Below, one piece after another: positions 1 to 64,000 of a stretch of DNA of 64,000 bases. The DNA lies in assembly GCF_023822005.2 (NCBI RefSeq), contig NZ_CP098806.1, forward strand, positions 5,516,501-5,580,500. Reading direction: 5' to 3'. The notes beneath the pieces were generated by a model. That model did not search any database. It saw only the letters and a program-made list of their open reading frames with translations, and was not told the DNA's origin. The DNA comes from Dyadobacter fanqingshengii. GTDB lineage: Bacteria > Bacteroidota > Bacteroidia > Cytophagales > Spirosomataceae. The first letter of the stretch is position 1. Each line of letters begins with the position of its first letter. The position numbers and the translations under genes were made by a program.

Positions 1-530
1 GCAATCGGATGCACGGTGTGCGCTTTGCGGATAGAAGCAGCAGAAGCTTCACTCAATCCAAGATAACGCACTTTTCCTTCCTTAACAAGCTCACTCATAG
101 CGCCCACCATCTCTTCAACAGGCACATTCGGGTCAATGCGGTGGGCGTAGTACAAGTCAATTGTGTCGATTTTAAGCCGTTTCAGACTGTTTTCAACAGC
201 TGTTTTCATCCAGGCGGGCGAACAGTCAACGTATGAACCATTTGCATTCCTTGCGTCACCGGCATCTTCTCTATAACGAAAACCGAATTTCGTGGCAATG
301 AACACTTTATCGCGATTCGGCACCAGCACTTTTGAGATCAATTCCTCATTCAGACCATTGGCATACATATCCGCCGTGTCCCAGAAATTGATGCCCAGAT
401 CAAGCGCTTTGTGTAATGTGGCAATGCTTTCAGCATCGTCCGTTGGCCCGTACGCGAAGCTCATGCCCATGCATCCCAATCCAATCGCAGATAATTGTTC
501 GTCAGTTGTTCCCAGGTTTCTGAATTTCAT
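1..530 (-). CDS. Aldo/keto reductase (5' part, runs off the window)
   Basis: On the minus strand an open frame starts at the ATG at 530 and is still open at base 1, so about 176 N-terminal residues are present. It begins [20 protein letters not shown]. The aldo/keto reductase active-site tetrad is visible: Asp and Tyr in DTADMYANG, Lys in FIATKFG, and His in LYYAHRIDP. The family reduces aldehydes and ketones with NADPH in a TIM barrel. The MGMS..YG segment after the first strand points to the AKR13/YakC-like group of general stress and detoxification reductases; the substrate cannot be told. It is divergent from the gene at 752. The last third, including most cofactor-binding residues, lies outside the window. 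Confidence 0.9.
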
Positions 531-722
531 GATTTTGATGGCTAGTTGTTCGAAATTTAAACGGTTAACCCGCTGTGGTTTTTTAAAGTTATATAATTCA
601 ACACCAGGGCTGCCTAAATAATGCCCTCAATACGTGAACGGCCCAGTTTGTCAGAAACAATAACTTGGATTGGACCACTAAAAAAATCAAAAATGGATCA
701 TTTTAATAGTCCTGTCATCAGA

Positions 723-730
723 TAAATTTG
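723..730 (+). promoter_or_regulatory. Putative -7 promoter box (TAAATTTG)
   Basis: TAAATTTG matches the Bacteroidota sigma-A -7 consensus TAnnTTTG exactly and lies 21 bases before the ATG at 752. No clear TTG -33 element is at the expected distance, so the assignment rests on one box and its position. Confidence 0.35.
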
Positions 731-751
731 TGATGCCAAGCGATCTTAAAA

Positions 752-1561
752 ATGAACAGGAAAAGCACGCAATCTGAAAAAGCTGATTTGTTTAAAAAGC
801 TACATTATAGCAAGCAAATGCTGGTTTTGCCTAACATTTGGGATGTTACGGGTGCTGCATTGCTTGAAGAAACCGGTTATCTGGCTGTTGCCACTGCCAG
901 TGCGGCTATCGCGCGCGCCAATGGTTTTCAGGATGGCGAAAAAATACCTTTTGAGCAAGCGCTGAATGTGATTACGCAAATCGTTAATGCGGTTGAAGTG
1001 CCTGTTACCGCTGATATCGAATCCGGTTATGCCACTGATTTACAGGAATTAAAGATCAATGTTCGCAAGATTTTAGCAACTGGCGTTGCAGGAATTAACA
1101 TAGAGGATAGCGACCCGAAAACCAATAAACTGCTGCCTGTTGATTTGCAAGTCGAGCGCATCAGGCTGGTCCGGAAAGTAGCCGAAAAAGCGGGCGTCCG
1201 GCTGTTCATTAATGCCAGAACAGATATTTTCCTGAAACCCGGTTCACTTACAAATGACGAAAAACTGAAAGTGGCCATCGAGCGCGGATGTGCCTACGCG
1301 GATGCTGGCGCGGACGGAATTTACCCCATATTCGTGCAGGACGAGACGGCCATTGCGGCCCTGGTAAATGAGTTTGTTGTTCCTGTAAACATATTAATTA
1401 CCAAAGGGACGCCTGAACTGGAAAAGCTCCAAAAGCTCGGTGTGGCAAGGGTGAGTTTTGGCCCTAACCTTCAAAAAGCAATGCTGTTAGCCATGAAAAC
1501 ATCGTTGAAAAGTATGAAAGAGAAGTTTAGCCACAGCCTGATCACGGATGTGCTGGTTTAA
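752..1561 (+). CDS. Isocitrate lyase/PEP mutase superfamily protein
   Basis: This 269-residue cytoplasmic protein belongs to the PEP mutase/isocitrate lyase superfamily (PF13714 group). The N-terminal LPNIWDVTGAALLEETGY and VATASAAIARANGFQDGE segments are typical, as are the metal-binding acidic stretches PVTADIESGYA (residues about 88-98) and GINIEDSDP (about 113-121). Members cleave or rearrange C-C or C-P bonds beside a carboxylate: isocitrate, methylisocitrate, oxaloacetate, phosphonopyruvate. This subgroup lacks a settled substrate. It ends at its own terminator and is separated from the phosphonate-type operon by the regulator gene. A role in phosphonopyruvate chemistry is therefore possible but not shown, and the motif after EDS differs from that of true PEP mutases. 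Confidence 0.8.
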   Translation: MNRKSTQSEKADLFKKLHYSKQMLVLPNIWDVTGAALLEETGYLAVATASAAIARANGFQDGEKIPFEQALNVITQIVNAVEVPVTADIESGYATDLQELKINVRKILATGVAGINIEDSDPKTNKLLPVDLQVERIRLVRKVAEKAGVRLFINARTDIFLKPGSLTNDEKLKVAIERGCAYADAGADGIYPIFVQDETAIAALVNEFVVPVNILITKGTPELEKLQKLGVARVSFGPNLQKAMLLAMKTSLKSMKEKFSHSLITDVLV

Positions 1562-1586
1562 ACTTGCGATCAATCAACGAGTTGCG

Positions 1587-1621
1587 AATCCCCCGGTCCA
1601 TGAGCCGGGAGATTTTGTTTT
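1587..1621 (+). terminator. Rho-independent terminator
   Basis: A GC-rich hairpin with inner stem CCCGG/CCGGG, an outer AATC/GATT extension with one mismatch, and a following TTTTGTTTT tract lies 26 bases after the stop codon at 1561. It should end the upstream transcript. Confidence 0.7.
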
Positions 1622-1665
1622 ATGCCAAAAATAAAATTTACCTTGTGGCATATTTTAAAGGTAAA
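1621..1665. promoter_or_regulatory. Overlapping dyads upstream of the XRE-cupin regulator (candidate operator)
   Basis: Two interlocked inverted repeats sit 21-65 bases before the regulator start. One is TATGCCA (1621-1627) with TGGCATA (1646-1652). The other is TTTACCTT (1637-1644) with AAGGTAAA (1658-1665). Both are perfect, and their placement fits an autoregulatory binding site for the HTH protein encoded next door. The binding role is inferred. Confidence 0.4.
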
Positions 1666-1685
1666 AGGCAATTATTTTCAGGATT

Positions 1686-2261
1686 ATGCAGGAGGATATT
1701 CTTTTTCAGATCAGCAATAAATTAAAGGAAGTCAGGAAAAATAAAGGTGTTACGTTGCAGGAAATTGCAGATGAAGCCGGTGTTACCAAGAGCCTCGTTT
1801 CGCAGATTGAAAACAGCCGCACCATTCCTTCGCTTCCTGTGATGCTCGGCCTGATCAAGGCGCTTGACATTGATTTGAATGTGTTTTTTAAAGACATTAT
1901 CTCGACAGCTCCTGGCGACAATGTGCTCATTCGCCGCAAGGAAGAATATCAGCCCTTCACCAAAGAAAATGCCAAAGGCTTCTATTATCACCGCATTTTC
2001 AGCAAACAATTCAAAGACAACCACATTGACGTGGTCCTGCTCCGGCTCGAAAAAGACGCCAAGCGCCCGATGGTGCGCACCAATGCCTACGAATTCAAAT
2101 ATGTGCTGCAAGGTTCAGTTGAATACACGGTTGGGAAAAACAAATATATCCTGAACCAGGGCGATTCAATGTTTTTCGACGCCAATGAGCTGCACAACCC
2201 CAAATGTATCCATGGCGACGAAGTGTTGTTGCTGGTGATCTATTTCTTCAACGAAGCTTAA
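1686..2261 (+). CDS. XRE-family transcriptional regulator with C-terminal cupin
   Basis: This 191-residue regulator has an N-terminal XRE-type helix-turn-helix (residues about 9-62, with GVTLQEIADEAGVTKSLVSQ as the DNA-reading segment) and a C-terminal cupin barrel (about 110-188, with EFKYVLQGSVEYTVG and LNQGDSMFFDANELHNP). In this architecture the cupin binds a small ligand and the HTH represses or activates a neighbouring catabolic operon. It lies directly upstream of the aminophosphonate-type operon on the same strand, so it is the likely local regulator. Dyads occur both before it (1621-1665) and after it (2281-2309). The ligand is not known; an aminophosphonate or its oxo product is an inference from context. 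Confidence 0.9.
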   Translation: MQEDILFQISNKLKEVRKNKGVTLQEIADEAGVTKSLVSQIENSRTIPSLPVMLGLIKALDIDLNVFFKDIISTAPGDNVLIRRKEEYQPFTKENAKGFYYHRIFSKQFKDNHIDVVLLRLEKDAKRPMVRTNAYEFKYVLQGSVEYTVGKNKYILNQGDSMFFDANELHNPKCIHGDEVLLLVIYFFNEA

Positions 2262-2280
2262 CTTTTTATTTTATTTTGGG

Positions 2281-2309
2281 GTAAATGTTAAATATTAATT
2301 AACATTTAC
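2281..2309. promoter_or_regulatory. Perfect 11-bp-arm palindrome upstream of the operon (candidate operator)
   Basis: GTAAATGTTAA at 2281-2291 is repeated exactly inverted as TTAACATTTAC at 2299-2309 around a 7-base spacer. It lies between the regulator stop and the putative -7 box at 2336. It is AT-rich with no T-tract of terminator type directly after it, so an operator for the adjacent XRE-cupin protein is more likely than a terminator. Confidence 0.5.
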
Positions 2310-2335
2310 TTAACTTTAATTCTCAGGCATATCAC

Positions 2336-2343
2336 TAGTTTTG
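2336..2343 (+). promoter_or_regulatory. Putative -7 promoter box (TAGTTTTG) of the aminophosphonate operon
   Basis: TAGTTTTG matches TAnnTTTG exactly, 27 bases downstream of the 2281-2309 palindrome. It would give a leader of about 120 bases before the ATG at 2472. No convincing -33 TTG was found. Confidence 0.35.
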
Positions 2344-2471
2344 TGCCTTGATGGGTTCATTAATGATCCTCATTGGCGCTTGCACGCACTTTCAGGCCTT
2401 ATCCAGATATTACGAAATTCGTAAACCCTTCTCTTAAAATTCAGTATTTGTTCACCAATATATATGCAAAG

Positions 2472-3182
2472 ATGTTAATAGAACTGGTTGTTTTTGACAT
2501 GGCGGGGACCACGGTTAAGGACAAAAATTTTGTAGGAATTGCGTTTCAGCAAGCAATGCAATCGCAAGGTTATGACATTGCCATCGAAGATGTAAATCCT
2601 TTGATGGGATATGAAAAGCCACTGGCTATCAGGATGATGCTGGAAACGCGCGAAGCGGATAAGGCCAAAATCACAGATGTGCTGGTAAACGACATACACA
2701 CGCATTTCGTGAACGGAATGATCCAGTTTTACAGCACCACGCAGGAAATAGGGCCATTGCCACATGTGGAAGAAACTTTTGCAACATTGCGGGAGGCTGG
2801 CGTGAAGATCGCTCTGAACACTGGATTTTCAAGGGACATTGCAGATGTGATCATCGACCGGCTTGGCTGGGTGGATAAAATTGACTGCCTGGTAGCTAGC
2901 GACGAAGTGCCCTTTGGTCGCCCATATCCGGATATGATCAATAAAATTAGAAAAGAACTTAATATAACATCGGCTGCAAACGTCGCCAAAGTAGGTGATA
3001 CTGAGGTGGATATTAATGAAGGAATCAATGCAGGCTGCAAATTTGTAATCGGGATAACAACCGGCGCATTCACGGCTGACCAGCTGCTTCCTTACAAGCC
3101 CACGCACATTATCGACGACATTTCGGATGTGGTTGCCATCATTTCAGAAAGTCCGGCTTTTGCTGGCGAGATTCACAAATAG
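2472..3182 (+). CDS. Phosphonatase-like HAD hydrolase (TIGR03351 type)
   Basis: The ATG at 2472 gives a 236-residue protein; a TTG at 2373 would add an unrelated 33-residue extension, so 2472 is preferred. It has the phosphonatase form of the HAD nucleophile loop, DMAGTT (nucleophile Asp9, with Ala11 where most HAD enzymes have Asp). A cap-domain lysine in MGYEKPLAIR (Lys49) aligns with the Schiff-base lysine of phosphonoacetaldehyde hydrolase (MGLLK). The usual late lysine is replaced by Arg in FGRPYPDM, and GDTEVDINEG supplies the Mg-binding acids. These traits define PhnX-like enzymes expected to cleave the C-P bond of a 2-oxo-ethylphosphonate, giving phosphate and an aldehyde. It is the first gene of the operon; the FAD enzyme follows after 20 bases. 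Confidence 0.88.
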   Translation: MLIELVVFDMAGTTVKDKNFVGIAFQQAMQSQGYDIAIEDVNPLMGYEKPLAIRMMLETREADKAKITDVLVNDIHTHFVNGMIQFYSTTQEIGPLPHVEETFATLREAGVKIALNTGFSRDIADVIIDRLGWVDKIDCLVASDEVPFGRPYPDMINKIRKELNITSAANVAKVGDTEVDINEGINAGCKFVIGITTGAFTADQLLPYKPTHIIDDISDVVAIISESPAFAGEIHK

Positions 3183-3202
3183 CAAATTTTAACAACATCA
3201 GG

Positions 3203-4333
3203 ATGAGTAAATCTGCTATTGTTATTGGAGCAGGCATTGTAGGATTAGCCACGGCAAGGGCTTTGGTGTCAAGAGGTTACCAGGTTACGGTGATCGAGCG
3301 TTCTTCGAAAGCTGTGGGCGCGTCTATCCGGAATTTCGGAATGGTGTGGCCGATCGGGCAGCCGGAAGGAACATTATATAATAGAGCATTGAAAGCCAAA
3401 AGCATTTGGAAAGAAACGCTGACGGAGGCTAAATGCTGGTTTTATGAAGGTGGAAGCTTGCACATGGCATATCAGAATGATGAGCTGGAAGTGATCAAGC
3501 AGTTTGTTGAGGTGAGTGCTTACCGGCCTGTGAAGGTCCTGAGTGCTGCTGAAACTTTGGAAATGTCGCCTGCGGTGAATGGAAACGGCTTGTTAGGGTC
3601 CTTATATTCTGCCGATGAAATGATCGTCGACCCGCGGGAGGCCATTGCGGGCGTTGCGCGTTACTTACAGGACAAGTGGAGTGTGACTTTTCATTGGGAC
3701 ACCGCCATTTCGCAAATCAATTATCCGCATGTTTCATCCGGCTCTAAAAGCTGGTCGGCGGACGAGATTTTTGTTTGCAGCGGGCAGGATTTTGAAACAT
3801 TATATCCGGCCGAATTTGCAGCTGCGCCTTTGACCAAATGTAAATTACAAATGCTCCGTCTCGAAGCGCAGCCCAACGATTGGAAAATCGGCCCGGCATT
3901 GTGCGGCGGACTTTCACTGATCCATTACGACGGTTTCAAAGCCGCACCTTCGCTGGCAGGTTTGAAAGCAAGATATCAGGAAGAATACAGCGAATATCTC
4001 AAATGGGGCATTCATGTGATGGCTTCCCAAAACGGTCTGGGCGAGATTACAGTGGGTGATTCGCACGAATATGCACTCACATTTGACCCGTTTGACCGCG
4101 AATTTATTAATAAAATGATCCTCGATTACTTGGGCACATTTGCGCAGTTCAAATCGCCCAAAGTTTCCCAAACCTGGAACGGGATCTATCCGAAAATGAA
4201 GAACGGCAAGACGGAAATCGTCTTAAAGCCCGAACAAGGCGTTACGATCATCAACGGACTCGGCGGAGCAGGCATGTCGCTCTCTTTCGGTCTTTGCGAT
4301 GAGGTGATCGGCGGGACTTACAGTGAAACCTAA
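3203..4333 (+). CDS. FAD-dependent aminophosphonate-type oxidase (DAO fold, TIGR03364 type)
   Basis: This 376-residue protein has an N-terminal Rossmann dinucleotide site (IGAGIVGLATARAL, Gly9/11/14, with Glu in VIERS binding ribose) and the C-terminal INGLGGAGMSLSFG loop of D-amino-acid-oxidase-like flavoproteins. Families of this kind occur next to the phosphonatase-like HAD protein and are thought, or in some cases shown, to oxidise 2-aminoethylphosphonate or its N-methyl or hydroxy derivatives to phosphonoacetaldehyde (PbfC/PbfD type; from memory of the literature). In this operon it would feed the HAD hydrolase. The exact amine substrate cannot be read from sequence. It is cytoplasmic, with no signal peptide. 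Confidence 0.82.
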   Translation: MSKSAIVIGAGIVGLATARALVSRGYQVTVIERSSKAVGASIRNFGMVWPIGQPEGTLYNRALKAKSIWKETLTEAKCWFYEGGSLHMAYQNDELEVIKQFVEVSAYRPVKVLSAAETLEMSPAVNGNGLLGSLYSADEMIVDPREAIAGVARYLQDKWSVTFHWDTAISQINYPHVSSGSKSWSADEIFVCSGQDFETLYPAEFAAAPLTKCKLQMLRLEAQPNDWKIGPALCGGLSLIHYDGFKAAPSLAGLKARYQEEYSEYLKWGIHVMASQNGLGEITVGDSHEYALTFDPFDREFINKMILDYLGTFAQFKSPKVSQTWNGIYPKMKNGKTEIVLKPEQGVTIINGLGGAGMSLSFGLCDEVIGGTYSET

Positions 4334-4344
4334 ACCCTTAATTT

Positions 4345-5283
4345 ATGTTGCTCAGAATTTCGTTTCTCTTATCATTTGCAGCGTTTTCCACAATTTGTTT
4401 TGGCCAAAAAGACAGGCCTAAAGGCATTGAGCATGTGATTGTTATCGGTGTGGATGGGCTTAGTCCGGACGGGATTAACAAAGGAAAATCGCCCGTGTTG
4501 CACGATATGATCGCCAACGGCAGCGTTAAATGGAATGTGCGCACGGTGCTCACTTCCGCCAGCAGCCAGAACTGGGCTTCCATGATCATGGGCGCGGGAC
4601 CTGAGCAACATGGCATTATCAACAATGACTGGGAAATTGACAAGCACACTTTGCCGCCGATCGTGCAGGAAAAGGACGGGCGCTTTCCCACAATTTTCAG
4701 TATATTTCATAAAGCGAATCCCAAGGCGGAAATTGGCGTAGTGTACCATTGGGATGGATTTGGAAGGCTATTCCAAAAAGACGCAGTGAATCACGACAAG
4801 CGTTTTGGCACTGAGGATTCCACTGCCACTGATTTTGTCAATTATATCAAAACCAAAAAACCTGCACTGGGTTTTGTACATTTTGATCACGTAGACCACG
4901 CCGGCCATCACGGCGGCCACGGCTCAGCAGAATATTATCAGTCCGTCGCCAAAGCCGATTCGCTGATCGGAAAAATACTTTCCGGTCTGAAAGATGCCGG
5001 GATTATGGACAAAACATTGGTGATCATCTGGGCGGACCATGGCGGCATTAATAAAGGCCATGGCGGCGCAACGCCCCAGGAAGCCGAAATTGCCGGGATT
5101 TTTTATGGTAAGGATGTTAAAAAAGGATATAAGATCGAGCAGGAAGTTTATACTTACGACCTCGCTTCCACCATTGCATTTGTGCTTGGCATTCAGCAAC
5201 CCTATGCCTGGATCGGTCGTCCTGTGAAACCTGCATTTGAAGGCCTTAAAGAGCCGGAAAATCTTTGGAAAGGCGAGAAATAG
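4345..5283 (+). CDS. Secreted alkaline-phosphatase-superfamily hydrolase (NPP-like)
   Basis: This 312-residue protein has a signal peptide (cut after about residue 20, ..ICFG/QK), so it acts in the periplasm or outside the cell. The metal and active-site pattern of type I phosphodiesterase/nucleotide pyrophosphatases is present: Asp37 in VIGVDGL, the nucleophile region SSQNWASMIMG (Ser73 where NPP enzymes have Thr), DHVDHAGHHGGHG (about 181-193) and WADHGG (Asp231, His232), then GHGG. The same fold includes phosphonoacetate hydrolase, phosphonate monoester hydrolases and phosphodiesterases. It lies between two cytoplasmic phosphonate-type enzymes with gaps of 11 and 6 bases, so it probably releases a small phosphonate from an ester or removes phosphate outside. 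The substrate is unknown. Confidence 0.78.
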   Translation: MLLRISFLLSFAAFSTICFGQKDRPKGIEHVIVIGVDGLSPDGINKGKSPVLHDMIANGSVKWNVRTVLTSASSQNWASMIMGAGPEQHGIINNDWEIDKHTLPPIVQEKDGRFPTIFSIFHKANPKAEIGVVYHWDGFGRLFQKDAVNHDKRFGTEDSTATDFVNYIKTKKPALGFVHFDHVDHAGHHGGHGSAEYYQSVAKADSLIGKILSGLKDAGIMDKTLVIIWADHGGINKGHGGATPQEAEIAGIFYGKDVKKGYKIEQEVYTYDLASTIAFVLGIQQPYAWIGRPVKPAFEGLKEPENLWKGEK

Positions 5284-5289
5284 AAAAAT

Positions 5290-6645
5290 ATGGTTCAGCA
5301 CAACAGAACAGAAGGAGATATCAACTTATCGGAGGCGCGCCGTGACTGGTATGCCGTGATGAGCGATCCCGAAACTGTTTCTTATCTGGAAGAAGATGCG
5401 GAGCATTTCCTGCACCAGTCGTTGTCGACGCCTTGCCTGGATGTGCTGGCTTCCTGTGAGGGGATTTATCTGACTGATATTCAAGGCAAAAGTTACATGG
5501 ATTTCCACGGCAACAATGTGCACCAGCTCGGTTACCGGAATCCTTATATCATTGAAAAAATAAAAGAACAACTCGATATCCTGCCTTTTTCGCCGAGGCG
5601 ATACTCCAATGTTCCGGCGATTGAGCTCGCAAAGAAACTGGGAAGTCTGCTCCCAGGAAACCTCAAACGCGTGCTTTTCGCGCCGGGAGGCACTTCGGCG
5701 ATCAGTATGGCGCTGAAACTGGCGCGGATCGTGACGGGAAAGCATAAAGTTGTTTCGCTTTGGGATTCCTTTCACGGCGCTTCGCTGGACGCCATTTCTG
5801 CTGGAGGTGAACTGGATTTTCGCAAGGATATGGGCCCTCTAATGCCCGGCGTGGAGCGCATTCCGCCGCCTATGACTTACCGCGGACCATTTGCCGCTGC
5901 GGGCAACGGCGATCTGGCTTACGCGGATTATCTGGAATATGTCATTGAAAAAGAAGGTGATATAGGTGCTTTTTTAATTGAAACGATCAGAAACACAGAC
6001 GTTCAGATTCCTTCGCAAGCTTATTGGAAGAAAGTCCGCGAAATCTGCACGAAGCATAATGTTTTGCTCATTCTCGACGAGATCCCGATCGCATTTGGGA
6101 GAACGGGCAAAATGTTTGCATTTGAGCATTACGACATTGAGCCGGACATTGTTTGTCTGGGAAAAGGATTGGGCGGAGGCGTAATGCCCATGGCCGCCAT
6201 CGTGGCCCGCGACACGCATAACATTGCCCAAAGCGTTTCGCTGGGGCATTTTACACATGAAAAAAGTCCGCTGGGGAGCGTAGCTGCATTGGCCATGCTC
6301 GACTATATGGAGCAAAACCGGATCCTGGAAAAAGTGCAGGAAGACGCCGTTTTCATGGCCGCTGAATTACAAAAATTACAAGATAAATTTCCCTTGATCG
6401 GGGATGTGAGGGGCGTGGGATTGTTGTGGGGGATTGAATTAGTAAGAGACAAAGACACCAAGGAAAAAGCCGTAAAGGAAGCTGAAATTGTGATGTACGA
6501 ATGCCTTAAAAATGGTTTGAGTTTCAAAGTTTCGCAGGGAAATGTGCTGCAATTATCGCCGCCGCTGATCATCAGCCGCGGGCAGTTGCGCGAAGCCTTG
6601 CTGATCCTTGAAAACGCCCTTGGGAAGGCCTCCGTCTTTGTGTAA
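5290..6645 (+). CDS. pbfA: Class III aminotransferase-fold PLP enzyme, PbfA-like ammonia-lyase
   Basis: This 451-residue fold-type I PLP enzyme of aminotransferase class III has the cofactor lysine at Lys292 in CLGKGLGGGVMPM, the LILDEIPIAFGRTG segment before it and the APGGTSAISMALKLAR phosphate-binding loop. Its N-terminal LSEARRDWY and HGNNVHQLGYRNP segments differ from usual omega-aminotransferases. They fit my recollection of PbfA, the (R)-1-hydroxy-2-aminoethylphosphonate ammonia-lyase, which gives phosphonoacetaldehyde and ammonia. The context (PhnX-like HAD, FAD oxidase) is where PbfA occurs. Ordinary transamination of an aminophosphonate is the alternative. The gene starts 6 bases after the previous stop. 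Confidence 0.75.
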   Translation: MVQHNRTEGDINLSEARRDWYAVMSDPETVSYLEEDAEHFLHQSLSTPCLDVLASCEGIYLTDIQGKSYMDFHGNNVHQLGYRNPYIIEKIKEQLDILPFSPRRYSNVPAIELAKKLGSLLPGNLKRVLFAPGGTSAISMALKLARIVTGKHKVVSLWDSFHGASLDAISAGGELDFRKDMGPLMPGVERIPPPMTYRGPFAAAGNGDLAYADYLEYVIEKEGDIGAFLIETIRNTDVQIPSQAYWKKVREICTKHNVLLILDEIPIAFGRTGKMFAFEHYDIEPDIVCLGKGLGGGVMPMAAIVARDTHNIAQSVSLGHFTHEKSPLGSVAALAMLDYMEQNRILEKVQEDAVFMAAELQKLQDKFPLIGDVRGVGLLWGIELVRDKDTKEKAVKEAEIVMYECLKNGLSFKVSQGNVLQLSPPLIISRGQLREALLILENALGKASVFV

Positions 6646-6663
6646 TTCATAAAAACCAGTGCT

Positions 6664-7965
6664 ATGCGTTTACAAAAAGCATTGCAGCGTTCCAACACGC
6701 TGTTCATTGCCTGGGCTGTCATTGCCTCATTTGGAGCTTATTTTTGCATGTATGCGTTCCGGAAACCCTTTAATGCAGGTCTTTATCAGGGACTCGAACT
6801 CGGCGACGTCAGTTACAAAGCGATCCTGATCATTGCGCAGGTTGCGGGTTATACACTTTCTAAATTCGCAGGGATCAAGGTCATTTCCGAGTTGCAACAC
6901 AGCTCCCGGATCAAGCTTATTCTTTCTTTAATCCTTGTTGCTGAAATCGCATTGCTTTTCTTCGGACTTGTTCCTTACCCTTACAATTTTATTTTCCTGT
7001 TTATCAATGGCCTGCCTCTCGGCATGGTTTATGGTGTTGTTTTTAGCTTTCTGGAAGGTCGCAGGTTTACGGAAATGCTTGCTATGGGGCTGAACATCAG
7101 CGTTGTGGTGGCTTCGGGGATTTTGAAAACTACTTACATTGAACTCCACACCATGCTTCCCGGTATTTCGGAATTCTGGATGCCGGTGTTTATGGGCGCA
7201 TTGTTCCTGCCGTTTTTCTGCTTTTTTGTATGGATGCTTTCGGTTATTCCAAAACCCACGCAGGAAGACATTCAGCTGCGAACCGAGCGGAAGCCGATGA
7301 CGAGAGAGGATAAGCGACTTGTTATGGCGCAATTTGGCTTTCCGATCGTTTGTCTGGTCGTTTTCTACGCAACGCTTGTCGTATTGCGCGATTTCCGGGA
7401 CAATTTTACCATTGAAATATGGAACGAGATCGATGCAAACTGGGGAAGCAGCGTTTTCACGACAACGGAAATGATCACCGGAGTTGTGGTGCTCGTGATT
7501 ATCGGCAGTCTGGCTTTTGTACGCGACAATGTCAAGGGTTTCCGCCTTACCAACCTGATCCTGTTCTCCTCTATTTTCCTGATGGGCGCTGGGACTTTCC
7601 TGTTTCAGCAAGGGAAAATCAATGGCTTTTACTGGATGCTAATGGTGGGATTGGGGACTTTCCTGGCGTACACAGTGCTGCAAACGGTTATTTTTGAGCG
7701 CATGATCGCCCTTTTCAGGATGAAGGCCAATGCAGGGTTTTTCGTTTATATCTGCGAAAGCATTGGTTATCTCGGAAGTGTGGCTCTGCTGCTGTATAAG
7801 GAGTTCTTCATGAAAGACCTGAGCTGGTCCAAAGTGCTGATGCAGTTCACTTACATTCAATTCTTCCTTGGCTTTGTACTGCTGGCATGTGCCAACATTT
7901 ACCTGGAAAAAATCAGAACCTCACGCGACCAGAAAGCAGACGATTCCAGCCTGGCGGCTGCATAA
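6664..7965 (+). CDS. DUF5690 MFS-type permease
   Basis: This 433-residue integral membrane protein has about 12 hydrophobic segments. It opens with FIAWAVIASFGAYFCMYAFRKPF, a sequence of the DUF5690 group related to the organophosphate:phosphate antiporter (GlpT/UhpT-like) MFS branch. The YAFRKPFN motif resembles the (M)YxxRxxF segment near the start of those phosphate-ester carriers (inference). It is the last gene of the operon, 18 bases after the PLP enzyme and before a strong terminator. Uptake of the phosphonate substrate through the inner membrane is the natural inference, especially as no PhnCDE-type ABC transporter is present. Confidence 0.8.
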   Translation: MRLQKALQRSNTLFIAWAVIASFGAYFCMYAFRKPFNAGLYQGLELGDVSYKAILIIAQVAGYTLSKFAGIKVISELQHSSRIKLILSLILVAEIALLFFGLVPYPYNFIFLFINGLPLGMVYGVVFSFLEGRRFTEMLAMGLNISVVVASGILKTTYIELHTMLPGISEFWMPVFMGALFLPFFCFFVWMLSVIPKPTQEDIQLRTERKPMTREDKRLVMAQFGFPIVCLVVFYATLVVLRDFRDNFTIEIWNEIDANWGSSVFTTTEMITGVVVLVIIGSLAFVRDNVKGFRLTNLILFSSIFLMGAGTFLFQQGKINGFYWMLMVGLGTFLAYTVLQTVIFERMIALFRMKANAGFFVYICESIGYLGSVALLLYKEFFMKDLSWSKVLMQFTYIQFFLGFVLLACANIYLEKIRTSRDQKADDSSLAAA

Positions 7966-7994
7966 TTTCGAATTGCACTTTCTAAAAGGCACAA

Positions 7995-8024
7995 AAAAAG
8001 GAGAACTAAGCGGTTCTCCTTTTT
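7995..8024. terminator. Bidirectional terminator
   Basis: The stem GGAGAAC/GTTCTCC (8000-8006 with 8013-8019) is extended by an A-run and a T-run on either side, with a 6-base loop. It lies 30 bases after the permease stop and before the end of the convergent gene at 8059, so it can end both transcripts. Confidence 0.85.
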
Positions 8025-8058
8025 AATCTCAATTTCACCTTAATAACTGATTCTCTAA

Positions 8059-8283
8059 CTATTTTGCAACTTTCAGTTCCACAATGGAAGCTTTCTGTGC
8101 TGGCGTGTACTTAGCATAATCATTAGTTGCTTTTTCACGTTGTGGAGCCGGCGTTTCAAGGGTCTGTGCCGCAGCAGGCAATGTATTTGTTGTCGCTACT
8201 TTTGTTTTATCTTCTATGTTTGCAAATGCAAAAGTAGTGCTGAGCGCCATAGCGCAAACGAATGTTGTGATTGAATTTTTCAT
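8059..8283 (-). CDS. Small exported protein of unknown function
   Basis: This 74-residue protein has a clear signal peptide (MKNSITTFVCAMALSTTFAFA), leaving about 53 mature residues that are polar and alanine/threonine/lysine-rich, ending IVELKVAK. No family is recognised. It has its own terminator (7995-8024) and an exact -7 box 44 bases upstream, which supports a real short gene. It is monocistronic and convergent with the phosphonate-type operon. Confidence 0.65.
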   Translation of the reverse strand: MKNSITTFVCAMALSTTFAFANIEDKTKVATTNTLPAAAQTLETPAPQREKATNDYAKYTPAQKASIVELKVAK

Positions 8284-8327
8284 AGCTTAATCTTTTTTAA
8301 ATCTTGTCTTTGTCTTATTTGACTGTA

Positions 8328-8335
8328 CAAATGTA
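8328..8335 (-). promoter_or_regulatory. Putative -7 promoter box (TACATTTG)
   Basis: On the minus strand TACATTTG matches TAnnTTTG exactly, 44 bases before the ATG of the small exported protein. No -33 TTG is at the usual distance. Confidence 0.4.
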
Positions 8336-8550
8336 AGTCAATCTAATGGATGCTTGTTGGATTTTTTCAATAAGTGAGCTTATGGTAATATGAATGGTTC
8401 TAATTGATGATGAGTAATTTAAAGGTATTTACGAGGTCCAGTTAGATTTTGAAATACGATTTTTCCGAGGAAAGTTAATTTTTATTTAACATTGGAATAG
8501 TGCAATAATGTAAGATGTATTAGGAAATAAATTTTCCCTAAATTGTGGGC

Positions 8551-9729
8551 ATGGCTAAACTTATCAATCTCCGACCGTTTAAAGAATTTTTACAATCAGG
8601 ATCAGCGGGTGGAATTATCCTCATTATATGCGTCATCGTTTCGCTGATCATTGCCAACACAGGTGCGGGCCCGGAATTGGAAGCTTTGCTGGCCAGCGAG
8701 CTGGGATATCATTTCGGAAACATTCACCTTAAATATTCCTTGCTGATCTGGATCAATGACGGTTTGATGGCGATCTTTTTTCTGATGGTGGGATTAGAGA
8801 TAAAGAGAGAGTTGGTTGAGGGAGAATTATCATCTTTGAAGAAGGCAGCATTGCCCATTTTCGCGGCGCTTGGGGGTGTGATCGTGCCCGCGGTGATTTT
8901 TTCAATTTTCAATAAAAATACGCCGACCGCCGGGGGCTGGGGAATTCCCATGGCCACAGACATCGCTTTTGCGATTGCCATCATTACCATGTTGGGCAAA
9001 AAAGTGCCTGCCTCACTAAAAATTTTCCTCGCCGCACTCGCCATTGTAGACGATTTAATGGCCATTCTGGTCATTGCTGTTTTTTACTCTTCCGATCTGC
9101 ATTACACTTACTTGCTTTACGCGGGAGGAATTTTTGGTGTACTATTGATATTCAATAAACTCGGCGTCAAAAACCTCGCAGCATATCTTATCCCTGGCCT
9201 ATTTATCTGGTATTTTATCCATCATTCCGGTGTACATGCAACCATTGCAGGCGTGCTCACAGCATTTGCGATTCCTACAACGCCCGACGCCACAGAATCG
9301 CCATTGGAAAAGCTGGAACATATTCTGATGACTCCCGTCAATTTTGTGATTATGCCGGTTTTTGCATTGGCTAACACCAACATTGCGTTAGAAAGCTCCA
9401 TGATCCAAGGGCTCACAACGCCTCTGGGACTGGGCATAATATTGGGATTGGTTGTGGGGAAACCGGTGGGAATAACAGCACTTTCCTGGTTGTCTGTAAA
9501 GCTGGGAATCAGCGCCAGACCGCACGGCGCGGGCTGGCTTCATATCATCGGCGTGGGCATGTTGGGAGGAATTGGCTTCACCATGTCCGTTTTCATTGCG
9601 CTGCTTTCCTTCGCTGGTCAGGATATGATCCTATCCGAAGCCAAATTTTCCATCCTGACCGGCTCTATTTTGTCTGGCTTAATGGGATATGCGATGCTGA
9701 CCTGGGTTAGCAAAAAGTCTGCTAAATAA
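8551..9729 (+). CDS. nhaA: Na+/H+ antiporter NhaA
   Basis: This 392-residue protein starts at ATG 8551; a GTG two codons earlier is also possible. About 12 transmembrane segments are present. The family landmarks are visible: NDGLMAIFFLMVGLEIKRE, GWGIPMATDIAFAIAII and the paired aspartates in ALAIVDDLMAILVIAVFY that bind Na+ and H+ (Asp163/Asp164 in E. coli NhaA). It exchanges internal Na+ for external H+ in the inner membrane for salt and alkaline tolerance. Length is typical. It stands alone, convergent with the gene at 9742, with no obvious regulator beside it. Confidence 0.95.
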   Translation: MAKLINLRPFKEFLQSGSAGGIILIICVIVSLIIANTGAGPELEALLASELGYHFGNIHLKYSLLIWINDGLMAIFFLMVGLEIKRELVEGELSSLKKAALPIFAALGGVIVPAVIFSIFNKNTPTAGGWGIPMATDIAFAIAIITMLGKKVPASLKIFLAALAIVDDLMAILVIAVFYSSDLHYTYLLYAGGIFGVLLIFNKLGVKNLAAYLIPGLFIWYFIHHSGVHATIAGVLTAFAIPTTPDATESPLEKLEHILMTPVNFVIMPVFALANTNIALESSMIQGLTTPLGLGIILGLVVGKPVGITALSWLSVKLGISARPHGAGWLHIIGVGMLGGIGFTMSVFIALLSFAGQDMILSEAKFSILTGSILSGLMGYAMLTWVSKKSAK

Positions 9730-9741
9730 TGAGTAACCGCC

Positions 9742-10248
9742 TTATTCCGTTTTTGCTTTGATCAGGATATATTCGATTTTATTGCCGTTGCCAAATGCTG
9801 AGATCTGAGAATATTTTTCATAATTATCCCACCTTTTGAGTTGCTTTTCATCAATGTTCGGCTTAATGCTTTCTTTCAGGTTAAGTATTCCCAGCACAAC
9901 ACGGTCTTCAAAATCATAGTCGGAAAGTTTATTCAGCTGGATCTGATCGGCGATCTCATTGATATAAATAATTTCCACCTTTCCCTCGCGATAGATCATT
10001 TTAGGGCATTTTTCACACCCTGCAACCTCATCCTTATAATAACTGTCCAGCGTCCCTTTACCCAAAACCGCTTCCACCTCTTCCATATTGCGCAGCGCAA
10101 CTTTTGGTAAATCCAGTTCAACAGTCACCGGAGCGTTTTCGTCGCCGTCACCGAGCACGAAGAATTTAATAAAAATGGCAACGAGAATAATAACAAAGGC
10201 AATGAATTTCCAATTTGCCCATTTACGCTTAACAGTAGCTTTTTCCAT
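9742..10248 (-). CDS. Membrane-anchored protein of unknown function
   Basis: The ATG at 10248 gives 168 residues: a basic N-terminus (EKATVKRKWANW), one membrane segment (about residues 12-32, rich in Ile/Val/Phe) and a soluble C-terminal domain outside the cytoplasm. An upstream GTG/TTG-type extension to 10350 would overlap the divergent endonuclease V gene and is not preferred. A CEKCP pair of cysteines lies about residue 71, in a segment (VEAVLGKGTLDSYYKDEVAGC) like small SmpA/OmlA-style lipoprotein folds; that likeness is weak. No family is named with confidence. Confidence 0.65.
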   Translation of the reverse strand: MEKATVKRKWANWKFIAFVIILVAIFIKFFVLGDGDENAPVTVELDLPKVALRNMEEVEAVLGKGTLDSYYKDEVAGCEKCPKMIYREGKVEIIYINEIADQIQLNKLSDYDFEDRVVLGILNLKESIKPNIDEKQLKRWDNYEKYSQISAFGNGNKIEYILIKAKTE

Positions 10249-10318
10249 GAGGATGGCTTGATTTTTTAATAAACCGAGAATCTTTAAGGTTACACAAAGA
10301 ATATCATGCCAGTCGCAT

Positions 10319-11035
10319 ATGGACAGAATTATTGAAACACCGGAATCCAATTACGGACAACTCACCATTGCCGAAGCTAAGCTCATCCAGGAAAATTTGG
10401 GGGAGCAGATTAATCTTTCGCCTATGGAGGGGGAAATTAAGACCATCGCGGGTGCCGATATTTCTCTGGACATAAACAGCGAGAAGGTTTATGCCGGCAT
10501 GGTTGTCCTCAGCTATCCCGATTTGGAGCCGATCGCTTATTCGCTCGTCGAAACCATCAATATGTTCCCTTATGTGCCGGGTTATCTCGCTTTCCGCGAA
10601 ATTCCAGCCCTATTGAAGGTTTACGAACAAATTCCGGTGAAGCCGGATTGCATTATGTTTGACGGAAACGGGATTCTGCACGCACGCAGGCTTGGAATCG
10701 CCACCCACTTCGGCGTTCTCACCGATACGGTAACATTGGGCTGTGCCAAGAAGAAGCTGGCCGGAAATTACGCCGATCCGGGTGAAATGAAAGGAGAATA
10801 TTCGCTGGTAACTGATAAAGGCGACACGATTGGATATGCACTTAGAAGCAAGTTGAATGTGAAGCCTGTTTTTATATCGCCCGGACACAAAATGAGTCTT
10901 AAAGACAGTATGGACATTACTTTGCAATGTCTTGGGAAACACCGGCTTCCGGAACCCACCCGCAGGGCGCATGAGTTTGTGAACAGGTTCCGGATCGGCG
11001 AATTGAAAGAAGGCTTTCACGAGTTGGAACAGTAA
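10319..11035 (+). CDS. nfi: Endonuclease V (deoxyinosine 3' endonuclease)
   Basis: This 238-residue protein carries the endonuclease V motifs: IAGADIS with the first metal aspartate (about residue 46), the strand-separating wedge FPYVPGYLAFRE, MFDGNGILHARRLGIATHFG with the second catalytic aspartate, and TLGCAKKKL. It cuts DNA one base 3' of deoxyinosine from adenine deamination, starting repair; some homologues act on inosine in RNA. It is cytoplasmic and of typical length. It is divergent from the gene at 10248 and ends 13 bases from the convergent chitinase gene. Confidence 0.93.
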   Translation: MDRIIETPESNYGQLTIAEAKLIQENLGEQINLSPMEGEIKTIAGADISLDINSEKVYAGMVVLSYPDLEPIAYSLVETINMFPYVPGYLAFREIPALLKVYEQIPVKPDCIMFDGNGILHARRLGIATHFGVLTDTVTLGCAKKKLAGNYADPGEMKGEYSLVTDKGDTIGYALRSKLNVKPVFISPGHKMSLKDSMDITLQCLGKHRLPEPTRRAHEFVNRFRIGELKEGFHELEQ

Positions 11036-11048
11036 AGCCTGTTCTGGC

Positions 11049-12224
11049 CTATTTAAATGTTTTATCGATCTCGTCTAAAAGATAGGTTTTGGAGTCGGAA
11101 TCGTATTCCCAGAACATCACGCCTGCTAACTTTTTGTCCAACACATATTTACATTTTTCCCGGACAGACTGCTCGTCGTCGTAGCTTAACACATCACCTG
11201 TTTTCGCATTGAGCAGATAAGGCGCTTTTGCAACTTCATCCCGGTATTCTTTGAAACCGTTTTTGTTGACCATGCTATCCTTGATCATTGTGTAACCATC
11301 CACATATTTTTGGGAAATCTGTTTTTGGCCAAGGCCTTTATCCAGCTTCGCAACCCTGAACATGCGTCCGTAAAACGGAAGGCCTACAACAAGTTTGTTC
11401 ATCGGAACGCCTTCTGCCGAAAATGCTTTCACTGCATTATCCACAGAATGACTTGCTTTATAAATGTCAGAGTTATACAAAGCGGCGTGATGCACCGCAG
11501 TATCACCCTGGAAAAGGTCGTAAGTCATCATATTCACATAATCCAGATAAGCCGCGGCTTTGCCCATTTCAACCACTTTCAGAAAGGACGTGAAGCCCGG
11601 AACAGCCGTGGTAAGCAGCTTTTTCTTGCCCGATTCTTTTTCAAAAACATCCAGTTCTTTGCGGATTGCTTCGAACATTAATGTGAAATTCTGCTTATCC
11701 TCGGGTCGGTAAACGTTGCCGTCTTCGCCAGGCATGCCGGGATATTCCCAGTCAATGTCCACGCCGTCGAGGTCGTATTTTTTAATAATGTCAACAGAAC
11801 TCGCTGCGAAGACTTTCCGGGAAGCTTCTGTTAAGACGGCGTCAGAGAAATTTTCACTCCATGTCCAGCCGCCCAGGGAAATCAGGATTTTAAGGTCCGG
11901 GTTCTTCTCTTTCAGTAATTTAAGGTTACGGAAGTTAGTGGAATCTGTTTTTTCATTGGTTAAAAAAGCTTTTCCTTTTTGCACATCTACAAATGCATAG
12001 TTAATGTGCGTAAGCTTTTCAACTTCAATGCGATCGGTGTTCACAAGCCCGCGGAATCCGCCTACATAACCAATCACAACCGGCTTGGTCGCCGAGCTGT
12101 CAGCCGTGGCGGTTTCCTCCTTTTTCTCTTCTGATTTGCAGGCAGTTGTGAGCAACAACGGCGAAAGCACCAGCATTGCCGCAAGGGATGGGAGCAGGGT
12201 TTTGGTAAATTTTAAAAAAAGCAT
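11049..12224 (-). CDS. GH18 chitinase-like lipoprotein
   Basis: This 391-residue protein has a lipoprotein signal (LLLTTAC, Cys29), so it is membrane-anchored on the outside of the inner or outer membrane. The catalytic motif DGVDIDWEYPG gives the acid Glu of glycoside hydrolase family 18, which uses the substrate N-acetyl group as nucleophile. Other GH18 strands are visible: ILISLGGWTWS, MTYDLF, GLPFYGRMF and the C-terminal GVMFWEYDSD. It would cleave chitin or related GlcNAc polymers. No carbohydrate-binding module is present. It is a single gene convergent with endonuclease V. Confidence 0.92.
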   Translation of the reverse strand: MLFLKFTKTLLPSLAAMLVLSPLLLTTACKSEEKKEETATADSSATKPVVIGYVGGFRGLVNTDRIEVEKLTHINYAFVDVQKGKAFLTNEKTDSTNFRNLKLLKEKNPDLKILISLGGWTWSENFSDAVLTEASRKVFAASSVDIIKKYDLDGVDIDWEYPGMPGEDGNVYRPEDKQNFTLMFEAIRKELDVFEKESGKKKLLTTAVPGFTSFLKVVEMGKAAAYLDYVNMMTYDLFQGDTAVHHAALYNSDIYKASHSVDNAVKAFSAEGVPMNKLVVGLPFYGRMFRVAKLDKGLGQKQISQKYVDGYTMIKDSMVNKNGFKEYRDEVAKAPYLLNAKTGDVLSYDDEQSVREKCKYVLDKKLAGVMFWEYDSDSKTYLLDEIDKTFK

Positions 12225-12305
12225 GGGATCAGGTTATGGTTGAAGCGATAAAGTAACTATTACTTCAAAACATCTCCTAATATGTTTTTTACTTAGAATA
12301 ACGGG

Positions 12306-13205
12306 TCATCCCGCGTGTAGGGTTTCCAGTTTTTGCAAAGCTTTATGCATGTCGACGCCCTTGCCTAATACGCCTTTGAAAAGATCTCCTTTTTCCTCCA
12401 CGCGTTCCAGCATATTTTTAATAGTAAAATCTTTGGGACTCAATCCATGCTTCACCTCGCTCCATTCCAACGGCGCCGAAACGGTTGCTCCCGGCTTAGG
12501 GCGCACGCTATATGCGGATGCGAGCGTCTGCGCGATCCGGTTTTGCAGGAAATCGACGTAAATATGATTCTTCTTGCGCTTGGCCAGTGAGCGTTCCAGT
12601 GTCGTGATCTCCGGCAGCCTTTCCGTTACCATTGTGGCCAGGATCTCGGCGAAATCACGGCTTTCGTCATAAGTATATTTTTTGCCAAAAGGAATGTAAA
12701 CGTGCAGTCCGCGCGAACCGGAGGTTTTGCAAAAGCCGGTCATGCCTGTCTGGTCGATAATGTCCTTAATAACGAGCGCAACGTCCACAACATCCTCGAA
12801 TGTGTTTTTTTCGGACGGGTCAATGTCCATCACAATGTAATCCGGGTTATCGAGCTTGTTAATGGTCGAATTCCAGGGATTCATTTCTATGCAGCCCATA
12901 TTGGCAATATAAAGCAGACTTTCGAGATCATTGCACACGAAATAGTTGACCATTTTCCCGGTCGATTCAGCCAGGATTTCCTCTGTCTTGATCCAGTCGG
13001 GAATATTGTCTCCCGCATCTTTTTGAAAAAAGCTGGGCTCGTTAATTCCGTTTGGATTACGGCGCAATGAGAGCGGGCGGTTTTTGAGATAGGGCAGAAT
13101 GTACGGCGCGATAATGCTGTAATATTCCAGCAATTCGCCTTTGGTAATGTTTTCGTCCGGCCAGTAGATCTTGTCCAGATGCGTAAGCTCCGCTTTCTTT
13201 TTCAT
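12306..13205 (-). CDS. ligD: Stand-alone LigD polymerase/primase domain (NHEJ)
   Basis: This 299-residue protein corresponds to the polymerase (PolDom, archaeo-eukaryotic primase fold) part of LigD. Visible motifs are the DxD metal site in YIVMDIDPSE, SGSRGLHVYIPFG (primase motif II) and VDFLQNRIAQT with RPKPGATVSAPLEW. It fills and templates broken DNA ends with a preference for ribonucleotides during non-homologous end joining. No phosphoesterase or ATP-ligase domain is attached, unlike the three-domain LigD of many bacteria, so the sealing ligase must be encoded elsewhere. It is translated one base after Ku. Confidence 0.92.
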   Translation of the reverse strand: MKKKAELTHLDKIYWPDENITKGELLEYYSIIAPYILPYLKNRPLSLRRNPNGINEPSFFQKDAGDNIPDWIKTEEILAESTGKMVNYFVCNDLESLLYIANMGCIEMNPWNSTINKLDNPDYIVMDIDPSEKNTFEDVVDVALVIKDIIDQTGMTGFCKTSGSRGLHVYIPFGKKYTYDESRDFAEILATMVTERLPEITTLERSLAKRKKNHIYVDFLQNRIAQTLASAYSVRPKPGATVSAPLEWSEVKHGLSPKDFTIKNMLERVEEKGDLFKGVLGKGVDMHKALQKLETLHAG

Positions 13206-13206
13206 A

Positions 13207-13980
13207 TCAGGATGCTTTACGTTTCGGCGCGCTCAAACTTTCTTTCAACTGGGCCATCAGATCCTTGCTTTTCGAATGCACGATCTTCATTTTCGGTGTC
13301 GCCGGTTTTTTGCCTTTGGCTTTGGCCATAATCAGTTTCAGCAGCGACTCATTGTACGTATCCTTATAATTTGAAATGTCGAAATCAGTGGTGAGCTGTT
13401 CAATAAGCTGCACAGCCATAGCCATTTCAGCAGGCTTTATTTTAATATCCGGAATGTTCAGCTCTTCCGTATCGCGGATCTCGTCCTGAAACCTTATTTT
13501 ATTTAAAATCAAGAGATCGCCAGCGGCTTTTATCAAAACCAGACTTTCGCGATTACGCAAAACATAAGTTCCCAAACCAGCTTTACCCGTTTTTTTCAGT
13601 GCGTCGCGCAACAATGCATAAGGTTTGCCGCCCGATTTTTCGGGCTGGAGATAATACGGGGTTTCGTAGTAAATGCTGTCAATGTCTTTTTCATTGACAA
13701 ATTCAGCAATTTCAATGATCTTGGTTTTTTCCGGACTTGCTTTCTCAAAATCCTTGTCGTCCAGCACAACATATTCGTCATCAACCTTATAGCCTTTCAC
13801 AATGTTGTCCCAATCCACTTCTTTGCCTGTGTTGGCATTAACGCGGTGATACTTGATGTTCGCGTGATCTTTTTTGTCCAGCATATCCAGATCCAGCTCG
13901 CTTTGCTGGGTTGCGCTGAAAAGTTTGACGGGAATGCTGACAAGGCCAAATCCGATGGCCCCGGACCAAATTGCTCTCAT
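13207..13980 (-). CDS. ku: DNA end-binding protein Ku
   Basis: This 257-residue bacterial Ku starts MRAIWSGAIGFGLVSIPVKL, the diagnostic N-terminus. The ring-forming beta-barrel core (about residues 1-200) is followed by a short basic tail (KAKGKKPATPKMK and SAPKRKAS) of the kind that contacts DNA and recruits LigD. The homodimer threads onto double-strand ends and starts NHEJ. It is the first gene of a two-gene operon with the LigD polymerase. The start is 60 bases from the end of the broken receptor gene; a small CTTTCG-T-CGAAAG palindrome (13983-13995) lies between. Confidence 0.95.
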   Translation of the reverse strand: MRAIWSGAIGFGLVSIPVKLFSATQQSELDLDMLDKKDHANIKYHRVNANTGKEVDWDNIVKGYKVDDEYVVLDDKDFEKASPEKTKIIEIAEFVNEKDIDSIYYETPYYLQPEKSGGKPYALLRDALKKTGKAGLGTYVLRNRESLVLIKAAGDLLILNKIRFQDEIRDTEELNIPDIKIKPAEMAMAVQLIEQLTTDFDISNYKDTYNESLLKLIMAKAKGKKPATPKMKIVHSKSKDLMAQLKESLSAPKRKAS

Positions 13981-14040
13981 ATCTTTCGTCGAAAGTGATC
14001 AATTGTTTTGAAAGACAACTCGTTAAAAATCCGTGCCGCG

Positions 14041-15084
14041 TCACTGTCCGAGCCAGCTTTTGAACGCGCCCATCCGCTCGCGGCTGATCAGAATGTCATT
14101 ATCCGCACAGTTTTCCAGATTTACTTTCAAGCGGCTGTTGGAGTAAGTGAAAACGTCTTTAATGGCTTTGAAAAAACCGGCTTTCCCGGTCACAGCATTT
14201 CCCCATTTCTGACGCAGCGAAATCTCCGAATCCCAGCTTGACGGGGCTTTTTCCCAATCGAAATTTTGTCTGACCAAAGACTGGTAAGGAGCCAGATTGT
14301 AATAGTTTGCAGAGGCAGTTAGCGCGCGGTTGTTTTTAACCAATGTTTGCGTGTAGCCGTCACCCAGAGACATTATGCTCACATCGCCCTGGTTCCTGAG
14401 CGGCAGGTCCAGCGTGTTCAATGCCAGTGTCGACGAAAGCGCCTGGCCATATTCCGCAGAATATCCGCCCGTGCTGAAAAATGAACCTTTGAATAAATTC
14501 GGGCTGAAACGTGCCCGGGTAGGAACATTGGAAGTGGTGCTGCCAAACGCATTTCCTACTTGCAGGCCATCAATATAGATTGCAGTTTCCGAAGCGTCGC
14601 CTCCGCGTACAAACAGTCGCCCGTCGCTACCAACAGTGGAAGTGCCCGGCAATGTGAGTAATGCTGCCGTAATGTTGCCCATAGCACCGGAAGTCGTAAC
14701 AATGTCCAGCGGTTTCAGCACCACTGATTTTTTCTCATCGCCCGCCTCCATGGCACCTGCCGAAATGGTGACCGCATTCAGCTGGTTTATGACTTCGTTC
14801 AGTAGAATATTGAGGTCCAGTGGCTGCCCGTTGAGTTCCAATTCCAGTTCCTGACTTTTGGAGCCAATAGCCTGAACATTTAATGTTTGTGTGCCGGTTT
14901 CAGCGGTGTTCAAATGGAACCGTCCTTCCGTATCAGAAGTTGTCCCGTCATAAGCGCCTTTCAGGTAAATGTTTACACCCGGAACAGCGATTCTTTTCTG
15001 ATCGGTTATCCGACCGGAAATAGCAGTCTGGGCAATGCAGTGATATGCAGTAAGGATTAACAGCAGTGTAAGGAAGATTTTCAT
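14041..15084 (-). pseudogene. Truncated TonB-dependent receptor fused to a LytTR-like tail
   Basis: The 347-residue frame starts at ATG 15084 with a signal peptide (..TAYHCIAQ), then a carboxypeptidase-regulatory-like domain (about 20-110) and a plug domain (about 115-230, with GRLFVRGGDASETAIYIDGL). The outer-membrane barrel is cut off soon after its first strands; intact relatives are about 700-800 residues. From about 14165 to the stop the protein (AIKDVFTYSNSRLK...ILISRERMGAFKSWLG) no longer resembles a barrel. It looks like the C-terminal strand-helix of a LytTR DNA-binding domain. I infer an in-frame deletion joining a receptor gene to the 3' end of a regulator gene. A barrel this short could not work. 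Confidence 0.65.
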
Positions 15085-15464
15085 AACGGCCTGGTTTGTT
15101 CCAAAATTCGGCAGAAAGAAAACCTTGTAAAATCCAAGATTACCGAAGTTCATAAAGGGCCATATGAAGTGCGGAAATTGTTGTCCGAAGTCCAATTCCG
15201 AAGGGTCAGAATTGCGGAATTTCAGTAGTCACTTCTGGTGATAAATGGCATTTGCTTTCACTTTTTTCATACTTAATATAAATTTTTTTTTAATTCTGCA
15301 AAATGCTTGAAATCAGCATTTTAATTTTTTATATTTCATCTTGGCAGACCAAAAAGTGTGGATAGATGAAGGTCGTAATGCGGTTGAGTGGCTTGTCTGG
15401 CATGTTTATTTATTTACTCTCGACAAGACAATTTCAAAAACGACTAATTCTTAACAGATATAAC
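15085..15464. other. Non-coding stretch with one hairpin
   Basis: This 380-base stretch between the broken receptor and the first small gene holds no credible gene. It contains a hairpin, AAAATGCT (15300-15307) with AGCATTTT (15315-15322), followed by a T-run. It is terminator-like on the plus strand but stands in front of, not behind, the small genes. It may be an attenuator or a leftover of the rearrangement that shortened the receptor. Confidence 0.4.
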
Positions 15465-15677
15465 ATGATCGCTACACTTGGAAATAATGCAATCAATACG
15501 TTGAAGCCTGGCGCAGTTCTTACAGTAACAGGCGCCAATAGTGAAACAGAGGCGCAGAGAGAAGTGGCAGATTTTCTGCAGTTAAGTAACAGGACTGATC
15601 TTGGTTATTTTCTTATTTCAAAGGATTACTTTTTGTTGTATTTGAAATCGGAAAGTTCGTTAAGTGGGATTGCTTAA
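15465..15677 (+). CDS. Small protein of unknown function
   Basis: From ATG 15465 the frame gives 70 residues (MIATLGNNAINTLKPGAVLT...). It is a compact, charged-and-hydrophobic sequence predicted as mixed alpha/beta with no signal peptide or membrane segment. An extension to 15366 is open but reads like non-coding sequence. No family is recognised. It is followed 28 bases later by another small gene on the same strand, and both end before a terminator, so they probably form a two-gene unit. Confidence 0.5.
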   Translation: MIATLGNNAINTLKPGAVLTVTGANSETEAQREVADFLQLSNRTDLGYFLISKDYFLLYLKSESSLSGIA

Positions 15678-15705
15678 AGCGATAACTTTTTCTATTAAAA
15701 AAGAC

Positions 15706-15900
15706 ATGGTACAATCAAGTACATTTCAAATGCTGGGCCAGAAGCTCATTAACATTATTATTCACAGAGACGACGTAGTAAAAATAGCACCGATTAAAAG
15801 AGGACGCGGTTGCATTATTTATCTGAAAAACAAGGTTCCGTATGCCGTAAGCGAAACCGAGCGCGAAGTTTATAAAAAGCTGGACTGGATCGCGGCATGA
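15706..15900 (+). CDS. Small protein of unknown function
   Basis: From ATG 15706 the frame gives 64 residues (MVQSSTFQMLGQKLINIIIH...). The segment VVKIAPIKRGRGCIIYLKN followed by a short amphipathic helix (SETEREVYKKLDWIAA) resembles a single beta-hairpin-plus-helix unit such as small FlbD-like or LytTR-fragment proteins, but the likeness is too weak to name a function. A GTG at 15664 would overlap the previous gene. A clear terminator follows 26 bases later, which supports expression. Confidence 0.5.
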   Translation: MVQSSTFQMLGQKLINIIIHRDDVVKIAPIKRGRGCIIYLKNKVPYAVSETEREVYKKLDWIAA

Positions 15901-15925
15901 ACCCGATCCGTTGTCATGAAAATAT

Positions 15926-15951
15926 AGAGGCTTCCACGGGGGCCTCTTTTT
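15926..15951 (+). terminator. Rho-independent terminator
   Basis: AGAGGC (15926-15931) pairs with GCCTCT (15942-15947) around a 10-base loop, followed by a T-run. It ends the small two-gene unit. Confidence 0.75.
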
Positions 15952-16043
15952 GTTGCTGGCTGGTGAGATAAATCCAATTCGCCCGAACCTCCAAACACTT
16001 ATCCGCGTTACAACAGCTTAATGCTACGCCACATCACTTAATA

Positions 16044-17273
16044 ATGTCCAAAAAAACTTACTTCTTTCTCATCCTGATCCTGGGCAGTTTGACAGCGCTT
16101 GGGCCATTCTCAATCGATATGTATCTGCCCGGTTTTCCGGCCATTGCCAAAGACCTGCATACAACTGCTGCCAAAGTTTCACTCTCATTATCTGGTTTTT
16201 TTGTAGGGATTTCGCTGGGGCAGTTACTATATGGCCCGTTGCTTGACAGATTCGGGCGTAAAAAGCCGCTGTTCATTGGTCTGGTCGTTTACATTCTGGC
16301 CTCGGCGGGTTGCGCCATGGCGACCAGCATTAACGACCTGATTTTGCTTAGGGTTATCCAGGCAATCGGAAGCTGCGCGGCCACGGTTGCGTCTGTTGCC
16401 ATGGTCAGGGATCTTTTTCCGGTGAAGGATAATGCAAAGGTTTTTTCGCTGCTGTTATTAGTTGTGGGTGTTTCGCCTATGATCGCACCAACGGTCGGTG
16501 GATATGTTACGGATGCGTTCGGCTGGCATTCGGTGTTCTGGATACTGACCGGCATGGGCGTTGCTATTTTGCTGGCAACTGTGCTTTGGTTACCTGATAG
16601 TTATAAGCCGGATAAATCGCTTTCCCTGAAACCAAAGCCGATTTTGCTCAATTTCCTGCAAGTGATTCGTGAACCGCAGTTTTACACCTATGCATTAACA
16701 GGCGCTGTTGCATTTTCCGGATTGTTCGCTTATGTGGCGGGTTCGCCGCTCGTTTTTATGGAAGTTTTTCATACAGACGGTAAAGTTTACGGCTGGATAT
16801 TTGCTTTCCTTTCTATTGGATTTATCGGTTCAAGTCAGTTGAACACATTGTTTTTGAGGAAATTCACCAGTGAGCAAATCGTGAATACGGCACTCATTTG
16901 CCAGGTTGTTGTCAGCTTTGCGTTCCTTGCAGCCGCATTAACAGGCTTGTTAACGCTGCCAGTCGTGATCGTTTTTCTGTTCTTTTTCCTTTGCTGCATT
17001 GGTTATACTTATCCAAACGCCGCTGCGCTTTCGCTGGCGCCTTTTACCAGGAATGCAGGCAGTGCATCCGCATTAATGGGGGCTTTTCAGATGGGAGCAG
17101 GCACATTGATTTCCATTGTGATCAGTTTATTTGAAGAACCTTCTGTTGTACCAATGGTCGCAGCCATGGCCGGTTCTTCGCTTCTGGCGCTTTCTGTGCT
17201 GGTTTTCGGCAGGCGTTTTATTAAAGAAAAAGTGGAAGTGCAGCAGGGCGCAGACGCCGCGATCATGCACTAA
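16044..17273 (+). CDS. Bcr/CflA-family multidrug efflux MFS transporter
   Basis: This 409-residue protein has 12 hydrophobic segments. The N-terminal GPFSIDMYLPGFPAIAKDL signature belongs to the Bcr/CflA (TIGR00710) drug:H+ antiporters, and the MFS motif A GPLLDRFGRKKPL lies between TM2 and TM3. Family members export bicyclomycin, chloramphenicol, sulfonamides or cysteine across the inner membrane using the proton gradient. The substrate here is unknown. It is a single gene; the helicase gene follows after a short gap and may be co-transcribed. Confidence 0.9.
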   Translation: MSKKTYFFLILILGSLTALGPFSIDMYLPGFPAIAKDLHTTAAKVSLSLSGFFVGISLGQLLYGPLLDRFGRKKPLFIGLVVYILASAGCAMATSINDLILLRVIQAIGSCAATVASVAMVRDLFPVKDNAKVFSLLLLVVGVSPMIAPTVGGYVTDAFGWHSVFWILTGMGVAILLATVLWLPDSYKPDKSLSLKPKPILLNFLQVIREPQFYTYALTGAVAFSGLFAYVAGSPLVFMEVFHTDGKVYGWIFAFLSIGFIGSSQLNTLFLRKFTSEQIVNTALICQVVVSFAFLAAALTGLLTLPVVIVFLFFFLCCIGYTYPNAAALSLAPFTRNAGSASALMGAFQMGAGTLISIVISLFEEPSVVPMVAAMAGSSLLALSVLVFGRRFIKEKVEVQQGADAAIMH

Positions 17274-17300
17274 AACCGGTTTTCCTGACTTTATTTGTGC

Positions 17301-19214
17301 ATGAATTATTTCAAAAATCTCCTCGACTTACTCAAAACAGAAAGAGAAGAAGATAAGGCTTCTTACCAGCGACTGACTGAGCGATCGTCCGTTTCGGAGC
17401 GTCGCGCTGGTGGATTAAGCTGGTATCCGATTGCTATACGCGGCTCGGAAATGAGCCGTGGCGATTATCTCACGGTCGAGGTCGAGCGGACTACGCATCA
17501 GGATATTTCGCATCAGCTCCGGTTTGGCATGCCGGCAGTTTTGTTTTCCAATCATGAGCCAAAAAAGGACCGGTTGGAAGGCATTGTCACGCATCAAGGT
17601 GGTAACAGGCTGAAAATCACATTGCGGACGGACGAATTGCCGGAATGGTCGCGCGATGGAAAGCTAGGCATCGATCTGCTTTTTGACGACAATAGTTACG
17701 ACGAAATGCAAGGCGCCATTAAATCGGCAGCTGCGTTGCTTGAAAATGAGAAGGAAGGGCGCTTGGTGAAAATCCTTACCGGCGAAAAATCGCCGTCTTT
17801 CAACCAGGAACTTCCTGAAATATCAATCCCAAAACTAAACAGCTCACAAAATGAGGCTGTTAATAAAATTCTTGCCGCTTCGGACCTGGCCATTGTGCAC
17901 GGGCCTCCGGGAACGGGGAAAACCACCACATTGGTGCAAGCGATCAAGGCATTGCTCAAACAAGGTCGTCAGCAGATCCTGGTTGTTGCGCCTAGTAACA
18001 CGGCTGTGGACTTGCTCAGTGAGAAATTAACGGACGAAGGTTTGAATGTGCTGAGAGTCGGCAATCCTGTTCGCGTTTCGGAGCGGTTAATGTCGCTGAC
18101 GCTGGATAGCAAAATCGCTGCGCACACGCGTATGAAGGATATTAAGACATTGAAAAAACAGGCAAACGAATACAAAAACCTCGCGCACAAATACAAAAAG
18201 AACTTCGGAAAGGCTGAACGCGATCAGCGGAAAGCGCTTTTTGACGAGGCCCACAAAATCATGAAAGAAGTGGCAAGCGTAGAGCAGTATGCGATTGATG
18301 ATATTTTGAGCAAAGCGCAGGTGATCACGGCAACATTGGTTGGCGCTAACCATTACACAGTCAGGAATTTAAAATACAAAACAGTTGTGATCGATGAGGC
18401 CGGTCAAGCCTTGGAGCCGGCTTGCTGGATCCCGATTTTGAAAGCTGAAAAAGTAGTGCTGGCAGGAGATCATTTTCAATTGGCGCCGACGATTAAGTCG
18501 AGTGAAGCCGCGAAGAACGGCCTGAGCACAACATTACTGGAAAAATGTGTTTCGCTGCATCCCGAATCCGTGATTTTGCTGGAAGAGCAGTATCGGATGA
18601 ACGAGGCGATCATGGGATATTCTTCCCAAATATTTTACCAAAACAAACTCAAAGCCAACGTTTCTGTCGCCCGGCATTTGGTGTTTCCTAATGATGCGCC
18701 ATTAGCATTCATTGATACGGCAGGTTGCGGTTTTGATGAAAAACTGGAAGGAACAAGCTCCACGAATCCCGATGAGGCTGCGTTTCTATTCAAACATTTG
18801 ACCCAATATGTAACGGAACTGACGCAATCAAAGAGCTTTAAAGCAGAAGATTTCCCAAGCATTGCAGTGATTTCTCCATATAAAGAGCAAATAGGGTTAC
18901 TTAAAGAACAACTGGCTCATAATGCTCTCTTACAGTCCTTTACAGATAAAATTTCGGTTAATACAATTGATAGTTTCCAAGGGCAGGAGCGCGACATTGT
19001 TTACATCAGCATGACCCGAAGCAATCCCGAGGGCGAGATCGGTTTCCTTTCCGACATTCGCCGGATGAATGTGGCCATGACGCGTGCGCGGAAAAAACTG
19101 GTCGTGATCGGCGATAGCGCTACCCTTTCCAATCTGCCATTTTATTCTGATTTTATCTCCTATGCCGAGAGCTTGAATGCTTACCAGAGCGCGTGGGAAT
19201 TCGCGGATATCTGA
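17301..19214 (+). CDS. SF1B helicase, IGHMBP2/SMUBP-2-like
   Basis: From ATG 17301 (a TTG two codons earlier is also open) the protein has 637 residues. An N-terminal beta-barrel domain of about 150 residues precedes the helicase core. Motif I is HGPPGTGKTTTL (about residue 200), motif II VIDEAGQALEPA, motif III LAGDHFQLAPT, motif V NTIDSFQGQERDIV and motif VI MNVAMTRARKKLVVIGD. This matches the Upf1-like superfamily 1B, closest to IGHMBP2, which unwinds DNA or RNA 5' to 3'. Homologues are common but poorly studied in Bacteroidota. An insertion rich in Lys and Glu after motif Ia (about residues 275-330) is probably the stalk. Confidence 0.88.
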   Translation: MNYFKNLLDLLKTEREEDKASYQRLTERSSVSERRAGGLSWYPIAIRGSEMSRGDYLTVEVERTTHQDISHQLRFGMPAVLFSNHEPKKDRLEGIVTHQGGNRLKITLRTDELPEWSRDGKLGIDLLFDDNSYDEMQGAIKSAAALLENEKEGRLVKILTGEKSPSFNQELPEISIPKLNSSQNEAVNKILAASDLAIVHGPPGTGKTTTLVQAIKALLKQGRQQILVVAPSNTAVDLLSEKLTDEGLNVLRVGNPVRVSERLMSLTLDSKIAAHTRMKDIKTLKKQANEYKNLAHKYKKNFGKAERDQRKALFDEAHKIMKEVASVEQYAIDDILSKAQVITATLVGANHYTVRNLKYKTVVIDEAGQALEPACWIPILKAEKVVLAGDHFQLAPTIKSSEAAKNGLSTTLLEKCVSLHPESVILLEEQYRMNEAIMGYSSQIFYQNKLKANVSVARHLVFPNDAPLAFIDTAGCGFDEKLEGTSSTNPDEAAFLFKHLTQYVTELTQSKSFKAEDFPSIAVISPYKEQIGLLKEQLAHNALLQSFTDKISVNTIDSFQGQERDIVYISMTRSNPEGEIGFLSDIRRMNVAMTRARKKLVVIGDSATLSNLPFYSDFISYAESLNAYQSAWEFADI

Positions 19215-19317
19215 CCTTTCGAAAAATTGCTTTTGACATTTAGATGCAACCCATTTATATTTAAAAGCATCTTCACCGAAAGTTACAAGCGATCAACAAA
19301 AGCGTTCCTGCCATTTT

Positions 19318-22110
19318 ATGCTCAAGCCTTACGTTTCTGTCATTCTGCTCTCCATATTGGTTATCAGCCAAAGCGTCGCGCAAGGCACTCCGCCCGGCGG
19401 GATCAAGGGGATTATCAAAACTAAAAAAGGTGAACCGCTGCCTTTTGCGGCGATTGTTGTAAAAGGCACATCCATCAGCACGATTTCCAATGAAGAAGGC
19501 CGCTATCAGTTGGACTTGAAACCCGGCTATTATGAGGTCATTTTTCAGTATTTAGGTTTTAAAACGGGGCAAAAAGGGTTTACCGTTGAAAGCAAAATGG
19601 AAACCTTCGACCTGACTATGGAAGAACAGGCGCTCAATCTGGGCGAGGTCCGCATAGGAAGCCGTGACGAAGATCCTGCGTACACCATTATGCGTCGCGC
19701 CATTGCCAAAAGCCGCTATCATTTGCTTCAAGTGGATAGTTATGTGGCCAAAGCTTACTCCAAATCTTCAATTGTGATCACAGATCTTCCGTTGGAATTT
19801 TTGTATAAAAAAGAATTGAAGGAAATGGAGGGAGAAATGAACTTCAAAAAAGGCGTTCCTATGTTGAACGAAAGCGTTTCGGAAGTAACATTCAAGCAGC
19901 CAAACACTTATAAACAGAAAGTTATTGCCGCCAGGAACAGCCAGGACAAAGGTTTTGCCAGTCCTAATGCTTATTTACTGACCAGCTTTTACCAGCCGGA
20001 AGTCGTGAAAGCCGTTTCGCCATTGTCACCGCGTGCTTTTGCTTACTATAAGTTTGAATATCAGGGTGCTTTTCGTGAAAACGGCATTGAGGTAAACAAA
20101 ATAAAGGTTACCCCGCGCTCTTACGGCGAAGGCGTTTATAAAGGAACGATCCACATCATTGAAGACGAATGGAGCATTTACAGTCTCGATTTGACGACGG
20201 TTAACACTGGTTTTACGATTGACATTAAACAGGTTTACAGTCCGGTCCAAGGGGTCTGGATGCCTGTTAATCAGCAATTTCATGTTCAGGGTGGGATTTA
20301 TGGTTTAAGAGGAAAGGGCGATTTTGTGATTTCGCAATCGTTTTCAAATATTAAAATCAACCCGACATTCAAGCCGGACATTGTGGTTGTGGATGATAAA
20401 AAGCAAAAAGAGGAGGCGAAAAAAGTGAAGTTGACGAGCAGGGAAATCAAAACGCAGAAGCTGGAAGAGGTCGTTAGCAAGCAAAAGGAGTTTTCTGCAA
20501 AAAACCTGCGGAAAATGATGAAGGAATACGAAAAGCAGGACTTAAAGGCGAAGGAGGAAAAGGGAGAGGACATTGATCTCAACTTTACCAGAAATGATTC
20601 TACGGTCGTCGATTCGATGGCCAGCATGCGCAGCACGGCTTTCTGGGATTCCATTCGCACGGTTCCGCTGACGACTGCGGAAGTCAAAAGTTACACACGG
20701 CTGGACAGCATTGTGGTGATGAAACAAGGCACGGATGAGCAAAAAGACAGTTTGAAAGTGGCCAAATCGGACACGACTAAAAACAATAAAAAGGGTGGAG
20801 GACTAGGGTTTGTGGGCGATATTTTCACGGGTCATAGTTTTAGGTTGGGCAAGAAAAGTCCGTGGCGGCTGGACTATGTGACGCCGCTCCGGGGCGCTCA
20901 GGTCAACACCGTGGAAGGTTTGGTTTTGAATGGTGGCGGATTGAAACTGCGTTACAAAGGCAATGGGGCCAGGAAAACGCCCGACAGTTTGCAAATCGGG
21001 ACGAATGGTATACAACGGTTTTCTGCTCCGCGGGCGCAATCCGAACTGTCCTTCAATGCGTTAACCCGTTATTCTTTCGCCAGGCAAAAGCTCATGGCGA
21101 CGGGCGGGGTTGACTATGGCTGGAAACGGAATAAAATCAATGTCTCAGGCGGGCAAGCAATCTCGCAATTCAATAGTGAAAATCCCATGCTCCCATTGTT
21201 GAACTCAGTTACGACATTGTTCCTGGAGCAGAATTTTATCAAAATTTACGAAAAGAATTTCGTCCGGCTCGACTTCGCCACGGACCGTGAAAACGAACAT
21301 TTTGAGCTGAAAGCCAACATTGAATACGCGGATCGCAGCCCGCTTAGCAATCTAAGGAACACCAATTCCTATCGCTGGATCGACTGGAAACGCAGGGAAT
21401 TTACTTCAAACATTCCTTTTAATGCTGAGTTGACGGATGAGTCGGGCACCAAATCCGTCGAAATGAAAGAGCACCAGGCACTAACATTAGGGATCGCCGC
21501 ATCTTATAAACCCTGGCAGAAATACCGCACGAGAAGCGGGAAGACATCATATTATGACGATGATTCGCCGAAATTATCGCTCAATTACCGCAAAGGGATC
21601 AACAATGTATTTGGCAGCGATGTGAAATATAACTTTTTCCAAATCGGCATTCAGCATGGATTCGAAACGGGAGTCAGAAGCAAATTGAGCTATAAACTGG
21701 CCGCCGGTCAATTCGTGGGAGATAGCGTTGCTTTTCCCGATTATCAACATTTCGCAGGCAACCGCTTTTTCTTTCAGCTAGGTGATCCGGTCAGCACATT
21801 CCGAATGCTCGATTACTATCGTTACAGCACTGCCAAACATTTCTTTGAAGCCCACGTCCTGAGCGAATTCCGCAAATTCCTGTTGACGCAAATCACCTGG
21901 TTCCGTATCCTCGGCATCAAAGAAAACTTCATGCTGCATTACCTGGCCACCCCAACCTCCAACAATTATACTGAACTAGGCTACGGCCTGGACGTAGGCA
22001 TCCGCTTCCCATTCCGCGTGGAAGTTGTGAGTAATTTTGATGGGTTCAAGTATAAGACAACTGTGTTCAGGATCGGCACAACGATGAATTTTAATTTGGG
22101 ACGGAATTAA
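19318..22110 (+). CDS. DUF5686 outer-membrane protein with carboxypeptidase-like domain
   Basis: This 930-residue protein has a signal peptide (ending VISQSVAQ), a CarboxypepD_reg-like beta-sandwich (about residues 24-110: GIKGIIKTKKGEPLPFAAIV... to the end of the repeat) and a long DUF5686 region. The last half has alternating strands and ends in MNFNLGRN, consistent with an outer-membrane barrel. A lysine/glutamate-rich linker (about 360-430) lies between the domains. The family is restricted to Bacteroidota and its function is not settled; it is related in layout to TonB receptors but lacks a plug. It is monocistronic. Confidence 0.85.
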   Translation: MLKPYVSVILLSILVISQSVAQGTPPGGIKGIIKTKKGEPLPFAAIVVKGTSISTISNEEGRYQLDLKPGYYEVIFQYLGFKTGQKGFTVESKMETFDLTMEEQALNLGEVRIGSRDEDPAYTIMRRAIAKSRYHLLQVDSYVAKAYSKSSIVITDLPLEFLYKKELKEMEGEMNFKKGVPMLNESVSEVTFKQPNTYKQKVIAARNSQDKGFASPNAYLLTSFYQPEVVKAVSPLSPRAFAYYKFEYQGAFRENGIEVNKIKVTPRSYGEGVYKGTIHIIEDEWSIYSLDLTTVNTGFTIDIKQVYSPVQGVWMPVNQQFHVQGGIYGLRGKGDFVISQSFSNIKINPTFKPDIVVVDDKKQKEEAKKVKLTSREIKTQKLEEVVSKQKEFSAKNLRKMMKEYEKQDLKAKEEKGEDIDLNFTRNDSTVVDSMASMRSTAFWDSIRTVPLTTAEVKSYTRLDSIVVMKQGTDEQKDSLKVAKSDTTKNNKKGGGLGFVGDIFTGHSFRLGKKSPWRLDYVTPLRGAQVNTVEGLVLNGGGLKLRYKGNGARKTPDSLQIGTNGIQRFSAPRAQSELSFNALTRYSFARQKLMATGGVDYGWKRNKINVSGGQAISQFNSENPMLPLLNSVTTLFLEQNFIKIYEKNFVRLDFATDRENEHFELKANIEYADRSPLSNLRNTNSYRWIDWKRREFTSNIPFNAELTDESGTKSVEMKEHQALTLGIAASYKPWQKYRTRSGKTSYYDDDSPKLSLNYRKGINNVFGSDVKYNFFQIGIQHGFETGVRSKLSYKLAAGQFVGDSVAFPDYQHFAGNRFFFQLGDPVSTFRMLDYYRYSTAKHFFEAHVLSEFRKFLLTQITWFRILGIKENFMLHYLATPTSNNYTELGYGLDVGIRFPFRVEVVSNFDGFKYKTTVFRIGTTMNFNLGRN

Positions 22111-22164
22111 CTTCGCGGGCGTTTGTATCGACAGCGAATTGGAGTAGGCTTGTATCGATCAATT

Positions 22165-22185
22165 TCTCCAACCAATGGTTGGAGA
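22165..22185. terminator. Weak hairpin between convergent genes
   Basis: TCTCCAACC (22165-22173) pairs with GGTTGGAGA (22177-22185) around a 3-base loop in the 100-base gap between the DUF5686 gene and the FAD/Fe-S gene. It lacks a strong T-tract, so terminator activity is uncertain. Confidence 0.4.
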
Positions 22186-22210
22186 TTTATAGCACGCTAA
22201 TAATAAGGCT

Positions 22211-25192
22211 TTAAACCAACGCCTCCCACAAGATCTCCGCAGGATGCATGGCGTGCCTGCCAGTTCCGTCGTGGATCTGGTGGCGGCAGCTTGTTCCGGG
22301 CGCGGCGATAATTACTTCTTCCGGTTGCTGGCGGACGGCAGGGAAGAGGACGAGTTCGCCGATTTGCATGGAAATGTCATAGTGTTCCTTTTCGTAACCA
22401 AATGACCCCGCCATGCCACAGCAGCCCGAAGGAATTAGCTGCACCGTATAATTTTCCGGAAGAGAGAGCATTTTTTTCGTTGGTATTACGCTGGAAACCG
22501 CCTTCTGCTGACAATGTCCGTGCAATTTGATCAGTCGCTTTTCCTTCGTAAACTGATCTTTTGATATGTGTTTCAACTCAATTTCCCTTGCTATGAACTC
22601 GTCAAACTGTAAGGCGTTTTGCGCTAGTTTTTTGGCTTCTTCAACGAGTTCGTCACTAACCAGGTCCGGATATTCGTCGCGGAAAGTCAGGATTGCAGAT
22701 GGTTCGATGCCTACGAGCGGCGTATCGTAAGAAATCAGGTCTTTGAGCAGCTTAATGTTTTCCTCCGCAATCTTTTTGGCATCTTTTAATAAGCCTTTGG
22801 AAAGTTGTGGCCGGCCGGATGGGCCGTGTTTTGGAATAATTACCTCATAACCAAGCTTCTCCAATGCTAAAATGGACTTTTTCCCAATTTCAACATCATT
22901 ATAATTTGTAAACTCGTCGCAAAAAAGATACACCTTACGACCCGTCGATTTGGTTGTTTTGCGTTGTTCATACCACTTTTTCAGTGTCGTGCTATGCAAT
23001 AATGGCATTGTCCTTTCGGGATGGAAGCCTACAATTTGATTGGCGATTCTGCGCAGCGGCGCATTTTTGAAAACCAGGTTATAAGCCCAGGGAATGTAAC
23101 TTGCTATGCCGGTCATTTTTGAGAAATTCCCCACCAACCAGGAACGCAGCGGAATGCCGTTGGCGTCTTGATATTGCTGCAAAAACTCCATTTTCAACTT
23201 AGCGACATCCACGTTGGAGGGACATTCGCCTTTGCAGCCTTTGCATGCCAGACACAGGTCATAAACTTCCTTAATCTCCTTATTATCAAAGCGGTTCTCC
23301 TTTGGTGAACGCGTTAACATTTCCCTGAGAATGTTGGCGCGCGCGCGGGTTGTGTCCTTTTCGTTGCGGGTTGCCATGAAGCTCGGACACATGGTGCCAC
23401 CGCTCATTTGTGTTTTTCGGCAGTCGCCCGAACCGTTACATTGCTCGGCGTGCTGTAATATATCCTGGTCTTTAAAACGGAAGTAAGTTTTGAATTCAGG
23501 CGTCTGCTGATCCGCTTCGTAGCGTAAAAAAGTGTCCATAGGAGCCGTGTCCACAATTTTTCCGGGATTGAAAATATTGTTGGGGTCCCAAGCTCTTTTG
23601 ATATCCTTAAAAAGCTGGTAATTATGCTCGCCAACCATTTTCGGGATAAATTCTCCCCTTAACCGGCCGTCGCCATGTTCCCCGGACAGTGAACCATCAT
23701 ATTTTTTTACCAGATCAGCTATTTCCTCCGCAATCATTCTAAACTGCCTGTGGCCTTCACTGGTTTTAAGGTTAATGATGGGCCTGAGGTGAATTTCGCC
23801 TGTTCCTGCGTGCGCGTAATGCACGGCAGACATGCCATGTTTTTTTAATATTTCATTGAAATCACGGATGTAGTCGGGCTGGTCGTAAACATCCACCGCC
23901 GTGTCCTCGATCACCGCAACGGCTTTTTCATCACCCGGAATGTTTCCCAGCAAGCCCAATCCGGCCTTTCTTAATGTCCAGATTTTTTTCGTGTCATCAC
24001 CAAAGAGCAGTGGATAATGAAAACCAATCCCCGCTTCCTGTAATTCTCGGGTCATTTCGGCTGACAGCGCCTCGACTTCTTCTCTCGTTTCCCGTGAAAG
24101 ATCCACAACCAATATGGCCGGAAATTTTCCATCAGGTTTATTTTTTACAAAAAATGCGTTTTTCTTCTGTTCAACATTCGTAGCGGCACATTCCAGCACA
24201 TAATCGTCGATCAGCTCAACAGCATGTGGCTGATATTTTAAAGTCAGGATTGTAGCCCTTAATGCTTCATCAATGGTGTCGCAATGCACACAAACCAGTC
24301 CCTGCGTCTTTGGGGGCAACGGGACAAGGTTTAATTTTATTTCTGTCAAAAAACACAATGTTCCTTCTGATCCTGCGATCAGGCTGCACATATTAAATGG
24401 CTGTGCGGGTTCGTTCTGGCCTGTGTTGGGCGCATAAGGCTCGGTGTGGAGCAACATATCCAGCGCGTAACCGGTGTTCCTTCTGCCGATGCTCGGTTTC
24501 GGAAAATTTCTCCTTATCTCGGCCTGATTTTCAGCAGACTGCAGTATTTCGTTTGTTTTGAGATAGATCTTGTCCAGAAGCGTTGCACTTCCGTTCTTCT
24601 GCTGCGCATTGGACAGCAAAGTCTTGAAATCACTTCCCTTTATGTTTTTGAATTCAGCATCGGAGCCGTCTGCCAGAATTGCTTTCACCTCCATAGTATG
24701 CTCCCTGGCGCTGCCATACACAATGGAATTAGAGCCGCAGGAGTTATTTCCGACCATTCCACCAATCATCGCACGGTTAGCCGTTGACGTCTCCGGCCCG
24801 AAATAAAGTCCGAAAGGTTTCAAAGCCATATTAAGCTCATCGCGCACCACACCTGGCTGCACACGGACCCATTTTTCGGCCTGATTTATTTCCAGAATTT
24901 TAGTAAAATTCCGGGAAACGTCCACCACAATTCCGTTGCCCACAACCTGCCCCGCCAGCGATGTTCCAGCCGTTCTCGGGATAAGCGAAATGTGCTTTTC
25001 CGTGGCATATGCGATTAGTTTTTTGATGTCCGCTTCGGACTTGGGAATGGCGACCGCGAGTGGCATTTCCCGGTAAGCGGAAGCGTCAGTTGCATACAGG
25101 GTTCGCATCGTATTATCGAAATGCAGTTCCCCCTCGAGTTCTCTGGCAAGAAGACTTAAATCACTGTTAGTTACGGAAAGCGGCGCGGTCAT
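22211..25192 (-). CDS. FAD-linked dehydrogenase with C-terminal Fe-S/CCG domain (YdiJ-like)
   Basis: Start is taken at ATG 25192 (993 residues), because an exact -7 box lies just upstream and would fall inside a longer reading. It is a GlcD-GlpC type fusion. The PCMH FAD-binding domain has LIPRTAGTSLAGQVVGNG and GMVGNNSCGSNS (residues about 62-150); the FAD-oxidase C domain has HYAHAGTGEIHLRPI. Then come a ferredoxin-like segment with CLACKGCKGECP (about 645) and cysteine-rich CCG domains ending in SGCCGMAGSFG (about 924). Relatives oxidise D-2-hydroxy acids (D-lactate, D-2-hydroxyglutarate) and pass electrons to quinone at the inner membrane. The exact substrate is not clear. Confidence 0.9.
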   Translation of the reverse strand: MTAPLSVTNSDLSLLARELEGELHFDNTMRTLYATDASAYREMPLAVAIPKSEADIKKLIAYATEKHISLIPRTAGTSLAGQVVGNGIVVDVSRNFTKILEINQAEKWVRVQPGVVRDELNMALKPFGLYFGPETSTANRAMIGGMVGNNSCGSNSIVYGSAREHTMEVKAILADGSDAEFKNIKGSDFKTLLSNAQQKNGSATLLDKIYLKTNEILQSAENQAEIRRNFPKPSIGRRNTGYALDMLLHTEPYAPNTGQNEPAQPFNMCSLIAGSEGTLCFLTEIKLNLVPLPPKTQGLVCVHCDTIDEALRATILTLKYQPHAVELIDDYVLECAATNVEQKKNAFFVKNKPDGKFPAILVVDLSRETREEVEALSAEMTRELQEAGIGFHYPLLFGDDTKKIWTLRKAGLGLLGNIPGDEKAVAVIEDTAVDVYDQPDYIRDFNEILKKHGMSAVHYAHAGTGEIHLRPIINLKTSEGHRQFRMIAEEIADLVKKYDGSLSGEHGDGRLRGEFIPKMVGEHNYQLFKDIKRAWDPNNIFNPGKIVDTAPMDTFLRYEADQQTPEFKTYFRFKDQDILQHAEQCNGSGDCRKTQMSGGTMCPSFMATRNEKDTTRARANILREMLTRSPKENRFDNKEIKEVYDLCLACKGCKGECPSNVDVAKLKMEFLQQYQDANGIPLRSWLVGNFSKMTGIASYIPWAYNLVFKNAPLRRIANQIVGFHPERTMPLLHSTTLKKWYEQRKTTKSTGRKVYLFCDEFTNYNDVEIGKKSILALEKLGYEVIIPKHGPSGRPQLSKGLLKDAKKIAEENIKLLKDLISYDTPLVGIEPSAILTFRDEYPDLVSDELVEEAKKLAQNALQFDEFIAREIELKHISKDQFTKEKRLIKLHGHCQQKAVSSVIPTKKMLSLPENYTVQLIPSGCCGMAGSFGYEKEHYDISMQIGELVLFPAVRQQPEEVIIAAPGTSCRHQIHDGTGRHAMHPAEILWEALV

Positions 25193-25221
25193 GGTGTTGG
25201 ATAAGCGGAAAATATCAGCCT

Positions 25222-25229
25222 CAAAGTTA
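25222..25229 (-). promoter_or_regulatory. Putative -7 promoter box (TAACTTTG)
   Basis: On the minus strand TAACTTTG matches TAnnTTTG exactly, 29 bases before the ATG at 25192. It supports that start over the upstream in-frame codon at 25243. Confidence 0.4.
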
Positions 25230-25243
25230 CGAACAACGATCAA

Positions 25244-25618
25244 TGATTTCCAGCAAAATATTTTCAGATTCCTTTATAAGCGCGCTGCCGTAAAAATTAA
25301 ACTTGAATTAAAAATGTCACCGATTGTCGCTGCTTTTGTACTTCTCAAATATGGGGTTTGCACTATAAACGGATAATGTAACTTTCTTGCTTAAAAATTG
25401 ATTTTTTTAAGCAAATTTCAGAAAAACGATATTGTATTATCCGGCCTTTTTATATTATTTTGTATGACCGTCATTGAATAACTTTAACTTTTTCACAATA
25501 AAATTCAGAAAAAAGGCCAAAATAAGAGAGCTAGGCCAATTTTGAATCAAAATGTGCGGGAATGTTAAGATGATACACAAGGCGGTGACCAGATTTAACT
25601 TATTTACTTAACAGACCT
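25244..25618. other. Regulatory gap upstream of the SusC/SusD operon
   Basis: This 375-base AT-rich region separates divergent genes and holds no credible gene. The best plus-strand promoter candidate is TTG at 25432-25434 and TTATTTTG at 25455-25462 (one mismatch to TAnnTTTG) with a 20-base spacer. It would give a leader of about 150 bases before the SusC start. No sigma/anti-sigma or hybrid two-component gene lies beside it. Confidence 0.3.
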
Positions 25619-28600
25619 ATGATGAATTTATCCTTTCATGTGTTTCGTCGACATGATTTAAGCAATGCAAAAAACATTGTGACGAAAGAAAGATCTGCAG
25701 GACCAGGCACAGGGCTTTTCGCCATCCTAATGATCTTGATTGGCTTAACTACAAATGCTTTTGCGCAGGATGTGAATGTTTCCGGTAGGGTTACAGACGC
25801 TAAAACCGGTGGAATTCCGGGAGTTACCATTACAATTAAGGGAAGTACAAAAGGAACGAATACAGACGTAGAAGGAAATTATCAGATCGGCGTTCCGGGC
25901 AACTCAACATTGACTTTCAGCGCCATTGGATATGAGACGCAGGATGTGGCGGTTGGCAACAAATCAACTCTTAATGTTACACTTTCCGAAGATGTTAAAG
26001 CTTTGGAAGAAGTCGTTGTCGTAGGTTACGGAACGGTGAAGAAAAAGGATGCAACTGGTGCGGTTTCCGCTTTGGGATCGAAAGATTTCCAGAAAGGGAT
26101 CGTGACTTCTCCTGAGCAATTGATGCAGGGACGCGTTGCGGGTGTGCAAATTACCCAGTCCAGCGGTGAGCCGGGTGGTGGAATTAACGTGCGTATACGG
26201 GGAACGTCGTCGGTATTGGGTGGTAACAACCCTTTGTTCGTGATCGACGGTGTGCCATTGAGTGGTGATAATACTTCGTCAGGTGGTGATAACCAGGGTG
26301 TTGGTCGTCAGCCGGCAAAAAACCCGCTTAACTTCCTTAACCCGGACGATATCGCGAGCATGGACATCCTTAAAGATGCTTCTGCAACAGCGATCTACGG
26401 TTCACGCGGTGCGAATGGTGTTGTTTTGATCACAACAAAAAGAGGAAAAGGAAAAGGTGCCCTTGATTATGGATATTCATTGGGTATCAGCAATATCACT
26501 AAAAAATACGACCTGTTGGACGCAGCTGGCTACAAAGCGGCAGGCGGACAGGATCAGGGGTCAGATACAGATTGGCAGGATTTGCTTTTCAGAACAGCCC
26601 TGACCCACCAGCACAATCTCTCTTACGGTGGCGGTGATGCATCAGGTAACTATCGTTTTTCTCTTGGTTATATGAACCAGGACGGTATCGTTCAGACATC
26701 GAATGTAAAACGTTACAGCGTTGGTTTCAGCGGAACAAAGAAATTTATCGGGGACAAACTGACAATCGGAAGTAACCTGAACTTTGCAAATACACAAGAC
26801 ACCGGTGTTCCTATTTCTGAAAACATTGGTTTTGAAGGTGATTTAATGGGTAGCATTCTTAAAGCAAACCCAACCCGTCCGGCTTACAGAGGCGACACAT
26901 TGAACCAGTCCACTACTACTGAGCCTAACCCGCTGGCATTTGTTAATCTTTCAAAAGATAACAGCAACACGCTTCGTGCTTTGGGTAACATCAATGCGGA
27001 ACTGGAAATTTTCAGCGGCTTGAAGTTCAAAACTGTTTTGGGTTTTGATAAATCAATGTCAACAAGAAAACAGGCTTATTCAAGAGATCTTGTTGTTGCG
27101 GGTATTGAAAAAATCGGTCGCGTTTATATTCGTGACGTAGAAAGCAACAACCAGTTGATGGAAAACTATTTCACTTATGATAAGGAAATCGGAAGTGTTA
27201 CTTTAAATGCACTTTTGGGTTATTCTTATCAGAGTTTTGAAAGCGGTAGCAAAAACGTTGCAGCGGCGAATTTCCGTACGAATGACCTGGATCTCATGAT
27301 CAATAACCTGGGTATCGCCGGAACTGTGGGTATTAAGGATGCAACAGCATTATCCAGTGTTGGTTCGGTTATCCAAAATTCAAGCTATGTGAAAGATGAG
27401 CTGCAATCATACTTCGGTCGTGTAAACCTGGGTTTTGGAAGCAAATACTTGTTCACTGGTACATTGCGCGTCGATGGTTCATCCAAATTCGGTGGAAACA
27501 ACAAATATGGTTATTTCCCATCAGGAGCATTCAAATGGAAATTGGTAGAAGAGAATTTTATTCCTAAAACTGTATTCACTGATCTTTCTCTTAGAGTTGG
27601 TTTCGGGGTTACCGGTAACCAGGCAATTCCTCACAATGTATACGACAGACGCGACAGATACAGCGACTACGCAATCAACCAGGGCGGTGACGGCATCACA
27701 GGCGGTGGTTTGAACGCGGTTGCATTCAACAACCCGGATTTGAAATGGGAATCAACGGCTGCATTCAACTTGGGAATTGATTTCTCTATCCTGAAAGGCA
27801 GATTAAGTGGAACTGTTGATCTTTACAACAAAAGCACAAAAGATCTTCTTTTCAAAGTTGTGGCTGCCCAGCCTGCTCCGAATCCATTCGTTTATCGAAA
27901 CCTGGATACAGATATTCAGAACCGCGGTATTGAATTGGCTTTGACGGGTGTTATTGTTGATGGCAAGAAATTCACGTGGGAAATGGTCTTGAATGGATCT
28001 TACAACAAAAACCTTGTGAAAAACCTGATCGGAACTTATGATACGGGTGAAATCAACGGTCAGGGTCTTTCAGGTGCATTTGCACAGCGTTTGGCAGAAG
28101 GACAGCCTTTGTTCGCTTACTTCCTGCGTGAGTTCGGCGGATTCGATGACAACGGAAATTCACTTTACCCAAATGGTGACTTCCAGCAATTCCTGGGTGG
28201 CAAAAGCCCGCTTCCAAAAGTTAACGCTGGTCTTACCAATAACTTAACATTCGGAGCGTTTGATATGAGCTTGTTCTTCAATGGTGTTTTTGGTCACTAT
28301 CTATACTCAAACACTGCGAATGCATTCTTTACACAAGGCTCATTTGCAAACGGTCGTAACGTGACAAAAGATGTGATTGGTAACGGCGAAGGCGCATTAA
28401 ACGCACCGGACGTATCAACCCGCTTCCTTGAAAAAGGTAACTTTATCAGACTTCAGAATTTGTCTCTGGGATATCGCGTTCCTATGAAAGCGAACAAAGT
28501 CCTGAGCAATGCAAGGGTTTTCGTTACAGGTCAAAATTTATTAACTTTTACAAAGTATAGCGGACAGGATCCAGAGGTTAGTACAAACAAATCGTTGAAT

Positions 28601-28681
28601 GATATTCCTTCGTTTGGAATTGACTATACGGCTTACCCGAGAGCAAGGACGTGGACAGTGGGTGTTAATGTTTCATTCTAA
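25619..28681 (+). CDS. SusC/RagA-family TonB-linked outer-membrane transporter
   Basis: This 1020-residue protein has an unusually long N-terminus before the signal-peptide core (cut after about residue 50, ..TTNAFAQ). Next are a CarboxypepD_reg-like domain (about 52-140), the SusC TonB-box/plug junction ALEEVVVVGYGTVKKKD, the plug with RIRGTSSVLGGNNPLFVIDG and GSRGANGVVLITTKRG, and a 22-strand barrel ending RARTWTVGVNVSF. SusC proteins form a lidded channel with SusD and import glycans or peptides across the outer membrane using TonB energy. The substrate is unknown, as no polysaccharide hydrolase is next to it on this strand. The SusD partner follows after 17 bases. Confidence 0.95.
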   Translation: MMNLSFHVFRRHDLSNAKNIVTKERSAGPGTGLFAILMILIGLTTNAFAQDVNVSGRVTDAKTGGIPGVTITIKGSTKGTNTDVEGNYQIGVPGNSTLTFSAIGYETQDVAVGNKSTLNVTLSEDVKALEEVVVVGYGTVKKKDATGAVSALGSKDFQKGIVTSPEQLMQGRVAGVQITQSSGEPGGGINVRIRGTSSVLGGNNPLFVIDGVPLSGDNTSSGGDNQGVGRQPAKNPLNFLNPDDIASMDILKDASATAIYGSRGANGVVLITTKRGKGKGALDYGYSLGISNITKKYDLLDAAGYKAAGGQDQGSDTDWQDLLFRTALTHQHNLSYGGGDASGNYRFSLGYMNQDGIVQTSNVKRYSVGFSGTKKFIGDKLTIGSNLNFANTQDTGVPISENIGFEGDLMGSILKANPTRPAYRGDTLNQSTTTEPNPLAFVNLSKDNSNTLRALGNINAELEIFSGLKFKTVLGFDKSMSTRKQAYSRDLVVAGIEKIGRVYIRDVESNNQLMENYFTYDKEIGSVTLNALLGYSYQSFESGSKNVAAANFRTNDLDLMINNLGIAGTVGIKDATALSSVGSVIQNSSYVKDELQSYFGRVNLGFGSKYLFTGTLRVDGSSKFGGNNKYGYFPSGAFKWKLVEENFIPKTVFTDLSLRVGFGVTGNQAIPHNVYDRRDRYSDYAINQGGDGITGGGLNAVAFNNPDLKWESTAAFNLGIDFSILKGRLSGTVDLYNKSTKDLLFKVVAAQPAPNPFVYRNLDTDIQNRGIELALTGVIVDGKKFTWEMVLNGSYNKNLVKNLIGTYDTGEINGQGLSGAFAQRLAEGQPLFAYFLREFGGFDDNGNSLYPNGDFQQFLGGKSPLPKVNAGLTNNLTFGAFDMSLFFNGVFGHYLYSNTANAFFTQGSFANGRNVTKDVIGNGEGALNAPDVSTRFLEKGNFIRLQNLSLGYRVPMKANKVLSNARVFVTGQNLLTFTKYSGQDPEVSTNKSLNDIPSFGIDYTAYPRARTWTVGVNVSF

Positions 28682-28698
28682 TTCAAATTCATAATAAA

Positions 28699-30189
28699 AT
28701 GAAAACCAGTCAGATATATAAAATAATGGTTACCGGGGTTTACATGGCGACGCTGTCGGCCTGTACTGACCTTGTAAATGACGAGAAAGATTCAGTAGTA
28801 AACGAAGTTGCAGAGGGCGGTTTTGCTCCGGTCAATGTTGTGGAGTCACTAGCATCTGCTTATAAGGATTTATCAACTTATTCGGATCAGGCAGGGATTT
28901 ATGCCCTGGGTGAGCATACCACAGCAGAAATGATCCCACCAACACGCGGTGTTGACTGGGGTGATAATGGTGTATGGCGTACATTGGATCAGCATACATG
29001 GGATGCTTCTCACTCTTACATTCTGAGTGCATGGAATGCATTGAACCAGAGAGCATACAAAGCGACAGAGATCATTGCATCCAATCCAACTGCTGTTCAG
29101 AAGGCGGAAGCGCAATTTTTGAGAGCATATAACATGTATTGGGTTATGGATTACTGGGGCGTAGTTCCCTTTCGTGAGGTAACTCAGGGTGTGAATGACC
29201 TGCCGAAGGTGTTGAACCGCTCGGAAGCATTTGATTATATCATTAAGGATCTGGAAGAAGCACTTCCTAATCTGCCTAAAAAAGGGCCATCTATTGCAAA
29301 TGGAACGGCTTCTAAGGCAGCAGCTAACTTCCTTTTGGCTAAATTGTATCTGAACAAGGCAGTTTACAAAGGCGCAACGGCAGAGGGCCCTTACACATTC
29401 GATAAGGCTGATATGGACAAAGTAGCTACTTATGTGGATGCGATCACTGCGGATGGATACGCTTTGGAAAAGGATTATTTTTCTGCATTTTCTTCTGCTG
29501 CAAAAACGGAACCTATCTTCAATGTGCAGGAAGGAACGGCCCAAAACCGTTGGATGATGACTTTGCACTATGGCCAGAATCCATCGGGATGGAATGGCTT
29601 CGCGACACTTGCTGATTTCTATGACACTTTTGAAGCAAAAGATACTCGTATCGGAAAGCCAGCGAAGAAAGACGGAACCCAGTTCTCTGGTATCAGCTAT
29701 GGTTTCCTGATTGGTCAGCAGTATGACGAAAAAGGCAAGGCTATTATTGACACGCGTACGCAAAAACCTTTGCAGTTCACTAAAGACGTTCCTTTGGCTG
29801 GTGCGGCTACTGATAAAGGAATCCGCGTGATCAAGTATCACCCGGCCAACGCAGGAAAATATCTTCTGATGCGTTACGCAGAGGCTTATCTGATGAAAGC
29901 GGAAGCAACATTAAGAGGCGGCAATGCTGCCGGCGCTCTGACGCAGGTCAATGCATTGAGAACATTGCGTGGCGCAACCGCTCTGGCATCATTGACAGAA
30001 GCCAATTTGTTTGACGAGATTGGACGCGAGTTGTACTGGGAAGGTTTCAAAAGAACGACAGAAATTCGTTTCGGCAAGTTTACAACAGGCACAGGAACAT
30101 CTGTTAAAGAAGCTTACACGGTACTTTACCCGATTCCATCTGCTGCTTTGGTTTCCAATGCAAACCTTGAACAGAATCCGGGATACTAA
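28699..30189 (+). CDS. SusD/RagB-family nutrient-binding lipoprotein
   Basis: This 496-residue lipoprotein has its lipobox at LSAC (Cys22). The TPR-like SusD fold is shown by RAYNMYWVMDYWGVVPF and ASKAAANFLLAKLYLNKAVYKG, then the C-terminal MRYAEAYLMKAEATLRGGN, LRTLRGA, GRELYWEGFKRTTEIRFG and LYPIPSAAL. It forms the lid of the SusC transporter on the cell surface and captures the substrate. It is co-transcribed with the SusC gene, and a strong terminator at 30211-30247 ends the pair. Confidence 0.95.
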   Translation: MKTSQIYKIMVTGVYMATLSACTDLVNDEKDSVVNEVAEGGFAPVNVVESLASAYKDLSTYSDQAGIYALGEHTTAEMIPPTRGVDWGDNGVWRTLDQHTWDASHSYILSAWNALNQRAYKATEIIASNPTAVQKAEAQFLRAYNMYWVMDYWGVVPFREVTQGVNDLPKVLNRSEAFDYIIKDLEEALPNLPKKGPSIANGTASKAAANFLLAKLYLNKAVYKGATAEGPYTFDKADMDKVATYVDAITADGYALEKDYFSAFSSAAKTEPIFNVQEGTAQNRWMMTLHYGQNPSGWNGFATLADFYDTFEAKDTRIGKPAKKDGTQFSGISYGFLIGQQYDEKGKAIIDTRTQKPLQFTKDVPLAGAATDKGIRVIKYHPANAGKYLLMRYAEAYLMKAEATLRGGNAAGALTQVNALRTLRGATALASLTEANLFDEIGRELYWEGFKRTTEIRFGKFTTGTGTSVKEAYTVLYPIPSAALVSNANLEQNPGY

Positions 30190-30210
30190 GATTTGAAATT
30201 TATTTATTGT

Positions 30211-30247
30211 CAAAAATGCTCGATCACTCGGGCATTTTTGTTTTTTT
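30211..30247 (+). terminator. Rho-independent terminator after susCD
   Basis: CAAAAATGC (30211-30219) pairs with GCATTTTTG (30232-30240), the stem is extended inward by TCGA/TCGG with a G-T pair, and an uninterrupted T-run follows. It lies 21 bases after the SusD stop. It also overlaps the frame that precedes the next gene, which argues against an upstream start for that gene. Confidence 0.85.
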
Positions 30248-30275
30248 ATTGGTGTACAAAATGACTTACCAGTTA

Positions 30276-30848
30276 ATGAATCGTTGGTTACTTGTATTTT
30301 TCACGTTCTTTGTTTTTAGTTGTAATTCAAAAGAATCGTCCGATCAGGCCGCTGATCAGCTTTTTAAATCATTGAAAGAAAATGAGGCGAAAATTGTGGT
30401 CACAATCGCCGGGAAGGAATTTTATCCGAAGGAGAGCGTTTTTTCAGGGCAGGCGCTGATCTCCGATAATATTATGAACCTGACGCTAACCGATCAGTTC
30501 GAAGGTAAATTGATCATTAATTTGGGAGGAGAAAAATGGTATGCTGCCAAGCCCATCAAGAAGACGATCGGGTCAGACGGACCCATTGAAACAAGCATTA
30601 AAATGGGCAAGATCATCGACAAGGAACAAATGATAGGGGAAGGTTACATGATGGCCGAGGGCGAGATAACCGCAACAGAATTTTCAAAAGATAAAATGGT
30701 GTTTCGGATCAAAGGGAAAGTCGGCAAATACAGCGATTTCCAGCAGCCAGATAAATATATACCCGCAGAAGGTTTCATCGTTTACAAAAAACCTTCTGTC
30801 AGTTTAGGGAACATCACCGAAAAAGAAGCATTCAGCTCCTCGAATTAA
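30276..30848 (+). CDS. Lipoprotein of unknown function
   Basis: From ATG 30276 the protein has 190 residues and a lipoprotein signal MNRWLLVFFTFFVFSCNSKE; an ATG at 30261 adds five residues. The rest is a beta-rich domain of about 150 residues (IVVTIAGKEFYPKESVFSGQ, LIINLGGEKWYA, GEGYMMAEGEITA, KMVFRIKGKVGKY) reminiscent of small lipoproteins that bind lipophilic or protein ligands, but no family is named. It abuts the next gene with no intervening base and is probably co-transcribed with the two FG-GAP genes. Confidence 0.7.
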   Translation: MNRWLLVFFTFFVFSCNSKESSDQAADQLFKSLKENEAKIVVTIAGKEFYPKESVFSGQALISDNIMNLTLTDQFEGKLIINLGGEKWYAAKPIKKTIGSDGPIETSIKMGKIIDKEQMIGEGYMMAEGEITATEFSKDKMVFRIKGKVGKYSDFQQPDKYIPAEGFIVYKKPSVSLGNITEKEAFSSSN

Positions 30849-33800
30849 ATGATAAAAAAATACATTGGCTCTGCTCATATCACAGCCATTTTTGCCTACC
30901 TCATGCTCTTGTCTTCTTGCAAGGATTCCAGCAAACCGGCCGGTTTGTTTGAGGAAATGGACGCCTCCGACACCGGGATTGATTTTGTAAATAAAGTGGA
31001 GGACAAGAAGGACATCAACATCTTCAATTACCGGAATTTCTACAATGGCGGCGGCGTCGCGATCGGTGACATTAATAATGACGGATTGCCGGACATTTAC
31101 TTTACCGCCAATATGGGCGATAATAAGCTCTATTTAAACAAAGGCGATTTCAAATTCGAGGATATAACCAACAAAGCCGGCGTTGCGGAACCAACGAAAT
31201 GGAGTACGGGCGTTGTGATGGTAGACATCAACGGCGATAATTTGCTGGACATCTACGTCTGCAATGCGGGTTACCAGAAATTTGTCAACAAACAAGGCAA
31301 CTCTCTTTACATTAATAATGGCGACCAGACTTTTACAGAATCTGCCGCTCAATATGGCCTGAATGAAACAGGTTATACCACACATGCGGCATTTCTTGAT
31401 TACGACCTGGACGGCGATCTCGATGCCTATATTCTCAACAACAGCTTCATTCCCGTAAATACACTGAACTACGCCAATGACCGCAATATGCGCGCGAAGG
31501 ACTGGCCTGTGAAAGATTTTCTCAAAGGCGGCGGTGACAAATTGCTGCGGAATGATAATGGCAAATTCATAGATGTAAGCCAGGAAGCAGGCATATACGG
31601 CAGTTTGATCGGTTTCGGATTGGGTGTTACGGTGGGCGACATTAACGGTGACCAATATCCGGACATTTATATCTGCAACGACTTTTACGAAAAGGATTAT
31701 TTATATATCAATCAAAAAGACGGCACATTCTCGGAGGAATTGGAAAAACGCGTAAAACACACCAGTCTGGCTTCCATGGGTGCGGATATGGCGGACATTA
31801 ACAATGACGGTTATCCGGAATTATTTGTCACAGATATGCTGCCGCGCGATGAGTATCGCTATAAAACGACCACTTCTTTCGAAAACCATTATCTCTTTAA
31901 TTTGAAGAAAGAGAAGGGTTTTCATAACCAATACATGCAGAATAGCCTGCAATTCAACAATCAGGACGGGACATTCAGTGAGATCGCAAATTATTCCGGG
32001 GTTGCGGCGAGCGATTGGAGCTGGGGCGCTTTGATGTTTGATGCGGATAATGATTCCAAAACAGACATTTACGTTTGCAACGGCATTTACCACGACATTC
32101 TGGATCAGGACTTTATCGACTTTTTCGCCAATGAGGTGACGCAGAAAATGGTTATGTCTGGTGAGAAGGAAAATATGCAGAACATTATCGACAAAATGCC
32201 TTCTAATCCTGTTCCCAATAATTTCTTCCATAATGAAGGCGACTTGCAGTTTAAAGAGCGCGCGGATGAGTTCGGATTGGGTGGAAAATCATTTTCAAAT
32301 GGCGCAGCTTACGCAGATCTGGACAATGACGGTGACCTGGATCTGGTTGTAAATAATGTGAATCAAAACTGTTTTGTTTATAAAAATAAAAGCGAAGCGA
32401 AGCCAGAGAAAAACCATTATATCAAGCTGAAATTGGCAGGAGAAGGCAAAAACACTTACGCAATCGGTTCTAAAATTGAAGTTTTTGCGGGTAATCAGGT
32501 TTTCAGCAAACAAGTAAACCCGGCGCGCGGCTTTCAGTCCAGCACGGAATATCCGATCACGATTGGTCTGGGGAAAATAAACACCATTGATTCCATTCGC
32601 ATTATCTGGCCCAACAGAAAAGTGACAAGCCACCCGAGGATCAATGCGGATACTACGCTGAATTTCAAGATCAATAACGCAGGAGCGGATTTTAAAAATC
32701 CTGTTCAGCAAAAGACGATGCTGTTAACGCAAATGGCTGATAATGGTTTCGATGCGCACCAGGAAGACAAATACGAGGATTTCTATCACGAGCGAAACAT
32801 CCCCATGCTGCTGTCACAGGAAGGCCCGAAAGCTGCGATAGGCGATGTGAACGGTGATGGTAATGCGGACATTTACGTCTGCGGCGCGAAAGGTCAGGGT
32901 GGACAGTTGTATTTGCAAAAAGGCGCTTCGTTTGTGAAATCCACTCAAAAAGTTTTTACGGATCTCGCCGGTTTTGAAGACACAGCAGCCACATTCTTCG
33001 ATGCAGACGGTGATGGCGATCTCGATTTGATTGTGGGAAGCGGAGGAAATGAGACGTTAGTAACCAGCCCTGATCTGCCAACAAGACTTTATTTGAATGA
33101 TGGGAAAGGAAATTTTGCGATCAACACACGCGCATTGCCGCCTAATTCCATGAACACGGCTGTCATTGTTGCGCATGATTATGACAATGATGGCGACGCC
33201 GACCTGTTTGTAGGAAGCCGCAGCGTGCCGCGCGAATACGGTTCTAGTCCGCGGAGTTATTTGTATGAAAATGATGGCAAAGGTGTTTTCAAAGAAGTTG
33301 GAAAGACAATTGCGCCGGAACTGGCCAAACTAGGCATGATACGGGATGCTTCCTGGGCGGATGTGGATGGTGATAAGTCTAAAGAGCTGATTATCGCTGG
33401 TGATTGGATGGCGCCGGTCATCTTGAAATTCGGTGGCGGCAAGTTCCAGAAACTCCCCACCGGCCTTGAACAATTTGCCGGTTTCTGGGGATGCCTGAAA
33501 GTAGCGGATATGGACGGAGATGGCGATCAAGACGTTGTTTTTGGCAATATAGGTGAGAATTTTTCACTGAAAGCATCGGCTAATGCGCCGCTGAAAATCT
33601 GGATCAATGATTTCAACAAAAATGGGACCATTGAAAAAGTGGTAACCAAAACGGTCGACGAGCGTGATATGCCGATTTTATTGAAAAGAGAACTCACAAC
33701 CCAGTTTCCGTTTTTGAAAAAAGAGAGTTTGAAACATTCCGAGTATGCCAACAAATCGGTTCAGGACCTTTTTCCAAAAGATTTGATGAAATCGGCGGTT

Positions 33801-34205
33801 GAAAAGTCGGTGAATTATCTTAAATCGGCGATAGCTGTGAATAATGGTAAGGGGCAATTTACATGGAAAGAGTTGCCGCATATGGCTCAGATCTCTTGTC
33901 TGAACGCCATTCAGAGTGAGGACGTGAATGCCGATGGCAAGCCGGACCTGATTGTTGGGGGTAATTTCACGCATTTTATTCCGCAGCTGGGAGCATTGGA
34001 TGCCTGTCGCGGCAATGTGCTGATCAACAAAGGAAACATGCAGTTTGACGTGCTGCTAAGCACACAAAGCGGTTACGCCATCGACGGTGAAGTAAAACAG
34101 ATCAGCCCGATCAACATTCAGGGTGCGCCTTACCTGATCAATCTGGTGAGTAATGCGAAGCCCGTTCTTTTTAAGATTAACAAGCCGCAACCGGCCAATT
34201 TGTAG
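30849..34205 (+). CDS. FG-GAP/VCBS-repeat lipoprotein with UnbV/ASPIC domain
   Basis: This 1118-residue lipoprotein (lipobox LLSSC) begins at the first base after the previous stop. It carries many FG-GAP repeats with calcium-binding DxDxDG loops (DINNDGLPDIYF, DYDLDGDLDAY, DLDNDGDLDLVVNN, DADGDGDLDLIVG, DMDGDGDQDVVFG), which fold as a beta-propeller like that of integrin alpha chains. An UnbV/ASPIC domain follows near residue 510-600 (NPARGFQSSTEYPITIGLG...IRIIWPN), then a second propeller. Such proteins are surface-exposed in Bacteroidota and often follow SusC/SusD pairs; their role is unclear, with ligand or polymer binding the common guess. A paralogue follows directly. Confidence 0.88.
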   Translation: MIKKYIGSAHITAIFAYLMLLSSCKDSSKPAGLFEEMDASDTGIDFVNKVEDKKDINIFNYRNFYNGGGVAIGDINNDGLPDIYFTANMGDNKLYLNKGDFKFEDITNKAGVAEPTKWSTGVVMVDINGDNLLDIYVCNAGYQKFVNKQGNSLYINNGDQTFTESAAQYGLNETGYTTHAAFLDYDLDGDLDAYILNNSFIPVNTLNYANDRNMRAKDWPVKDFLKGGGDKLLRNDNGKFIDVSQEAGIYGSLIGFGLGVTVGDINGDQYPDIYICNDFYEKDYLYINQKDGTFSEELEKRVKHTSLASMGADMADINNDGYPELFVTDMLPRDEYRYKTTTSFENHYLFNLKKEKGFHNQYMQNSLQFNNQDGTFSEIANYSGVAASDWSWGALMFDADNDSKTDIYVCNGIYHDILDQDFIDFFANEVTQKMVMSGEKENMQNIIDKMPSNPVPNNFFHNEGDLQFKERADEFGLGGKSFSNGAAYADLDNDGDLDLVVNNVNQNCFVYKNKSEAKPEKNHYIKLKLAGEGKNTYAIGSKIEVFAGNQVFSKQVNPARGFQSSTEYPITIGLGKINTIDSIRIIWPNRKVTSHPRINADTTLNFKINNAGADFKNPVQQKTMLLTQMADNGFDAHQEDKYEDFYHERNIPMLLSQEGPKAAIGDVNGDGNADIYVCGAKGQGGQLYLQKGASFVKSTQKVFTDLAGFEDTAATFFDADGDGDLDLIVGSGGNETLVTSPDLPTRLYLNDGKGNFAINTRALPPNSMNTAVIVAHDYDNDGDADLFVGSRSVPREYGSSPRSYLYENDGKGVFKEVGKTIAPELAKLGMIRDASWADVDGDKSKELIIAGDWMAPVILKFGGGKFQKLPTGLEQFAGFWGCLKVADMDGDGDQDVVFGNIGENFSLKASANAPLKIWINDFNKNGTIEKVVTKTVDERDMPILLKRELTTQFPFLKKESLKHSEYANKSVQDLFPKDLMKSAVEKSVNYLKSAIAVNNGKGQFTWKELPHMAQISCLNAIQSEDVNADGKPDLIVGGNFTHFIPQLGALDACRGNVLINKGNMQFDVLLSTQSGYAIDGEVKQISPINIQGAPYLINLVSNAKPVLFKINKPQPANL

Positions 34206-34208
34206 TCC

Positions 34209-37200
34209 ATGCTTTTTCAAAAAATATTTTCCAAAATTTTGCTCTTCATCTTATTCCTGGCTGGTTTTGCCTGCTCGAAGGAAAAAGATATTTCGGAGTA
34301 TGATTTTGATCTCCTAACCGCTGATAAAACCGGAATTAACTTTGCGAACACGCTGAAACCCACCAAGGATTTCAACATTTTTTACTACATGTATTTTTAC
34401 AATGGTGGCGGAGTAGGAGCAGGCGACCTGAACAATGACGGGCTCGTGGATCTGTGCTTTACGGGCAATCAGGAGGCTAACCGCATTTACCTCAACAAGT
34501 CGGGGATGAAGTTCGAGGATGTGACGAAAAAGGCGAATTTTAAAGGGGATAAGGGCTGGTCAAATGGTGTTTCCATTGTGGACATTAACCAGGACGGCAT
34601 GCTGGACATTTACATTAGCCAGGTTGGGGATTTTGAGTCGATGAAGGGGCATAACCTGCTGTATGTTTGCCAGGAAATCAAAGACGGCGTGCCTGTTTAC
34701 GCAGAAAGATCGAAAGAGTATGGCCTGGATTTGGTTGTTTTTGGCACGCAGGCTACGTTTTTCGACTATGATTTGGACGGCGATCTGGACATGTTCCAGC
34801 TCAATCATTCGGTTCACCAGAATGGAACATTTGGCAGAAGGGCGCTTTTTGAAAATGTGTACCATCCAATGGCGGGCGACAAGCTTTTCAGAAATGATAA
34901 TGGAAAATACATTGAAGTGTCCAAAACAACCGGCATTCACAGCTCTGCGTTGGGTTATGGCCTCGGTTTAGGCGTAGGCGACATAAATTTCGACGGCTAT
35001 CCGGACATGTACATTGGCAACGATTTTCACGAAAATGATTATTTGTATATCAATCAAAAAAACGGCGCATTTCTAGATATGACGGATTCGTCGCTCATGC
35101 ATACGAGCCAGTTTTCTATGGGCGTGGACATTGGTGATCTCAACAATGATATTTTCCCTGAAATCGTCTCGCTGGATATGCTTCCGTCCGATTATGAAAT
35201 CCTCAAAAAATCGGAAGGAGAGGACATGTACAGCATTTTTAAATACAAGATCAGACAGGGTTATAATTATCAGTTTGCGCGCAATAATCTGCAATACAAC
35301 AATGGAAACGGCACTTTCAGTGAAATTGGGATGTATTCCGGCGTGCATTCCACGGATTGGTCGTGGGCCGCTTTGTTTTCAGATTTTGATAATGATGGTC
35401 TGAAAGATCTCTTCATTTCCAACGGGATTCCAAAGCGGATGAATGACACGGATTACATCAAATTTGTGTCTAATGACGTGGTTCAGGAGAAGATCAGAAA
35501 TAAAAATTTTGATGAAAACGATCCGGGATTAGCGGATAAACTACCTGAAATTAAGCTGAATAACAAGTTTTTCGCCAACAACGGCGATCTGGCTTTCAAG
35601 GATATGGAAGGGCTCATCCGGAATGACCAGACTTCTTATTCCAATGGTTCTGTTTATGCGGATCTGGACAATGACGGTGATCTGGATATTGTGACGAATA
35701 ACATCAATGAAAAAGCATTTATATACGAAAACCTGAATAGTAAGAAAGCTTCCAAAGGCGATTATGCACGGGTTTATCTCAAAGGTAAGGCTGGCAATGT
35801 AAATGCAATTGGCACCAAATGCCTGATTTTCAAGAAAGATAAAGTGCTGAGTTTTGAAAAATTTCCGGTTCGGGGATTTCAATCGAGCATGGAAGTTCCG
35901 TTAAACATTGGTTTGGGCAAAAAAGCAGATGTGGATTCAATGGTTGTAATCTGGCCGGATAACCGCTTCCAGGTTTTGAAACCCGCTGATTTGAAGGATT
36001 CGTTGTCATTGGAATATAAAAATGACCTGCCTGTTTTTAATTACCAGCAATTCAAAACAAGCCGCGAAACGAAAGACTATACTTTTGAGGACATAGCTGC
36101 ACAACTCGGCGTTGACGTGAGGCACGAGGAAAATAATTTCGTCGAATTTGATCGTAACTCTCTCATTCCGTTTGAAGTAACTGCCGACGGTCCTGCCTTG
36201 GCGATTGCTGACATTAACCACGACGGACTGGAAGATATTTTCGTCGGCTCTTCCAAAAAGCATCGAAACCATGTGTTTCTTCAAACTAATACAGGCGTTT
36301 TTAAAGAATCGTTACAGCCTGCCTTGTTGAAGGACAGCACTTATGAGGAGATCAGCGCGGAGTGGGTGGATGTAAATCGAGACGGCCATCCAGACCTCGT
36401 TGTAGCAACGGGCGGCAATGAATATGTCAACAATTCGGAATTCCAGATGCCGCGTATTTATCTCAATGATGGCAAAGGGAATCTAAGTGTGAAGGCCGAT
36501 GCTTTTACCAACATTTATGTGACCGCTTCGTGCGTCGTGCCGTTTGATTTCACGGGCGATGGCATTGTGGATCTCTTTATTGGCGGTCGTGCTGTGCCGC
36601 TCAATTATGGCGAGATCCCGAAGTCCTATCTGCTCAAAAACGATGGTTCCGGCAAGTTTACGGATGTGACAAGCCAGTATGCGAAAGAATTGTCGTCCAT
36701 TGGTTATGTAAAAAATGCAAAGCTGGCCGACCTGGACAAAGACGGTGATCAGGACTTGCTGCTGGCGCTGGAATGGGACGGACTTGTTATGATGCAGAAT
36801 AATGGCAAAAGCTTTTCCAGGAAAATGCTGACAGACAAAAAAGGCTGGTGGAGTTTTGTGATGCCTTATGATTTTGACGGCGATGGTGATCTGGATATTC
36901 TGGCAGGAAACCTTGGCTTGAATAGCAGATTAAAAGTCAATGCGGAACAGCCCGTGAAGATGTATATCAATGACTATGACGGTAATGGCCGCAAGGAACC
37001 GGTGCTGACCTATTATTTGAATGGAAAAGAAGCGCTTTTCCCGACGAAGCTGGAAATGGAAAAGCAAATGCCCGTTATCCGCAAGAAATACATTTTTGCA
37101 ACCGAGTTTGCAAAAGCCGGCCTTGGTGATTTAGTGGGAGAGGACAAGCTGAAAGAAGCCCAGGTTTTATCCGCAGATTACTTCCAGAATGCCGTTTTGG

Positions 37201-37544
37201 TGAATGACGGAAAAGGTAATTTCAAAGTGAGACCATTGGGGTATAAAGCGCAATGGACACCTTTCTACGACGCACAGATCATTGATGCCAACGGCGATAA
37301 ATTGCCGGATGTGCTGATCATGGGCAATTTTTATAACTGCAACATTCAAATGGGCCGCTATGACAGCGATTTTGGCACGATACTCATCAACCGTGGTAAC
37401 TGTAATTTTACTCCTGAACCACTAAAAGGATTGCAGGTGAAAGGGCAGGTAAAGCATTTGAAAAACATTAAACTAAAAAGCGGTGACGCGATCGTGGCCG
37501 CTCGAAATGACGACAAGCTCGTCGTTATCAGAAGAAAAAAGTAA
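34209..37544 (+). CDS. FG-GAP/VCBS-repeat lipoprotein with UnbV/ASPIC domain (tandem paralogue)
   Basis: This 1111-residue lipoprotein (lipobox LAGFAC) starts 3 bases after its paralogue. It shares the same order: FYNGGGVGAGDLNNDGLVDL first repeat, DYDLDGDLDMF, DFDNDGLKDLFISNG, DLDNDGDLDIVTNN, a UnbV/ASPIC segment (FPVRGFQSSMEVPLNIGLG...VVIWPD), then a second propeller with DVNRDGHPDLVVATGG and DFDGDGDLDILAGN. Tandem duplication with divergence is evident from the shared opening (TGINFANTLKPTKDFNIFYY against the sister gene). It is the last gene of the unit and its stop is 4 bases from that of the convergent TonB receptor. Confidence 0.88.
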   Translation: MLFQKIFSKILLFILFLAGFACSKEKDISEYDFDLLTADKTGINFANTLKPTKDFNIFYYMYFYNGGGVGAGDLNNDGLVDLCFTGNQEANRIYLNKSGMKFEDVTKKANFKGDKGWSNGVSIVDINQDGMLDIYISQVGDFESMKGHNLLYVCQEIKDGVPVYAERSKEYGLDLVVFGTQATFFDYDLDGDLDMFQLNHSVHQNGTFGRRALFENVYHPMAGDKLFRNDNGKYIEVSKTTGIHSSALGYGLGLGVGDINFDGYPDMYIGNDFHENDYLYINQKNGAFLDMTDSSLMHTSQFSMGVDIGDLNNDIFPEIVSLDMLPSDYEILKKSEGEDMYSIFKYKIRQGYNYQFARNNLQYNNGNGTFSEIGMYSGVHSTDWSWAALFSDFDNDGLKDLFISNGIPKRMNDTDYIKFVSNDVVQEKIRNKNFDENDPGLADKLPEIKLNNKFFANNGDLAFKDMEGLIRNDQTSYSNGSVYADLDNDGDLDIVTNNINEKAFIYENLNSKKASKGDYARVYLKGKAGNVNAIGTKCLIFKKDKVLSFEKFPVRGFQSSMEVPLNIGLGKKADVDSMVVIWPDNRFQVLKPADLKDSLSLEYKNDLPVFNYQQFKTSRETKDYTFEDIAAQLGVDVRHEENNFVEFDRNSLIPFEVTADGPALAIADINHDGLEDIFVGSSKKHRNHVFLQTNTGVFKESLQPALLKDSTYEEISAEWVDVNRDGHPDLVVATGGNEYVNNSEFQMPRIYLNDGKGNLSVKADAFTNIYVTASCVVPFDFTGDGIVDLFIGGRAVPLNYGEIPKSYLLKNDGSGKFTDVTSQYAKELSSIGYVKNAKLADLDKDGDQDLLLALEWDGLVMMQNNGKSFSRKMLTDKKGWWSFVMPYDFDGDGDLDILAGNLGLNSRLKVNAEQPVKMYINDYDGNGRKEPVLTYYLNGKEALFPTKLEMEKQMPVIRKKYIFATEFAKAGLGDLVGEDKLKEAQVLSADYFQNAVLVNDGKGNFKVRPLGYKAQWTPFYDAQIIDANGDKLPDVLIMGNFYNCNIQMGRYDSDFGTILINRGNCNFTPEPLKGLQVKGQVKHLKNIKLKSGDAIVAARNDDKLVVIRRKK

Positions 37545-37548
37545 CGCT

Positions 37549-39939
37549 TCAAAAAGTAAAGTTGTAGGCAACTGTCGCGATAGGCGTTGCGAAAATATTA
37601 AGCTGATAACTTTTAGTAACGGCGTTTTCTGTTTTGAAAAATACAGAATAAGCGTTTTTACGGGCATACAGATTGTAGATCGAGAATGTCCAGTGCCCTT
37701 GCCACCTCCGGTTTTTCATACTCGGATTGTAAATGTTCCAGGCGAAATCCAGCCGGTGATAATCAGGAATGCGTTTATTATTGCGCTTGTCGTAAAACGG
37801 ATAGACATTATTCTGATAGTTGATAAAGCCAATCGGCTCGGAATAAGGCCTTCCCGTGCTGTAAGCGAAGGTGAAGCCAAATGAGTTGTGACTATCAACG
37901 GTAATGTCGAGTGACGCATTGAATGTATGCGGTTTGTCGTAATTGGCCGGATACCAGTCGCCCCTGTTGACCTTTTCGATTAAGGCAGCATCTTCATCGA
38001 CAATGTTCAACGACCTCGCATATGTATAATTTGCCCAGCCTTTCACCTTCCCTTTTTTCTTTGAAAGCATCATTTCCAAGCCATAGGACTTGTTTTTGCC
38101 CTGAATCATCTGCGTTTCGGGATATTGCTGCAACAGGAAATCGGCTCCCGGTTTGTAATCGATGATATTTTTGGCATTGCGATAATAACCCTCCAATGTA
38201 ACTTCATAAATGTTATCATTGAACGACTGATAAAAGCCCGCCGTAAAAAGGTGGCTGATCTGGGGTTTAATGTGTGTATCGCTCGTTTTCCAGCGCGAAG
38301 TCGGAATCGGCGTAGCCGTGTTTGAAACGACCTGGATATATTGCCGCATCAGGTTATAGCCAAATTTGAGCGAAATGCGATCATTCAGCGCATAACGCAG
38401 TCCCAGGCGCGGCTCCGGCCCGCCATATGCTTTTGAAACCTTGCCTTTTTGATAAACCGTTGAGTCAACAACTGAAAAATCGTCCCTCGGCTGATCTGGT
38501 AAGTAATTCCTGACCACTGCCGTGCCCGTTGCCATGAAGAACGAATAACGTAAACCCAGTGAAACAGCCAGTTTTTTAGAAAAATTGATCTCATCATCTG
38601 CATACCAGGCCACTTCATTGGCATGCTCGGTCGGTGTGGCAATGTAGTTAACGCTTCGGCTCAAACCCGGCTCCAAAGTCCCCGGCGCGATGATATATTG
38701 CGTGGCAATAAATCCGGTTTCAAACTTATGGTTGGATAGCTGATAATTAATGTTCGACTTGACCTGCCGTTGTTCAACCGCAGATTCCAGTTTCACCAAA
38801 TTACCCGTTTCCTTTTCCTTGGTGCCAATATCCGGTGCATATTTCGCATAAATAGCCGTCGTTTGGAGGCTCACCTCGGGACTGATCACATGCAGCCAGC
38901 GCAGCATGCCGTTGGTCGTAATATGCTTATAATAAGTATCCGTTCCCACAACATTGGGCAGGTTGGTGAGCAGGTCTGTCCTGAAATAATCGTTGCTGTA
39001 ATAGCCCATAAATGTGAGCGTATTTTTGTTGTTGATCTTCCAGAAAGACTTTGCAGAAAGCTCCCCGAACTTGGCGCTGATGTTGTTCAGTTGCTTGTCG
39101 AGTTTGGGAAGGATAAAGTCGTTGAATGCACCGCGACCGGCCACGTAAATGCCCAGTTTTCCCTTTATAACCGGCACATCCACCATTAATCTGTTCGAAA
39201 CCAGGCTAATGCCGCCTTCCAGTTGTAGCTTTTCCAGATTGGGTTTTTTTGTTGAAATATCCAGAACAGAAGCAACCCGCCCGCCGAAACGTGCGGGCAC
39301 ATTGCCTTTGTACAGATCCAGGGTGTTGACCGTGTTCGGCGGAATGACCGAAAACAAACCAAACATATGCGTAGGATTGAAAATGGGGGTGTCGTCCAGC
39401 AAGATTAATGTCTGATCCGTGGTCCCGCCCCTGATATTAACGCCGTTAGAAGCTTCTCCGACGCTGGAAACGCCGGGCAGCATTTGCAGGCTCCGCAAAA
39501 TATCGAGCTCTCCGAAGGCGGAAGGCAGTTTTTCAAGTGTCTTAATATTGATCTGCAATGAGCCCAGAATCGGCTGCCGGATGGTTTGGTCAAATCCTTT
39601 GCTGGTAATGATCACTTCTTCAAGCTGGCTCGAAGTCGTCGTCATTAACACATCAAAATGGATCTTAGGCGTGCCGCTTTTGATAAAAACTTTAAATGAT
39701 TCATAACCCACATGCCGGATCACCAGCACGTGGTCATCATTAGGAAGGTTAATGGTGAAATTGCCTTTCGCATCCATCTCCACGGCTGACGCGCTTTTCC
39801 GGTAATCTATAACAATGGCAGCTCCGGGCAAAGGCGCAAGAGTAGCTGAATCACGCACCGTGCCCGTAATAATGAGGCCTTGTGCGAGCGCAGGAAAAAC
39901 ATTGACCAGTAAAAAAATAAGACAATAAAATTTTTTCAT
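37549..39939 (-). CDS. TonB-dependent receptor
   Basis: This 796-residue receptor has a signal peptide (ending FPALAQ), a carboxypeptidase-regulatory-like domain (about 22-105), a plug (about 120-225: RSLQMLPGVSSVGEASNGV, LILLDDTPIFNPTHMFG, GNVPARFGGRVASVLDIST) and a beta-barrel ending PIATVAYNFTF with a terminal phenylalanine. It would import a ligand across the outer membrane with TonB energy. The upstream DUF4249 lipoprotein, 19 bases before it, is the usual partner of this receptor type. It is the last gene of the operon that starts with the GH31 enzyme, which suggests a glycan-derived substrate (inference). Confidence 0.92.
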   Translation of the reverse strand: MKKFYCLIFLLVNVFPALAQGLIITGTVRDSATLAPLPGAAIVIDYRKSASAVEMDAKGNFTINLPNDDHVLVIRHVGYESFKVFIKSGTPKIHFDVLMTTTSSQLEEVIITSKGFDQTIRQPILGSLQINIKTLEKLPSAFGELDILRSLQMLPGVSSVGEASNGVNIRGGTTDQTLILLDDTPIFNPTHMFGLFSVIPPNTVNTLDLYKGNVPARFGGRVASVLDISTKKPNLEKLQLEGGISLVSNRLMVDVPVIKGKLGIYVAGRGAFNDFILPKLDKQLNNISAKFGELSAKSFWKINNKNTLTFMGYYSNDYFRTDLLTNLPNVVGTDTYYKHITTNGMLRWLHVISPEVSLQTTAIYAKYAPDIGTKEKETGNLVKLESAVEQRQVKSNINYQLSNHKFETGFIATQYIIAPGTLEPGLSRSVNYIATPTEHANEVAWYADDEINFSKKLAVSLGLRYSFFMATGTAVVRNYLPDQPRDDFSVVDSTVYQKGKVSKAYGGPEPRLGLRYALNDRISLKFGYNLMRQYIQVVSNTATPIPTSRWKTSDTHIKPQISHLFTAGFYQSFNDNIYEVTLEGYYRNAKNIIDYKPGADFLLQQYPETQMIQGKNKSYGLEMMLSKKKGKVKGWANYTYARSLNIVDEDAALIEKVNRGDWYPANYDKPHTFNASLDITVDSHNSFGFTFAYSTGRPYSEPIGFINYQNNVYPFYDKRNNKRIPDYHRLDFAWNIYNPSMKNRRWQGHWTFSIYNLYARKNAYSVFFKTENAVTKSYQLNIFATPIATVAYNFTF

Positions 39940-39958
39940 TCGTAGGCTTTATTTGCAC

Positions 39959-41170
39959 CTATTGCGTCCATTTCCAGTCTTTTGGTAAAAACGGCGAGCG
40001 GGATCTGCTCTTTTTGCAAATGGCCAGCGGAATGTAAGGCCGCCCGGCAGAGCGTTCTTCCAAGATCGGGTCGCGGTTGTGAATGGTTTTGAAAAGTTGG
40101 TTTAGAACCGCTGCATTCTTGATATTTTTCCGCCAGAGCATGGTTCTGTATTCTGAAACGGACGAAGCCGTAAAGAACCCGATAATGAGCTCGTTTTTGT
40201 CTTTTTGGTTGGTAACATTGCCCTGAATCGGTGCTGGCGGCGTGTCGGCCAGCGTTCCGGAGTTATTCGCCTGGTCCTGGATGAGTTTCAAAAAGCGATA
40301 AGCATTGGGAGTGAGCGAATTTTGCTGCAAGCTTACCAGGCAAGGATTGGATTGTAAAAGTGGGATTTGCGCAACGAGCTTGTCTTTTTGCCCTTGTCCG
40401 TTGGTGTAAATGTCCGAGAAAATCGTGATGTCTTTGCTGTAAAAAATATCCCAGCAAAGGTCTTCGCAGGTGTAATCGTAAATGTTGTTGTATTTCAATG
40501 TAAGATCCTTAAAGCAGTCGCCATCGACGCCGTTCTCAGCATCAAAAAGATAATATTTCCCCTGATTACAGGTTGTGCAGGTTTTTTGTAATTCCCAAAG
40601 CGTCCATTGCCAGCGGTAAAAATTCTTTTCACCGGCTGGGTCGTCAAAATCCAGGTAAATGTCGTTGCTGGGCGTGAATTCACCATAATATTCGGAGAGT
40701 CTTGGGATTCCTTTTGGATTGAAGACGTCGTAAGCGCGTTTTACGGCGGAAACCGGCGGCATAATCTCGGAGGAAGATTTGTAATGTTTGCCATTTTCTG
40801 TCAAAAATTCCAGCTCATAAGCGTCACCAACTTTTCCCTTAAAGTTCGCAGGCAATTGATAGATGCCCGGCTCAACTTCCGTCACGTTAAGCGTTTGCGA
40901 GCCGTTTACAATGATCTTTGCCGTTGCTTTTTCCAGCGGCAATGTGGAAAGGCCCTTTGTCCAGATCGTTTGCGTAAACTCTGAGCTTTCGTTGGTTGCT
41001 TCGGGATTGGTTTTGGACAGTGTTATAAACTGAGGTCCATCCAGATCCGTGATCACCCCATCCACCACAATATATTCTTTGGCACTCTCAAAGTTGACAC
41101 TATAAGGCTCCACACAGGCTGTAATGCTGGTTATGAGTAATGTTAGCAAGAATGAAAGCCTGTAATTCAT
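39959..41170 (-). CDS. DUF4249 lipoprotein
   Basis: This 403-residue lipoprotein (lipobox ITAC in MNYRLSFLLTLLITSITACVEP) carries the DUF4249 N-terminal beta-sandwich (VVDGVITDLDGPQFITLSKT; ATAKIIVNGSQTLNVTEVEPGIYQLP) and a C-terminal region with conserved cysteines (CTTCNQGKYYLFDAENGVDGDC). DUF4249 genes are almost always next to TonB receptors in Bacteroidota, where they probably act as surface partners, like a functional counterpart of SusD. It lies 2 bases after the GH31 stop and 19 bases before the receptor. The last 15 residues are unusually basic (KKSRSRSPFLPKDWKW). Confidence 0.88.
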   Translation of the reverse strand: MNYRLSFLLTLLITSITACVEPYSVNFESAKEYIVVDGVITDLDGPQFITLSKTNPEATNESSEFTQTIWTKGLSTLPLEKATAKIIVNGSQTLNVTEVEPGIYQLPANFKGKVGDAYELEFLTENGKHYKSSSEIMPPVSAVKRAYDVFNPKGIPRLSEYYGEFTPSNDIYLDFDDPAGEKNFYRWQWTLWELQKTCTTCNQGKYYLFDAENGVDGDCFKDLTLKYNNIYDYTCEDLCWDIFYSKDITIFSDIYTNGQGQKDKLVAQIPLLQSNPCLVSLQQNSLTPNAYRFLKLIQDQANNSGTLADTPPAPIQGNVTNQKDKNELIIGFFTASSVSEYRTMLWRKNIKNAAVLNQLFKTIHNRDPILEERSAGRPYIPLAICKKSRSRSPFLPKDWKWTQ

Positions 41171-41172
41171 GG

Positions 41173-43914
41173 CTATTGAATAACTATTTTCTTTGTAAAA
41201 AACTGCCCCTGACCGTTTCGTAACCTGACCAGATATGCACCGCTGGAAACGCCCAAATCCAAGTTCAAATGCAACACTTTTCCTTTGCTATGCTGTCCTA
41301 ATGCTTTGTTATAGACTGCATTTCCAACGACATTATAGACTTCCAACTCATAAAAGCCTGTTTCCGGAACAGTTACTTTTACTGAAACAGGTGACCTGGA
41401 AGGATTTGGGAAGACGGTCAGCACATGATCATTAACATTCGGCTCCGATCCGGTGATGACTTCGAGACCGGCGCGCGTGACCGAAATGTTGGCCGTTGTA
41501 TTGCAATCCCAGTCAAACTGCACGTTGAGCTGCTTGCCTAGCAAGTCGTAATAAGCTGTGTTGTTCTTGAATTCGGCGCTAAGATAAACAACCGGGAAAC
41601 TTTGGCCGTTGAGTGTGACGGCAGTAGGATTGGTTGTGAAGTTTTTTATTTCAAATGTTAAATGCCTTTTATCAAGTGATTTATCAAAGCTTTTGGTTCG
41701 CTGAATTGTGACATTCACCTGGTCATTGGAAACTTTCCCTACAAAATCAATGAGTTCATATTTTGATTTTGCCAAAGAATTCGGATCAAGGCCGTCATCA
41801 TGGAACATCGTGAATGAGGATGCCGGAACTGAAATGTCCTGGTAGAATTTCACAGTAAGGCTGTCAGAATTATAGTTGTCGGTCGACTTTTTCGTGGTTG
41901 AAGTGGATAGGGGAATGAAGCTGCCGCCTTTGGCGTAGACGGGAATGTGATCAACGGTAAGTTTTGGGAAAATGTTCGCGTTGCCATTGTAAACCTCATT
42001 ATTCCAAAAATTAAACCATTTCCCTTGCGGCAAAACCACTTTCCGTAAAGGCATTCCATGCAGAAGAACCGGGGCAATTAGTAAATTTTCTCCAAAAAAA
42101 TACTGGTCACCGAGATTCCCAAGTGCCCGGTCATTGTTGAAATAATCCATCGGCAAACAAATAGGCCGTCCTGAAACGCTGTTTTTCCAGGCTAACGAAT
42201 AAATGTAAGGAAGCAGCTGGTAACGGACTGTCGCGTACTTTTTGACCGCGCTATAAAACGGCTCGCTGAGGTTAAATGGTTCTATATTGTCACGCTGGCC
42301 GGCGTTTCTCAAAATCGGGGTGAATGTGCCGAATTGAAACCAGCGCAGATCCAGCTCTTCGTCCTTATCTACCTTGTCGGACATTGTAATGGCCCCACCG
42401 ACATCCGAATGCATGTAGCCAAGCCCGGACATGCCAGCCTGCAAAATGATTGGAATTTGCAGCTTCAACCCAGCCCAATAACGGCTAACATCGCCACTCC
42501 AGGGTAAAGCGCCATATCGCTGCGAACCGGCCCAGCCAGACCGTGTCATGTGGAAAATACGCTTCTCAGGAAAGTCTTTTGTAAAATTATTGTAAAAGGT
42601 TTTGGACCAAAAAAGAGCATATAGATTGTGGATTTGAAAGGCATTGCCCAGCTCATGCACGGCATCTGTCGGGTGCGGGTCCGGCTCTGTTTTCTCGCTC
42701 CACCAGCCGGCAATGCCCTGAACGGCCATTTTTTTTTGTTTTTCCCAAAGCCAGGTTTGGGCAGCGGGTTTAAAAATATCGAGCAACCCGGCCGTAGCAG
42801 TGCCTACATCCTGCGTGTAAGTTTCGGTGCCATTGGGTTTTTTTGCAAAAAGGGATTGTGTTTCGGCAGATTTGTAGTTGGTTGACTTCGTGCTAATGTA
42901 AGGATCCGTGACAAGAATGGTTTTGACACCCTTTGCATTCAGGCTTTTCACCATTCCAGCCGCATTGGGCCAGTTTTTTGCATCCCAATCCATGTTACCG
43001 CGCGCATTTTGATCGCCATACCAATGCTGGTCCAGAGCCAGTGCATCCACCGGAAACCCCTGATCTTGGAGCTTGGTAATTGCCACCGTCGCTTCACTCG
43101 CATTGTTGTAACCCGATTTTGACTGAATGTAACCGAAAGCCCAGCGCGGCGGGAGCGGCTGCCGACCCGTCAGGAGCGTATAATTGGCAAGAATTTCATC
43201 ATTGTTGTTGCCATGGATCAGATAATAAGCCCACTTCCCGGTGCTAGCCGACTCCACACGCAGCAATGTCGAATCCACTGCGCCCACATACATGCGCATG
43301 GAACCCGGTTTGTCGCTATCAAAGAGCAGCCCATATTTGTGAGAAGAAACGATGAAAGGAACATTCAGGCTTTGGGATAAACCTGTTGCCTGGTCAAAAT
43401 ATTCGTATTCCCATGAGTTATAAAAGTCAAAAGCTTTCCTGCCAAGGTCCGGGCCGAATGGTCGGCCGCCTGCACCGTGAAAAACGTCTTTTGGATTAAT
43501 GTTGAACAAGAAACTAACGGAATCCTTCGTTTGCACAAAACCCCTTGTTTCCTTGATTTTGATGTCCTTACCCGACTTCAAGGCAACATTCAACGGGAAT
43601 TTATCGATGACCAGCGTGCACTTTTCGGAGCGTATTTCAATGTTATTATTGGTCTCGACAATGTTTTGAGCAGCGCTTGAAGGTGGAAGGATTACGGAGA
43701 AAGAACTATCGAGCGCAGGCGCATTTTTCGATGGAAGTAATTGGATCTTAAATATTTCCGGGCTGAATGCTTGAATAAGAAGCGCTCCTCTGGTCCCCTG
43801 GATGATAATGCTTCCTTTCCCCTTTTCAAAGCTTACATAATTTCCCGCACCCTGCCCAAAAGACAGTTTGCCAACAACCACAAAAAGCAAAGCCAGGAAG
43901 TATTTGTATATCAT
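41173..43914 (-). CDS. GH31 alpha-glycosidase with T9SS sorting domain
   Basis: This 913-residue protein has a signal peptide (..VVGKLSFGQG), a GH31 N-terminal galactose-mutarotase-like domain, the (beta/alpha)8 catalytic barrel (about residues 240-570: GYIQSKSGYNN, ALDQHWYGD, HMTRSGWAGSQRYGALPWSGD with the likely acid/base Asp), a C-terminal beta domain and a type IX secretion C-terminal domain (TVFPNPSRSPVSVKV ... YLVRLRNGQGQFFTKKIVIQ) for export and surface anchoring. The nucleophile motif reads GWWSEKTEPD, with Glu407 where GH31 enzymes have Asp. The family cleaves alpha-glucosides, alpha-xylosides or transfers sugars. It is the first gene of an operon with DUF4249 and a TonB receptor. 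Confidence 0.9.
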   Translation of the reverse strand: MIYKYFLALLFVVVGKLSFGQGAGNYVSFEKGKGSIIIQGTRGALLIQAFSPEIFKIQLLPSKNAPALDSSFSVILPPSSAAQNIVETNNNIEIRSEKCTLVIDKFPLNVALKSGKDIKIKETRGFVQTKDSVSFLFNINPKDVFHGAGGRPFGPDLGRKAFDFYNSWEYEYFDQATGLSQSLNVPFIVSSHKYGLLFDSDKPGSMRMYVGAVDSTLLRVESASTGKWAYYLIHGNNNDEILANYTLLTGRQPLPPRWAFGYIQSKSGYNNASEATVAITKLQDQGFPVDALALDQHWYGDQNARGNMDWDAKNWPNAAGMVKSLNAKGVKTILVTDPYISTKSTNYKSAETQSLFAKKPNGTETYTQDVGTATAGLLDIFKPAAQTWLWEKQKKMAVQGIAGWWSEKTEPDPHPTDAVHELGNAFQIHNLYALFWSKTFYNNFTKDFPEKRIFHMTRSGWAGSQRYGALPWSGDVSRYWAGLKLQIPIILQAGMSGLGYMHSDVGGAITMSDKVDKDEELDLRWFQFGTFTPILRNAGQRDNIEPFNLSEPFYSAVKKYATVRYQLLPYIYSLAWKNSVSGRPICLPMDYFNNDRALGNLGDQYFFGENLLIAPVLLHGMPLRKVVLPQGKWFNFWNNEVYNGNANIFPKLTVDHIPVYAKGGSFIPLSTSTTKKSTDNYNSDSLTVKFYQDISVPASSFTMFHDDGLDPNSLAKSKYELIDFVGKVSNDQVNVTIQRTKSFDKSLDKRHLTFEIKNFTTNPTAVTLNGQSFPVVYLSAEFKNNTAYYDLLGKQLNVQFDWDCNTTANISVTRAGLEVITGSEPNVNDHVLTVFPNPSRSPVSVKVTVPETGFYELEVYNVVGNAVYNKALGQHSKGKVLHLNLDLGVSSGAYLVRLRNGQGQFFTKKIVIQ

Positions 43915-44007
43915 AAACTTAAAAACGACCGTACCCAGCGCACAATCCTAAATTAAGTTAAATAAATCAAATTTTCCTGGCTATTGTTTAATTATTTGGG
44001 AGTGGAT

Positions 44008-44294
44008 TTAATTGCAGTTTTCGTAATTGAATTTTGTGATCCAGGTTGATTTGTCATTATCTGTTCCTGTTACAATCGTTGAGGTGGCTGGTAAGCCGTT
44101 CGCATGATAAGTCCAAACATTGGGCTGAATGCTGTATCAATCGAAGTTTGATAAACGCTCTTCCGTTCCCAATTATATGATCTGCCCAAGAACCGGCAAT
44201 TTTCACCAGGCTTAACTGCTTCATCCTTTTTATTGCAAGAAATGGAAAGCGCCAAAACGGCAATTAAGGTAAATGTAGATCGATAGAGGCGCAT
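44008..44294 (-). pseudogene. Frameshifted small lipoprotein
   Basis: From ATG 44294 the frame has a lipoprotein signal (MRLYRSTFTLIAVLALSISC) and runs to a stop at 44070. After about 44135 the protein-like continuation lies in another frame: IQPNVWTYHANGLPATSTIV ... STWITKFNYENCN, stopping at 44008. A TGA blocks that second frame just before it, so one indel between about 44125 and 44145 is the simplest explanation. The intact product would be about 94 residues. Function is unknown. A sequencing error cannot be ruled out from the window alone. Confidence 0.55.
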
Positions 44295-44376
44295 TGGTGA
44301 GGTTTGATACATTTGGAGGTACATCCAAATGTATCAAAGTAAACGCAGATTTACTTAACTATTTATAAAATTAGTA

Positions 44377-45165
44377 CTACAAGCTCTCTGTTCTGCCGCC
44401 GTCAACGGGCAAGTTGATTCCGCTAATGCTGGCAGCCGCCGGAGTGCATAAAAAAGCAACAGCCGCAGCCACTTCCTGCGCCTCACTGAACCTGCGAATG
44501 GGAATGGCGGCTTGCATTTCCCGGGCAACTTCCTCCTTCGACTTGCCGGCATTTTTGCTCCGCATATCCAAAACAGCATCCAAACGGGAAGTAACGGTGT
44601 AGCCAGGCAAAACGTTGTTGGAAGTGATGCCGAATTGACCTAATTCCAGCGACATTGTCTTGGACCAACTTGCAACGGCGCCACGAATGGTGTTGGAAAC
44701 ACCCAGGCCGACAATCGGCTGTTTCACGGAAGTGCTGATAATGTTGACAATCCGGCCATAACCAGCTCTTTTCATGGAAGGAACAACTGCTTGCGCTAGG
44801 AACTGGTTGTTAATGACGTGCATTTGGAAAGTTTTTAGAAACTGGTCGGTGTCTGCGTCAATGATCGGGCCGCCGGACGGGCCGCCTGTGTTGTTGATGA
44901 GAATGTGCACATCGGGCACGAGGCGCAGGTAATTCTCAATGGCATCTTTAACATTTTCGTGGTCAGCAAAATCGGCTACGACATAGCGGTGCAGCTGTCC
45001 GGCCGATGTATCGAGCGTATCTACGACTTCTCTTAATTTATCCTCATTACGCGCTACTAATGTCACATTTGCGCCTAATAATGCCAGTTCAATGGCCGAT
45101 GCGAGGCCAATTCCCTGCGTGCTTCCACAAACCAATGCTGTTTTTCCAGTCAGATCAAGATTCAT
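44377..45165 (-). CDS. Atypical SDR-family oxidoreductase
   Basis: From ATG 45165 (MNLDLTGKTALVCGSTQGIG) the protein has 262 residues; the upstream frame to 45225 reads poorly. The NAD(P)-binding motif TGxxxGIG (here GSTQGIG) and the NNTGG strand-4 motif of short-chain dehydrogenases are present, as is the C-terminal PVDGGRTESL. The catalytic YxxxK is absent: after the serine in NIISTS the helix reads SNTIRGAVASWSKTM, so Tyr becomes Ser and Lys becomes Arg. A known SDR subgroup has this SNxxR pattern and may not be an ordinary dehydrogenase. The gene is divergent from purH. Confidence 0.85.
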   Translation of the reverse strand: MNLDLTGKTALVCGSTQGIGLASAIELALLGANVTLVARNEDKLREVVDTLDTSAGQLHRYVVADFADHENVKDAIENYLRLVPDVHILINNTGGPSGGPIIDADTDQFLKTFQMHVINNQFLAQAVVPSMKRAGYGRIVNIISTSVKQPIVGLGVSNTIRGAVASWSKTMSLELGQFGITSNNVLPGYTVTSRLDAVLDMRSKNAGKSKEEVAREMQAAIPIRRFSEAQEVAAAVAFLCTPAAASISGINLPVDGGRTESL

Positions 45166-45249
45166 TACTTTTGATTTTAATGCTTGTAATTCGTGAGTTA
45201 TACCTTCGATTTTAGCAGTTTCCACTTCAAACTTCGTACTTTTTTCGGC

Positions 45250-45257
45250 TATCTTTG
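45250..45257 (+). promoter_or_regulatory. Putative -7 promoter box (TATCTTTG) of purH
   Basis: TATCTTTG matches TAnnTTTG exactly, 45 bases before the purH ATG. No clear -33 TTG is present. Confidence 0.4.
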
Positions 45258-45302
45258 CGGTTTATTTTTCAGTCAGAGAAATCATTAGTCTAACATCCCA
45301 CA

Positions 45303-46838
45303 ATGTCGAAAAAAATCCAATCCGCTCTTATATCTGTATACTATAAGGATGGACTTGAACCTTTGGTTCGCCTGTTGCACAACAATGGTGTCAAACTCTA
45401 CTCCACCGGAGGCACTCAAACTTTCATTGAAAACTTAAATATTCCCGTCACAGCTGCGGAAGAACTGACGGGTTACCCTTCAATTTTTGGCGGAAGAGTA
45501 AAAACTTTGCACCCTGCAATTATGGGCGGCATTTTATACCGTCGCGATGATGCCGGTGATGTGGCACAGGCGCAGCAATATAACATTCCTGCCATTGACC
45601 TGGTGGTTGTGGATCTTTATCCTTTTGAAGAAACCGTTGCTTCGGGTGCCGGAGAAGAGGACATTATTGAGAAAATAGACATTGGAGGCATTTCGCTGAT
45701 CCGTGCTACTGCTAAAAATTTCAAAGATACATTGATCGTTTCTTCGCGTAGCCAATATGCGGAGGTGGTGGAATTGCTGACTGCCAAAGCGGGCGCGACG
45801 GACATTGAAGATCGTCGTTACTATGCTGGTCAGGCTTTTGCTGTGTCTTCGCATTACGACGGAGCCATCAATCGCTTTTTTACAGCTGATAAAGAAAAAA
45901 CAGACAAAGAACTTTTTGACTTCACAAGCCTGGCTTCTCAAACATTGCGTTACGGTGAAAATCCGCACCAGAATGCCACTTATTACGGCGATCTGGAAGG
46001 GATTTTTGATAAATTGCATGGTAAGGAATTGTCTTACAACAATTTGGTTGACGTGGATGCATGTGTGAATTTGATTGACGAATTCGCTGGCGCAGCCCCG
46101 ACTTTTGCCATTATAAAACATACGAATGCCTGCGGAATAGCCACTGCGGCAACGGCGAAAGAGGCCTATGACAATGCATTAGCCTGTGATCCGGTTTCTG
46201 CTTTTGGTGGTGTGGTGATTACCAATTCAAAAGTGGATTTGACTACGGCTGAGGAGTTGAATAAACTGTTCATGGAGATCCTGATCGCTCCTGAATATGA
46301 CGAGGATGCTCTGCAACTTTTAAAATCAAGGAAAAACAGGATTTTGCTGAAACGCAATGCGGTTGATCTGCCACAGATCATGTTCAAAACCATTTTGAAT
46401 GGGGTTTTGGTGCAGGATAAGGATCTTTCCACCGAGGTTCAGGCACAATTTACGACGGTAACTGAGAAGGCACCCACGGCGAATGAGCTTACCGCACTTG
46501 AATTTGCACTGAAAGTTTGCAAGCATACGAAGTCCAATACAATTGTTCTGGCAAAAGAAAACCAACTGCTAGCCAGCGGAACCGGCCAAACTTCCCGCGT
46601 AGACGCATTACGCCAGGCGATTGACAAAGCCAATGCATTCGGCTTCGACCTAAATGGCGCTGTAATGGCCTCCGACGCATTCTTCCCATTCGCCGACTGC
46701 GTGGAAATTGCGCATTTAGCTGGGATTACAGCCGTTGTCCAGCCAGGCGGTTCAATTCGGGATAAAGATTCGACGGATTATTGCAATGCGAACGGCGTAG
46801 CAATGGTTACGACTGGCATTCGTCATTTTAAGCATTAA
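45303..46838 (+). CDS. purH: Bifunctional AICAR formyltransferase/IMP cyclohydrolase
   Basis: This 511-residue enzyme catalyses the last two steps of purine synthesis: formylation of AICAR with 10-formyl-THF and closure to IMP. The N-terminal MGS-like cyclohydrolase domain (about 1-145) has LYSTGGTQ and GGRVKTLHPAIMGGIL. The C-terminal transformylase domain has RYGENPHQNATYY, the FAIIKHTNACG catalytic Lys-His, and the final AVVQPGGSIRD and FRHFKH-like end (GIRHFKH). Length is typical. It stands alone, followed by a large palindrome rather than other pur genes. Confidence 0.97.
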   Translation: MSKKIQSALISVYYKDGLEPLVRLLHNNGVKLYSTGGTQTFIENLNIPVTAAEELTGYPSIFGGRVKTLHPAIMGGILYRRDDAGDVAQAQQYNIPAIDLVVVDLYPFEETVASGAGEEDIIEKIDIGGISLIRATAKNFKDTLIVSSRSQYAEVVELLTAKAGATDIEDRRYYAGQAFAVSSHYDGAINRFFTADKEKTDKELFDFTSLASQTLRYGENPHQNATYYGDLEGIFDKLHGKELSYNNLVDVDACVNLIDEFAGAAPTFAIIKHTNACGIATAATAKEAYDNALACDPVSAFGGVVITNSKVDLTTAEELNKLFMEILIAPEYDEDALQLLKSRKNRILLKRNAVDLPQIMFKTILNGVLVQDKDLSTEVQAQFTTVTEKAPTANELTALEFALKVCKHTKSNTIVLAKENQLLASGTGQTSRVDALRQAIDKANAFGFDLNGAVMASDAFFPFADCVEIAHLAGITAVVQPGGSIRDKDSTDYCNANGVAMVTTGIRHFKH

Positions 46839-46887
46839 GAGCTGGCTAGGAAGCTATTTGCTTTGTCAGCCTGAACCGTAGAGGCGT

Positions 46888-46975
46888 TAACCTCCTCTGT
46901 CACGCTGAGCGTAGTCGAAGCGCGTTACCAAGGAGTAGCGCGCTTCGACTACGCTCAGCGTGACAGAGGAGGTTA
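46888..46975. repeat. Perfect 37-bp-arm palindrome (REP-like hairpin)
   Basis: Arms 46888-46924 and 46939-46975 are exact reverse complements, separated by a 14-base loop. The core CACGCTGAGCGTAGTCGAAG is of a type seen as dispersed intergenic repeats in Bacteroidota genomes (recollection). It lies 49 bases after purH and may act as a terminator or RNA stabiliser. No second copy was found in this window. Confidence 0.85.
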
Positions 46976-47045
46976 GCTCTCCACTTCCGGTGAACTTGAC
47001 AAGAGAATAAGCTTCATTGCTCTACAAACCTCAACACAATCTGTT

Positions 47046-47921
47046 TTGAAAACCGGTCAATCATCCCAGCATCGTTACATCAGACTGGGAAAGTTATTGA
47101 TAACCGGATTAGCAGTCATTACTGCCAGCCTTTTCTTCCTCTACCCTCAGATTTTTTATTGTGAACTGATCCGTTTTTCAGGGTTCCGATCAGAGAAAGG
47201 CCAAATTTATTTCAGCCCGGAGATTAAACCCGTTCGTTACAAGAAGCTGAAATCGATCATTGGCCGCTCCGAGGCCCGGGTTGATTCATTCTTTGCGGGG
47301 AAAAAATCCAAACCGGTCATTATCGTTTGCAGCAATCCGCAGCAGTACCAAAAATATTGCAGCAGCACCGAAGGCGCGGGGTGCAGCCTGGGAACGCCCT
47401 GGGGCAACTCTTTCGTGATTTTGAACACCCAGGGAATGAATGTGGACGTGATCAGCCACGAAATGAGCCATACCGAACTGCTCGAACGGCTGGGTTGGTG
47501 GACCATCGCCACTGAAATTCCGCAATGGTTCAACGAAGGCATTGCCCTCATGCTCGACAGGCGTTTCGTTAATAATCCCGATAAAATTAGCCGCTATTTC
47601 GATTATATGGACGAATGGCTTTACTATACGGGTGGCGGGCAGCAGATCCTGGAACTCAGGGACATTGCTTCCATAAAAGGGTTTTTCAATAACAATCAAA
47701 AACAGGTTATGCTCGCTTATATGTCGGCCGGACTGGAAGTTTCCTATTGGCTGATCATTTCAGAAAAAGACGGTTTGCAGCGATTGATCAGCGATTTGGA
47801 GCGCGGCAAAAGTTTTGAAGAAGCGTATCGGAATGCCGAGGAGAAGCGACGCGCTTACTGGTTTAAGAAACTCCCCACCAATCCGCTCAGATTTCAGGAC
47901 TCAAAGAAAATATTGGAATAA
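47046..47921 (+). CDS. Membrane-anchored metallopeptidase-like protein
   Basis: The only reasonable start is a TTG at 47046, giving 291 residues; no ATG lies in frame before residue 130. A basic N-terminus and one membrane segment (about residues 16-33, LLITGLAVITASLFFLYP) precede an extracytoplasmic domain. ISHEMSHTELLERLG has the HExxH zinc motif of gluzincins, and IPQWFNEGIALMLDRR, 23 residues later, supplies the third ligand Glu. This matches the peptidase MA-like group (PF13485). Four cysteines cluster around YCSSTEGAGCSLG. The substrate is unknown; there is no operon partner. Confidence 0.7.
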   Translation: MKTGQSSQHRYIRLGKLLITGLAVITASLFFLYPQIFYCELIRFSGFRSEKGQIYFSPEIKPVRYKKLKSIIGRSEARVDSFFAGKKSKPVIIVCSNPQQYQKYCSSTEGAGCSLGTPWGNSFVILNTQGMNVDVISHEMSHTELLERLGWWTIATEIPQWFNEGIALMLDRRFVNNPDKISRYFDYMDEWLYYTGGGQQILELRDIASIKGFFNNNQKQVMLAYMSAGLEVSYWLIISEKDGLQRLISDLERGKSFEEAYRNAEEKRRAYWFKKLPTNPLRFQDSKKILE

Positions 47922-48002
47922 ATATATGTCGATTTAACACTTGTAACTATATTTATGAACACAATTGAAAACAGGATAAATATTTTTATGTCCATTTTCA
48001 TT

Positions 48003-48034
48003 TTGCACTATTTTCTGAAAATAATGTACCTTTC
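48003..48034 (+). promoter_or_regulatory. Putative sigma-A promoter of the symporter gene
   Basis: TTG at 48003-48005 and TACCTTTC at 48027-48034 (one mismatch to TAnnTTTG) are 21 bases apart, the usual Bacteroidota spacing. The start codon follows 47 bases later. Confidence 0.4.
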
Positions 48035-48081
48035 GATTTAAACTAATCAGCCTCATACATTCATCTATTTTATTATTTGAA

Positions 48082-49701
48082 ATGCAACAATTACAAAGCC
48101 TGGATTATATTGTTTTCTTCTTCTATTTCATTGTCGTCTCCGGTTACGGTTATTGGATTTATCAACGGAAAAGGTCAAAAGTAGAGTCAACCAAGGATTT
48201 CTTTCTGGCAGAAGGTTCGCTCACCTGGTGGGCCATTGGGGCATCATTGATCGCTTCCAACATTTCTGCTGAGCAGTTCATCGGAATGTCCGGAAACGGG
48301 TTTTCAATGGGTTTAGGTATTTCAACATATGAATGGATGGCGGCCGCAACACTCGTGATTGTAGCCGTTTTTTTTATGCCTATTTATCTCAAAAACAAGA
48401 TTTATACAATGCCTCAGTTTCTGAGTCAGCGTTACAATCCGACCGTGAGCTTAATTATGGCCGTTTTCTGGCTGGCGTTGTACATTCTGGTTAACCTTAC
48501 ATCTATCCTGTATCTGGGCGCGCTGGCTGTTTCGGGGATTTCAGGGCTGGATTTTCAATTTTGTATGATTGCACTGGCTGTCTTCGCGATCATTATTACG
48601 GTTGGCGGGATGAAAGTAATTGGTTACACCGATGTAATTCAGGTATTTTTCCTTGTAATTGGCGGATTAGCAACCACTTATCTGGCTGTAAACCTGGTTT
48701 CCGGAGAGGCTGGAATTGATGGTGTTATGACCGGGATTAAAATGATGCGTGAAAATCATGATGACCACTTCCACATGATCTTCCCCAAGACAAGTCCATT
48801 CTACATGCAGTTGCCGGGACTGGCGGTGCTTCTTGGCGGGATGTGGATTGTGAACCTGAATTATTGGGGCTGTAACCAATATATCACCCAGCGGGCTTTG
48901 GGCGCCGACCTGAAAACTGCCCGGAATGGTATTCTTTTCGCAGCGTTTTTGAAACTCTTAATGCCTGTTATCGTGGTTTTGCCAGGTATCGCGGCTTACG
49001 CATTGTATAGCAAAGGTCTGTTTCAGGCAGAAATGCTTGATGCCGATGGTCAGATAAATGCTGATAAAGCTTATCCGGTGCTGCTTAATTTGCTTCCAGC
49101 TGGTTTGAAAGGACTTTCTTTCGCAGCATTAACAGCCGCGGTTGTAGCTTCTCTGGCTGGTAAAGCAAACAGTATTTCAACGATTTTCACACTAGATATT
49201 TTCAAAAATTACATTGGTAAAAACGCGGATGAAAAAACGCTCGTACGCATTGGCCGTATCGTTGTTGTAGTTTCTATGATCCTCGCAATTGTCGTTTCCC
49301 CTTACATGGGCATTGACAAAAAGGGAGGTTTTCAATTCATTCAGGAAATGACCGGGTTGCTTTCTCCGGGTATTTTTGCCTCGTTTATCATGGGCTTTTT
49401 CTGGAAGCGCACCAACTCCGCAGGAGCATTATTTGCGATTGTAGGGGGTTTCCTTATCGCATTGGCCATGCACAACAATTACTTCCCATTCGCCGACTGG
49501 ACGCAGGTTCCCTTCCTCGACCGTATGGGTCTTGTATTCCTGATATGTGTTGTGGTTATGGTGATTTTAGGACTGGTAATGCCTGATGAAAAGAAAGGCC
49601 TGGCCATCGATTCGTCAATGTTCATCCCGCACCGCAGCTTTATCGTTGGCGCCGTTGTCGTGATATGCTTAATCACATTCTTATACGCTCACTTCTGGTA
49701 A
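48082..49701 (+). CDS. Sodium/solute symporter, SGLT-like (SSS family)
   Basis: This 539-residue inner-membrane protein has about 14 hydrophobic segments. The SSS family signature is present: DFFLAEGSLTWWAIGASLIASNISAEQFIGMSG near the N-terminus and the core GGMKVIGYTDVIQVFFLVIGG. NYWGCNQYITQRALGA and SLAGKANSISTIFTLDIF match the sugar-type (SGLT) branch, where the loop after TM8 carries Na2-site residues. It couples Na+ entry to uptake of a sugar, inositol or similar solute. No catabolic enzyme is adjacent, so the solute cannot be named. A bidirectional terminator follows. Confidence 0.9.
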   Translation: MQQLQSLDYIVFFFYFIVVSGYGYWIYQRKRSKVESTKDFFLAEGSLTWWAIGASLIASNISAEQFIGMSGNGFSMGLGISTYEWMAAATLVIVAVFFMPIYLKNKIYTMPQFLSQRYNPTVSLIMAVFWLALYILVNLTSILYLGALAVSGISGLDFQFCMIALAVFAIIITVGGMKVIGYTDVIQVFFLVIGGLATTYLAVNLVSGEAGIDGVMTGIKMMRENHDDHFHMIFPKTSPFYMQLPGLAVLLGGMWIVNLNYWGCNQYITQRALGADLKTARNGILFAAFLKLLMPVIVVLPGIAAYALYSKGLFQAEMLDADGQINADKAYPVLLNLLPAGLKGLSFAALTAAVVASLAGKANSISTIFTLDIFKNYIGKNADEKTLVRIGRIVVVVSMILAIVVSPYMGIDKKGGFQFIQEMTGLLSPGIFASFIMGFFWKRTNSAGALFAIVGGFLIALAMHNNYFPFADWTQVPFLDRMGLVFLICVVVMVILGLVMPDEKKGLAIDSSMFIPHRSFIVGAVVVICLITFLYAHFW

Positions 49702-49720
49702 GAGGCATTGGGCAAAAAGA

Positions 49721-49748
49721 AAAGGCTTGGAGCGATCCAAGCCTTTTT
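49721..49748. terminator. Bidirectional terminator
   Basis: AAAGGCTTGGA (49721-49731) pairs with TCCAAGCCTTT (49736-49746) around a 4-base loop, with T-runs on both strands. It separates the symporter gene from the convergent cyclophilin gene. Confidence 0.85.
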
Positions 49749-49770
49749 GCTTTTGAAGACGGGCAGCGTA

Positions 49771-50214
49771 TTAAGCTTGTTCTTCGATAATAGTAATTTT
49801 CTGAATCTTGTCACCCTGGCGAAGCAGGTCAACAGTATCAACGCCTTCTACGACTTTACCGAAACAAGTATGGTTTCCGTCCAAATGCGCGGTGTTTGTG
49901 CGGCTATGGCAGATAAAAAACTGCGATCCGCCTGTGTTACGACCAGCATGTGCCATCGACAGTACACCACGATCGTGATATTGGTTGCCACCGCTTAATT
50001 CGCAATCAATTTTATAACCTGGGCCGCCGCGACCTGTTCCGGTTGGATCTCCACCCTGAACCATAAAATCCGGTATAACCCTGTGAAAGATCAGTCCGTC
50101 GTAAAATCCTTTTTTTGAAAGATCAACAAAGTTTTTCACCGTTCCGGGAGCATCCTCATCGTAGAATTCGATCAGCATGGTACCTTTGTCCGTGATCATT
50201 TCTGCTTTTGTCAT
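49771..50214 (-). CDS. Peptidyl-prolyl cis-trans isomerase, cyclophilin type
   Basis: This 147-residue cyclophilin has no signal peptide, so it is cytoplasmic. The catalytic and binding residues are visible: FHRVIPDFMVQGGDPTGTGRGGPGY (Arg, Phe, Gln), SMAHAGRNTGGSQFFIC and LDGNHTCFGKVVEG (with His where many have Lys or Trp neighbours). It speeds prolyl isomerisation during protein folding. Length is typical of the short bacterial form (PpiB type). It is a single gene ending at the shared terminator. Confidence 0.93.
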   Translation of the reverse strand: MTKAEMITDKGTMLIEFYDEDAPGTVKNFVDLSKKGFYDGLIFHRVIPDFMVQGGDPTGTGRGGPGYKIDCELSGGNQYHDRGVLSMAHAGRNTGGSQFFICHSRTNTAHLDGNHTCFGKVVEGVDTVDLLRQGDKIQKITIIEEQA

Positions 50215-50290
50215 ATTAATTTAATAGAGAATTTGAATAAAAATTAAAGTTGTTTTCAGGCCAGTTCAGCTGGCTCCTCATAACAACACA

Positions 50291-50317
50291 AAGAAAAGGA
50301 TAATGTATCCTTTTCTT
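50291..50317. terminator. AT-rich hairpin between genes
   Basis: AAGAAAAGGATA (50291-50302) pairs perfectly with TATCCTTTTCTT (50306-50317) around a 3-base loop. It lies 29 bases beyond the stop of the lytic transglycosylase gene on the minus strand and probably ends its transcript. Confidence 0.55.
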
Positions 50318-50345
50318 CAATTTTATACCAAATAAAATGATTGAA

Positions 50346-51188
50346 TCAAGAGCCGGCGACTAGCTTGCCAGACTCACTTACAAGTTGCAACTCTTCTTTT
50401 TCCAGCAATGCAGCCTTTTCCGATTCTAATTCGGCTTTTTGCGATTGCAGTTCAGCTTTTTTCTGCTCTACCTTGAAATCTTCCAAACGTTCAACTACTT
50501 CTCCGCTTCCCCATTCTTTGCTTCTTTCGGGGTTGTTGAACCATTCTTTGACTGCCAGGATTTTATAAATGTAACGTGTAGTTTCTGAGTTTAAACGCAG
50601 CTTAAAATAATCGTCCTTGTTCTGTGCATCCAGTTTATTCTGAATGTGCGTCGGTCCTGCGTTATAAGCAGCCGCTACAAGTGTCCATGAACCAAGTTGA
50701 CGATAAAGATTGCGGAGATATTTCCCTGCCGCATGCGTTGATTTGACGAGATGTTTGCGGTCGTCCCTGGTTTCATTGATAACCAGCCCTAGAGATTTTG
50801 CTGTTGCAGGCATCAGTTGCCAGTAGCCTCCCGCGCCTCTATGCGATTTTGCATCGTTAGTCATTGCGCTCTCTATTAATGGAAGATATTTAAAATCGGC
50901 TGGTACTCCGTACTTTTTAAGAATCGGTTCTATAATCTTGATTCTTTTTTGGGTCTTTGTCATCAGCTTACGAAAAGTGGGGTTGTCGTAATTTCTGATC
51001 ATGTTTTGATATCGCTCAGCGATTCGAAGCTCTGTTAATGGAATGGCCTCGCCACAAAAGTCAATAGCAAGAAGATCTGAATTTATAATTGTTGTCTCTT
51101 TCAGTTCCTTCTTTTCCACCCCCACCTCGCTCATTGGTTCATTACCCATTATTGCGATTGAGAGGGCCATAAAGATAAGTTTAATCAT
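50346..51188 (-). CDS. Lytic transglycosylase (SLT domain, MltD-like)
   Basis: This 280-residue protein has an N-terminal signal-like segment (MIKLIFMALSIAIMG), so it is exported. The SLT/lysozyme-like domain (about residues 80-205) has LPLIESAMTNDAKSHRGAGG with the catalytic Glu, GYWQLMPATAKSLGL, and AAAYNAGPTHIQNKL. It cleaves the glycan strands of peptidoglycan to 1,6-anhydro products. The C-terminus is a Glu/Lys/Gln-rich coiled coil (about 225-270) in place of LysM repeats, probably for partner contact. It is a single gene. Confidence 0.9.
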   Translation of the reverse strand: MIKLIFMALSIAIMGNEPMSEVGVEKKELKETTIINSDLLAIDFCGEAIPLTELRIAERYQNMIRNYDNPTFRKLMTKTQKRIKIIEPILKKYGVPADFKYLPLIESAMTNDAKSHRGAGGYWQLMPATAKSLGLVINETRDDRKHLVKSTHAAGKYLRNLYRQLGSWTLVAAAYNAGPTHIQNKLDAQNKDDYFKLRLNSETTRYIYKILAVKEWFNNPERSKEWGSGEVVERLEDFKVEQKKAELQSQKAELESEKAALLEKEELQLVSESGKLVAGS

Positions 51189-51644
51189 TCATTTTTCATT
51201 TCGTGGAACATAGTAAAAGGCGTCAAGCCGAGGAGCAAAGATAACGGTATTTGAACTAATAATATTTCATTTTAAGCTAAAAGTTTGATTCATAGCACGT
51301 TATACAACCGTCGTGTAGTATTAATTCAAGACCATGTCGTTTGGACTATTTTGTTCATTTCCTGCGTTTGCTTTGCGTATAGCGTGATTTGAGGAATTTA
51401 AATTGGCAGATTCCAATAATCACAAAACGTCAATCTTCCTATTTTATAGAAATTAAAATAGAATTAATTGTAATAGTTGCATTTGTATAGCTGAATACCA
51501 AGCAATTATGTGATGAAACACGTCTAAAAATGCGGATTTGGCCCCATTTGTTTGTATTTGAGAAGTTTGGCTACATTAAAAAATTTATTTTCAGGCTTTG
51601 GAATCAGGGATATATTAACTTGCATTTCGCATTTTTTTGAAGAT
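51189..51644. other. Non-coding gap upstream of the moa/moe operon
   Basis: This 456-base AT-rich stretch lies between the divergent lytic transglycosylase and moeA genes. I see no gene, no Moco-riboswitch-like fold and no ModE-type palindrome that I can support. Only the minus-strand -7 box at 51236 is clear. An open frame reaching back to 51552 before moeA reads as non-coding. Confidence 0.4.
51236..51243 (-). promoter_or_regulatory. Putative -7 promoter box (TATCTTTG) of the transglycosylase gene
   Basis: On the minus strand TATCTTTG matches TAnnTTTG exactly, 47 bases before the ATG at 51188. No -33 element was found at the expected distance. Confidence 0.4.
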
Positions 51645-52835
51645 ATGGTGACGGTAAACGAGGCTAAACAAAAGATTATTGCCAATGTGAAGGCTTTGTC
51701 CGCTCAGTCAGTGGATGTCCGTGATGCTTTGGGACATGTTTTAGCCGATGATATTTTGGCGCCCATGTCTTTGCCATCATTCAGGCAATCGTCCATGGAT
51801 GGATATGCAGTTGTTGACACGGATATTTCGGAAAAAGATACCATCCTCAAACTCTCGGGGGAATCAAAAGCAGGACAAACCAATACACAAACATTGATTT
51901 CCGGCAGTGCAATGCGGATTTTCACGGGGGCGCCCGTTCCCGAAGGGGCCACAGCGGTTGTGATGCAGGAAAATACGTCATCGGAAAACGGAACTATCAC
52001 CATTCACGAGTTCCCTGTTCAGGCAGGTAAAAATGTAAGGAACATTGGCCAGCAAATCCAGAAAGGCGCTATCGCATTGGAGAAAGGCACTTTTCTGTCG
52101 CCTGGGAGCATAGGGTTTTTACAGGGAATGAATATATGGGAAGCCAGCGTTCACAAAAAACCCAAAGTTGGCCTGCTCATAACAGGAGATGAATTGCTGC
52201 ATAAAGGAGATTCAATTGTTCATGGAAAAATTTTTGAATCAAATTCTGCTATGCTTGCAGCCGCATTGCAAAAGGAAGGAATTGCAGATCTTGAAATAAA
52301 ATATGCAGAAGATGACCTGGAATCGACGATAAACGGGTTGCATGAGTTAGCAGAAAACAATGACGTCGTGCTGGCTTCGGGAGGGATTTCGGTGGGAGAC
52401 TATGATTTTGTGGGGAAAGCAGTAGAAGCAGTAGGTGCTGAAACAATATTCTATAAGGTGCGTCAGAAGCCCGGTAAACCATTATTATTTGCTAAGCGAC
52501 GTGATAAGTTGTTCTTTGCATTGCCAGGAAACCCTGCTTCTTCGCTGGTGTGCTATTATGAATATGTGCTGCCTGCGTTGAGGATCCTGTCGGGCCGGAA
52601 AGATCCGTTTTTAACAACGCTGAAAATGCCCGCGAAACTTGCCTATTCCTTTCATGGTGAGCGCGACGAATTTCTCAAAGGACTGATCGTGAATGGTGAA
52701 GTTACCCCGTTGGATGGCCAGGAATCATTTGCATTGCGTTCTTTTGCAATTGCAAACGCGATCATTTATTTGCCTGTTGAGCAAAACAGCGTGAAGGAAG
52801 GTGATCTGGTTGAAGTTCATTTGCTTCCTTTCTGA
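51645..52835 (+). CDS. moeA: Molybdopterin molybdenumtransferase MoeA
   Basis: From ATG 51645 (MVTVNEAKQKIIANV) the enzyme has 396 residues; the upstream extension is not protein-like. It inserts molybdate into adenylylated molybdopterin. N-terminal MoeA domains hold PLPSFRQSSMDGYA-like sequence (SLPSFRQSSMDGYAVVD), RIFTGAPVPEGATAVVMQE and the MoCF-binding domain (about 175-320) with GLLITGDELL, ESNSAML, ASGGISVGDYDFV and KPLLFAKR...ALPGNPASS. The C-terminal domain IV follows. First gene of a five-gene molybdenum-cofactor operon; moaD starts 50 bases later. Confidence 0.95.
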   Translation: MVTVNEAKQKIIANVKALSAQSVDVRDALGHVLADDILAPMSLPSFRQSSMDGYAVVDTDISEKDTILKLSGESKAGQTNTQTLISGSAMRIFTGAPVPEGATAVVMQENTSSENGTITIHEFPVQAGKNVRNIGQQIQKGAIALEKGTFLSPGSIGFLQGMNIWEASVHKKPKVGLLITGDELLHKGDSIVHGKIFESNSAMLAAALQKEGIADLEIKYAEDDLESTINGLHELAENNDVVLASGGISVGDYDFVGKAVEAVGAETIFYKVRQKPGKPLLFAKRRDKLFFALPGNPASSLVCYYEYVLPALRILSGRKDPFLTTLKMPAKLAYSFHGERDEFLKGLIVNGEVTPLDGQESFALRSFAIANAIIYLPVEQNSVKEGDLVEVHLLPF

Positions 52836-52885
52836 ATCAGATTCCCGCAAAAATTGTTAAGCCAAAGAATTGACAAAAATAGGAA

Positions 52886-53125
52886 ATGAGCATTCAAATC
52901 ATGTATTATGGAATGCTGGCGGAAATTACTGGCCAGGCTAACGAAATTTGGATCGCCGATCCGCATCTTACAGTTGGGGATTTCCGCAACCAGATCATGG
53001 AGCGATATCCGGCTATGCGCGAAAAAAAATTCAAGATTGCAGTGGATCAAAAAATCGCACAGGATTACGTTTCTATTGATAACGCATCGGAAATAGCATT
53101 ACTGCCGCCATTTGCCGGCGGGTGA
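52886..53125 (+). CDS. moaD: Molybdopterin synthase sulfur carrier subunit MoaD
   Basis: This 79-residue ubiquitin-fold protein ends in the required Gly-Gly (LLPPFAGG), whose C-terminus is activated by adenylation and carries the thiocarboxylate sulfur used to make the dithiolene of molybdopterin. MSIQIMYYGMLAEITGQ and VNNASEIALLPPFAGG-like ends (here IDNASEIALLPPFAGG) are typical. It works with MoaE, encoded 34 bases downstream. The activating MoeB is not in this window. Confidence 0.93.
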   Translation: MSIQIMYYGMLAEITGQANEIWIADPHLTVGDFRNQIMERYPAMREKKFKIAVDQKIAQDYVSIDNASEIALLPPFAGG

Positions 53126-53159
53126 CCACCAGCATTAGCCAAACAGAAGAACCACCATC

Positions 53160-53609
53160 ATGGAAAAAGTGCATAAGCATAAAAAAGTATTTGTACAGGG
53201 GCCCATAAGCCCTGATTTTGTTTCAAAATCGATCGCATCCCACCAGTCAAAAACGGAGATTGGTGCGCACGCCATCTTTCTGGGCCAGATCCGTGCAGAC
53301 AAAAAAGCAGACGGCGTTGTGACCGGAATTGAATATTCAGCTTACGAAGAAATGGCCGAAAAAGCATTTCATGAGATCAGGGAAGCCGCTTTTTCAAAGT
53401 TTGAACTTACTTGCATGCACATTTACCACAGCTTGGGCGTTGTTCCAACAGGCGAGATCAGTCTGTTCGTTTTTGTTTCTTCACCGCATCGCCGCGCCGC
53501 GTTTGAAGCGTCTGAATACATTGTAGAGGAAATCAAAGCAAATGTCCCGATCTTCGGAAAAGAGCTGGTAGGAGCGGGTGGAGCGTACGTTTGGAAAGAA
53601 AATAAATAG
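53160..53609 (+). CDS. moaE: Molybdopterin synthase catalytic subunit MoaE
   Basis: This 149-residue protein is the large subunit of molybdopterin synthase, converting cyclic pyranopterin monophosphate to molybdopterin with sulfur from MoaD. Family motifs are GAHAIFLGQIRADKKADGV, IEYSAYEEMAEKAF, the HIYHSLGVVPTGEISLFVFVSSPHR stretch split by its active-site basic residues, and the C-terminal IFGKELVGAGGAYVWKEN with the catalytic Lys. It lies between moaD and the moaC-mogA fusion. Confidence 0.94.
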   Translation: MEKVHKHKKVFVQGPISPDFVSKSIASHQSKTEIGAHAIFLGQIRADKKADGVVTGIEYSAYEEMAEKAFHEIREAAFSKFELTCMHIYHSLGVVPTGEISLFVFVSSPHRRAAFEASEYIVEEIKANVPIFGKELVGAGGAYVWKENK

Positions 53610-53612
53610 ATT

Positions 53613-54521
53613 GTGGTAGACATCACCCATAAAAGCAACACATTACGCATTGCAACCGCCCAGGCAGTTGTGCAGGTAAGTAAGGCTGAAACAATTACAG
53701 CAATCCGGGAAAGGGCCGTTCCAAAAGGGGACGTTTTTGAAATGGCAAAAGCTGCTGGCTTCCTGGCCGTAAAAAAGACTCCCGACCTGCTGCCCGATTG
53801 TCATCCGATTCCTGTGGAATATACTGGCGTAAATTACCGGATCGTGGATTTGACGATCATCATTGAGCTGACAGTTAAGACCATATATAAAACTGGTGTG
53901 GAAGTTGAAGCCATGCACGGTGCATCTGTGGTCGCGCTTACCATGTATGATATGCTCAAACCCATCGATAAGGGCGTTGAGATCAGGAATATCCGGTTGT
54001 TGGAGAAAAAAGGCGGAAAAAGCGACAGGAAAGCTATTCCTGAAAATCTAAAAACTGCTGTGATTGTCTGTTCCGACAGTATCTCAAAAGGAATGGGTGA
54101 AGATAGATCGGGGAAGAAAATTATTGAAAAACTGGAATCATTAAAACTGACTGCCAGCGATTACAGCATTATTCCTGACGATAAAAACAGCATTCAGGAA
54201 AAAATCAAAAGCCTTTGTAACGCAGATTATCAGCTTATTTTGGTCACGGGCGGAACCGGGTTGTCTCACCGGGATGTTACACCGGAGGCAGTGTCGGAAT
54301 TAATTGAGAAAGAAATTCCGGGAATTGCTGAAGCGGCGAGGAATTACGGTCAGGACCGCATGCCGACTGCCATGTTATCGCGGTCTGTCGGAGGCTTGAT
54401 TGGTGAAACACTGGTGATTACAATGCCGGGAAGCACAGGCGGAGTTACAGAATATATGGATGCGTTGTTCCCTCAGGTGCTGCACGTTTTCAGTGTTATA
54501 GAAGGCAAAAAGCACGATTAA
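53613..54521 (+). CDS. moaCB: MoaC-MogA/MoaB fusion protein
   Basis: A GTG at 53613 starts this 302-residue protein 3 bases after moaE; MVDITHKSNTLRIATAQA is the usual MoaC opening. Residues 1-145 are MoaC (cyclic pyranopterin monophosphate synthase: LLPDCHPIPVEYTGV, TGVEVEAMHGASVVALTMYD with catalytic Lys/His region). Residues about 149-302 are a MogA/MoaB-type molybdopterin adenylyltransferase (VIVCSDSISKGMGEDRSGK, VTGGTGLSHRDVTPEAV, SVGGLIGETLVITMPGS). It thus unites an early and a late step of cofactor synthesis in one chain, an arrangement known in Bacteroidota and some other bacteria. Confidence 0.92.
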   Translation: MVDITHKSNTLRIATAQAVVQVSKAETITAIRERAVPKGDVFEMAKAAGFLAVKKTPDLLPDCHPIPVEYTGVNYRIVDLTIIIELTVKTIYKTGVEVEAMHGASVVALTMYDMLKPIDKGVEIRNIRLLEKKGGKSDRKAIPENLKTAVIVCSDSISKGMGEDRSGKKIIEKLESLKLTASDYSIIPDDKNSIQEKIKSLCNADYQLILVTGGTGLSHRDVTPEAVSELIEKEIPGIAEAARNYGQDRMPTAMLSRSVGGLIGETLVITMPGSTGGVTEYMDALFPQVLHVFSVIEGKKHD

Positions 54522-54531
54522 AATCTAAATA

Positions 54532-55524
54532 ATGTCCTTACCCATTGTTGATACATTCGGTCGCAAGCACACTTATCTGCGGATTTCGCTGACGGATAAG
54601 TGCAATCTGCGCTGCACCTATTGTATGCCTAAGGAGGACATGCAGTTTATGCCTTCCAAATGGCTCATGCAGGCCGATGAAATCAAGGCACTTGCTGAGA
54701 TTTTTGTTGGAATGGGTGTGGATAAAATCCGGTTGACGGGCGGGGAACCGTTAATCAGGAAAGACGTTGGCCAAATTGTTTCAGATCTCGGAAAGTTGCC
54801 AACCTCACTTACATTAACGACCAATGCTGTTTTCATTGACCAGTTTATTGGCAACCTGAGAGACGCAGGTGTCAATTCATTGAATGTCAGTCTGGATACA
54901 TTGCGGGAAGACCGTTTTATAGCGGTTACCAAACGCGATCATTTCACGAAAACGCTTCATAATATCAGATTGCTTCTTGCTGAGGGATTTGTTGTTAAGA
55001 TCAACATGGTGGTTATGAAGGGCATCAATGAAGATGAAGTCAATGACTTCGTGAGGATGACTTTGGAACAACCCAATCTGCATGTCCGTTTCATTGAATT
55101 TATGCCATTTAAGGGCAATCAGTGGGATATGTCCAAAATTGTTTCCTACAACGATTTACTCTCGGAAATCAATAATGAGTTCGATTTTCAACAACTAACC
55201 GGTGAATTACAAGACACCGCGCATCGTTTTCAGGTAACGGGCGGTGCCGGGACTTTTGGGATCATCGGAACAGTAACGCACCCATTCTGCTCGGGTTGCA
55301 ACCGCATCAGGCTCACTGCTGACGGAAAGCTCAAAAACTGCCTCTTCGACACTTCCGAGGTAGATCTGTTAACGCCCTTACGTGCAGGCCAGGACGTCCG
55401 CACGCTTATTTACGCGCATTTCCACAAAAAACACTTCGCCCACGGCGGCCACGCAGACTTTACAGAGAAACACGCCAAATCAGACTACGAGCAGAACCGG
55501 AATATGATTGCTATTGGGGGGTGA
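54532..55524 (+). CDS. moaA: GTP 3',8-cyclase MoaA (radical SAM)
   Basis: This 330-residue enzyme starts molybdopterin synthesis by rearranging GTP to 3',8-cyclo-7,8-dihydro-GTP. The radical-SAM cluster is Cys24, Cys28 and Cys31 (KCNLRCTYCMPKED); the SAM-binding GGEP is in RLTGGEPLIRKDVG; the second C-terminal cluster is HPFCSGCNRIRLTADGKLKNC. The essential C-terminal Gly-Gly is present (IAIGG). It works with MoaC of the preceding fusion gene, 10 bases upstream, and closes the operon. Confidence 0.96.
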   Translation: MSLPIVDTFGRKHTYLRISLTDKCNLRCTYCMPKEDMQFMPSKWLMQADEIKALAEIFVGMGVDKIRLTGGEPLIRKDVGQIVSDLGKLPTSLTLTTNAVFIDQFIGNLRDAGVNSLNVSLDTLREDRFIAVTKRDHFTKTLHNIRLLLAEGFVVKINMVVMKGINEDEVNDFVRMTLEQPNLHVRFIEFMPFKGNQWDMSKIVSYNDLLSEINNEFDFQQLTGELQDTAHRFQVTGGAGTFGIIGTVTHPFCSGCNRIRLTADGKLKNCLFDTSEVDLLTPLRAGQDVRTLIYAHFHKKHFAHGGHADFTEKHAKSDYEQNRNMIAIGG

Positions 55525-55713
55525 CTTTCGTTTGAGCTTAATGTTTGCTGTTAAAGTTAGTGATGTAAACGTCACCAATTCTTCTATTTTGTATACTTAA
55601 AACCATTCAACACTAATTTCTGCCGTTCAAATAATGCGTGCAACATGTGGTGCCTTGCGGTTATCATTGGTAAAATCTTTAAAAACTTTTACTCAAAGTA
55701 ACCTTCAAGAGCC

Positions 55714-56130
55714 ATGAGAACCGTGATGAAAACGATTGCCGCCGCAGCCTTTACACTCCTCTTAATTAGCAATAATGTATCCGCATCACCTCGCGTTGAG
55801 CCCAAAGCGGAATGTAAAAATAACTCCTGCGAAAAATTTAAAATTGGCATGTATCGGGTAAGAAATACGGTCTCTATGAATTTGTTGATGGAAAAGCAAA
55901 AAGGAGAACGTGTTGCCATTCGCTTAATGGATTCGAAAGGCAAAGTGCTTCATGAGGAGTATGTTCCGAAATATCTGAGCAAATTCGGCCGCAAGCTGAA
56001 TTTTCAGGAAATCAGAGATGGCGTTTATACGCTGGAAGTCTCTAATGATTATGAAAAAATCGTTAAGAGCATTTACCTTGCTACCAACGAAGTAAGGGAG
56101 GTTGAACGGACTTTGGTAGGGACAAATTAA
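55714..56130 (+). CDS. Small secreted beta-rich protein of unknown function
   Basis: This 138-residue protein has a signal peptide (KTIAAAAFTLLLISNNVSA). The mature part has two cysteines close together (ECKNNSCEKF) and an Ig/Fn-like strand pattern (VAIRLMDSKGKVLHEEYVPKYLSKFGRKLNFQEIRDGVYTLEV... split by turns) like the DUF3244 or T9SS-domain sandwich, though no sorting signal is present. No function is known. Its stop codon lies inside the first unit of a 23-bp tandem duplication, and a terminator follows. Confidence 0.7.
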   Translation: MRTVMKTIAAAAFTLLLISNNVSASPRVEPKAECKNNSCEKFKIGMYRVRNTVSMNLLMEKQKGERVAIRLMDSKGKVLHEEYVPKYLSKFGRKLNFQEIRDGVYTLEVSNDYEKIVKSIYLATNEVREVERTLVGTN

Positions 56131-56160
56131 GGTTCACGGTAGGGACAAACTAAGGTTCAC
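56115..56160. repeat. Tandem 23-bp duplication over a gene end
   Basis: Units 56115-56137 and 56138-56160 (starting GGTAGGGACAAA) differ by one base. The first holds the stop codon of the secreted protein; the second lies in the 3' untranslated part. It reads as a recent slippage or insertion duplication. Confidence 0.85.
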
Positions 56161-56167
56161 AAACGAT

Positions 56168-56214
56168 GCGTTACAGGTTTGCCGCCGCAGCATTCCTGTG
56201 ACGCTTTTTATTTT
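56168..56214 (+). terminator. Rho-independent terminator
   Basis: GCGTTACAGG (56168-56177) pairs with CCTGTGACGC (56195-56204) with one G-T pair around a 17-base loop, followed by TTTTTATTTTT. It ends the small secreted-protein gene; its tail overlaps the last codons of the convergent gene. Confidence 0.7.
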
Positions 56215-57398
56215 TCAAGCTCAATCGCTTTATTGATTCGTGGCAAAAGCTTTGCAAACAGCAAATCGTAAGTGATTTTGCCCCAAATTAAAATGCAGGG
56301 GACGGCTTTCACCACGTAAGGCTTCATCCATTCGTTTCTGATAAATCTTGGAAAAAGATCAGTAGGAGACAATGTTGTGAAGACGAATGCGAGCACCAAA
56401 AGCGCATAATTTTCTGGCTTCTGTTTTTGCCCGTAATACCAGAGCGCAACGCCGGTTATAGCAATAATAAATGTAGGCGACTCGGCCCGGTGGTTGAAAA
56501 TAACCACCCAGATCATGATCGAAGCCAGCAATAGCATCCTGAAAACGAAGTTGCTGTATTGTTTTATCCTCAAAAGCGGAATACAAAACAGGATTGCTCC
56601 CGCAACGCTCACGTAAGTTTTATTCACATTCAACCCAAACCAGGTTTTCAGCCAGCCGATCACGGATAAGCCATCCGAAATGGAATGGTCATTTGCGAGT
56701 AAATTCGCCCAGCTTTTATAAAGAAAAATAAACTGCTCCATATCCACAACCAGCAGAGGAAGGAGGGTAAACAAGACAACCCAAAAAGCGGTCGTGTAAG
56801 TGAGTTTGAATTTGTTGGGATACAACAGGAACAGCGCCAGTCCGACAATCCCAAACAGCTTGATAAAGATCGTAGAAACGAGGCAAAACGAAGCCAGCCA
56901 ATATTTTCCTCTCTCCAAAAAACCGAATGTGAAGAGCAAAAGCCCGGCAATCAATGCATTACTCTGCTCATTTTGAACGGCAGTAAGGAATTCAACGATT
57001 ACAAAAACCAGGATCAACCCCTTCGTACGCATGTCAAGACGCGGCAAATAATAGACGGAAAAAAAGAGAACTGCGGCGTTCAGAATGTTCCATAATGATA
57101 AGCCGACAATGTCGGGAAGGATGGCGAAAATGCCGAAAATCAAGGCAAATGCAGGACTGTATTTGAAAAGATCAAATTGTTCTTCAACAAAATGCACATA
57201 TAGATCCTTTCGCTCAATCAGGTGAAAGAAGGACTGTTTGAAAATGATGTAGTTATTGTAAGTTGTATAAAGCTTTCCGCCTTCATAAAAACTTTTAAGT
57301 GCCCCAAAATAGGATTGCAAGCTGGCAAAGATCACCACGCCCAAAAAAAGGATCAGCAGATATTTTTGATTAACTAAAAAACGGTTTACAGCACCCAT
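56208..57398 (-). CDS. GT87/DUF2029-like polyprenol-linked glycosyltransferase
   Basis: This 396-residue integral membrane protein has about 10-11 hydrophobic segments and a large first periplasmic loop, the layout of GT-C glycosyltransferases. DLYVHFVEEQFDLFKYSPAF, with an acidic residue in the first loop and the FxYxP element, matches the GT87/DUF2029 family of polyprenyl-phosphate-mannose-dependent transferases. It would add a sugar to a glycolipid or polysaccharide outside the inner membrane. The acceptor is unknown. It is a single gene. Confidence 0.75.
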   Translation of the reverse strand: MGAVNRFLVNQKYLLILFLGVVIFASLQSYFGALKSFYEGGKLYTTYNNYIIFKQSFFHLIERKDLYVHFVEEQFDLFKYSPAFALIFGIFAILPDIVGLSLWNILNAAVLFFSVYYLPRLDMRTKGLILVFVIVEFLTAVQNEQSNALIAGLLLFTFGFLERGKYWLASFCLVSTIFIKLFGIVGLALFLLYPNKFKLTYTTAFWVVLFTLLPLLVVDMEQFIFLYKSWANLLANDHSISDGLSVIGWLKTWFGLNVNKTYVSVAGAILFCIPLLRIKQYSNFVFRMLLLASIMIWVVIFNHRAESPTFIIAITGVALWYYGQKQKPENYALLVLAFVFTTLSPTDLFPRFIRNEWMKPYVVKAVPCILIWGKITYDLLFAKLLPRINKAIELEK

Positions 57399-57458
57399 CG
57401 CACACAGAAATGTCCCTCATTATGATTTCAGGTCAAAACTAGGGATAAATCAGGGCAT

Positions 57459-57908
57459 TTATTTTAGTCTTTTGTCAAAATGAATGTCTTCTACGCGAAT
57501 AATCCTGGCCAGCTTGTGGTCTGGGTGAAGGGGATTTAAAAGGTAGTTGAACTCTGTAAACGAATGTGCGGACGGGACTTTCATAATCCAGAATTGCCCT
57601 TGCCCGATCCATTGCTCTGTGAAGTCCGCTAATGTGTTCGGATATGGAAACTGCCACCAATTTTCGGGTAACTTCTGCTGCTCAATTTCCAGGATGGACG
57701 CGTCATCAGGTAAGTCAATCGTTACCAAAGCCTGATTTTTTGGAATAAATGAAGAGTTGGCCAGGATTTCCAGCTTCGAAAGCGAAACGTGCTCGGATGT
57801 GTAAATGATCTGCGTCCCTTTGTAATGCCAGCGTCCGGCAGCATACAGGCAGCCTGTTCCCTGCAAATCAGTTGCATATGTTCGGCTGGTAATGCGGAAA
57901 ACGAGCAT
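57459..57908 (-). CDS. RES-domain toxin (NAD+ phosphorylase/glycohydrolase type)
   Basis: This 149-residue protein is a RES domain with the conserved Arg-Gly-Ser/Tyr-Ser-Glu signature: MLVFRITSRTYA near the start, GAGRWH-type segment (here AAGRWHYKGTQIIYTSE), LSKLEIL, and the C-terminal RIIRVEDI. RES toxins consume NAD+ (by phosphorolysis in characterised cases) and arrest growth; a few modify other targets by ADP-ribosylation. The Xre antitoxin gene precedes it with a 3-base gap, the standard order for this system. Confidence 0.9.
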   Translation of the reverse strand: MLVFRITSRTYATDLQGTGCLYAAGRWHYKGTQIIYTSEHVSLSKLEILANSSFIPKNQALVTIDLPDDASILEIEQQKLPENWWQFPYPNTLADFTEQWIGQGQFWIMKVPSAHSFTEFNYLLNPLHPDHKLARIIRVEDIHFDKRLK

Positions 57909-57911
57909 AAC

Positions 57912-58373
57912 TTAGGAGTAAATGCCGTGTTCTATCCTGAAAAGCACATTCAGCACTTCTTCTCTTCCAATCGAAGAAGTCAATAATTCGAGTGGTTTTT
58001 TGCCGCCTAATGCGAGAATGGGGCTGTTAAGCCAGGTGTTAAAATCGTTTTCATCCTGGAAAACATCCAACCCTTTTGCTATTATTTTGGAGAAATCAAT
58101 AACCTTTTCGCTTTCCGCAGGTGATAGCAGAGCCTTGTTCTTAATGCGACGCTGGAAAGTGCTTTCAGACAAATTCAGCATTTCACCAAATTGCTTATTC
58201 GACAAATTCATTCGTTTCTGAACCGTCTGGGCAATGGAAATTGGAATTCCCTGCTGCGTAACTTCAATAAATGACAAGAAGCTGTCTATTTTTTGTTTGA
58301 AAGCCTTTTGGCCTCCCATAACGCTGATGATCTGTGTATGCATACTGTCAAATGATTGAGATATAACATTCAT
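57912..58373 (-). CDS. Xre/MbcA/ParS-type antitoxin
   Basis: The frame from ATG 58373 gives 153 residues; the in-frame Met11 (58343) would leave the whole palindrome 58343-58382 in front of the gene and is an equally good start. The N-terminal HTH domain (LSNKQFGEMLNLSESTFQRR) binds DNA; the C-terminal DUF2384 domain (DENDFNTWLNSPILALGGKK, LTSSIGREEVLNVLFRIEHG) covers the RES active site. It neutralises the toxin encoded 3 bases downstream and represses its own operon. Confidence 0.9.
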   Translation of the reverse strand: MNVISQSFDSMHTQIISVMGGQKAFKQKIDSFLSFIEVTQQGIPISIAQTVQKRMNLSNKQFGEMLNLSESTFQRRIKNKALLSPAESEKVIDFSKIIAKGLDVFQDENDFNTWLNSPILALGGKKPLELLTSSIGREEVLNVLFRIEHGIYS

Positions 58374-58382
58374 TTGACAGTA
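58343..58382. promoter_or_regulatory. 13-bp-arm palindrome over the antitoxin start (operator)
   Basis: TACTGTCAAATGA (58343-58355) and its exact reverse complement TCATTTGACAGTA (58370-58382) are separated by 14 bases. The annotated ATG (58371-58373) lies in the right arm. The site fits binding of an antitoxin-toxin complex for autoregulation. Confidence 0.7.
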
Positions 58383-58401
58383 AATATATGAAAAATCAAT
58401 T

Positions 58402-59331
58402 TCAATTCTTCACATAACCCAAAGATTTCAACCACCCATCCATCGCTGCCGGCCAACCTGCCAGGGAGCCTTTTCCTTCAGTCCGCATGCCATAACCGTG
58501 ACCGCCTTGTGGGTATAGGTGCATTTCTGCGGGGATTTTTTGTTTTTTGAGGGCGAGGTAATAGGCAATGCTATTTTCGGGTGGAACGCCGGTGTCGTCC
58601 ATGGCGTGTACGAGGAATGCGGGAGGCGTTTCGGCGCTTACTTGCAGCTCATTGGAGTAGTATTTGATCAATTCGTCGGATTTTTCAGCGCCCAGCAGAT
58701 TATCGCGCGAGCCGCCGTGGGCCAGTTCCGGCAGCAGGGAAATGACAGGATAGATCAAGATCGAAAAATTGGGTTTGCCGTCGGGTGAAGCTTTTTCGCC
58801 TTTGTTAAAATGCGTCGACAATGTTGCAGCAAGGTGACCGCCGGCTGAGAAGCCCATGACGCCGATTTTATTGACATCTATGTTCCACTTTCCAGCACTT
58901 TGACGGATCAGTTTCATCGCTTGCATGGCATCCATTAACGGCACTTCATGCTGGTGCGTCATCGTTTTTTCACTTGGTAACCTGTATTTCAGCACAAAAG
59001 CAGAGATTCCACGGTCATTAAACCATTTGGCAAAATCACTCCCTTCGTGGGAAGATGCCAGAATTCCATAACCTCCGCCCGGGCAGATCATGACAGCGGC
59101 ACCCGTTGATTTTTCTTTTGGAACAATAAAAGCCGTCAAAGTAGGAACCGAAACACCACTGATCCTTAGAATGTTACTGGCATCCGTAACAGACTTTTCT
59201 TCAACAGTATTGGCTTTAAAATTGGGGACTTTGCCTTCCGGCCACAAATTAATCACTTCATTTTGAGCCATGGATTTATCGGGAGTAGCGTATAAGGCCA
59301 ATGCAACCAGGAGACCTGTTAGTTTTTTCAT
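58402..59331 (-). CDS. Secreted alpha/beta-hydrolase (acetyl-xylan-esterase-like)
   Basis: This 309-residue protein has a signal peptide (ending YATPDKSMAQ). It has the serine-esterase nucleophile elbow GFSAGGH, the oxyanion-type CPGGGYGILASSHEG, a late Asp in HAMDDTGVPPE and a His in YPQGGHGYGM. These features match the feruloyl/acetyl-xylan esterase-like (BD-FAE, COG0657) hydrolases that remove ester groups from plant polysaccharides. Substrate is inferred only from family. It is a single gene between the toxin-antitoxin pair and a secreted unknown. Confidence 0.85.
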   Translation of the reverse strand: MKKLTGLLVALALYATPDKSMAQNEVINLWPEGKVPNFKANTVEEKSVTDASNILRISGVSVPTLTAFIVPKEKSTGAAVMICPGGGYGILASSHEGSDFAKWFNDRGISAFVLKYRLPSEKTMTHQHEVPLMDAMQAMKLIRQSAGKWNIDVNKIGVMGFSAGGHLAATLSTHFNKGEKASPDGKPNFSILIYPVISLLPELAHGGSRDNLLGAEKSDELIKYYSNELQVSAETPPAFLVHAMDDTGVPPENSIAYYLALKKQKIPAEMHLYPQGGHGYGMRTEGKGSLAGWPAAMDGWLKSLGYVKN

Positions 59332-59400
59332 CGATTGAAATTTCTAACAATAAGACGGTCCCCAGGCCAATATACCATGTATTTTGATCGGAAAAAGTGA

Positions 59401-59991
59401 TTAAGGCTTTGCCGGATTGATCATAATATGCGCCCTGTGCGTGCCCGGGTCCATAATCCAGGGCATGCCCGGAACATCCGGTTTAAGCGGTAAGCCTGTG
59501 CTTTCAGCCGTCGCGAAAGGAATGTAAACCACATAGCGCAGATAACCATTTTTCAGGTCACCGCTGGCATTGTCATAGTTATCTTTGGATCCTGACAATG
59601 CAAAAAGTGTGGACGATTGCTTTGGCATCATCAGTTTTCCATCTTTCACTTCCTTTTCACGAATGTCAAAAATTTCCTTTGGATTTTTGCCCTCTTTGGC
59701 CAGCACGCGGCCTCTTTCCATAAATGCATCCAAACCTGAGAAATAGCAGGAAACATTAATATCCTCCTTTTTCGGATCATCTGCAATGCAAACCATATCA
59801 TTGCTGCCATCGCGAAGCACTTTAAATGATCCGTCCGAAGCATAGCCGTACACTTTCGCGCCTTCGCGTTTGTCAGCAGGCGCGGCCAGCACAGCCGTCT
59901 TGATTTGAATTTCGGGAGATAGAACGGTGGTTTGTCCCATCGCTTGCGCGGCCAGCAACAGGGAAATTGCGGAAAAAAAAGTCTTGCTCAT
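59401..59991 (-). CDS. Secreted protein of unknown function
   Basis: This 196-residue protein has a signal peptide (SLLLAAQAMG/QT). Features are an N-terminal repeat-like KVYGYASDGSFKVLRDGSND, two cysteines (VCIADDP and VSCYFSG), and a striking C-terminus GMPWIMDPGTHRAHIMINP with conserved-looking Trp, Asp and His. No family is recognised. An exact -7 box on the minus strand is 69 bases upstream. It lies between an exported esterase and the divergent heme-protein genes. Confidence 0.6.
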   Translation of the reverse strand: MSKTFFSAISLLLAAQAMGQTTVLSPEIQIKTAVLAAPADKREGAKVYGYASDGSFKVLRDGSNDMVCIADDPKKEDINVSCYFSGLDAFMERGRVLAKEGKNPKEIFDIREKEVKDGKLMMPKQSSTLFALSGSKDNYDNASGDLKNGYLRYVVYIPFATAESTGLPLKPDVPGMPWIMDPGTHRAHIMINPAKP

Positions 59992-60059
59992 GGTAGTAAA
60001 TGACAGGTGGTTTGTCTCTTATATGCTTAAAATTAGCAATCTTTAATTTAAGATTTGCA

Positions 60060-60067
60060 CAAATCTA
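60060..60067 (-). promoter_or_regulatory. Putative -7 promoter box (TAGATTTG)
   Basis: On the minus strand TAGATTTG matches TAnnTTTG exactly, 68 bases before the ATG at 59991, in the short divergent gap before the heme-protein gene. Confidence 0.35.
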
Positions 60068-60100
60068 CTTTCGCACAACAGACTGTAATTGATAAACCCC

Positions 60101-63100
60101 ATGAACTTAAAAAAAACGTTGATGCTGATTCCGGCGGGATGTCTGATGGCAAGCCTGATGATCGCTTCTTACCAGCACGTTAACCCAAGCACTTTTCAAA
60201 GTTCAAAGCTGGACAGCCTATATAAAGACCTCACCGAAGCTCAAAAACGATCACCAAAATACGCAGTAGCGGGCCTTTCCGTAACAAACGGGTTGGAAGC
60301 AACACTTTTTGCCTCAGAACCAACCATTACCAACCCTACCAACATTGATGTGGATCATTTGGGGCGGGTTTGGGTTTGCGAAGCCTATAATTACCGGCCA
60401 GCGATCAATGGTAACCCCACCAAAAACGAAGGCGACCGCATCCTGATCATGGAGGATTCCGATGGCGATGGTAAATCGGATAAAACGACTGTTTTTTATC
60501 AGGGAAAAGAGATTAATTCTCCGCTTGGGATCTGGGTCATGGGTAACCGGGTCGTGGTTTCTCAAAGTCCTTACGTATGGCTTTTCACTGATGAAAATAA
60601 TGATGGGAAAGCTGATAAAAAAGATGTGATCTTCGAAGGAGTAGGCGGTGAGCAGCACGACCACGGCATGCACGCATTCATTTTCGGGCCGGATGGAAAG
60701 TTGTATTTCAATTTTGGCAATGAGGGCGGACATTTATTGGATGGCAAGGGAAATCCGGTGATTGGAAAAGATGGGCAGCCGATTGATTTCAAAAAACTAA
60801 AACAGGGAATGGTGTTCCGCTGCGACCCAGATTTCAAGAATATCGAGGTTTTGGGTAATAATTTCAGGAATAATTATGAAGTCGCGGTGGATAGTTACGG
60901 CACTATGTGGCAGTCTGATAATGATGATGACGGCAACAAAGGCGTGCGGATCAATTATGTCATGCAATATGGCAATTACGGTTATACGGATGAGGTTACC
61001 GGCGCTGGCTGGCGCGCTAACCGCACCAATATGGAGGATTCAATTCCTTATCGCCACTGGCATTTAAATGATCCGGGTGTGGTTCCCAATTTGCTGCAAA
61101 CAGGCTCAGGATCGCCAACGGGAATGGTCTTATATGAAGGTTCTCTTTTGCCAAAGGAATTTCAGAATCAAATGATCCACTGCGAGCCGGGGCATAATGT
61201 GGTTCGTTCTTACCCGGTTCAGAAATCAGGCGCAGGTTATACAGCCAAGATCGTGAATGTGGTTGATGGTAAAAGGGATCAATGGTTCCGGCCTTCCGAC
61301 GTGTGCGTCGCGCCGGACGGGTCCCTCATCGTTTCCGACTGGTATGATCCGGGCGTAGGCGGCCACCAGGCAGGAGATCAGAACAGAGGCCGTTTATACA
61401 GAATTGCACCGACAAATACGCCTTACCGAATTCCAAAAACCGATTTAACAACGGCAAACGGTGCGGTCCAGGCATTGCAAAGCCCCAATCTTTCGGTTCG
61501 TTACCAGGCCTGGATGGCTTTGAATCAAATGGGTGAAAAAGCGATTCCATCATTAGAAAAGCTTTTTAAAGATAAAAAATCAGGCGACCGGATGCGCGCA
61601 AGAGCATTATGGTTACTTAGCAAATGGCCAGCTTCGAGCAAAAAGAACATTGATATAGCCATTAAAGACGCTAATCCTGATATGCGCATTGCTGCATTGC
61701 GTGCCGCAAGTGAGTTGAAAGATGTGGACATTACCAGTTACATTAGTCTGTTGGTTAAAGATGCTGAGCCTCAGGTGAGAAGAGAATGCGCATTGATCCT
61801 GCATCACAACAAATCGCCGAAAGCACCCGCATTATGGGCCGAGCTTGCATTGCAATATGATGGCAAAGATCGTTGGTATCTGGAAGCATTGGGAATCGGC
61901 GCTGACGATCAGTGGGATTCGTTTTTTAAAGCATGGCAAGCCAAAGTAGGAGCCAATGCAACGGCAACCCAGGCTGGAAAGGACATCGTTTGGCGGTCAC
62001 GCGGTAAGGAATCAGTTCCTTTGCTGGCTTCACTTGCCGGTGATCCTAAAACAGATTTGAAAAGCAGGCTGCGTTACTTCCGTGCATTTGATTTCAACCC
62101 GGCTGCGAACGAAAAATCGATGGCCCTTTTGCAGATCATGAAAGGAAATTCACCTGAACAAACGCAGGTGAATGAGCTCGCATTAAGGCATTTAGATCCG
62201 GCATTTGTAAAACAAAATGCAGAGGCAATGGCCTCGCTCAAAAAGTTGCTCGACTCCTCCTTCGGAACGCCGGCATATCTTGAATTGGTGAGTAAATATG
62301 AATTGGAATCAGAGAACGCCAGATTGCTGGATATGGCGATAAATCAAGCTTCAACCAGAACGGGACCGGCTGCCGCCACGCAATTAATGAAACAAGGAGG
62401 CGGCAAAATGGTCCGGGACATTATCAAGGGTTCTGATGCTCCCAAAAGCGAAGGAATTGTGTCCGCATTGAGAGGTGTAGGAAGCAAGGAATCATTGGAA
62501 ATATTGCAAACTGTTGCATTAGACGATAAATATCCTTCGGGTTTGCGCACAATCGCCGCCCGATCTTTGGGCGGGACTATGAATGGGGAAGATCAGGTTT
62601 TGGCTTTGTTGAAAGACGGAAAGCTAAGCGGCGAGCAAAAAGCAGCCGCTGTAAAGGGACTGAGTGGCGCATGGAGGAAATCGGTGAAGCTGGAAGCCGC
62701 CAAATACACCGACGGGGCAACAGTAGCAATCGCAAAACATCCGCAGGTGAAAGACCTGATCGGCATGAAGGGAGATTTATCCAAAGGAAAGCAAGTATTT
62801 ACTTCCTACTGCTCAGTTTGCCACCAGGTAAATGGAGAAGGCATGGATTTCGGGCCGAAACTTTCTGAAATAGGAAGCAAATTGCCTAAGGAAGCCCAAT
62901 ACTCAGCCATTTTCGAGCCTAGCGCAGGAATTGGCTTTGGTTACGAAGGCTTTGAGGTAACATTAAAAGACGGCTCAACCGTCTCCGGAATCGTCGCCAG
63001 CAAAACAGAAACCGACCTGATCCTGAAATTTCCGGGAGGCTCAACCCAGGAATATAAAATGTCCCAAGTCAAATCCATCAAACAACTCAACGACTCCATG

Positions 63101-63184
63101 ATGCCCGCTGGCTTGCAGGATGCCATGAGTACGGAGGAATTGGTTAGCTTGGTTGACTATTTGAGTGGATTGAAGAAGAAATAA
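60101..63184 (+). CDS. PVC-type heme-binding dehydrogenase-like protein with HEAT repeats
   Basis: From ATG 60101 the protein has 1027 residues with a signal peptide (MNLKKTLMLIPAGCLMASLM); a TTG at 60089 is in frame. The N-terminal part (about 45-440) is the Pirellula/Verrucomicrobium-type membrane-bound dehydrogenase domain, a beta-propeller related to sorbosone/glucose dehydrogenases (VWVCEAYNYRP, MEDSDGDGKSDKTTVFYQG, DGSLIVSDWYDPGVGGH). The middle is HEAT-like repeats (about 450-620). Near the C-terminus a single c-heme site YCSVCHQ (about residue 906) lies in a cytochrome c-like domain, followed by a conserved tail. It should act in the periplasm as a sugar or alcohol oxidoreductase; the substrate is unknown. 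Confidence 0.85.
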   Translation: MNLKKTLMLIPAGCLMASLMIASYQHVNPSTFQSSKLDSLYKDLTEAQKRSPKYAVAGLSVTNGLEATLFASEPTITNPTNIDVDHLGRVWVCEAYNYRPAINGNPTKNEGDRILIMEDSDGDGKSDKTTVFYQGKEINSPLGIWVMGNRVVVSQSPYVWLFTDENNDGKADKKDVIFEGVGGEQHDHGMHAFIFGPDGKLYFNFGNEGGHLLDGKGNPVIGKDGQPIDFKKLKQGMVFRCDPDFKNIEVLGNNFRNNYEVAVDSYGTMWQSDNDDDGNKGVRINYVMQYGNYGYTDEVTGAGWRANRTNMEDSIPYRHWHLNDPGVVPNLLQTGSGSPTGMVLYEGSLLPKEFQNQMIHCEPGHNVVRSYPVQKSGAGYTAKIVNVVDGKRDQWFRPSDVCVAPDGSLIVSDWYDPGVGGHQAGDQNRGRLYRIAPTNTPYRIPKTDLTTANGAVQALQSPNLSVRYQAWMALNQMGEKAIPSLEKLFKDKKSGDRMRARALWLLSKWPASSKKNIDIAIKDANPDMRIAALRAASELKDVDITSYISLLVKDAEPQVRRECALILHHNKSPKAPALWAELALQYDGKDRWYLEALGIGADDQWDSFFKAWQAKVGANATATQAGKDIVWRSRGKESVPLLASLAGDPKTDLKSRLRYFRAFDFNPAANEKSMALLQIMKGNSPEQTQVNELALRHLDPAFVKQNAEAMASLKKLLDSSFGTPAYLELVSKYELESENARLLDMAINQASTRTGPAAATQLMKQGGGKMVRDIIKGSDAPKSEGIVSALRGVGSKESLEILQTVALDDKYPSGLRTIAARSLGGTMNGEDQVLALLKDGKLSGEQKAAAVKGLSGAWRKSVKLEAAKYTDGATVAIAKHPQVKDLIGMKGDLSKGKQVFTSYCSVCHQVNGEGMDFGPKLSEIGSKLPKEAQYSAIFEPSAGIGFGYEGFEVTLKDGSTVSGIVASKTETDLILKFPGGSTQEYKMSQVKSIKQLNDSMMPAGLQDAMSTEELVSLVDYLSGLKKK

Positions 63185-63477
63185 TGCCGTCGCGGGGATT
63201 TACCTTGCTGGATGAAATTTTCTTAAATAGAACAAGAAAATGATGTTCGCCGGTGTGTGGCTTCTCCGCAAACCTCAATATTCTTTTTTGTCAAGTCTCA
63301 AAGCGTATATCTTCTTTCAATCTTTGACAATCGTTTGGACCCTACCAAATATCCGAGCTAGTAAGTAAAACTAGTTGGAAATAAATCCCTCATTCTTTTC
63401 AAACTTCATTTCCTAATTCAGGAAACATCAGGTATTTTTATACGTTATTTGAGTAACCTGCATTATCAAATTTTGTT

Positions 63478-64000
63478 TTGAAACAATTCAATTTTACCAA
63501 GTCTGCATTGCTAGTTGCAGTTTTTACCGTTCTCCCCCATTTTTGTGGTTTTTGTCAACTTTCTGATTCATTAGTAGTTACCAACCCTGATAGCCTATAC
63601 GCTACGCTGTCGGAACCCGAAAAAAGATTTTCCCGGAATGCAGTCCTCGGACTCAAAGTGGCCGACGGTCTCGAAGCCTCGCTGTTCGCTTCGGAGCCTG
63701 ACGTGATCAATCCTATTAACATTGATGTAGACCACCGCGGACGTGTTTGGGCTTGTGAAGCTTACAATTATCGACCTGCTGTGAACGGCAAATCGGAGCT
63801 GGGACAGGGCGACCGCATTGTGATCATGGAAGATAAGGATGGTGATGGCAAGTCGGACTTGACCAAAGTTTTTTACCAGGGACCGGAGCTGAATGCGCCT
63901 TTGGGCATTTGGGTTATGGGTAACAAAGCGGTTGTTTCGCAAAGTCCTTATGTGTGGCTTTTTACCGATACAAATGGCGATGATAAGGCGGACAAAAAAG
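63478..64000 (+). CDS. Second PVC-type dehydrogenase-like protein (5' part)
   Basis: A frame with no ATG near its start is open from a TTG at 63478 to the window edge: 174 residues with a signal-like segment (SALLVAVFTVLPHFCGFCQ). From residue 40 on it matches the preceding protein closely: GLEASLFASEPDVINPINID, GRVWACEAYNYRPAVNGKS, MEDKDGDGKSDLTKVFYQG and GIWVMGNKAVVSQSPYVWLF. It is therefore a tandem paralogue about 290 bases downstream of the first copy. The heme and HEAT regions lie outside the window. The gap 63185-63477 shows nothing I can name. Confidence 0.8.
   Translation, partial: MKQFNFTKSALLVAVFTVLPHFCGFCQLSDSLVVTNPDSLYATLSEPEKRFSRNAVLGLKVADGLEASLFASEPDVINPINIDVDHRGRVWACEAYNYRPAVNGKSELGQGDRIVIMEDKDGDGKSDLTKVFYQGPELNAPLGIWVMGNKAVVSQSPYVWLFTDTNGDDKADKK

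What the first reader, a model, noticed from the sequence alone, without database searches (positions are those of the whole stretch)
1686..7965. Compact aminophosphonate catabolic operon with its own XRE-cupin regulator
A phosphonatase-like HAD protein, an FAD amine oxidase, a PbfA-like PLP enzyme and an MFS permease are packed with 6-20-base gaps. The HAD protein keeps all phosphonatase marks: DMAGTT, the imine lysine in MGYEK, and Arg for the late Lys. This gives two parallel routes, oxidative and eliminating, to one 2-oxo-ethylphosphonate, with no PhnW transaminase and no ABC transporter. As a Bacteroidota version with a DUF5690 permease and a secreted hydrolase it may be undescribed.
Basis: partly seen in the sequence, partly recalled or inferred. 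Interest (0 to 1): 0.78.

Follow-up and report, generated by a model that had tools for sequence, protein, structure and literature searches.

The report
Bacteroidota aminophosphonate-scavenging operon
A bacterium carries a tightly packed, self-regulated gene set that looks built to break down natural aminophosphonates with known chemistry; its relatives add outer-membrane importers and secreted esterases, and they point to a likely job for an unassigned family of transporters (DUF5690).

Summary
The operon is real: XRE-cupin, HAD, FAD, NPP-type esterase, PLP and DUF5690 genes at 1686-7965, + strand, gaps 6-20 bases from HAD to MFS. The genome has no PhnW over cut-off, no PhnJ, no phosphonate ABC binding protein. 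The chemistry is published (PMC8154272, PMC10590968), so the two routes are not new.

What is new lies around it. 27 of 27 Dyadobacter loci keep HAD, FAD and DUF5690; of 80 PbfA loci across Bacteroidota, 25 add SusC and SusD and 39 an NPP-type esterase. DUF5690 genes sampled without regard to PbfA lie near aminophosphonate genes in 33 of 46 neighbourhoods; the predicted fold is nearest organophosphate antiporters, though other MFS families are close. A 17-bp operator precedes HAD in 27 of 27 Dyadobacter loci.

Caveat: 27 of 80 PbfA-type genes have no HAD, FAD or DUF5690 nearby. Nothing was tested biochemically.

The parts
1686..2261 (+). XRE-type HTH + cupin regulator (PuuR-like), probable dedicated regulator of the operon
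   Evidence: PF01381 and PF07883 over cut-off; PuuR model 40 bits, under its cut-off of 211; gene found upstream of HAD in 22 of 27 Dyadobacter loci (five loci show none in the stretch)
2287..2303 (+). 17-bp near-palindromic operator GTTAAATATTAATTAAC (pattern GTTNANTATTANTTNAC)
   Evidence: only exact match in the 6.27-Mb genome; exact match before HAD in 27 of 27 Dyadobacter loci; 15 invariant columns in 22 aligned intergenic regions
2336..2343 (+). TAGTTTTG, possible Bacteroidota -7 box (TAnnTTTG, recalled consensus)
   Evidence: read from sequence; similar in many but not all rows; inference
2439..2455 (+). second, weaker operator copy (2 mismatches) just before the HAD start
   Evidence: 17 of 27 Dyadobacter loci have two or more exact copies before HAD
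2472..3182 (+). HAD phosphonatase-like hydrolase (C-P bond cleavage of phosphonoacetaldehyde, inferred)
   Evidence: TIGR03351 197.8 bits, best but under cut-off 218.9; best PDB relatives are phosphonoacetaldehyde hydrolases; Asp9, cap Lys49, Arg150, Asp176, Asp180 conserved
3203..4333 (+). FAD-dependent aminophosphonate oxidase of the TIGR03364 / PbfD kind
   Evidence: TIGR03364 427 bits over cut-off 285.1; among the 120 listed of 7074 homologues, those with a source's name are mostly called TIGR03364 (one is called MnmC, a few 'oxidoreductase')
4345..5283 (+). secreted NPP-type (alkaline phosphatase superfamily) phosphodiesterase, short form; proposed aminophosphonate esterase
   Evidence: PF01663 105 bits; signal-peptide-like N-terminus (by eye); D37, S74, D181, H185, D231, H232, H239 invariant in 27 aligned proteins; predicted fold closest to Xac NPP
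5290..6645 (+). [quoted passage not shown]
   Evidence: NF049939 730.6 bits over cut-off 525
6664..7965 (+). DUF5690 MFS permease, proposed aminophosphonate:phosphate antiporter of the inner membrane
   Evidence: PF18943 484.9 bits; fold nearest G6PT/SLC37A4; Arg33 and Lys67 align with Arg45 and Lys80 of GlpT

Best explanation
It is a dedicated aminophosphonate-utilisation operon, a reduced version of a locus found across Bacteroidota. A secreted NPP-type esterase frees aminophosphonates (AEP, N-methyl-AEP, hydroxy-AEP) from esters such as lipids or surface glycans (inferred). In relatives a SusC/SusD pair moves the substrate through the outer membrane; here that pair is missing, so free small aminophosphonates may enter through porins or an unlinked receptor (inferred). 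DUF5690, an OPA-like antiporter, carries them over the inner membrane in exchange for phosphate (inferred from fold, signature residues and neighbourhood). The TIGR03364 oxidase turns N-methyl-AEP and/or AEP into phosphonoacetaldehyde; the PbfA-type lyase turns (R)-hydroxy-AEP into the same aldehyde (both inferred from family membership; each reaction is shown in print for family members). The HAD enzyme forms an imine with Lys49 and cleaves the C-P bond, giving phosphate and acetaldehyde (inferred from conserved residues). The XRE-cupin protein binds the 17-bp operator before HAD and is probably relieved by the substrate or an intermediate (the site's conservation is shown; binding and ligand are inferred).
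For: Family models over cut-off for FAD and PLP. HAD aligns to phosphonoacetaldehyde hydrolase with the catalytic residues; cap Lys and Arg in 75 of 75. No PhnW over cut-off, PhnJ or PhnD-type gene in the genome; one TIGR03351-type gene, this one (the next matches are 52 bits or less). HAD, FAD and MFS in 27 of 27 Dyadobacter loci, NPP in 25 of 27. Among 80 PbfA loci: HAD+FAD+MFS together in 36 by ORF clustering, SusC and SusD in 25, an NPP (long or short) in 39. Independent sample by DUF5690: 33 of 46 neighbourhoods hold at least one of HAD, FAD, PbfA-like, PhnW-like; SusC or SusD in 17 of 33 against 1 of 13 (Fisher p 0.007). In L081 and L098 DUF5690, SusC/D and PbfA sit with a PhnW-type gene; L081's passes TIGR02326 and stands beside a HAD that passes TIGR01422. 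DUF5690 fold: the seven best Foldseek matches are all human G6PT; G6PT also ranks 1, 2 and 7 in the second look. Operator.
Confidence: 0.78

Rival explanations
1. The operon is only a free-AEP/N-methyl-AEP/HAEP scavenging set; the NPP gene is an unrelated general phosphodiesterase that hitch-hikes, and SusC/SusD in relatives serve another, phosphodiester, substrate.
For: The window's locus lacks SusC/D; NPP relatives act on phosphodiesters (PDB names); NPP not found in 2 of 27 Dyadobacter loci. The cluster SusDs belong to more than one lineage, so pairs were recruited or swapped repeatedly.
Against: NPP is inside the co-directional run with gaps of 11 and 6 bases; secreted esterases of several families recur beside DUF5690 when aminophosphonate genes are there, 17 of 33 against 1 of 13.
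Confidence: 0.3
2. The HAD and PLP enzymes act on a slightly different aminophosphonate, for example a 1-hydroxy or longer-chain aldehyde, rather than on phosphonoacetaldehyde.
For: HAD below both cut-offs; the cap His of classic PhnX is Ala in 69 of 75; the published note on TIGR03364 (quoted in PMC10590968) proposes 1-hydroxy-AEP; PbfA-type genes also occur in genomes where no phosphonatase was found.
Against: A TIGR03364 member (PbfD1, A. baumannii) was shown to make phosphonoacetaldehyde (PMC10590968); the PLP protein passes the PbfA equivalog model.
Confidence: 0.15
3. Ordinary amino-acid or polyamine catabolic operon (DAO-type oxidase, class-III aminotransferase, HAD phosphatase, PuuR-like regulator).
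For: Generic Pfam families; PuuR-like regulator; a broader 'aspartate aminotransferase family' model scores the PLP protein slightly above PbfA, 779 against 731 bits.
Against: Matches over cut-off to TIGR03364 and PbfA, phosphonatase residues, and PhnW and PhnX over cut-off in a locus of the same kind (L081).
Confidence: 0.04

Closest known systems
PbfD + PhnX pathway without PhnW (Mariniblastus fucicola; PMC10590968)
   Same: PbfD/TIGR03364-type FAD enzyme with a phosphonatase and no PhnW in the genome
   Different: Here a PbfA-type lyase, a DUF5690 permease, an NPP esterase and an XRE-cupin regulator are in the same run; the HAD is PhnX-like, not classic PhnX
PbfA-containing phnWX clusters (PMC8154272, PMC12366243; passages read)
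   Same: PbfA-type lyase beside a phosphonatase; the 2025 paper says pbfA with phnX also occurs outside Proteobacteria
   Different: No PhnW; no phosphonate ABC binding protein in the genome; FAD oxidase present
Phosphate utilisation systems (PusCD loci) of Flavobacterium (PMC8115612, two sections and passages read)
   Same: SusC/D with phosphodiesterases; that paper says that PusCD clusters co-localise with PMEs, PDEs and phosphonate-degrading enzymes
   Different: The parts read name no PbfA, FAD oxidase, DUF5690 or dedicated XRE-cupin operator; the window itself lacks SusC/D
AepP, GlpT-related 2AEP permease (PMC8316502, passages read)
   Same: MFS permease for aminophosphonate, relative of the organophosphate:Pi antiporters; that paper also found AepP in one Bacteroidetes, Kriegella aquimaris
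   Different: DUF5690 is a separate Pfam family with no sequence match to any PDB entry; AepP and DUF5690 were not compared directly

Membership tests
PbfA (NF049939) | score over the curated equivalog cut-off (525 bits) | tested here: met
   730.6 bits
PbfA (NF049939) | ammonia-lyase activity on (R)-HAEP | not testable with these tools
   no assay; genes scoring as PbfA also stand in genomes with no phosphonatase found, 7 of 10 tested
TIGR03364 / PbfD FAD oxidase | score over curated cut-off (285.1 bits) | tested here: met
   427.3 bits
TIGR03364 / PbfD FAD oxidase | place inside the PbfD clade next to PbfD1/PbfD2 | not tested
   reference sequences were not fetched; PMC10590968 states that PbfD1 is annotated TIGR03364
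PhnX-like, TIGR03351 | score over curated cut-off (218.9 bits) | tested here: not met
   197.8 bits, though it is the best model; relatives scanned: L030 212, L066 189, L098 179 under it, L080 229 over it
phosphonatase PhnX, TIGR01422 | score over curated cut-off (220 bits) | tested here: not met
   123.6 bits
phosphonatase PhnX, TIGR01422 | DxAGT nucleophile motif, cap Schiff-base Lys, Arg in place of the late Lys | tested here: met
   alignment to 1rql; Lys49 and Arg150 75 of 75
phosphonatase PhnX, TIGR01422 | cap His (His56, recalled numbering) | tested here: not met
   Ala52 here; Ala in 69 of 75
SusCD-type utilisation locus (PUL / PUS) | SusC and SusD pair in the locus | tested here: not met
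   absent between 1686 and 7965; best-scoring SusD match elsewhere in the genome is 35 percent identical to the Dyadobacter cluster SusD, others up to 45 percent over part of it; pair present in 5 of 27 Dyadobacter and 25 of 80 PbfA loci
organophosphate:phosphate antiporters (OPA: GlpT, G6PT) | phosphate-binding Arg45 and Lys80 of GlpT (roles recalled) | tested here: met
   Arg33 and Lys67 of DUF5690 align there and are invariant in 27 of 27
organophosphate:phosphate antiporters (OPA: GlpT, G6PT) | fold closest to OPA members | tested here: inconclusive
   G6PT ranks 1-7 in Foldseek and 1, 2 and 7 in the second look, but other MFS families are near

The most novel reading that the evidence does not exclude
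Bacteroidota have a phosphonate counterpart of polysaccharide utilisation loci: a SusC/D importer plus surface NPP-type esterases with CHB_HEX and PA14 domains harvest aminophosphonates bound to glycans or lipids of other organisms' surfaces, DUF5690 is an inner-membrane aminophosphonate permease of the phylum, and one XRE-cupin regulator with a conserved 17-bp operator controls the set. The window is a slimmed form that lacks SusC/D and the sugar-binding-type domains.
Probability: 0.45. Interest if true: 0.72.

Novelty: new variant of a known kind. Interest (0 to 1): 0.5.

Tried and rejected
PEP mutase-like gene at 752-1561 as part of the system: PF13714 only, far under every NCBIfam cut-off, and present in only part of the Dyadobacter loci; left out. 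NhaA at 8551-9726: a neighbour in part of the Dyadobacter loci, in none of the others; left out. Profile search of DUF5690 in the PDB gave nothing. The operator pattern with up to one mismatch is not enriched in the genome: 9+12 matches against 14+16 for the reversed control, so no wider regulon is claimed. SusD as one phosphonate-specific lineage: rejected, the cluster SusDs fall in at least two lineages (quick tree, long branches). A direct tree with the published PbfB/C/D references was not made, as those sequences were not fetched. The Foldseek search for NPP gives NPPs first but sulfatases close behind; it does not tell the substrate.

Papers: PMC10590968 (abstract, first parts of results and discussion, passages), PMC8115612 (two sections, passages), PMC8154272, PMC12366243, PMC8316502, PMC11203657, PMC9426549, PMC11892949 (passages); all others seen in listings only. 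That no paper names DUF5690 rests; that no paper of the library was found that describes SusCD uptake of aminophosphonates in this form rests; most subscription journals and all preprints are outside it.
Full report
Observation. The six genes exist at the stated coordinates, all on the + strand. From HAD to MFS the gaps are 20, 11, 6 and 18 bases. XRE to HAD is 210 bases and holds the regulatory site. NCBIfam: FAD is TIGR03364 (427 bits, cut-off 285); PLP is PbfA NF049939 (731, cut-off 525; a broader 'aspartate aminotransferase family' model, NF004755, scores 779); HAD is nearest TIGR03351 (198, cut-off 219), then TIGR01422 (124, cut-off 220). Pfam: the fifth gene is a type I phosphodiesterase/NPP, the last DUF5690.

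HAD. Its best solved relatives are phosphonoacetaldehyde hydrolases; DMAGTT, MGYEK and the late Arg align with theirs. In 75 HADs from these and related loci the cap Lys and the Arg are 75 of 75 and the nucleophile Asp 74 of 74 with a letter there; the position of the classic cap His is Ala in 69. So it most likely keeps the imine mechanism, but it belongs to the PhnX-like branch and misses that family's own cut-off too.

Genome. The window lies in a 6.27-Mb, two-contig genome, by its kin a Dyadobacter (inferred: named FAD homologues 94-96 percent identical; PLP 96 percent to Dyadobacter sp. CY347). No PhnW over cut-off (six weak class V hits, and all 14 controls ring as weakly), no PhnJ, no PF12974, no second phosphonatase-like gene near the score of this one.

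Relatives by PbfA. 80 loci (the best 80 of 318, so biased to near kin). tblastn of the window's proteins: HAD, FAD and MFS in 27 of 27 Dyadobacter loci, NPP in 25, XRE in 22; SusC+SusD in 5. Over all 80: at least one of HAD/FAD/MFS in 53, all three in 36 (37 if the HAD of L061, hidden by ORF calling, is added); SusC and SusD in 25; an NPP in 39, of which 29 in the long form of about 550 aa. In Flavobacterium the order is SusC-SusD-NPP-PbfA-(esterase)-MFS-FAD-HAD with XRE on the other strand; in Maribacter and Mangrovimonas the FAD-HAD block comes first and SusC-SusD-NPP-PbfA-esterases follow. In L081 and L098 no FAD gene was seen and a PhnW-type gene is there instead; in L081 both PhnW and PhnX pass their cut-offs. 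The one long NPP scanned (L030) carries CHB_HEX_C_1 and PA14 domains; the window's NPP is the short form (312 aa). Other secreted esterases scanned from the loci include a purple-acid-phosphatase-type enzyme, a second phosphodiesterase family and a protein with a weak phosphoesterase match.

Against: 27 of the 80 PbfA-type genes (26 with nothing, plus L047 with only an XRE gene) have none of HAD, FAD, MFS nearby (L089, one of them, has SusC, SusD and NPP on a short contig). Apart from L089 they fall in a few groups of the PLP tree, many in Chitinophagaceae, several in a shared non-phosphonate neighbourhood, and two of them scanned still pass the PbfA model (741 and 689 bits). Of 10 such genomes, 3 have a TIGR03351-type gene elsewhere (one over cut-off); the 7 others have no TIGR01422 match at 1e-20 (where no control rang). 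The Chryseolinea genome of L047 has a SusD-SusC-FAD-MFS-HAD set elsewhere (L165). So passing the PbfA model is not by itself proof of aminophosphonate use.

Relatives by DUF5690, a sample not chosen by PbfA. 42 of 395 genomes drawn over the phylum have it, 47 genes. In the 46 outside the own genome, up to about 20 kb each (fewer bases on some contigs), 33 have at least one of HAD, FAD, PbfA-like or PhnW-like; HAD 23, FAD 23, both 21, PhnW-like 8, PbfA-like 6; SusC or SusD in 17 of the 33 against 1 of the 13 others, and the same counts for secreted esterases (Fisher p 0.007 each). A phosphonatase-like gene occurs once in the own genome, so finding it within 10 kb by chance should be below one percent (inference). 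The 13 others may be a different DUF5690 branch (not tested).

NPP. Model pLDDT 80.5; best matches Xac NPP and ENPP3. The likely metal and nucleophile residues are invariant in 27 (assignment from the alignment and recalled NPP chemistry). A substrate with a phosphonate ester bond is inference.

Operator. In 22 aligned XRE-HAD intergenic regions one 17-bp block stands out, 15 columns invariant. GTTNANTATTANTTNAC has one exact match in the own genome, at 2287-2303. Among 175 loci then held, 30 have exact matches: 27 of 27 Dyadobacter loci, before HAD each time, 17 of them with two or more copies; two loci that cover the window's own site; and L128, between XRE and SusC (places compared). In 102 more distant loci scanned, 10 sites have at most one mismatch; 7 are in intergenic regions at XRE, SusC, HAD or MFS genes, one (L058) lies directly before a stand-alone PbfA-type gene, two elsewhere. 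A 1-mismatch copy also lies at 8474-8490 before nhaA.

SusC/D history. The PLP tree needs several gains or losses of SusC/D, and the window's own group of four lacks it. Cluster SusDs fall in at least two lineages. The own genome's best-scoring SusD match is 35 percent identical to the Dyadobacter cluster SusD, against 74-96 percent among cluster SusDs of Dyadobacter.

Known or new. PbfA, the PbfB/C/D oxidases and the PhnW-free PbfD+PhnX route are published; PusCD clusters with phosphonate-degrading enzymes are mentioned for Flavobacterium. New here, as far as the searches reach: the DUF5690 link, the conserved operator with a dedicated XRE-cupin regulator, and the recurring SusC/D + NPP + aminophosphonate set over the phylum. 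Hence a new variant of a known kind.

Noticed in passing
window 752-1561: Isocitrate lyase/PEP mutase-superfamily gene (PF13714) directly upstream; far below the cut-offs of the PEP mutase and phosphonopyruvate hydrolase models. Neighbour in part of the Dyadobacter loci.
   Followed up: partly
window 8474-8490: One-mismatch copy of the operator-like palindrome before nhaA (8551-9726); NhaA is a downstream neighbour in part of the Dyadobacter loci.
   Followed up: no
L048, L050-L060, L062 (around 10001-11330; L056 1732-3060, L060 9452-10738): PbfA-type PLP genes with no HAD, FAD or DUF5690 nearby, several in a shared non-phosphonate neighbourhood: the PbfA model may hide a second function. One of them (L058) has an operator-like site directly before it.
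   Followed up: partly
L081 8881-9966, L087 8722-9996: Secreted-looking proteins without any Pfam match between SusD/NPP and PbfA; by eye a PHP-like and a metallo-beta-lactamase-like start, so possible further esterases.
   Followed up: no
L121, L126, L137, L141, L144-L146, L149-L151, L154, L156, L159: 13 of 46 DUF5690 genes have no aminophosphonate neighbour; a different branch or stand-alone permeases.
   Followed up: no
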